From assembly GCA_016839655.1 (NCBI GenBank), contig JAEOTW010000015.1, forward strand, positions 1-23,892: 23,892 nucleotides of DNA, read 5' to 3'. Source of the DNA: Promethearchaeota archaeon. Lineage in GTDB: Archaea; Asgardarchaeota; Lokiarchaeia; Sigynarchaeales; SOKP01. The notes beneath the pieces are model-generated. The model worked only from the letters and a program-made list of their open reading frames with translations. It did not search any database and had not been told where the DNA came from. The first letter of the stretch is position 1; each line of letters opens with the position of its first letter. A program made the translations under genes and the position numbers. This document shows positions 1 through 23,892 of the stretch, in pieces.

Positions 1-754
1 ATCTTTCCCAACGTACTAGTCTTCTTTCTGAATTTGGAATATATCTCAATAATCTGAAAGGACCAGTTCCAATTACAAGATCTTCACCAAGAACTAACAT
101 TTCTTGGGCAGGGGTAGATTCATGACCAACAATAGAACTTCCTGTATAAGCTATTAAACCTTCAGCAGGTGCAAATGGTCTGTTTAGAAAGAGCATAACT
201 GTGTATGGATCGCTTGCTTTATGTGCATCCCACCAAGTTCTACTTAAAGTATCATTGAAGATTGGAGTTCCATCACCAAATTTATAAATAGAGTGAGGAA
301 AGGACATAACATGAGTGGCAGGATCTAAAGTTCCCGTCCAGTTGCCAAAAAAGTTGATTCTTTCATAGGTGTGAATCACATCTTCTCCAGTAAGGAGCTG
401 GCCATCATGGAAATATACATTTTCACGGAGAGTGAATGTTATATTTGTTCCATGAGGAGTACTTTGGAAATCCCAGCTTGTAGCTAAACTCCCTACAAGT
501 GGAAACGCAGGATCAGCTAGATCAGTAGCAATGAGAGGTTCAACTACATGACGAAGCATATCATTTGAAACACCATCCCATGTATCTACTGGATCCATTG
601 TAACAGGATTGGTGGTACTAGCTATTTTAAGGACCTGTCCAGATTCAGGAGCTTCAATAACAGTTAGCATAGCTAAAATGACGTTACCAACTCCAGAAGC
701 TGCCAATACAACTGCTAAGATAATTATCGCTAAATTTTTTTTCTCCATTTCCAT
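1..754 (-). CDS. Peptide-type ABC transporter substrate-binding protein (partial, C-terminus outside window)
   Basis: Reading leftward from an ATG at 754 (an alternative ATG is at 748), the frame stays open to the window edge and gives 251 residues. Residues 5-30 form a hydrophobic N-terminal segment (KNLAIIILAVVLAASGVGNV) that should act as a membrane anchor or signal. It is followed by the hallmarks of family 5 solute-binding proteins: a TNPVTMDPVDTWDG segment, an EPLIATD segment, and NITFTLRENVYFHDGQLLTGEDV, which matches the 'F.LR..v.FHDG..ltAeDV' signature. An IGTGPFRL segment near the window edge is also typical. Such proteins sit outside the membrane and deliver oligopeptides or related solutes to an ABC permease. 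The permease and ATPase genes are not in the window. The first base of the window cuts the gene. The family is secure; the substrate is unknown. Confidence 0.93.
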   Translation of the reverse strand, partial: MEMEKKNLAIIILAVVLAASGVGNVILAMLTVIEAPESGQVLKIASTTNPVTMDPVDTWDGVSNDMLRHVVEPLIATDLADPAFPLVGSLATSWDFQSTPHGTNITFTLRENVYFHDGQLLTGEDVIHTYERINFFGNWTGTLDPATHVMSFPHSIYKFGDGTPIFNDTLSRTWWDAHKASDPYTVMLFLNRPFAPAEGLIAYTGSSIVGHESTPAQEMLVLGEDLVIGTGPFRLLRYIPNSERRLVRWER

Positions 755-856
755 AGTTAAAACACATATTTTTCTTTAGTTTTTTTCAAAATTTTTAATT
801 TTTTATAAATAATCTTTTTCAAGATTTTCTAAATTTTTCTTGTTAAATTATAGATT

Positions 857-885
857 AATTAAAACACGCAAATTTTTTATTTAAA
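857..885 (+). repeat. Direct repeat copy 1 (29 bases)
   Basis: This 29-base segment recurs at 1393-1421 with 3 mismatches. Both copies start AATTAAAACA and end ATTTTTTATTTAAA. Low complexity makes chance similarity possible. Confidence 0.35.
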
Positions 886-1050
886 TATTATTCCTAATAT
901 TTCTGGGTGAATATTCTTTCCCACATATCAAGATATTCTGAAATGATTGATTTTTCCGAATGTTCAAAATATTAATGTATGATTAGAATTATTTGATATA
1001 TGTTATTTTATAATTCCCAAGATCCCAAACAGATTTTAAAATTGATGAGA

Positions 1051-1105
1051 TTGAGAGAAATCTCCTAGAAGATATCCTTCTAGGAGAGGATCTTATATCT
1101 CTCAA
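1051..1105. repeat. Nested inverted repeat / two-stem hairpin
   Basis: The outer arms TTGAGAGA (1051-1058) and TCTCTCAA (1098-1105) are perfect complements. Inside them, TCTCCTAGAAG (1061-1071) and CTTCTAGGAGA (1077-1087) pair perfectly over 11 bp around a 5-base loop. The inner stem is richer in GC than its surroundings. It lies about 300 bases upstream of the transporter start and 600 upstream of cutA. It has no T-run directly after it on either strand, so it is not an obvious terminator. It could be an operator, a structured RNA or the remnant of a mobile sequence. Confidence 0.6.
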
Positions 1106-1392
1106 TACGAAATGGAAAAGAAAAAAGAGAGAGAATAAATATAAAGATATAAATAATTATTTATCAGATTTCTAATGCCATTATTCATATTTTTAGCGAT
1201 TTGTGTTATTTTAATTATTTAATAACATAAGTAAAATGGAAGACACCATAAACATGTAAGATCTCTTTTAAATTCTAAAAATTTAATTTATTTATATCAA
1301 TAATTTAAAGCTCTTTCTTTTTAATGTGTTTGATAATATTCTTAAATCTTTTTTCTGTGAATTAATTTAATTTTAATAGGTATTTCCTTTAG

Positions 1393-1421
1393 AATTAAAA
1401 CATGAAGATTTTTTATTTAAA
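1393..1421 (+). repeat. Direct repeat copy 2 (29 bases)
   Basis: Second copy of the repeat at 857-885, with 26 of 29 bases identical. Both lie in the same gap, one on either side of the hairpin at 1051-1105. Confidence 0.35.
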
Positions 1422-1712
1422 GCTTACATCAAATGTTTTCTTAAAATTCATTTTTCTAAAATTTCAAAATATTTGAAAAGAATTAATTTTTCTAAATCTT
1501 CAAGATATCAGAGAAATATAGTTTCATTTTGAATTATCCTTTTTTATCAAAATATATTGACATAATATAGTATAAAAAAAATTATAATTTCCTGCTAGGT
1601 TCTCTACAAATCGTTTAAAATTGAATTTGTCAAAAAATTAAACTGATAACCTTAATAAAGTTGATATTAAGTATTTATTTAAACAGAATTATTAATAAGA
1701 AAAAGATTTAGT

Positions 1713-2027
1713 ATGAGTCATTACATTTTTCTTGTAACAGTACCCAATGTAGAGGAGGGTAAGAAAATAGCAAAACTTTTAGTTGAAAGCAAACTCGCTG
1801 CGTGTGTGAATATTATTCATAATATATTATCAATCTATAAATGGAAAGGAGAAATTAAGGAAAGTAAGGAGTGTTTATTAGTTATTAAAACAATTGAGGA
1901 AAATAATGAACGTTTAATACAGAGGATTAATAAAATTCATAGTTATGAAACACCAGAATGTATTGGATTTAAAATTAATATTGGTTCGGAAAAATATTTA
2001 AATTGGATTACTGAAGTTGTAGAATAA
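1713..2027 (+). CDS. cutA: CutA1-family divalent cation tolerance protein
   Basis: This 104-aa protein has the usual CutA length and its conserved pattern. It has an N-terminal beta strand (YIFLVTVPN), the KLAACVNII segment, an S-x-Y-x-W-K-G-E-I block (residues 40-48), an L-x-x-I-K-T strand, an H-S-Y-E-x-P-E segment (about residues 76-82), and a C-terminal YLNWI. CutA proteins form stable trimers in the cytosol with a ferredoxin-like fold. They are linked to copper or divalent metal tolerance in bacteria, but their biochemical role in archaea is unclear. An ATG start at 1713 fits the family N-terminus. An AT-rich element (AAGTATTTATTTAAA) lies about 30-45 bases upstream and could be its TATA box. 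The next gene follows after 24 bases. Confidence 0.95.
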   Translation: MSHYIFLVTVPNVEEGKKIAKLLVESKLAACVNIIHNILSIYKWKGEIKESKECLLVIKTIEENNERLIQRINKIHSYETPECIGFKINIGSEKYLNWITEVVE

Positions 2028-2051
2028 TTCTAAATATTATTTTTTATTATC

Positions 2052-2885
2052 ATGAAAAGTATTTTTCGAATAGATTGGATTTCTGTTGATATTATTATAA
2101 TTATTCTATTAGTTCTTCTACTAATAAGTGTAAAAATTTTTAAAATTACCCATCGATGGCGTTATCCTTTTTCAAATCAAGCTTTAGAAAATTTATCATA
2201 TTCAACGTCACACAGGAAAGGAAAAGATCAAATGATTATAGCAAAAAAATGGTGTTTGACTAAAAATTTATCCATTAAAGACAATTCGAGTAATCTTCCT
2301 TTAATTCTGATATTTAGAACGAAAAAAGCAAAAAAACTCTTTAGAATTTTGACAGAGGGCTTAAGTAGTTATGGATTTAATGTTATTAACATAAAAGCTA
2401 AAATTAAACTTAAAATATATAATAATGAGTTGGAAAAAACTTTAATTGACGAATGGAAATCTCTAATTTCAGATATATTTGATATTTTCAAAAAAAGAGA
2501 AGTTATGGTAAAATCGAATTATGTGTTAATAGACTATTCTAAAAACCTTTTTCAATATAACCACATTTTATCAAATTCCTTTAATAAGGGAGTTATTATG
2601 ATTAATCCTAAGATTAACAATCGAAACTCTTCAAAATATTCTGAACTCTATAAAATTGATTCTCTTACTTCTAATATATATACATTATTCAGTCGAAAAT
2701 CACTATTTTTCTTAAATAATAAAAATTTAAAGAAGTTTTTAAAAGATATTCTCCCTCAAAAGAATTTTAATTTAAAACATTTAACTATAGAAAAAGCCAA
2801 AAATTCTTTTAAGTATTATGAAACAATCTTATTAGGCATGATCATTGATATTATAGAGAATAAATTACTAAAATCAGAATTCTAA
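2052..2885 (+). CDS. Membrane-anchored protein of unknown function
   Basis: This 277-aa protein is not recognised. Residues about 11-30 form one strong hydrophobic helix (VDIIIIILLVLLLISVKIF) followed by a basic stretch, so the bulk probably faces the cytosol. The soluble part alternates strands and helices. LPLILIFRTKKAKKLFRILT and YGFNVINIKAKIK recall the opening strands of an alpha/beta-hydrolase-like fold, and NYVLIDYSKNL and GVIMINPK could be later strands. No catalytic nucleophile motif (G-x-S-x-G) is present, so I do not assign enzyme activity. It lies 24 bases after cutA and 9 bases before the nucleotidyltransferase gene, and is probably co-transcribed with both. Confidence 0.75.
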   Translation: MKSIFRIDWISVDIIIIILLVLLLISVKIFKITHRWRYPFSNQALENLSYSTSHRKGKDQMIIAKKWCLTKNLSIKDNSSNLPLILIFRTKKAKKLFRILTEGLSSYGFNVINIKAKIKLKIYNNELEKTLIDEWKSLISDIFDIFKKREVMVKSNYVLIDYSKNLFQYNHILSNSFNKGVIMINPKINNRNSSKYSELYKIDSLTSNIYTLFSRKSLFFLNNKNLKKFLKDILPQKNFNLKHLTIEKAKNSFKYYETILLGMIIDIIENKLLKSEF

Positions 2886-2894
2886 ATTTGGATT

Positions 2895-3602
2895 ATGAAA
2901 AACGAAAGAATTTTGAGAGATCATTACGAAAAAATAAGATATTCTAAAGACGATTGGACTCTTTTAAAAAAAAAAAGGAATCATGCTATTAATCTATTAG
3001 AACTATTTATTAAAGAAGGCCTCAATCCATATATCCATGGAAGCGTTGCCCGTGGTGATATCCATGAAGATAGTGACATTGATCTTGTATTTTTTCATCA
3101 AATTCCTCCTTTTCAAATAGAACTTATATTAGATAAGAATGAGTATAACAATTATTTTCGAGAAATTATTATGGCCACTCCCTCGGATTCAATTAAATTA
3201 TATATCCATTTAAGCGAAATTGAGTGTATTACACTACCTTTATCTAAATTTGAGAAAAGATCTATGGAATTTTATGATTTTGGGGGAAAATTAGATATAC
3301 ATCAATTGAAAACGGATGCAAGAGTCCCAGGTATCGATAAAAGATTAGTATTAATCAAACCAAATTCTAAAGGACATGAAGAAATCTCTATAATTGGTAA
3401 TGAAGCTAATACTGCGAAAGATCTAGGAATAAGCATTGATACTATAAATGAAAGAGAAAAAGTACTTCTGAGAAGAGAAAGATATGGAAGAACTGGAGTA
3501 TTTCTAAAAAGACCAATTCAGATGAATGAAACTACAGAAGAAGTTTTAAAAAAAATAGCAAAAAGGAAATCTATCATAAGAAAAAAATTATTCAAAAAAT
3601 GA
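2895..3602 (+). CDS. Predicted nucleotidyltransferase (Pol beta superfamily)
   Basis: This 235-aa protein contains the superfamily signature HGSVARGDIHEDSDIDLVFF at residues 48-67. It shows the GS pair (49-50), A-R-G, and two metal-binding aspartates (D61 and D63) in S-D-I-D-L. Family members transfer nucleotides to RNA, proteins or small molecules using two metal ions. A third acidic ligand is probably in the strand around IECITLP. The C-terminal third is strongly basic (KKIAKRKSIIRKKLFKK), suggesting nucleic acid contact. Its stop overlaps the start of the radical SAM gene as ATGA, so the two are translationally coupled. It resembles archaeal proteins annotated only as predicted nucleotidyltransferase; the substrate cannot be deduced. 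Confidence 0.85.
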   Translation: MKNERILRDHYEKIRYSKDDWTLLKKKRNHAINLLELFIKEGLNPYIHGSVARGDIHEDSDIDLVFFHQIPPFQIELILDKNEYNNYFREIIMATPSDSIKLYIHLSEIECITLPLSKFEKRSMEFYDFGGKLDIHQLKTDARVPGIDKRLVLIKPNSKGHEEISIIGNEANTAKDLGISIDTINEREKVLLRRERYGRTGVFLKRPIQMNETTEEVLKKIAKRKSIIRKKLFKK

Positions 3603-4750
3603 AAGTAGTCAAATTGTTAAAAACAAGGGGAGAATCTTACTATATTAAAGGAAGGAGTATTCCTAAAGGATGTAAGTATTGTTTAAAAGGATCTAAAGTA
3701 GTTTTATTTTTAAATGGTATATGCCAAAAACCAGAACATTGTTTCTGGTATTGTCCAATATCAGAAGAGAGGAGAGGTAAAGAAATAACATTTGCTGATG
3801 AAATAGAGATCAAGAATAAAGAGGACTTACTCCAAGAAATTGAAAAAATAAGTGCTCAAGGAATGAGCATCACTGGGGGAGAACCCCTTTCACTTTTAAA
3901 TCTTGAAAAGACTATAGATTTTATTAATTATGCTAAAACCACAAAAGGAAAAAAGTTTCATATCCATCTATATACAAATGGTGTTGATTTTAATGAAAAT
4001 GTTGCTAAGAGACTTTCTATTACAGGATTGGATGAAATAAGATTCCATCCTGCAAGAGAACATTGGAATAATATTAAAAAGGCTTTAAACAAAAATATGA
4101 GTGTAGGAGCAGAAGTTCCAGTAATCCCAGAAAAAACATATATGGAATCCCTTGAGGAATTTGTGTACTTTTTGGATAATATTGGTGGGGATTTTATTAA
4201 TTTAAATGAATTTGAATGTTGTTTTCCTAATAGTCAATATCTTAAAGAAAGGGGTTTCAAATTGAAAGAAAATACAATTGCAACTGTTGTCAATAGTCAA
4301 GAATCAGCTTTTAATTTAATTCGCAAAATTGGATTGGAAGTTGATATAAAAATGCATTTCTGTTCAATAAGAGCTAAGGATTACCATCAACTAAAGAATA
4401 GATATATTCGCAGGGCTAAAAATATTAAATTACCTTATGAAGTAATCACTGAAGAAGGACTCTTAATATATGCTCAAATTGAAGGAGAAAAAAAAGATCT
4501 GGATAAGTTTTATGAAAGTTTAGTACATGACCTAAAAATTCGTAAATATCAACTCAACTATGATAAAGATTACATTAAAATGCCTTTCTATATATCAATT
4601 GAAGATCGAATAGTAGGGTTAATAAAACAGTATGAATTAAAAGGTTTTATTATAGAATCTACCCCTTTTAGACATTTAAAATACCAGCAAATAACAGAAA
4701 AAACTCCAATAGAAGTATTTAAGAATGAACATGGACTTAATAGAAATTAA
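3599..4750 (+). CDS. Radical SAM protein related to pyruvate formate-lyase activating enzyme, non-standard cysteine spacing
   Basis: This 383-aa protein has an N-terminal GCKYCLKGSKVVLFLNGICQ segment typical of an archaeal radical SAM group distantly related to PflA. The cluster-binding cysteines should be C42, C48 and C52 (C-QKPEH-C-FWY-C). That is CX5CX3C, not the usual CX3CX2C. C25 and C28 form a separate CxxC pair. The S-adenosylmethionine-contacting GGE motif is present as SITGGEPL, and HIHLYTNG is a later core strand. The C-terminal 130 residues form an extra domain with no motif I can name. Such enzymes reductively cleave S-adenosylmethionine to start radical chemistry; the target here is unknown. 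Coupling to the nucleotidyltransferase suggests that they modify the same substrate. The ATG overlaps the upstream stop (ATGA). Confidence 0.85.
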   Translation: MKVVKLLKTRGESYYIKGRSIPKGCKYCLKGSKVVLFLNGICQKPEHCFWYCPISEERRGKEITFADEIEIKNKEDLLQEIEKISAQGMSITGGEPLSLLNLEKTIDFINYAKTTKGKKFHIHLYTNGVDFNENVAKRLSITGLDEIRFHPAREHWNNIKKALNKNMSVGAEVPVIPEKTYMESLEEFVYFLDNIGGDFINLNEFECCFPNSQYLKERGFKLKENTIATVVNSQESAFNLIRKIGLEVDIKMHFCSIRAKDYHQLKNRYIRRAKNIKLPYEVITEEGLLIYAQIEGEKKDLDKFYESLVHDLKIRKYQLNYDKDYIKMPFYISIEDRIVGLIKQYELKGFIIESTPFRHLKYQQITEKTPIEVFKNEHGLNRN

Positions 4751-5192
4751 AGAAGTAACCACAAAAGATTTAAGGCAAATCGTAAATCTAGAGAAAAAAG
4801 CTTTTAAAGAGAATGCATTTTCAAAAGAATTATTGAAAAACTTGATAAAAAATAATGCAATCTTTTTAAAATTGGAACTAGGGAAAGGTAAAAAAAAAGT
4901 AATTGGCTTTATAATAGTTGTCAGGGTTAAAAGGGAAAGAGCCAATATGATTAATTTTCTTATTAAACCAAAATTTCAAAATAAAGGTTACGGTTCATAT
5001 CTTCTTCAAAAAACCATAAATGAAATAAAAAGTATGAAGGGAATAAAAAAAATCGTATTAAATGTTCAAATAAGTAATTTAGCAGCAATTAATTTGTATG
5101 AAAAATTTAAATTCAAAAAAAATCCAGACATTATTGAGAATTACTATCAATCTGGGGAAAATGCCTATTTAATGGAATTAGAAATTGACTAA
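4725..5192 (+). CDS. GNAT-family acetyltransferase, RimI-like
   Basis: This 155-aa protein has the length and layout of ribosomal-protein/N-terminal acetyltransferases. The acetyl-CoA-binding motif A is IKPKFQNKGYGSYLL (Q-x-x-G-x-G). Motif B is LNVQISNLAAINLYEKFKF, with the conserved N-x-x-A-x-x-L-Y-x-x-x-F pattern. GNAT enzymes of this kind transfer acetyl groups to protein N-termini or lysines in the cytosol. The reading frame overlaps the end of the radical SAM gene by 26 bases. An alternative ATG at 4731 would shorten the protein by two residues. It is the last gene of the run from cutA. Confidence 0.88.
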   Translation: MNMDLIEIKEVTTKDLRQIVNLEKKAFKENAFSKELLKNLIKNNAIFLKLELGKGKKKVIGFIIVVRVKRERANMINFLIKPKFQNKGYGSYLLQKTINEIKSMKGIKKIVLNVQISNLAAINLYEKFKFKKNPDIIENYYQSGENAYLMELEID

Positions 5193-5284
5193 AACTAAAA
5201 CTTATAAATAAATTCTATTATATTTTTTGTAAATATCAACTTATTTATTTTACATTAATATAAAATTGAAGGTGTTAAATAAAA

Positions 5285-5437
5285 ATGGCTCCCGTAGATA
5301 AAGAATTACAAGAAGAAATTAAAAAAGGCGTTTCACTTCAAAAGGTCGATGAAGAAGAGTTAAAGAAAAGAGAAGAGGAAAAAAGGAAACGCATGGAAGA
5401 GTTGGAAAAAGTTAAAGAAGCTTTAGGAGAAAAGTAA
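5285..5437 (+). CDS. 50-aa protein with a WH2-like actin-binding motif
   Basis: This short ORF starts at ATG 5285 and ends with TAA. A GAAGGTG sequence about 14 bases upstream may serve as ribosome binding site. Residues 8-21 read LQEEIKKGVSLQKV. They fit the WH2 motif L-L-x-x-I-x-x-G-x-x-L-K-K-V at every key position except one leucine and one lysine, both replaced by Gln. The rest is a highly charged helix (DEEELKKREEEKRKRMEELE). WH2 and beta-thymosin motifs bind monomeric actin in eukaryotes, and Asgard archaea have actin homologues and actin regulators. Binding to an Asgard actin is therefore plausible but is inferred from a short motif. It is a stand-alone gene between rimI and pelA with T-rich sequence after it. 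Confidence 0.7.
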   Translation: MAPVDKELQEEIKKGVSLQKVDEEELKKREEEKRKRMEELEKVKEALGEK

Positions 5438-5465
5438 TAGTTCTTAAATGTTTCGTTGAGTTAGG

Positions 5466-5497
5466 TTTTATCTTTTTTATTTATTTTATTTTTCTTT
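5466..5497 (+). terminator. Oligo-T tract after the WH2-like gene
   Basis: Several T-runs (TTTTATCTTTTTTATTTATT and the following TTTTATTTTTC) begin about 30 bases after the stop codon. Archaeal RNA polymerase terminates at such tracts without needing a hairpin. Confidence 0.45.
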
Positions 5498-5589
5498 GGG
5501 ATATTATTCAAGCTAATTTGAATTAAGCTTTTCTTAAGTTTTGAATTATTTAATATTAATTACCATTTTTTAATGAGATAGTTCTAGAT

Positions 5590-6663
5590 TTGAAAATTCT
5601 CAATATAGATCAAAAACACAGAGAAATATCAGTTAAAACCGAAAGCCTTAACGATTTATGGTCTTTGTACAATATTATCAATAAAGATGATGAAGTGGCT
5701 TCCTTAACTCACAGAAGAGTTGTTCTTAAAGAAGGGACTTCAGGGGAGCGAAAATTGATGAAATTAAGACTTAAAGTTGAATCAGTGTCTTTTCATGAGT
5801 TTTCAAATCGATTAAGAATAAAAGGTAAAATTTTAGAAGGTCCAGATGATTATGTTAGCTTTGGGACGTATCATACATTTAATATAGAAGTTTCTCAAAA
5901 GTTAACAATAGTTAAAGAAAAATGGTTAAAAAATGAACTAAATAGACTTAAAGATAGCTCAAAATTCGACTCAAATTTCATTATATTAATAATTGCAATT
6001 GAAACTGGATTGGCAACATTAGCTCTTATCACAAATTTTAGCCATAATCGGATATCTACAATTAGAAAAAACATACCTGGTAAAAGATATAAACAAACTT
6101 ACAGAAATACGGCATTAAAAGAATTTTTTACTGATATCCAGAAGATTGTAATAGAAAATATAAAAAATACAGAGATAAATTTGATAGTCATATGTGGACC
6201 CGGGAATACTAAGGATAATTTCAGAAATTTTCTTCGAAAAACACCTGGATTTGACTTTATGGGTAATATTGAGACCTGTCAAGCAAGTTCAGGTACAGAG
6301 AGTGCAATTAAAGAAACTTTAAAATCAAACAAATTAGCTAAGTTTAAAGATAAAATCAAAGTTTTAGAGGAAACTGAAAAAATAGAAAACATCATGTCTC
6401 AATTTGCTACTGATGCTGATCTTATAGTTATAGGTCTTGATGAAATATCTCCTGCTTCAGAAAGAGGAGCAATTAAGGAATTATTGATAGCAGATATCTT
6501 AATCAGAGGATCTTCTAAAGAAAACAAACTAAAAATAGAGGAAATTATTACAAACGTTGAAAATTCAGGCGGAATAATCAATATCATGAGTACAGAAAAT
6601 ATAACTGGAGAACAGTTAGTAAACCTTGGATCAATTTTAGGAATTTTAAGATATAAAATTTGA
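5590..6663 (+). CDS. pelA: Pelota (Dom34/aPelota), ribosome rescue factor
   Basis: This 357-aa protein has the normal archaeal Pelota length. The N-terminal Sm-like domain (about 1-130) carries DLWSLYNIINKDDEVASLTHRR, the typical Pelota opening. A central domain (about 130-265) contains FIILIIAIETGLATLALI and NLIVICGPGNTKDNF, which match the family pattern. A C-terminal domain (about 270-357) contains DADLIVIGLDEI and the final ENSGGIINIMST and LGSILGILRY. It enters the empty A site of stalled ribosomes and, with ABCE1 and aEF1A in archaea, triggers subunit release. The start is TTG followed by AAA, a pattern used by several genes here. Its stop overlaps the next gene's TTG. Confidence 0.95.
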   Translation: MKILNIDQKHREISVKTESLNDLWSLYNIINKDDEVASLTHRRVVLKEGTSGERKLMKLRLKVESVSFHEFSNRLRIKGKILEGPDDYVSFGTYHTFNIEVSQKLTIVKEKWLKNELNRLKDSSKFDSNFIILIIAIETGLATLALITNFSHNRISTIRKNIPGKRYKQTYRNTALKEFFTDIQKIVIENIKNTEINLIVICGPGNTKDNFRNFLRKTPGFDFMGNIETCQASSGTESAIKETLKSNKLAKFKDKIKVLEETEKIENIMSQFATDADLIVIGLDEISPASERGAIKELLIADILIRGSSKENKLKIEEIITNVENSGGIINIMSTENITGEQLVNLGSILGILRYKI

Positions 6664-7703
6664 AAATTATGACCAATGAACTAATATGTGTAGATAAAAA
6701 TTCGGAAATTCCATTATTTGGTATAGATTTTCTTGGTATTATTGATAGAGGGACTAATGTCATTGAAATTAAACCTTTAACATTATGCAATTTGAAATGT
6801 AAGTATTGTTTTGTAAGTGCTGGAGATTATAAAACAAACTTCATTGTTGATCCTTACTATCTAATTAAAAAAATAGAGGAAATTGTGAACACTAAGGGGA
6901 ACTACGATATTGAAGTCCATTTTGCACCATATGGAGAAATTCTTCTTTATCCTGATTTATTTAAATTAATTAAAGAAATTTGGAGAATAAAGGGGATTGA
7001 AACTATATCTTTACAAACAAATGGCTTATTACTTAATAAAGAGATTATTCAGCAATTAGAAGAAGCAAAAATAACACGAATAAATATTAGCTTAAATTCC
7101 TTAAGCGTAGAAAAAGCTAATTATTTATGCAATACCAGAAAATACGATTTAGATAATCTAATAAAAAACATCTCACGTTTATTAAATACTACAATTAACG
7201 TGTTAATCGCTCCTGTCTGGTTCCCAGGAGAAAATGATGAAGAAATTGAAGAGATTATTAAATATGTAAAAGAACTAAGGGAAAAAAGCTATTCAAAAAA
7301 AAAAATTCAAATAGGTATCCAAAAATATTTGATCTACAAAACAGGTAGAAAATTAAAGAAAATTAGACCCAAAACTTGGGGGTATTTCTATAAGCAACTA
7401 ACATTCCTTGAAAAGAAATATAACATCAAATTAAAATTGGGACCACAAGATTTTGGAATTCACAAAAGAAAAACTGTTGCGTCCTTGAAAGTGCAAAAAA
7501 ATGACATAGTAAGATTAAAAGTAATTTCGAAAGGACGATGGGAACATGAATACATCGGAAAAATTGATAATAATTTTGGAATAAAATTACTTTTACACAA
7601 ACCGATTATTCAATCAGAAAAATTAATTGGAAGGGAAGTTAAAGGCAAAATTATAAAAGCTAATTACAAGGATAATATTTTAACAGCTGTCTTTTCAATA
7701 TAA
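6660..7703 (+). CDS. Radical SAM protein with C-terminal beta-barrel (TRAM-like) domain
   Basis: This 347-aa protein has a canonical CX3CX2C motif in LTLCNLKCKYCF, followed by an SPASM-less radical SAM core. The core includes VHFAPYGEILLYPDL in place of the GGEP strand, SLQTNGLLL, and RINISLNSL. The last 70 residues (from about VQKNDIVRLKVISKG to ILTAVFSI) look like a small beta-barrel of the TRAM/OB type found on RNA- or tRNA-modifying enzymes. It resembles archaeal proteins annotated only as predicted Fe-S oxidoreductases. It starts with TTG at 6660, overlapping the pelA stop as TTGA. An in-frame ATG at 6669 is the alternative. Coupling with Pelota suggests a translation-linked target, but this is inference. 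Confidence 0.87.
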   Translation: MKIMTNELICVDKNSEIPLFGIDFLGIIDRGTNVIEIKPLTLCNLKCKYCFVSAGDYKTNFIVDPYYLIKKIEEIVNTKGNYDIEVHFAPYGEILLYPDLFKLIKEIWRIKGIETISLQTNGLLLNKEIIQQLEEAKITRINISLNSLSVEKANYLCNTRKYDLDNLIKNISRLLNTTINVLIAPVWFPGENDEEIEEIIKYVKELREKSYSKKKIQIGIQKYLIYKTGRKLKKIRPKTWGYFYKQLTFLEKKYNIKLKLGPQDFGIHKRKTVASLKVQKNDIVRLKVISKGRWEHEYIGKIDNNFGIKLLLHKPIIQSEKLIGREVKGKIIKANYKDNILTAVFSI

Positions 7704-7760
7704 ACTTAAATATTAATAATTTTATATTATTCAAAATAACTAAATCATAAACAAAATTTA

Positions 7761-7774
7761 TTAAATACTATAAA
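7761..7774 (+). promoter_or_regulatory. Candidate TATA box, 14-mer shared with the promoter at 9840
   Basis: TTAAATACTATAAA ends 22 bases before the ATG at 7797. An identical 14-mer precedes the start at 9878 by 24 bases. The spacing suits an archaeal TATA box with a very short leader. Confidence 0.55.
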
Positions 7775-7796
7775 AATCAATAGTGAGGGAACGTTA

Positions 7797-8420
7797 ATGA
7801 GTCCTATAATTACGCATGAAGATGAATTAATTTTAGCCAAGGCTGAGAAAGACCTTGTCTCTCAATTTAAGAAACTGGCTAAAGAACAGAAAAATCTCAT
7901 CAGTTCTCAAATGAAATACGCAGAAAGTATCGCGAGTGCAAATAATACTCGAGAAATGCTAAACCGCACATTTAGAGATGTATTAAAACAGATGCAGACT
8001 CTTGCCCGAGAACATAGATCGAATATTAAAGATGAGGAAGTTAACCTATATAAAGATATAATTTCAAAAAATGATGGCTATATTAAAGCAAATAATATAT
8101 ACTTAAATGCCATAAAGGATCTTGCTGTACAAAAAGAATATCTAGTACAAAAAAAAGAAGAATTTGTAGATTCTTTAGCAGAGCTCGCTAATAAAAGATC
8201 AATAGTCATTAAAAGAGCATTAGATGCCGAAAAAGCAAAAAACAAATTAATTGATGGCGATAAATTAAACATCCTTGACCAACAATTGAATGATGTTCAA
8301 AGAGATTTTGATAGAGCTCGAGATATATTCATTAAAAAAATATATCAATTTACTGAGGTAAGAGATGAAATAAATACCCTCTGGATTAAATTAAAAGACA
8401 CTATTACCGAATTGAGTTAG
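7797..8420 (+). CDS. All-helical coiled-coil protein with BAR-domain-like (SNX-BAR/Vps5) character
   Basis: This 207-aa protein is predicted entirely alpha-helical, with no signal peptide and no membrane segment. It seems to form three long helices: about 6-70, about 78-145 and about 150-205, broken near EHRSNIKDEE and KLIDGDKLN. The second and third helices (YLNAIKDLAVQKEYLVQKKE, then RDFDRARDIFIKKIYQF) follow the spacing of sorting-nexin BAR helices. In those, Y-x-x-x-x-x-x-K is followed by an R/K-rich turn, then F-x-x-x-x-x-x-I-x-x-E-x-x-x-F-x-x-x-R. Here IYQFTEVRDEI fits the last block. The length also fits a BAR unit. Helical proteins match each other easily, so a generic coiled coil is the main alternative. 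It has its own promoter and a GAGGGA ribosome-binding-like sequence. Confidence 0.6.
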   Translation: MSPIITHEDELILAKAEKDLVSQFKKLAKEQKNLISSQMKYAESIASANNTREMLNRTFRDVLKQMQTLAREHRSNIKDEEVNLYKDIISKNDGYIKANNIYLNAIKDLAVQKEYLVQKKEEFVDSLAELANKRSIVIKRALDAEKAKNKLIDGDKLNILDQQLNDVQRDFDRARDIFIKKIYQFTEVRDEINTLWIKLKDTITELS

Positions 8421-8426
8421 ATCTAA

Positions 8427-8454
8427 CTTTTCTTTTCTTTTATATATTTTTTTT
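8427..8454 (+). terminator. Oligo-T tract after the BAR-like gene
   Basis: ACTTTTCTTTTCTTTTATAT followed by eight T residues begins within 10 bases of the stop codon. It is a typical archaeal T-tract terminator and separates this gene from the polyproline gene. Confidence 0.5.
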
Positions 8455-8548
8455 CAAAAAATTGATTGAGCTTTAACTTAAATTTATTAAATTAAAATCT
8501 ATTAAATTACTAGATAATATTAAAAATTACCAGACTTAAAGAGTTAAT

Positions 8549-8983
8549 ATGTGTGCTGAAGAATTTGCAAGCTTCTTAGATAGTACTCGAAAAGCGCCAC
8601 TTGAAGAAAAATTAAATGCTTTTGGTGATATTATTGAAAAGATAATGTCTATTGTTCTACGTATCCCTGATTTAGTAGATCAATCCTTAGGCACTGTAAA
8701 TGAAAAAGTATCAAATTTACAAAACCAAATTAATTCTCTTAATAATCAAATAAGATCGGGAGGTTCTCCAACAGCAGCTGCAGCATCTCCTGTAGCAGCA
8801 CGTGCACCTGGAGGTTCCCCTGGAGGACCTCCTCCACCGCCACCAACTGGTCCACCTGGAGGTCCACGAGGACCTGGTACTGCCCCTGGTCCTGCTAGAC
8901 CCGCAAGTCCAGTATCCCTTCGGGGGGCGATAATGGGCGAGTTGAAGAGCTTGTTCGCCAAACGTAAGAATCAATCTGGCTGA
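8549..8983 (+). CDS. Coiled-coil / polyproline protein with a basic C-terminal helix
   Basis: This 144-aa protein has three parts. Residues about 15-69 are helical and end in a heptad-like coiled coil (VNEKVSNLQNQINSLNNQI). Residues 70-120 are low complexity, rich in Pro, Gly and Ala, with six consecutive prolines at 94-99. Residues 123-140 (SLRGAIMGELKSLFAKRK) form a basic amphipathic helix. In eukaryotes, polyproline next to a short actin-binding helix is the layout of WASP-family nucleators, and profilin binds polyproline. R125-G-A-I-M-x-E-L-K recalls the first half of a WH2 motif but lacks the G-x-x-L-K-K part. The Pro/Gly codons make 8760-8900 strikingly GC-rich for this genome. The role is unknown; cytoskeletal scaffolding is an inference. 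Confidence 0.75.
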   Translation: MCAEEFASFLDSTRKAPLEEKLNAFGDIIEKIMSIVLRIPDLVDQSLGTVNEKVSNLQNQINSLNNQIRSGGSPTAAAASPVAARAPGGSPGGPPPPPPTGPPGGPRGPGTAPGPARPASPVSLRGAIMGELKSLFAKRKNQSG

Positions 8984-9043
8984 TTTCCGTTACCAAACAC
9001 TAAAATCAATCATTTTGATAGATTAATACTTATTATTTATAAT

Positions 9044-9172
9044 ATGAATACTATACTTAATTTGGATAATTCTTCTTTTATTGATGATCGATCTTCTAAG
9101 GGATTATTCCTTAAAGCTATGAATCTTAAAGATTTTAGATTGAAGATTGATTTAGGAAGTGTATGTAATTGA
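9044..9172 (+). CDS. Doubtful 42-aa ORF
   Basis: An ATG at 9044 opens a 42-residue frame (MNTILNLDNSSFIDDRSSKG...) that ends at TGA. It fills most of the gap between two convergent genes. It has no motif and no clear ribosome binding site, and it ends four bases before the Elf1-like stop. It may be chance, the tail of a lost gene, or a small real protein. Confidence 0.2.
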   Translation: MNTILNLDNSSFIDDRSSKGLFLKAMNLKDFRLKIDLGSVCN

Positions 9173-9175
9173 TTA

Positions 9176-9754
9176 TTAGAACTCTAAAAATCCAGGATCA
9201 TCAAATATATCTTCGATTTTTCTTTCTTTCTTAATCTTAGTATCACTTTCAGCAAATAAGGATTCTTCATCAGTTCGAACTCCCCGATCTAGTTCTTCTG
9301 TATCAAGTTTTAATAACGCATCTTTTTCAAGTTGCTTATATTTTTCCGCTCGCGTTTTCCAAGTATCGACTTCCTCTAAATTAACATTATCTTCTTCTAA
9401 TAATATCCCTGCTTTTGTTTTACATAAGTCTGATAAAATGGAATAGGATAAAGCAAGTTCTCCCCACTCATTTTCATCTTTTAATTTTACAATCCGTCTT
9501 TCTAATCTTTGGAGCTCTTGATCCGCATAATAAATATCAATAAAATCCCCAAAGGCATCAACTGGTTCTGAGATTGAATTAACTAATACCTCCTTTGTTA
9601 AACTGCAATTTCCACATTTTACCGTTGCAAAAGCACCTTTCTTTTTAAGATCTGTTACTTTTACACTTTTTTCACCACACTCTGGGCAAGTGAAAATTTT
9701 TGGGACTCTCTTTACACGTTTTGGACTTACTTGTTTTCGCTTTCTTCTTCCCAT
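9176..9754 (-). CDS. Elf1-like transcription elongation factor with acidic C-terminal extension
   Basis: I chose the ATG at 9754, giving 192 aa, because the protein then begins MGRRKRKQVSPKRVKRVPKI, the basic N-terminal tail typical of Elf1 proteins. An upstream in-frame start at 9796 would add 14 atypical residues. The zinc ribbon uses C23, C26, C47 and C50 (CPEC and CGNC, 20 residues between pairs), and VDAFGDFIDIYY matches the end of the Elf1 domain. Elf1 binds RNA polymerase during elongation in eukaryotes and some archaea. The usual protein is about 80-90 aa. This one adds roughly 110 residues of charged helix ending in KIEDIFDDPGFLEF. It converges with the polyproline gene and diverges from the large operon. 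Confidence 0.85.
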   Translation of the reverse strand: MGRRKRKQVSPKRVKRVPKIFTCPECGEKSVKVTDLKKKGAFATVKCGNCSLTKEVLVNSISEPVDAFGDFIDIYYADQELQRLERRIVKLKDENEWGELALSYSILSDLCKTKAGILLEEDNVNLEEVDTWKTRAEKYKQLEKDALLKLDTEELDRGVRTDEESLFAESDTKIKKERKIEDIFDDPGFLEF

Positions 9755-9839
9755 AAATATCACACTAAAATAGGATAAAACTATATCAGTTTTCAATTAG
9801 AATAAAGAAAGGGGAAACTAAAATATTTTTGCTTTTTTG

Positions 9840-9853
9840 TTAAATACTATAAA
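9840..9853 (+). promoter_or_regulatory. Candidate TATA box of the eight-gene operon
   Basis: TTAAATACTATAAA is identical to the element at 7761-7774 and ends 24 bases before the ATG at 9878. It is the only promoter-like element I see for the whole operon, whose later genes are packed too tightly for strong separate promoters. Confidence 0.55.
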
Positions 9854-9877
9854 GGATTTTAGTAAAATTTTTTAGGA

Positions 9878-11053
9878 ATGATTAATTATTCTAATTACTC
9901 TTTTTCACTGAAATGCTTGTGCTATTTAAAAAAAATTGAGTGGATTTTAGGTATGGAGCATAGTAATTTAACATTGGAACATGATAAAAATTTGATTAAT
10001 AGCGTTCTCGATAATTTAGATATGAGATATGTAATCATTTTCTTATACATCATTAGGAATGATTTATTTAAGGACTTGAAAGACAGTACCCTAATTGAAT
10101 CCTATGAAAGAGTGCTTATATTGGATGATATATACAAAAGTAATATTACAAAATTTTGGAATGAGGAATTTATCGAGATTTACATAGATCTAGGATTAAT
10201 AAAAAATATTCGAAGTTTGAGAGAATTTGAAAGAAAAGAGGATGATTTTATCATAAAAGTAGGAGAAGAAACAATTACTATTGAAAATGATATAATTTCT
10301 GTTCCAGATGATATCCTATATTTAATAATAAATAAGAAATTTAAATTTTTAAACAAGAGAAATTTTAATTTAGCACTTACCAGGTTAAAAGGAGTAAGAT
10401 GTGAAAAAAGCAATGTGATACATTCATTAATTCTAGGACTTGGTGAACATGATTATACATTGCCTGATGATTTTTATTATATTTTAGACCAATATGGGAA
10501 TATTTATCAATCAATCAAAATTGAAATTACAATTGAGGGTTTTTATCAAAGGTTTAAAGAAACCTTAGAGAAAATCAATGAATTTGTGAAGTTTTTTGAT
10601 CCAGCACTAAATAACAAATTAATTATGAAAAAAATCAATAAAGCAATTGAAGAAAGTAAAGATATAATTCAATACCTTAAGGATGAGAAGGTTGATCTTT
10701 CAGATAAATTTAATATTGATAAAATTGATCCCACTGCTGATATCTTTAAAGAATGGAATTCTAAATTGCTATCATTATTAACATATAGAAATCAGCTTAA
10801 AGATATAGATGAAAAATTAATGGATTTGAAAAAGATTTATTCTGGTAAGGAAAAAAAATATAGTTATTTAGAATTTATAGAAATGATTTCTTTTAATGAA
10901 GATGGAATTGTGGATATTATTCAAAAAACCCTGATAGAATTAAGAAAGCAATTGATTATGATTAATGAAAATATGGATACATTCACAGAAAAAAAATTAA
11001 AATTATTAAATTTGGATTATGAAAGATTAATAATAATGAGTAGTGATGAATAA
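9878..11053 (+). CDS. Operon gene 1: helical protein of unknown function
   Basis: This 391-aa protein is not recognised. The first 25 residues contain three cysteine or hydrophobic clusters (SLKCLCYLKKIEWIL) and may be non-coding leader. An in-frame ATG at 9953 (MEHSNLTLEHDKN) is a plausible alternative start, but the TATA-like element favours 9878. The middle (about 90-200) is a mixed alpha/beta region. From about residue 215 the protein is helical with heptad character (FKETLEKINEFVKFF, YRNQLKDIDEKLMDLKKIY). It has no nucleotide-binding motif and no membrane segment. It opens the operon, two bases before gene 2. A structural subunit of the complex proposed for this operon is the simplest guess. 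Confidence 0.8.
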   Translation: MINYSNYSFSLKCLCYLKKIEWILGMEHSNLTLEHDKNLINSVLDNLDMRYVIIFLYIIRNDLFKDLKDSTLIESYERVLILDDIYKSNITKFWNEEFIEIYIDLGLIKNIRSLREFERKEDDFIIKVGEETITIENDIISVPDDILYLIINKKFKFLNKRNFNLALTRLKGVRCEKSNVIHSLILGLGEHDYTLPDDFYYILDQYGNIYQSIKIEITIEGFYQRFKETLEKINEFVKFFDPALNNKLIMKKINKAIEESKDIIQYLKDEKVDLSDKFNIDKIDPTADIFKEWNSKLLSLLTYRNQLKDIDEKLMDLKKIYSGKEKKYSYLEFIEMISFNEDGIVDIIQKTLIELRKQLIMINENMDTFTEKKLKLLNLDYERLIIMSSDE

Positions 11054-11055
11054 AA

Positions 11056-12024
11056 TTGAAATGTCCCGCCTGTAATATTGAAATGGAACCTTTAGTAGCA
11101 GGAATTTTTCAATGTCCGCAATGTAAGAAAATAGTTAAAGAAAAAGATGTAGAATCAGAAACAAAAGAAAAAAAAGAAACTCAAGTTGGGGGTTTTCAAG
11201 AGGGTGATTACTTTCATAAAAACGTAAGCCTAAATAAGCAATATGAAATCTGTGAAAAAGGCATTAAAATAAGTAAAACTGAGAATCGATTATTCGCAGC
11301 TTTGATATGCCATAGTGCATATTTGAAGGATGAAAAATATGTAAGATTATCATGGTGGAAGAATTTTCAACATGCGGGTATGTTCAAAATTTATGACAAA
11401 TATGTTTTAAATAATATTATCATTGCTTTAGAAAAAATTGATGAATCTTTCGACGATATTTGGAATTGGAGTGGAAAGTTCGGTAAAAAAAAAAATAAGA
11501 CAGAAGAAGATCTACAAAAAGAGAAACAATTAGATATAATAAAATATAGGATTCTTGAAAATAGAACTTGTCCAAAATGTCAGAAAAAAATGGACAAAAT
11601 GAAATCCCATTACGAGTGCCAACATTGTGGAGAAATCGTGATATTAGAAGGATATAACCAACCCATTTTTAATATTCTTCCAGAAAATATTGATCTACGA
11701 TTTCATGCAAATTTTCCAATTAATTTTTATTTACCTGTGAGCGGTATAACTCTTAAATGGCTGATGGGAGAATGGAAAGCATTGGCAGTTATTTATTCCA
11801 AGGATAATCCAAATAAAAAATGGTTGAGGTTTTATTGGTGGGTTCGCGATTTGAGTAATATTTTAAAATATGGCCAAAGGGAGATGGGAAATGGCACTCA
11901 GATGGGGTGGAAAGCCCAGAGAGGGATATCATCCCCTAATCTATATGATAAGAAGCTTGTTAAACCATTAATTAATGCGTTAAAAAATATCTCACATGAA
12001 TTAAATTGGACAATAATTAATTAA
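11056..12024 (+). CDS. Operon gene 2: tandem zinc-ribbon / Trp-rich domain protein
   Basis: This 322-aa protein starts with TTG AAA two bases after gene 1. It is an internal duplication. Each half has a zinc ribbon (C3, C6, C20, C23; and C172, C175, C188, C191) followed by a domain of about 65-90 residues. Matching blocks are YVRLSWWKNF (95-104) with WLRFYWWVRDL (256-266), and IYDKYVLNNIIIALEKI (112-128) with LYDKKLVKPLINALKNI (296-312). A linker rich in Lys and Glu separates the halves. The Trp/Arg-rich strands suggest nucleic acid binding, perhaps distantly like PC4-type single-strand binders. That is only a suggestion. The family is not recognised. Confidence 0.82.
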   Translation: MKCPACNIEMEPLVAGIFQCPQCKKIVKEKDVESETKEKKETQVGGFQEGDYFHKNVSLNKQYEICEKGIKISKTENRLFAALICHSAYLKDEKYVRLSWWKNFQHAGMFKIYDKYVLNNIIIALEKIDESFDDIWNWSGKFGKKKNKTEEDLQKEKQLDIIKYRILENRTCPKCQKKMDKMKSHYECQHCGEIVILEGYNQPIFNILPENIDLRFHANFPINFYLPVSGITLKWLMGEWKALAVIYSKDNPNKKWLRFYWWVRDLSNILKYGQREMGNGTQMGWKAQRGISSPNLYDKKLVKPLINALKNISHELNWTIIN

Positions 12025-12045
12025 AAGTGTGAAAAATAGAAAAAA

Positions 12046-13185
12046 ATGACAGAAATCGAAGATATAACTTGGAAGGAACTTTTAAATAATTTTCAAGAAA
12101 ATCTTGAAAAAATAGTAGAAGAACTACAAAAAAGAGATGTAGAAAACATTCCTGGCGCAAAAGAAGCATTGATCCAAAGATTAATTAATATGAAGCTTCA
12201 TTTTCCGAGAAATAATGGAGATATTTTAACAAAATCAATTAATGATAAGATACAAAATGCTTTTTTTCCCAATACGAAGAGTTTTTCTGAAGCTTTACAA
12301 AAAATTTTAAAATCAAGAACTCATGAGCAAGATTTTATAATCAATGAATTGCTAAATGGATTTATAACATCTAAAGCAAAAGCTATAGCATCTGGAACTC
12401 AAGGGCCAATAATAGATAGAATCGTTGAGGCATTTAGTAAGAGAAATGACTTCCATATAGTAGATCACCAGTTTTATGCAATGTTTGGAGATCCAAATAA
12501 GCCTCGTCATTATGTGAAAAAGCAGCTTGAAGAGCTTTCCAATATGTTTGGACTTATATCAAAAGAACTTGTAATTGAGAAGGATGTAAGAAGGAGTGAA
12601 GAAAAAGTATACGTTTTTTACACATTTCCAGATGAAATCATAAGCATCCTTGAAGAAAAATATTTGATTATTGATGAGGAATTGGGATATGCTATTGTGT
12701 CAGAAGAGTTTGATAGGAATGTTTTTATAAGCATGTTCTTAGCAAACTTAGCAATAAATAGGGATGATGTAGATAAAATTGGTGGAGCATATACAATTAA
12801 TGGGATTTCAGCGATATTTGCATTAATCCTACTCCTTAGTTTCATGCCAAAATTAAGTTTAGATGAGACTAATCCCATTTTAAATGACCCTAATTTTAAC
12901 GAGAAAAATATGAGTGTAATTCCAAAATCTTGGATGATGAAACAAGTTTTAGAACCATTATTCGAACCACTTATCAAAATTATAGCTTATCGAATAGGAG
13001 GAGGATTTTGGTTATCTAAAATAATTGATTCAGAAATTAACAAGAAAATCCATAATCAAATAAGATTTCTCCTCAAAGATGTTAATAAATGGATTTTAGG
13101 TAATCTATGTAGAGTTGAAATACCTATTTTCATTGAAATTTCTAACATATTTACTGAAATTTTAGTAGGGTATAATGAAGAATAA
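12046..13185 (+). CDS. Operon gene 3: helical protein with possible winged-helix region
   Basis: This 379-aa protein is not recognised. The N-terminal 130 residues are helical. Residues about 135-200 (VDHQFYAMFGDPNKPRHYVK, then a charged helix and the strand VYVFYTFP) could form a winged helix. A hydrophobic helix at about 250-268 (INGISAIFALILLLSFMPKL) may be buried in the core or be membrane-associated. The C-terminal part is helical and ends in FIEISNIFTEILVGY. No catalytic motif is visible. It lies 21 bases after gene 2 and 26 bases before gene 4. A kleisin-like or scaffold role in an SMC-type complex would fit its context but has no direct support. Confidence 0.8.
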   Translation: MTEIEDITWKELLNNFQENLEKIVEELQKRDVENIPGAKEALIQRLINMKLHFPRNNGDILTKSINDKIQNAFFPNTKSFSEALQKILKSRTHEQDFIINELLNGFITSKAKAIASGTQGPIIDRIVEAFSKRNDFHIVDHQFYAMFGDPNKPRHYVKKQLEELSNMFGLISKELVIEKDVRRSEEKVYVFYTFPDEIISILEEKYLIIDEELGYAIVSEEFDRNVFISMFLANLAINRDDVDKIGGAYTINGISAIFALILLLSFMPKLSLDETNPILNDPNFNEKNMSVIPKSWMMKQVLEPLFEPLIKIIAYRIGGGFWLSKIIDSEINKKIHNQIRFLLKDVNKWILGNLCRVEIPIFIEISNIFTEILVGYNEE

Positions 13186-13211
13186 AATTATATAAATTTA
13201 GGGGCAAGAGT

Positions 13212-14510
13212 ATGAGCTATAAGAAAAAAACTACCAGAACAGTAAAATCAGGAAGAAAGAGAGAAAAATGGACCGACATTTTGCCAAGATATTTAACCTT
13301 CTTAAGCCATATGCGTCCAATCCTAAGAGAAACAAGAAGAATAATTATTGATTTAGATGCGGATTTATTACTCGATACAGAAATTTTAGATAAAATACGT
13401 CAAGAAGAAGAAAAAAGGAATATCCGTAAAGTTAGAGCACTTTCAGAATTCTCTGCCATGTATAGATCAAATATTTACGAGATTATTAAAGATTTTATTA
13501 TCAAATATCGAGAAAAAATTCCAATAATAGATATTAAAGATTATATCGTAGAATTTCTTCACGAATCAATTGATGCATTGAATGTTTTACGCCATATCAC
13601 AAACCCTGATGAAATAAATTTAGAAAAAACATATTTATACCAATTAATTAAATTTATTGAGGATAAACTATTCCCAAGAGGCGCAAACTTAAGAATTATT
13701 TACAATAACTTGCTACAAAATTCCGCTGATTTTTACGAGTGTCAGCGCCATCTTTTAAAACCTCACACATATTATAGGGAAAAATTAGAAAGTCCAGATT
13801 ATTTTGAAATTCCTGGGATATCCCCCAAAATATATCAAATAATTAACAATATAACCTCACTCTTTAATTTAGACCCTAATTTTGGAGAATTCCCAGAAAA
13901 AGAAAATTATGAAATTCCAATGATATTAAAAAATGAAGTTTTTTTACCGTATATTGATTCAATTGCTAATGCCGAAGAGGAGGCTTTAGAGAAAATAGCT
14001 GAACGAATTGGTTTAAGGTTAATTGATGGGATATTTATAGCACCACAAGAGGATTTTGCAGAAATTTTATTAGAAAACAACTTTTTACGTGATAATAAGC
14101 AATCAGATGGAACAATAAGATTTTACCCACAATTTAGTAATGAAACCCTAATATTGTATTATTCCGCTTTTGCTTCTCAAAGACGAGGCTTTTTATCAAA
14201 GGAATTAGTTAACTGGATTTCTATGAATTGTGCATTCTTGATATACATGGGTATTTTAAAATGGAAACTATCTGATGAAAATATTTTTTACACTATCTTT
14301 AAAGATCTTCAAACAAATGAAAAAGTACTTCCATATTTAATGAAATTAATATGTTTTCCAAATTATTTAGGATTAGATAAAATGAAAATTAGAGATTCAG
14401 TTCAATATCGAAAAGAAATTTTCAATTTTATTGGATCCCAAATAGATAATCTTAAAATATTAATAAATGAAATAGCACTCTATTGTGAGAGCTTTGAATA
14501 TAAAAATTAA
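13212..14510 (+). CDS. Operon gene 4: basic-tailed helical protein of unknown function
   Basis: This 432-aa protein begins with a basic tail (SYKKKTTRTVKSGRKREKW) suited to nucleic acid contact. The rest is predicted helical throughout, with motifs such as IIIDLDADLLLD, EKIAERIGLRLIDGIFIAP and FPNYLGLDKMKIRD. There is no nucleotide-binding loop, zinc site or membrane segment. A GGGGCAAGAG stretch precedes the ATG and may be a weak ribosome binding site. The next gene's start lies about 17-20 bases downstream. I do not recognise the family. The tail suggests it may tether the operon's complex to DNA. Confidence 0.8.
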   Translation: MSYKKKTTRTVKSGRKREKWTDILPRYLTFLSHMRPILRETRRIIIDLDADLLLDTEILDKIRQEEEKRNIRKVRALSEFSAMYRSNIYEIIKDFIIKYREKIPIIDIKDYIVEFLHESIDALNVLRHITNPDEINLEKTYLYQLIKFIEDKLFPRGANLRIIYNNLLQNSADFYECQRHLLKPHTYYREKLESPDYFEIPGISPKIYQIINNITSLFNLDPNFGEFPEKENYEIPMILKNEVFLPYIDSIANAEEEALEKIAERIGLRLIDGIFIAPQEDFAEILLENNFLRDNKQSDGTIRFYPQFSNETLILYYSAFASQRRGFLSKELVNWISMNCAFLIYMGILKWKLSDENIFYTIFKDLQTNEKVLPYLMKLICFPNYLGLDKMKIRDSVQYRKEIFNFIGSQIDNLKILINEIALYCESFEYKN

Positions 14511-14530
14511 AAACAATACCTATGAGTTGA

Positions 14531-15646
14531 AAAATTATACCAAAATCTACTATTGAAAATGAAGATAAGTTAATATTCTCTGATGATGTTATTAAAGAAC
14601 GACTTGGAAAATATGGAGCGATTTATTTTCCATCGGACATAAAGGAAACCGTAGAGGATATATTAGGAAATGAAAATAAAAAAGAAGTGTTGGATGATTT
14701 TTTTAAAGCCCTTAAAAAATATAATGAATTTACTGAAAATTTAAAGAATACAAAATTAGCTCCAAATCTTACTGTCCTTCTTTATGGCCCTCCTGGTACA
14801 GGAAAAACTTCCCTAACAAGAGGATTTGCTAAGAAATACGATATTCCAATATGTGTTGTAGAGTCTGATAGACTTGTTTCACCTTTACTTGGAGATACTA
14901 TTAAAAATATTCGTGGAGTCGTAGAATTAGCAGCTGAAATTTCTAAAGAACGAAAAGCTTTTATATTATTTTTTGATGAAATCGATGCAATTGGCTCTGA
15001 AAGATCGAATATTCATGAAGTAGGAGAAATAAAAAGAGCAGTAATTTCTTTCCTCCAAGTAATTGACAGAATAAATTATGAAGGGGTGCCTCTTGCGATT
15101 TTTGGAGCTACAAATCATCAGCATCAGTTAGATTCAGCAATATGGCGTCGATTTACCTTCCATTTTAAATTTGATTTTCCTGATTTTCATTTACGCAAAA
15201 AAATTATTGAATCTTTTATTAGTAAAGTAAAAAACGCGAAAATTGGAGTTGATGATTTGATTTTTTCAAATTTAAAAAGTGAATATGAAAAAGTTCAAGC
15301 AGTTTCAAAGGATTTAGAAGCAAAGTTAGGAAGATTTATATCGGAATTTGAAAATGGTATTTTATGGGAAGAGTTCAGGAAAAAATTTAAATCAGGTGGC
15401 CTTTTAGAATTATCATATGGATATTCTGGATCAGATATTGAAAGAGGCACAAGGGTTGCCTTATTAAAATCAATTAACACAGGAATTTTGAATTATGATG
15501 ATTTTTATAATTCTTTGAATTTGGTTGGGGGTACGGCTATTCATGTTGAAAGACAAGACGTCTTAAGTGATGCTAAAAAGGCTCAAAATAATACAAACGC
15601 ATATAAAAAAAAAAGAAATAAAACTCTTGGACCTCCTGAAATTTAA
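14531..15646 (+). CDS. Operon gene 5: AAA+ ATPase, start unresolved
   Basis: The frame is open from 14531 (371 residues), upstream of the first GTG at 14687, and that extra sequence looks coding (FSDDVIKERLGKYGAIYFP). It has Walker A GPPGTGKT (86-93), Walker B AFILFFDEID, sensor 1 FGATNH, an arginine-finger region DSAIWRRF and a sensor-2-like GYSGSDIERGTR. This places it among classical AAA proteins of the FtsH/spastin type. A charged insert of about 60 residues (EYEKVQAVSKDLEAKLGRFI onward) separates the last two motifs. No protease or MIT domain follows. Just upstream, in frame, is ATG AGT TGA. One base out of frame is TTG AAA, the start style used by other genes here. A one-base error in the A-run would restore it. 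It probably remodels a partner from the same operon. Confidence 0.88.
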   Translation, partial: KIIPKSTIENEDKLIFSDDVIKERLGKYGAIYFPSDIKETVEDILGNENKKEVLDDFFKALKKYNEFTENLKNTKLAPNLTVLLYGPPGTGKTSLTRGFAKKYDIPICVVESDRLVSPLLGDTIKNIRGVVELAAEISKERKAFILFFDEIDAIGSERSNIHEVGEIKRAVISFLQVIDRINYEGVPLAIFGATNHQHQLDSAIWRRFTFHFKFDFPDFHLRKKIIESFISKVKNAKIGVDDLIFSNLKSEYEKVQAVSKDLEAKLGRFISEFENGILWEEFRKKFKSGGLLELSYGYSGSDIERGTRVALLKSINTGILNYDDFYNSLNLVGGTAIHVERQDVLSDAKKAQNNTNAYKKKRNKTLGPPEI

Positions 15647-15675
15647 AATTAATCAAAATTTTTTTACCTAACCTT

Positions 15676-16719
15676 ATGAGCAATAACCAAATATTTAATC
15701 TTGAAAAAATAAAGGAAATATCACACCCAATTGAAGATCTGCAAATAGAATTAAATCAAATTAACAGCACATCGTCTAAAATAGCAAAGAATATACAACT
15801 TATTGAATATGAATTTGATGATAAAAATCTTCTTTCCCAAATAACAACTATAAAAGAATTGTTACAAAATATTAAAAATAGAATAGATAAAATTTCCAAT
15901 ATTAATCTCAATAGATTTCTGGATTTTCAGAACCAATTAATTATAAAATATAAAGAAATTTTTAAGGATAGCTTAAAAAAGATAAGCTTAAATAGAGATT
16001 TAACAAAAAACATAGGATTAATTTTAGTCGAAGATAAAAAAATTAGTAAAATCATTGAATTTGTATCACATGTTCCCTCAATTGAAATTGCAAATTGGTT
16101 AGACCTTCTGGATTCATTAAAACATAACACAATTTTCTCAAAATCTATCAAGAAAACCAAAGATTATTATGAAAAAATAATCCAAATTAAGCTTAAAGAA
16201 GAATTAAAAAGAATTCCCGAAGATGTTCATCCAGAATTAATAGAAGAATATGAAAATTATTTTAAAGAGAATCCTAATTTAACATTTAATGAATTTTACC
16301 AAACTTTCGAGAATCAGTTAACTCAAGAAGAGTTGAGCGAAAAAAGAGCAATTATTCAAAAAGTTAAAGAAAAAGAAGAATTAGAAAAATTAAAAAAAAG
16401 GCAAGAAGAACAAAAAACAACTTATGAAAATTATTTAAAGCTCTCTGATAGAGAATTTAAAAGGCTTAGACGTAAGAAAAGTAGAGAAAAATTAACAGAG
16501 ATTTCCAAAAAATCTGATGAAAACAACTTAATTGAGATTAGTGATGAAGTATCTGAGAAGATTAAAAAATTTAAATCTCAGTTTGAAAAAAGTTTTGATG
16601 AAAAATATATGATACAAAAAGATGAAGATAAAGATCCAATTGATTTAATTAGAGAAAGAAAGAAAAGAAAAGATAAAGAATATAAACAATTTGAAGATCA
16701 TTTTGAAAATAAACAATAA
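15676..16719 (+). CDS. Operon gene 6: charged coiled-coil protein
   Basis: This 347-aa protein is not recognised. Residues 1-75 are helical with hydrophobic spacing (IEDLQIELNQINSTSSKIAK). Residues 75-210 look like a helical bundle, with SHVPSIEIANWLDLLDSL as its most conserved-looking part. Residues 225-347 are extremely rich in Lys and Glu (KVKEKEELEKLKKRQEEQKT and ERKKRKDKEYKQF), which predicts a long extended helix. It has no catalytic motif. It lies 29 bases after the AAA+ gene and about 17 bases before the SMC-like gene. Kleisin or linker subunits of SMC-type complexes are often this variable, so it is a candidate bridge, on context only. Confidence 0.8.
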   Translation: MSNNQIFNLEKIKEISHPIEDLQIELNQINSTSSKIAKNIQLIEYEFDDKNLLSQITTIKELLQNIKNRIDKISNINLNRFLDFQNQLIIKYKEIFKDSLKKISLNRDLTKNIGLILVEDKKISKIIEFVSHVPSIEIANWLDLLDSLKHNTIFSKSIKKTKDYYEKIIQIKLKEELKRIPEDVHPELIEEYENYFKENPNLTFNEFYQTFENQLTQEELSEKRAIIQKVKEKEELEKLKKRQEEQKTTYENYLKLSDREFKRLRRKKSREKLTEISKKSDENNLIEISDEVSEKIKKFKSQFEKSFDEKYMIQKDEDKDPIDLIRERKKRKDKEYKQFEDHFENKQ

Positions 16720-16736
16720 AAAAGAAGGTCGGGAAC

Positions 16737-18350
16737 ATTTCTAAAAACAATTTTAATGTATCTATCGGTTCAAAGAATATTTTAATTAAGGATAGATTCA
16801 CACTAATTAACGGAAAAATTAAAAAGAGCTTACTAAGTAATTATAAAAATGAAATATTTCTTGAAATTACTCAAGATTTAAATAATATTCCTATTGAAAA
16901 ATTTATAGGATTTTTACAGGAAGAAACTCAAAAATTTCAAAACTTGCTTAAAGCGAATGAGCTATTATACTTTTTGAATGAATACGTTAAAATTATAAAA
17001 AACAATATCTCAATTTCTTTTCAATATAATGATATTATTCATAACTTATTGAATATTCTTCAATATATTGAACTCCTAAAAGAAAAAGAAGCCTTGTCAA
17101 GAGAATTAGAATTATCAACTCAATATAAAAAATCAAGTGATATTACAGCTACTAAGAATTTATTGAATAAATTGAACGAGTCTTTAACCATCAATACTAA
17201 AAAGTTGGCTCTCTTTGAGGAAGATTTTTTTCAACGAAAAAACCAGATTGATCAGATCAAAAACACCTTAGAAGATTATAATTCAATAATAATACAATTA
17301 ACCAACCAAAAGAAGCAATGTTTTAGCGAAATCAACCGTATTACTAGAGTAATGGCAGGTGATACACCAGAATCAAAAGATAACATTAAAGTTGATATAA
17401 TAGAATCTGAAGGAATTTTATCAAATGCAGAAAAAATCCGAGCGATTCAAAAGAAAGCAAGAGAAATTCAATCTGAAATTAGTGATATAAATTCTAAAAA
17501 AAGTCAAACTCAATTAAAACTAGAAGAACTAACCCCTCTCTTTGAAACATTTGAAAAAGATCATCACTCACTATTAGATATAATCAATTCTGATAAAAAA
17601 AGGATAAACGAATTACAATCTGAACTTATAAATAAATTTGAAGATGATAAAAGTATAGAAATTGAAGATATTGACGTAGCTACTATGAAATCTCTAAGAT
17701 CCTCTAAAGAAATAAAAAGTGAGCTTGAAAAAACTGAGACTGAAATAATTAGACTTACCCTTTCTGATAATTATTTCAATTCACAAAATCCTTTTGAATT
17801 ATCACCGATAATTGAAAAATTGACTATGCTCCATGAGGAAACTGTTAATAATGAATCGAATATTGTTATTTCTTACAATCAAAAAGAGGTATCCAATTGT
17901 CTCGAACAATTTAAAGAATTAGAGAATTCTCTTTCGAATATTGAATCTTTATTGAATAAATTTCTAATAGGGATTAATATAAATTCCCAAATCAGGATAA
18001 TTTTAAGTCAAGATCAGAAGAACTTTTTCATAAATTTATTATTTATTAGAAAGGATAAAGAAAAAGTCAGATTTGAGGAATTAACTACTCCAGAAAAAAT
18101 TTTTTTTATCATTGTATTCTACCTCGCAATTAAACTTCATATTAATAATAATCACATTATTTTTTCAAATGTATCAATCTTAAATCAATATAATAAAGCA
18201 GGTTCTATTTATAGAACAATAAGAAAAATTTTACCGATGTTCGAAATGGAGGATAATTTGTTTAGATTTAGATTGACTTTTATTTTATCTAACTTAGAGT
18301 TGAAAAAACCTATTAAAAATTTAAATATAATAACAATTAAAGAGAGTTGA
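16737..18350 (+). CDS. Operon gene 7: coiled-coil protein with degenerate SMC/Rad50-like head
   Basis: The frame is open well upstream of the first TTG (16944). I set the start at ATT 16737 because it follows GAAGGTCGGG by a suitable spacing; this gives 537 aa. Residues 14-33 (NILIKDRFTLINGKIKKSLL) occupy the place of an SMC N-terminal strand and P-loop, but G-x4-GK[ST] is not intact. Residues about 85-390 are helical with repeated heptads and a central break near DTPESKDNIKVD, as in two coiled-coil arms. Near the C-terminus, ELTTPEKIFFIIVFYLA aligns with the SMC signature region (LSGGEK). HIIFSNVSILNQYN sits where Walker B and D-loop should be, without the DE pair, and RLTFILSN resembles the final strand and switch. 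It is thus a likely non-catalytic SMC relative. Its stop overlaps gene 8. Confidence 0.75.
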   Translation: MSKNNFNVSIGSKNILIKDRFTLINGKIKKSLLSNYKNEIFLEITQDLNNIPIEKFIGFLQEETQKFQNLLKANELLYFLNEYVKIIKNNISISFQYNDIIHNLLNILQYIELLKEKEALSRELELSTQYKKSSDITATKNLLNKLNESLTINTKKLALFEEDFFQRKNQIDQIKNTLEDYNSIIIQLTNQKKQCFSEINRITRVMAGDTPESKDNIKVDIIESEGILSNAEKIRAIQKKAREIQSEISDINSKKSQTQLKLEELTPLFETFEKDHHSLLDIINSDKKRINELQSELINKFEDDKSIEIEDIDVATMKSLRSSKEIKSELEKTETEIIRLTLSDNYFNSQNPFELSPIIEKLTMLHEETVNNESNIVISYNQKEVSNCLEQFKELENSLSNIESLLNKFLIGININSQIRIILSQDQKNFFINLLFIRKDKEKVRFEELTTPEKIFFIIVFYLAIKLHINNNHIIFSNVSILNQYNKAGSIYRTIRKILPMFEMEDNLFRFRLTFILSNLELKKPIKNLNIITIKES

Positions 18351-18856
18351 AACTATTGACAATAAATAGTAACGAAATTAGTGAAACTATAAGAAATATC
18401 ACAAAAATTATTTTAACAAATCCTCAAAAAATTATTCGTGAAGAAGATCTTAAAAATCTAAGTAAAGATTTCAATTTTGAGGAAATTATGAGTGATGTAT
18501 ACTTAAATTTAAGAAATGTGGGATTAGAGCTCATTAAAACTACTTTTCTTGAACAAAAATATTATATCCTAACTTCCGAGGGAAAAGATGATAGTATTAC
18601 ACCATCTCAATACGGTACGTTAGCTTTAATAATAGCATTAAGCAAGGAAGTTGATGAGAATATGAATGTTGAGGATTTAAAAGAAATTTTTGAGGAAGTA
18701 TGGGGCACCGATGTTCAATTTTTAATTGATAATGACTATATAAGAAAATTTGATGAGTTAGGTATAATTAAAATAACACCTTTAGGGAAAGCTGTTATGA
18801 AAAACGTAATTATGGATATAAATTTAAAAAATCTATTGAATCTATTTTCAGAATAA
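18347..18856 (+). CDS. Operon gene 8: tandem winged-helix protein, KITE/MAGE-like
   Basis: This 169-aa protein starts with TTG overlapping the stop of gene 7 (TTGA), so it is translationally coupled to the SMC-like gene. Two winged-helix units seem present, about 12-78 and about 85-155. The first carries NFEEIMSDVYLNLRNVGLEL and then YYILTSE, and its pattern resembles the first winged helix of MAGE/NSE3 proteins. The second carries GTLALIIALSKEVDENMNVE, then LIDNDYIRKFDELGIIKITP, ending in LGKAVM. ScpB, MukE, NSE1 and NSE3 are tandem winged-helix KITE subunits of SMC complexes, and their genes often neighbour the SMC gene. Length and position fit this role. The fold call is from pattern reading, so a generic winged-helix protein remains possible. 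Confidence 0.7.
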   Translation: MKLLTINSNEISETIRNITKIILTNPQKIIREEDLKNLSKDFNFEEIMSDVYLNLRNVGLELIKTTFLEQKYYILTSEGKDDSITPSQYGTLALIIALSKEVDENMNVEDLKEIFEEVWGTDVQFLIDNDYIRKFDELGIIKITPLGKAVMKNVIMDINLKNLLNLFSE

Positions 18857-18862
18857 AAGTAA

Positions 18863-18876
18863 TAAAAAAAATAAAT
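18863..18876 (-). terminator. T-tract (minus strand) in convergent gap
   Basis: Read leftward, the SmAP3 gene is followed by an uninterrupted run of eight T residues (18864-18871) within 20 bases of its stop. The gap between the convergent genes is only 26 bases. Confidence 0.4.
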
Positions 18877-18882
18877 TAATAA

Positions 18883-19302
18883 TTAATCTGTTTCCAAATC
18901 CATTTTAAATTGTTCATAAATTTTACGAACTCTATCTGCTGAAGGCCCTTCTCCGCGTACTCCGTTTTCATCGACTATGATTTTTCCACTTAGGATTGAA
19001 ATTATATTCTGATCTTCTATATAATCTACATGCCCTTTTGTAAAAATAGTAGCAATTCTGTCTGCTAAAGCTTGCATAGGAAACGGTTCTTCTTCAAGAC
19101 TTACAAAATTATAAAAGCTATTTCTTATAAACAATTTAGGAAATGACTTGTTTTTTTCGTTTTTAGCATTAATAAGAATTAAATTGGAGTCTTCTGAAAT
19201 TCCCTTTAATTGACCAACAAAAAATTTATCTTTATCTAAGTATACTTTAACTATTTTATCAATTAAAGTTCCTAACTCCGTATTATATTGCCTAATCGAC
19301 AT
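18883..19302 (-). CDS. Archaeal Sm-like protein, SmAP3 type
   Basis: This 139-aa protein has an N-terminal Sm domain (about 1-72). It shows the Sm1 pattern in LIDKIVKVYLDKDKFFVGQL and the Sm2 region in FPKLFIRNSFYNFVSLEEE. A C-terminal domain follows (about 74-135) with PFPMQALADRIATIF, then IVDENGVRGEGPSADRVRKI. It matches the Lsm C-terminal domain found on SmAP3 proteins. SmAP3 proteins form rings and are thought to act in RNA binding, though their targets are poorly known. The ATG start at 19302 gives a normal N-terminus. The gene is 64 bases downstream of hypB on the same strand and may share its transcript. Confidence 0.9.
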   Translation of the reverse strand: MSIRQYNTELGTLIDKIVKVYLDKDKFFVGQLKGISEDSNLILINAKNEKNKSFPKLFIRNSFYNFVSLEEEPFPMQALADRIATIFTKGHVDYIEDQNIISILSGKIIVDENGVRGEGPSADRVRKIYEQFKMDLETD

Positions 19303-19366
19303 AATCTATCAGTACTATTTTTGTTAATATTAATATTATGTTCTTTTGCTTTTATTCTTATTTTAC

Positions 19367-20023
19367 CTAATTTAAGATATAATTTATAAGTTTGGTGATA
19401 TTTTCTCCAGATGCGGTGCTTGTAACAAAGACCTTGAGATTTGGATTAATTTCTTTTGCATCATTTATCATATCTTCAACATTTACATCCATTACATCTT
19501 TTAAATCAATCTTATTAATAACAGCAACATCCGAATACTTAAACAACATAGGGTGTTTACGTACTACCCATGGACCTTCTGTTATTGATACTATTACAAT
19601 CCGTTTCTCAACACCTAAAATAAAATCAGAAGGGCAAATCAAGTTACCAACATTTTCTATAAAAACTACATTATATTCATTTAAATTATAATTTTTTAAA
19701 ACTTGGGAGATATGATATGAATTCAAAGCACATTCACGTCCAGTATTAATCTGAACTGTTTGCACACCATATTTTTCAATCCTATCAGCATCTATTCTAG
19801 TAGCTACATCACCATTAATGACAAGAATTCTATAATCTTGTGAAATATTTTCGACGATATTTTCAATAATTGCTGTTTTACCTGCTCCTATTGCTCCAAC
19901 AAAATCAAAAGCCCTTATATGGTTGTCTTTAAATATTCTTTTATTCTCTTCTGCTAATCTATCGTTATTTTCAATTAAATCTTCATTTAGTTCAATTATT
20001 CTTGAGGTTTTGTTTTCAGGCAT
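19367..20023 (-). CDS. hypB: HypB, hydrogenase nickel-incorporation GTPase (altered metal site)
   Basis: This 218-aa protein has P-loop GAIGAGKT (43-50), the HypB segment INGDVATRIDADRIEKYGV, the ENVGNLICPSDF block (123-134) and the G4 motif NKID. HypB is a cytosolic dimeric GTPase that works with HypA to load nickel into [NiFe]-hydrogenase precursors. The shared-interface metal site in other HypB proteins uses Cys-His (in C-H-L-D-A) and a second Cys. Here C98 and C130 are kept, but the His is Ala (TGRECALNSYH). There is no N-terminal CxxCGC or His-rich stretch, as usual in archaea. No hydrogenase, hypA or other hyp gene is in the window. It starts at ATG 20023 with a TTTTTATATCC TATA-like element about 40 bases upstream. 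Confidence 0.92.
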   Translation of the reverse strand: MPENKTSRIIELNEDLIENNDRLAEENKRIFKDNHIRAFDFVGAIGAGKTAIIENIVENISQDYRILVINGDVATRIDADRIEKYGVQTVQINTGRECALNSYHISQVLKNYNLNEYNVVFIENVGNLICPSDFILGVEKRIVIVSITEGPWVVRKHPMLFKYSDVAVINKIDLKDVMDVNVEDMINDAKEINPNLKVFVTSTASGENITKLINYILN

Positions 20024-20078
20024 GATAATTGTTTTGATACTCTTAAGAATTTAATAGGATATAAAAATAAAGACTTAT

Positions 20079-20094
20079 TCCTTCATAATTTTTA
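20079..20094 (-). repeat. 16-base repeat upstream of hypB
   Basis: TCCTTCATAATTTTTA (plus strand) occurs here and again at 21156-21171. Both lie upstream of a minus-strand gene, 56 and 90 bases from the respective starts. It could be a shared regulatory site or chance. Confidence 0.4.
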
Positions 20095-20124
20095 GGAATT
20101 CAGATAATTAAAATAAATTTGAAT

Positions 20125-21066
20125 TTACCTTAAGTTAAACTTATATTTATAGATAATATATGCCCCTAAAATGCCCCCTAATTCTGGTAAGTAAAATACT
20201 ACATAATATGGATAATACCAGGCAAATAGAATTACTGGAAATAATCTAAGAAGGATAATAAAAAATAAAAAAGATCTTCCACTCATCCTAATTGGTAGAA
20301 AATACATAAAAGCAGTGATTTTTTGATTCATAATTGGAAAAAGGGAATACGATAATAAACCTAATATTCCACCCCATGCTAATCCAATAGGAGGAAGAAG
20401 GGTATCTATGGGATATATTGTAATGAGTGAAAACCTCAATAGAAAATAGAATAGAGCAGTAAATAGGCAACAAACTAGATATATTAATATTAAAAATTTT
20501 ATTCCATGGCTAGCTTCAATATTTCTAACCATGAAATATAAAATCAATAAAATAAACAACAAGAAAAGCAAACTTAAAGGATCATCTGTACCAATAAATA
20601 AACTTGTAATAAAAGTATGATAAGTGAAGTTATATACTAATCCATTTAAGCTTAGAGATAAATATTCAGGAATTCCATAATAACTAAAAAACAATGCTGT
20701 AATAGAGAATGCTATAATTGTAAAAAAAAGAGCTTTAGTACCTTGATATTGAGTAGCTTTTTTGTAGGGTTTTTGATATAATCTTAATGTTTTTTCATTT
20801 TGTTTTTCTTGCCTTCTTAAATATTTTTTAAACGCTCTGGGTTCTTTATCTAAATAAACCTTTGATACCGGTCTTTTTATTGCATTATCTTGATATCTTT
20901 GTTTCATTTCTCTTGAGGAAGTCGGAACCACCGGTATATGCTTCAATTCAAATGTGCATTCATGATTCTCGGGTAGTCGATGTTTTTTACAAAAAGTGCC
21001 ACTGCAATACTTGCATGTAAAAGGTAAATAAGAAATTTGATCACCACAAAATTCACAATAGGTCAG
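20125..21066 (-). CDS. AN1 zinc finger fused to an inactive rhomboid-like membrane domain
   Basis: The first TTG in frame is at 20946, but the frame stays coding up to a CTG at 21066, and I start there (313 aa). Residues 4-37 then form a complete AN1 finger (C4, C7, C18, C21, C26, H29, H35, C37). The ligand positions equal those of the next protein upstream, which starts MANC at ATG. A basic linker (about 50-105) leads to six or so membrane helices. The region NIEASHGIKFLILIYLVCCL matches the rhomboid E-x-x-x-G-x-x-x-F-L pattern. The active-site motif G-x-S-G is replaced by LAWGGILG (W at about 231), and the position of the usual His reads PELGG. It is therefore probably a pseudoprotease or membrane receptor. 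AN1 fingers often bind ubiquitin-like or chaperone partners. Confidence 0.8.
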   Translation of the reverse strand: MTYCEFCGDQISYLPFTCKYCSGTFCKKHRLPENHECTFELKHIPVVPTSSREMKQRYQDNAIKRPVSKVYLDKEPRAFKKYLRRQEKQNEKTLRLYQKPYKKATQYQGTKALFFTIIAFSITALFFSYYGIPEYLSLSLNGLVYNFTYHTFITSLFIGTDDPLSLLFLLFILLILYFMVRNIEASHGIKFLILIYLVCCLFTALFYFLLRFSLITIYPIDTLLPPIGLAWGGILGLLSYSLFPIMNQKITAFMYFLPIRMSGRSFLFFIILLRLFPVILFAWYYPYYVVFYLPELGGILGAYIIYKYKFNLR

Positions 21067-21155
21067 ATTATATCACTTTAATATCGATTATTTTGTTATC
21101 GAGCTTTATTAATATTAATAATAAAACTCAAAATTCAAATAATTTAAAATTATCA

Positions 21156-21171
21156 TCCTTCATAATTTTTA
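21156..21171 (-). repeat. 16-base repeat upstream of the AN1-rhomboid gene
   Basis: Identical to 20079-20094. It lies in the 188-base gap between the site-2 protease stop and the AN1-rhomboid start, where the promoter of the latter should be. Confidence 0.4.
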
Positions 21172-21254
21172 CTTTTTGTTTTGCTAACATTATAATTTTA
21201 CTCTTATGGATTTTAATATATGTAAAATAAGGAAAAATAAAAATTCAATTAAAA

Positions 21255-22247
21255 TTAGGGAATATATGGATTAGAACTTACTGGAGCGTAGATTAACATA
21301 AAAGTAATAATTAATAATGTTACCAATGATCCTGCCAGCGCGATATAAACCTTTTTATTCCATTTCCATATGTTTTGACCATCTAATATGCCAATAGGAA
21401 TCATATTAAATGAACCTAACATAAAATTCAAATTTGCAGCTAAACCAATTAATGAGTTAAGTGGGTATATTGGAATTATAAAAGAGATTATGAAAAAAAT
21501 AGCACCATAAACGAGATTAACCGTAGGTCCAGCAGCCTTACATAATCCAGTAGTTCTATCTATTTTACTTAAACCTAAAACAACAACAGCACCAGGCAAA
21601 GCTAAAGAAGGGAAGCTTACTCCCCCAGAAAATAACGAATAAATGTTCATTACCACTCCTACAACTGTTAGGATCATACCAAAAGTTAATAACCTAAATT
21701 TTGTTTGAAGATTAAAATGAATTGCTACTTGTCTATGCCCTAATTCATGAAATAAAAAAGCCGTAGCGTAAAAACCAGCTAACATGAATATAGCCCATTG
21801 ATATCCAGCAACATTTATTAACATAGGAGTGAATGTTATAATGCCTATAATATATATAAGTGATACTCCGACAATGAAATGGAATATTTCTGATTTATGA
21901 GGCAATAGGATTCCTTTAAATTTAATACCTGAATCCGGATCAAATGCATTAACTGGCACTTGACTTTCTTGGCGATACCAAGTATATGTTCCATCAGTGG
22001 TTCCTCTGATTACTCCAGGAGTACTTGGTTGTTGATAGGTTTGTTCTTGGGGCACTGATGAAGGTTGAGTTACTGCACTGTAAGATTGAACAACTGTTGG
22101 TGTTTGCTGCAATCTTAGACTCTCTTTTATAATATTGCAATCGTGATTTACCGGATCTTTATGTAAAGTACAATAATTATATCCACATTCACTACAGTGA
22201 AAAGGATCTCCAATTATTTCTTGTCCACAATGCGCACAATTTGCCAT
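21255..22247 (-). CDS. AN1 zinc finger fused to an M50 site-2-type metalloprotease
   Basis: I chose ATG 22247 (330 aa), so that the AN1 finger begins at residue 4 (MANCAHCGQEIIGDPFHCSE; ligands C4, C7, C18, C21, C26, H29, H35, C37). A TTG at 22259 would add four residues. A low-complexity Gln/Pro/Thr linker (about 45-90) follows, then several membrane helices. The zinc protease motif HELGH is at 167-171. The second metal-ligand region NMIPIGILDGQN supplies the Asp, so the enzyme looks active. M50 proteases cut within the membrane and release regulators or clear peptides. The adjacent AN1-rhomboid protein shares the same finger layout, suggesting a paired quality-control or signalling function. 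AN1-M50 fusions are known in archaea. Confidence 0.93.
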   Translation of the reverse strand: MANCAHCGQEIIGDPFHCSECGYNYCTLHKDPVNHDCNIIKESLRLQQTPTVVQSYSAVTQPSSVPQEQTYQQPSTPGVIRGTTDGTYTWYRQESQVPVNAFDPDSGIKFKGILLPHKSEIFHFIVGVSLIYIIGIITFTPMLINVAGYQWAIFMLAGFYATAFLFHELGHRQVAIHFNLQTKFRLLTFGMILTVVGVVMNIYSLFSGGVSFPSLALPGAVVVLGLSKIDRTTGLCKAAGPTVNLVYGAIFFIISFIIPIYPLNSLIGLAANLNFMLGSFNMIPIGILDGQNIWKWNKKVYIALAGSLVTLLIITFMLIYAPVSSNPYIP

Positions 22248-22463
22248 AGTTATTACCAAATATGGTATATTTATTTTTTTAAAAGAATAGTTTTTATTAA
22301 ATTATAAAATTAAATGCTTAAAATTTTATTGAGAGTTTTGTTATTAATTTTTCTAAATTTTTCAATAATGATCGTCTAATGCTTATTAATCCTAAATTGA
22401 GAAAAATATATTAAGTCAAACTATACTATTTTATTAAAGTTAAAGATTATGTTGGTATTTTTT

Positions 22464-22631
22464 ATGAGTAAAGACGAATTTGAAGATGAGAATGAAGATG
22501 ATATATCATTGGATGATGAACGAAAGAAACTAAAAGAGATGGGAGTCGATAGCACGTGGGATATTTTAACTACTGGTGAAAAGAAGAAAAAAGAGCCGGA
22601 AAAAAAAAAAGAATTTAGAGGATTCAATTAA
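22464..22631 (+). CDS. Small acidic/basic protein of unknown function
   Basis: This 55-aa protein starts at ATG 22464 (MSKDEFEDENEDD). An earlier in-frame ATG at 22449 would add five hydrophobic residues that look out of place. It has an acidic N-terminal half, a short helix (ERKKLKEMGVDSTWDILTTG) and a basic tail (EKKKKEPEKKKEFRGFN). It has no cysteine and no membrane segment. Codon use is like its neighbours. It is probably real because it has a balanced, structured composition and fills the gap downstream of a promoter-like AT-rich stretch. The function is unknown. Confidence 0.55.
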   Translation: MSKDEFEDENEDDISLDDERKKLKEMGVDSTWDILTTGEKKKKEPEKKKEFRGFN

Positions 22632-22752
22632 TCTCGATGATGATTATATTCCGTACTAATCCCAGAAGATATAGTTTTATTATAACCAAAAAATAATTAT
22701 ACTTCGTATTACTAAAGTTAAGTATTAACCAAATAAATGAGGAGAAATGTTT

Positions 22753-23019
22753 ATGGGTCATAAAGTATTCTGTCCTACCTGTGAAGAAATTGTCGAATTA
22801 CGCCGAAAGAATTTCGATCATCAATATCATGAAATTCTCTTATTCCTCGTTCTCCTAACGTTAGGATTGGGTTTTTTTATTTACTTAATCTTAAAATACA
22901 GTAAAAAACCTAACACATGTCCGAATTGTGAGTCTATTTTTGATTTAAATAATATGCCATCTAATCCATTAAATAGTATACAATTTTTAGGTTCAACTAA
23001 TAAATTTACACTTCCTTAA
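22753..23019 (+). CDS. Small membrane protein with split zinc-ribbon cysteines
   Basis: I chose ATG 22753 (88 aa, MGHKVFCPTCEE) because the Shine-Dalgarno-like ATGAGGAGA at 22737-22745 is 7 bases upstream. The ATG at 22747 is too close. A CxxC pair near residue 7 (FCPTC) and another near residue 57 (TCPNC) flank one or two hydrophobic segments (EILLFLVLLTLGLGFFIYLI). The two pairs could meet in one zinc site at the membrane surface. The C-terminus is polar. It is not recognised as a named family. Its 3' end overlaps the convergent 88-aa gene by 14 bases. Confidence 0.7.
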   Translation: MGHKVFCPTCEEIVELRRKNFDHQYHEILLFLVLLTLGLGFFIYLILKYSKKPNTCPNCESIFDLNNMPSNPLNSIQFLGSTNKFTLP

Positions 23020-23272
23020 GTTTCATTTCTTTCTTACATCTGGGACAGGTTTTATCTTCTTCGGTGAGTAGCTTTTTCATCATGATTTTTTGAAATTTAC
23101 ACTTTTTATTTTGGCAAACAAGACTATATTTTACTAATTTAGGTGATTTTATATCAACAGTATTCTTTTTTTTTTGATCATTTATACTTTCTTTAACCTG
23201 TTCTGATGTAATTCTCTTCTTTTTAGGGTTTTTATCAGCATCTTCAGGTTTTATCCATTTATCTAAACCCAT
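23006..23272 (-). CDS. Small zinc-ribbon protein of unknown function
   Basis: This 88-aa protein starts at ATG 23272 (MGLDKWIKPEDADKN). The first half is basic and disordered (PKKKRITSEQVKES). The second half has two cysteine pairs, C53-x4-C58 in LVCQNKKCKF and CPRC near the C-terminus, separated by a helix or turn of about 17 residues. This predicts a small zinc ribbon or beta-ribbon. Together with its basic residues it suggests RNA or DNA binding, but I cannot name a family. It converges on, and overlaps by 14 bases, the membrane zinc-ribbon gene. Confidence 0.7.
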   Translation of the reverse strand: MGLDKWIKPEDADKNPKKKRITSEQVKESINDQKKKNTVDIKSPKLVKYSLVCQNKKCKFQKIMMKKLLTEEDKTCPRCKKEMKLKEV

Positions 23273-23410
23273 TTAATCTCACTTTAGAAAATCCTTTTAA
23301 TAATTATAAGAGAAGTCAAATTTATTAAATAAACCATTTGTACTTTAAAATTAAAATCTAATAATTAAAAAAGAGAAAAAAATAAAAACTTGTTTATCCA
23401 CATTTAATAA

Positions 23411-23892
23411 CTAAAATACTTGAATTTTGCCTGCGATAAGTCTTTTTCTTAAATCAAAAAAGCTTTCCTTACTAAGTTTCTCATTTGATATTTCTTCTGC
23501 AATTTTCTTTACTGAATCAAAGCTCACATTATCAGCAGGAATTAATTCGATTGAATTTACCCACGGATTAGTTATCTCCCTACCAATTTGAGATAATAGT
23601 TTAACATGTGCTTCTAAAATATCTCCTTGACCTCTTTTGATGATCTCTCTTGCTATCTCTGTACTTAACACGTTATATAGTTTTCCAACATGATTTATTG
23701 GATTTTTTCCACAAACCGCTTCTAAACTCATTGTTCTACATGGAGTTATAAGACCATTTGATCTATTACCACGTCCCACCTCTCCATCATCTCCAGCTTC
23801 AGCAGATGTGCCAGTAATTGTCAAATATACAATTCCTTTTTCAATATTATCAGCTACATTTACTTGACATGTAACTTGGCGTTCAGGTATAA
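23411..23892 (-). CDS. mat: Archaeal methionine adenosyltransferase (partial, N-terminus outside window)
   Basis: The frame runs in from the right edge and ends at TAG 23411, giving the last 160 residues. The visible start is [20 protein letters not shown], then the signature [36 protein letters not shown] and the C-terminal region ending [13 protein letters not shown]. These match the archaeal-type AdoMet synthetase, which is unrelated in sequence detail to bacterial MetK and is about 400 residues long. It makes S-adenosylmethionine from methionine and ATP in the cytosol. The window holds two radical SAM genes that use its product, but they are distant and the link is general. Confidence 0.95.

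Follow-up and report, generated by a model that had tools for sequence, protein, structure and literature searches.

A conserved eight-gene operon of Lokiarchaeia predicted to encode an SMC-like protein without ATPase motifs, a KITE protein and an IetA-like AAA+ ATPase

The window, the whole 23,892-nt stretch of contig JAEOTW010000015.1 that was analysed, carries eight tightly packed genes (g1-g8) on the plus strand at 9878-18856. Gaps between them measure about 2-29 nt and g7 and g8 overlap by 4 nt, which bears out an arrangement first proposed in a sequence-only reading of this DNA. The features are as follows, with L092 and L093 denoting loci in other Asgard genomes.

9817..9880, plus strand: region ahead of g1 with two conserved blocks, 9817-9836 and 9864-9880; probably the promoter and the start of translation
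9878..11053, plus strand: g1, 391 aa, family unnamed, with a relative in L092/L093 (hhalign probability 96.0)
11056..12024, plus strand: g2, 322 aa, duplicated zinc-ribbon protein (Zn_ribbon_6, E 1.9e-5)
12046..13185, plus strand: g3, 379 aa, family unnamed, among the most conserved subunits (hhalign 99.6 against L092/L093)
13212..14510, plus strand: g4, 432 aa, probably a distant g3 paralogue
14534..15646, plus strand: g5, IetA-type AAA+ ATPase with intact ATPase motifs
15676..16719, plus strand: g6, 347 aa, possible linker
16737..18350, plus strand: g7, coiled-coil protein with a predicted SMC/Rad50 fold and no ATPase motifs
18081..18098, plus strand: LTTPEK motif of g7, located where SMCs have their signature motif
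18347..18856, plus strand: g8, predicted KITE protein with a tandem winged helix

Translation of g5 probably begins at an ATT codon at about 14531-14534, and that of g7 probably at an ATT codon near 16737, in both cases upstream of the listed ATG/GTG/TTG reading frame. A TATA-like element had been noted ahead of the operon. When 15 rows were compared, the two blocks upstream of g1 were conserved, whereas the intervening stretch that contains the TATA-like letters was variable. Rfam and tRNA scans of the whole window were empty.

The eight-gene order is retained across Lokiarchaeia. All eight genes were matched directly in the same order at 32 of 50 related loci; two divergent loci hold all eight by ORF reading, in three an island precedes g6, and 13 are truncated at a contig end. 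L039, L040 and L045 had been considered as operons without g6-g8, and this was rejected, as g6-g8 were found beyond an inserted island, further along the contigs. Spacing is tight, the order g5-g6-g7-g8 is constant, and the operon occupies a fixed place between the genes for Elf1 and Lsm. For g1-g8, pairwise distances correlate with the distances for eRF1, Elf1 and Lsm (r 0.62-0.95, three island loci excluded), and in each comparison none of 499 permutations reached as high a value. On the same pairs, mean p-distances are 0.22 for g3, 0.23 for g4 and 0.29 for g5 vs 0.38 for eRF1; the fastest evolving proteins are g7 (0.60) and g6 (0.55). No match to the operon was observed among viral contigs or in phage and plasmid collections. 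The operon is genuine and broadly conserved across Lokiarchaeia, where its eight genes are passed on as a unit by vertical descent.

SMC ATPases have an ABC-type head whose two halves are connected by a long antiparallel coiled coil, and this architecture is predicted for g7. Its AlphaFold2 model (pLDDT 84.7) has a head-coil-head topology, and a Foldseek search against the PDB gave 58 matches at E <= 1e-3. The best 50 of these 58 comprise 49 chains of SMC/Rad50-superfamily complexes (Rad50, Smc5/6, JetABC, Lamassu, Smc, MukBEF, cohesin and condensin) and one YydD-YydB. Rad50 ranks first (3.1e-8) and Lamassu chains lie within the top 20, at query TM-scores of just 0.13-0.24. At the modelled apex, a short loop (residues about 207-229, pLDDT mostly below 60) takes the place of a hinge domain. 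By sequence, searches of the PDB with g7 returned generic coiled coils, and a weak single-sequence match to Teb1 (E 0.0011) was not supported by the fold search. VIA rows were mostly unrelated coiled coils. Across 40 family sequences, one of them a C-terminal fragment, Walker A and a normal signature are each absent (0/40) and a Walker-B-like DE occurs once. A broad LTTPEK-like pattern is present in 39 of the 40, and a profile alignment (probability 32.5) places LTTPEK opposite the signature of intact SMCs. The profile link between g7 and SMC5/6-type heads is weak and confined to the C-terminal lobe; the N-terminal lobe has no profile similarity to SMC N-termini (probability 0.8). In these comparisons g7 is too diverged to be assigned to the Smc5/6 branch. 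Thus, as modelled, g7 is a protein of SMC/Rad50 fold without an ATP-binding or signature motif, in agreement with the degenerate SMC-like ends and apparently dead head ascribed to it earlier.

The KITE/MAGE-like tandem winged helix proposed for g8 also withstood structure prediction. The modelled fold is that of the KITE subunit of SMC-kleisin-KITE complexes, and its best fold matches are chains of MAGE-G1/Nse1 and Nse1-Nse3-Nse4 complexes, with JetABC chains also among the matches. At the profile level, g8 is linked weakly (probability 31.5) to other Asgard KITE-like proteins, and a g8 profile run against the PDB gave one match, judged to be due to chance.

The AAA+ assignment of g5 is confirmed by a match to Pfam PF00004 (E 9.8e-26) and by the motifs GPPGTGKT, GATNH and WRRF, which are kept in all 44 sequences. 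Its closest named family is antiphage IetA (PADLOC 1.9e-58; NCBIfam 8.4e-52), although the NCBIfam score of 176.5 bits is below the cut-off of 510. Against CdvC, g5 scored 86.6 bits with a cut-off of 650, a poorer match than IetA. By sequence comparison, g5 is an IetA-like AAA+ protein whose motifs are intact.

Among the remaining proteins, g2 carries two four-Cys sets, at residues 3/6/20/23 and 172/175/188/191, and all eight cysteines are present in 55 of 55 sequences, as expected for the duplicated zinc ribbon described earlier. The proteins g3 and g4 are likely distant paralogues. This assignment rests on merged profiles (probability 89.9), since unmerged profiles scored below 20 and g3 compared with the g4 relative of another Asgard locus, L107, scored 0.8. 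The basic tail attributed to one of the helical proteins, g6, proved to be just mildly basic, its final 110 residues having 34 K+R vs 27 D+E. No kleisin was recognised among the operon proteins; g6 scored a probability of 0.1 against kleisin-like profiles, which themselves have no Pfam or PDB support.

Relatives of the operon in other Asgard genomes place the same AAA+ beside an intact SMC. In L092, L093, L102 and L107, 41-81 nt separate the AAA+ gene from an intact SMC gene downstream of it, and the four AAA+ proteins group with g5 in the tree, on long branches. The best PDB matches of the L092 SMC are Smc5 (E 5.3e-9) and Smc6 (E 3.5e-8), and hhalign profile comparison identifies relatives of g1, g3 and g4 in L092 and L093. 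Judged from these comparisons, an AAA+ of the g5 type adjoins an ATP-competent SMC5/6-type SMC in other Asgards and, wherever the neighbouring genes can be read, is accompanied by relatives of g1/g3/g4 or of g4. An Nse4_C match in L092 scored 19.3 bits, below the Pfam cut-off of 26. A g8 remnant is also present in L092, which suggests that an active SMC cassette may have replaced g6-g8 there.

More distant AAA+/SMC/KITE clusters are found at L109 and L116. They include genes judged by eye to resemble nucleases, for which Pfam gave no hit, and their AAA+ proteins fall outside the g5 clade, on long branches. Candidate g3/g4 relatives in both were rejected as unsupported by profile comparison; in protein searches, the queries from L092 (its g3) and L116 (a 419-aa protein) gave two proteins each. 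SMC/kleisin-like/KITE/RING-like clusters were read at seven Asgard loci, and no g5, g3 or g4 hit was observed within the stretches covered. In these clusters the kleisin label is given by gene position alone, with no PDB hit and no Pfam kleisin family, and the KITE label is weakly supported by Pfam (SMC_Nse1 in 1/7, MksE in 2/7) and not supported by sequence searches of the PDB. The AAA+ gene of genome G038 (L115) has no SMC gene on its 3.4-kb contig. A phylum survey with the L092/L093 SMCs alone proved narrow and was extended.

Several known systems resemble parts of the operon. SMC5/6 consists of Smc5, Smc6, the Nse4 kleisin and the Nse1/Nse3 KITE proteins; the best fold matches of g8 come from Nse1-containing complexes, and the g1/g3/g4/g5 module in L092 accompanies a Smc5/Smc6-like SMC and the sub-threshold Nse4_C protein. 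In contrast to SMC5/6, the operon has a g7 without ATPase motifs or hinge, adds a dedicated AAA+ and g1-g4, and includes no recognised kleisin or RING protein. Wadjet (JetABCD) and Lamassu (LmuABC) likewise have an SMC-superfamily coiled coil, with JetABC chains among the top fold matches of g7 and g8 and Lamassu chains among those of g7. However, no nuclease or effector is recognised in the operon, g7 also lacks Walker A and signature, and the locus is vertically inherited. Among the eight proteins there is no match to JetD, and JetC reaches just E 0.015 (with g7); LmuA has no match, and the sole LmuB match (E 0.031) is in g2. IetAS shares with the operon the resemblance of g5 to IetA, but no protease family that could correspond to IetS was found among the eight proteins. 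The archaea-specific SMC-related proteins coalescin ClsN and Sph, and likewise Arcadin-4, are coiled-coil proteins that resemble SMC but do not belong to the canonical SMC group (PMC9389158). In that survey candidates without Walker or signature motifs were discarded by its authors, and its consulted part mentions neither a KITE nor an AAA+ operon.

Archaeal SMCs related to SMC5/6 have been published before. Van Hooff and co-workers have reportedly treated SMC evolution from archaeal ancestors, possibly including Asgard SMC5/6 subunits. In the mainly open-access journal literature searched, we found no description of the operon, its AAA+ module or an SMC-like protein that lacks the motifs and accompanies an AAA+. 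The earlier statement that the locus matches no nameable system stands for the operon as a whole, but not for its parts, which have relatives in the IetA-like AAA+ proteins and in the AAA+ with g1/g3/g4 beside an intact SMC5/6-type SMC. Neither outcome that had been named as refuting the earlier reading was observed: g7 and g8 model as SMC-superfamily and KITE folds, and related genomes keep the gene order.

We infer that the eight proteins form one complex. We regard it as about an even chance that this is a chromosome-associated SMC-KITE-type complex in which the SMC has lost its ATPase and a dedicated AAA+ acts as remodeller, with a likely role in chromosome maintenance (replication, segregation or repair) rather than in mobile defence. 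In such a complex, g7 and g8, perhaps linked by g6, would form a DNA-holding clamp or scaffold. The AAA+ protein g5, presumably a hexamer, would load, unload or remodel this scaffold, and it would be the sole nucleotide-driven step left in the operon because g7 is predicted to be unable to hydrolyse ATP. The likely paralogues g3 and g4, together with g1 and the zinc protein g2, may couple the AAA+ to the scaffold or to DNA. To our knowledge, SMC complexes work via their own ABC heads, with LmuB of Lamassu perhaps a partial exception. A more specific proposal, which we advance tentatively, is an SMC-KITE machine without its own ABC ATPase, driven by a separate AAA+ ring and a four-protein adaptor set, derived from an SMC5/6-type complex in Asgards and widely kept in Lokiarchaeia.

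A defence function is suggested by the IetA match of g5, by the nuclease-looking genes of the distant L109/L116 clusters, and by the islands inside the operon in three genomes, which contain an LmuB-like ATPase, a BrxP/SspD-like PAPS reductase and DNA-modification genes. According to the review PMC10586767, Walker B of LmuB is generally substituted and the protein may have little or no ATPase activity, which in part parallels g7. The operon could then be a resident system of the Wadjet/Lamassu kind, fixed in Lokiarchaeia, in which an SMC-KITE sensor and an IetA-type AAA+ act against foreign DNA. We consider this rather unlikely given the vertical inheritance, the slower evolution of g3-g5 than of eRF1, the fixed genomic place, the lack of a recognised nuclease or effector, the empty viral, phage and plasmid searches, and the position of the L109/L116 AAA+ proteins outside the g5 clade.

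The prominence of Rad50 and Lamassu among the fold matches of g7, its weak link to SMC5/6-type heads and the hint of cassette replacement in L092 could also mean that g7 is a separate Rad50/LmuB-type acquisition instead of the operon's own decayed SMC, and that the eight genes are mere neighbours whose products do not form one complex. The constant, tightly spaced g5-g6-g7-g8 order, the KITE protein as a typical SMC partner, and AAA+-SMC adjacency in four other Asgard genomes, whose AAA+ proteins group with g5 albeit on long branches, make this improbable. Still less credence is given to a cytoskeletal or cell-division scaffold, in which g7 and g8 would form a polymer or membrane-linked structure remodelled by g5 as Vps4/CdvC remodels ESCRT-III. 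Arcadin-4, described in the consulted part of PMC9389158 as probably Rad50-derived and associated with an archaeal cytoskeleton, offers a precedent, and g5 does match CdvC; that match is far below its cut-off and poorer than the one to IetA, however, and g5 relatives adjoin SMC5/6-type SMC genes.

Coordinates and alignments are now available for g1, g3, g4, g6, g7 and g8, whose families are unnamed in the libraries searched. If the reading as an SMC-KITE-type complex with a dedicated AAA+ remodeller is correct, a motor other than its own can run an SMC scaffold or at least service it, and an AAA+ remodeller would be tied to SMC5/6-type complexes in Asgards, the archaea in which the origins of eukaryotic SMC5/6 are being sought.

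The eight genes g1 to g8 occupy 9878-18856 on the plus strand; two of them overlap, and the others are set apart by small gaps. They are preceded by a divergent Elf1-type zinc-ribbon gene and followed by convergent genes for an Lsm protein and a HypB-type GTPase, together with weaker rhomboid-like and M50-like matches. Curated Pfam cut-offs are reached by just two features of the eight products: the g5 AAA domain (E 9.8e-26) and the g2 zinc ribbons. In g5, the motifs GPPGTGKT, GATNH and WRRF are found in 44 of 44 sequences and FFDE[IL]DA in 39 of 44; its top models are those of IetA, an antiphage AAA+ family (PADLOC, 1.9e-58; NCBIfam, 176.5 bits, under the cut-off of 510). Two conserved non-coding blocks are located 5' of g1 (window 9817-9836 and 9864-9880), the second extending into the start codon. 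Upstream of the operon, an eRF1-family gene (window 5590-6663) overlaps a radical SAM gene (6660-7703), an order repeated in many related loci.

The reading frames of g5 and g7 begin upstream of their listed ORFs. Near the homologous start of g5, and often of g7, ATG, GTG and TTG are absent, and ATT occupies the position of the relatives' ATG:

Window 14531-14540: ATT in place of an ATG start
Window 16734-16742: ATT in place of an ATG start
Related loci L009, L041, L042, L044 and L050, near 12435: ATT in place of an ATG start

By reading of the sequences, ATT is the would-be g5 start in 17 of 46 loci; a narrower scripted count gave 8. It seems that this operon makes repeated use of AUU as an initiation codon.

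A g3 query against 5.8 billion proteins returned 635 relatives, with identities of 83-94% among the 120 matches listed. Named relatives among the matches listed come from Asgard MAGs of several class labels (Lokiarchaeia, Hermod-, Hod-, Thor-, Odin- and Heimdallarchaeota, Promethearchaeota) and from one marine sediment metagenome; a search for g3 relatives in viral contigs, phages and plasmids found none. Scanning one genome per species yielded 50 loci, every one titled Lokiarchaeota or Lokiarchaeia, and because of these titles, on which the class labels of operon-bearing genomes rest, we refer to Lokiarchaeia throughout and regard the remaining labels as imprecise. All eight genes were recovered in 32 of the 50 loci (tblastn, window proteins as queries), including L019, which has an insertion between g1 and g2. 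The full set is also present in L047 and L048, with g6 and g7 recognised by ORF reading; 13 loci are interrupted by contig ends, and in three (L039, L040, L045) an island separates g5 from g6, with g6-g8 present past it.

With the three island loci left out, pairwise distances of g1-g8 correlate with the eRF1, Elf1 and Lsm distances at r 0.62-0.95, and in every comparison 0 of 499 permutations reached the observed r. When the island loci are included, r of g1, g3, g4 and g5 against eRF1 drops to 0.65-0.79. Over the same pairs, g3, g4 and g5 (mean p-distance 0.22, 0.23 and 0.29) are more conserved than eRF1 (0.38), which g1 equals (0.38); g6 (0.55) and g7 (0.60) are the fastest-evolving subunits. 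The operon locus is vertically inherited.

The islands between g5 and g6 occur in three genomes:

L039 13761-18652: island
L040 13856-21143: island
L045 13934-20685: island
L087-L089: loci from the same three genomes

A Rad50/LmuB-like ATPase and a BrxP/SspD-like PAPS reductase are encoded in all three islands, which also carry copies of a 150-aa family; DUF5591 and TGT genes with HerA are found in two genomes, and a C5 methyltransferase with an HhH-GPD gene in one. The scan covered one representative of each. Island-bearing genomes have unusually diverged g1 and g5, and g5 is broken into two frames at L039 12600-13750. A 6.6-kb insertion in genome G004 (L091 12868-19476), containing frames of 1226 and 626 aa, splits g1 from g2, and one of ~4.5 kb interrupts HypB in G003 (L089 14764-14967, 19520-19933).

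Relatives of the operon adjoin intact SMC genes. At E <= 1e-3 the g3 profile matches 62 of the 227 genomes of the phylum, the match being weak or partial in a few. In G093 (locus L092, on a single 4.36-Mb contig) and G096 (L093), g1, g3, g4 and g5 form an operon, and a relative of g2 lies close by. After the operon comes an intact SMC (1057 or 1071 aa) that has Walker A, an SSGQKQ signature and DEFDRGLDP and, on visual inspection, a hinge region. In a sequence search of the PDB, the L092 SMC matches Smc5 (5.3e-9) and Smc6 (3.5e-8) best, with low scores. The three genes after it encode products of 322, 313 and 176 aa; the second has a below-threshold Nse4_C match (E 0.0013) and the third is KITE-like by eye. 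Profile-profile probabilities to the L092/L093 relatives are 99.6 for g3, 97.9 for g4 and 96.0 for g1, in a set of 197 comparisons, among which eight distinct pairs attained probability 20. At L092 12602-12827, a g8 remnant adjoins galactokinase-like and Lsm genes, at the site of intact g8 in L096.

Two genomes that branch elsewhere than G093/G096 show a similar arrangement. In G060 (L102), a g5-type AAA+ gene lies directly 5' of an SMC5/6-type SMC, 41 nt apart; in G061 (L107), a g4 relative (probability 93.6) is followed by an AAA+ gene and, 44 nt on, an SMC5/6-type SMC, and a g3 relative lies on another contig (L098, 95.5). The AAA+ tree groups these AAA+ proteins with g5 (99/98), with a warning of long branches. 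G177 and G059 hold AAA+/SMC/KITE clusters that are further removed (L109, L116), and profile comparison did not support shared g3/g4 for them.

The AAA+ profile matches at least 63 of 227 genomes (E <= 6.4e-82, rows counted by hand), at least four of which (G093, G096, G060, G061) also match the SMC5/6-type profile at E <= 1e-70; the candidates scored in each genome were capped at nine in the first survey and three in the second, and some matches may be missed. The remaining 59 have the module without an SMC5/6-type SMC among the candidates scored, with g7 instead at the loci examined. Each of the 20 Asgard genomes searched with SMC_N gave a match, and the majority of those from Lokiarchaea have open frames of ~1150 and ~1490 aa; hosts therefore possess ordinary SMCs too, and g7 is extra. 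A separate cluster, type A, in which an SMC5/6-type SMC is accompanied by kleisin-like, KITE and RING-like genes, was present at all seven loci read (L106, L108, L110-L114), three of which supplied its profiles; L106 has sub-cut-off matches to zf-C3HC4 (E 0.003) and SMC_Nse1 (E 0.0022). No match to g5, g3 or g4 was found in the stretches around the seven clusters. Ubiquitin-like genes, named by inspection, lie near SMC clusters of both kinds:

L098 2750-5041: E2-E1 fusion and JAMM, beside the G061 g3 relative
L108 10908-14633: E2-like, E1-like and JAMM genes, next to the G075 type A SMC cluster

Two origins can be considered: g7 may be the decayed descendant of an SMC5/6-type SMC, or g6-g8 and an active SMC cassette may have replaced one another. 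The g8 remnant of L092 suggests that such an exchange took place at least once.

SMC5/6-related SMCs of archaea already feature in published text (part of PMC9389158). Wadjet and Lamassu are SMC-based immunity systems, and LmuB may have lost ATP hydrolysis (portions of a review, PMC10586767); passages of a 2026 Asgard review refer to SMC proteins as condensin-like (PMC12993045). The operon differs from SMC proteins in that its SMC-like subunit lacks the defining ATPase motifs and, in its predicted fold, the hinge, and from Wadjet and Lamassu in that none of their effectors was recognised. Searches of the literature turned up no description of this operon, and we file it among SMC-KITE complexes as a variant so far undescribed there.

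Computation shows the folds of g7 and g8 (predictions built on 36 related sequences), the loss of motifs in g7, an AAA+ with its motifs intact, linked genes that are passed on vertically, and relatives adjoining intact SMC5/6-type SMCs. The g3 and g4 genes, possibly an old duplicate pair to judge from their merged profiles (probability 89.9), stand alongside g5 both in Lokiarchaeia and at L092/L093; in L107 a g4 relative stands alongside the AAA+ gene. Their company with g5 and their slow evolution make g3 and g4 the foremost candidates for AAA+ adaptors. In the mechanism we propose, g7 and g8, perhaps with g6, would form a clamp on DNA that has lost the ability to cycle unaided, g5 would carry out the ATP-driven step, and g1-g4 would link g5 to the clamp.
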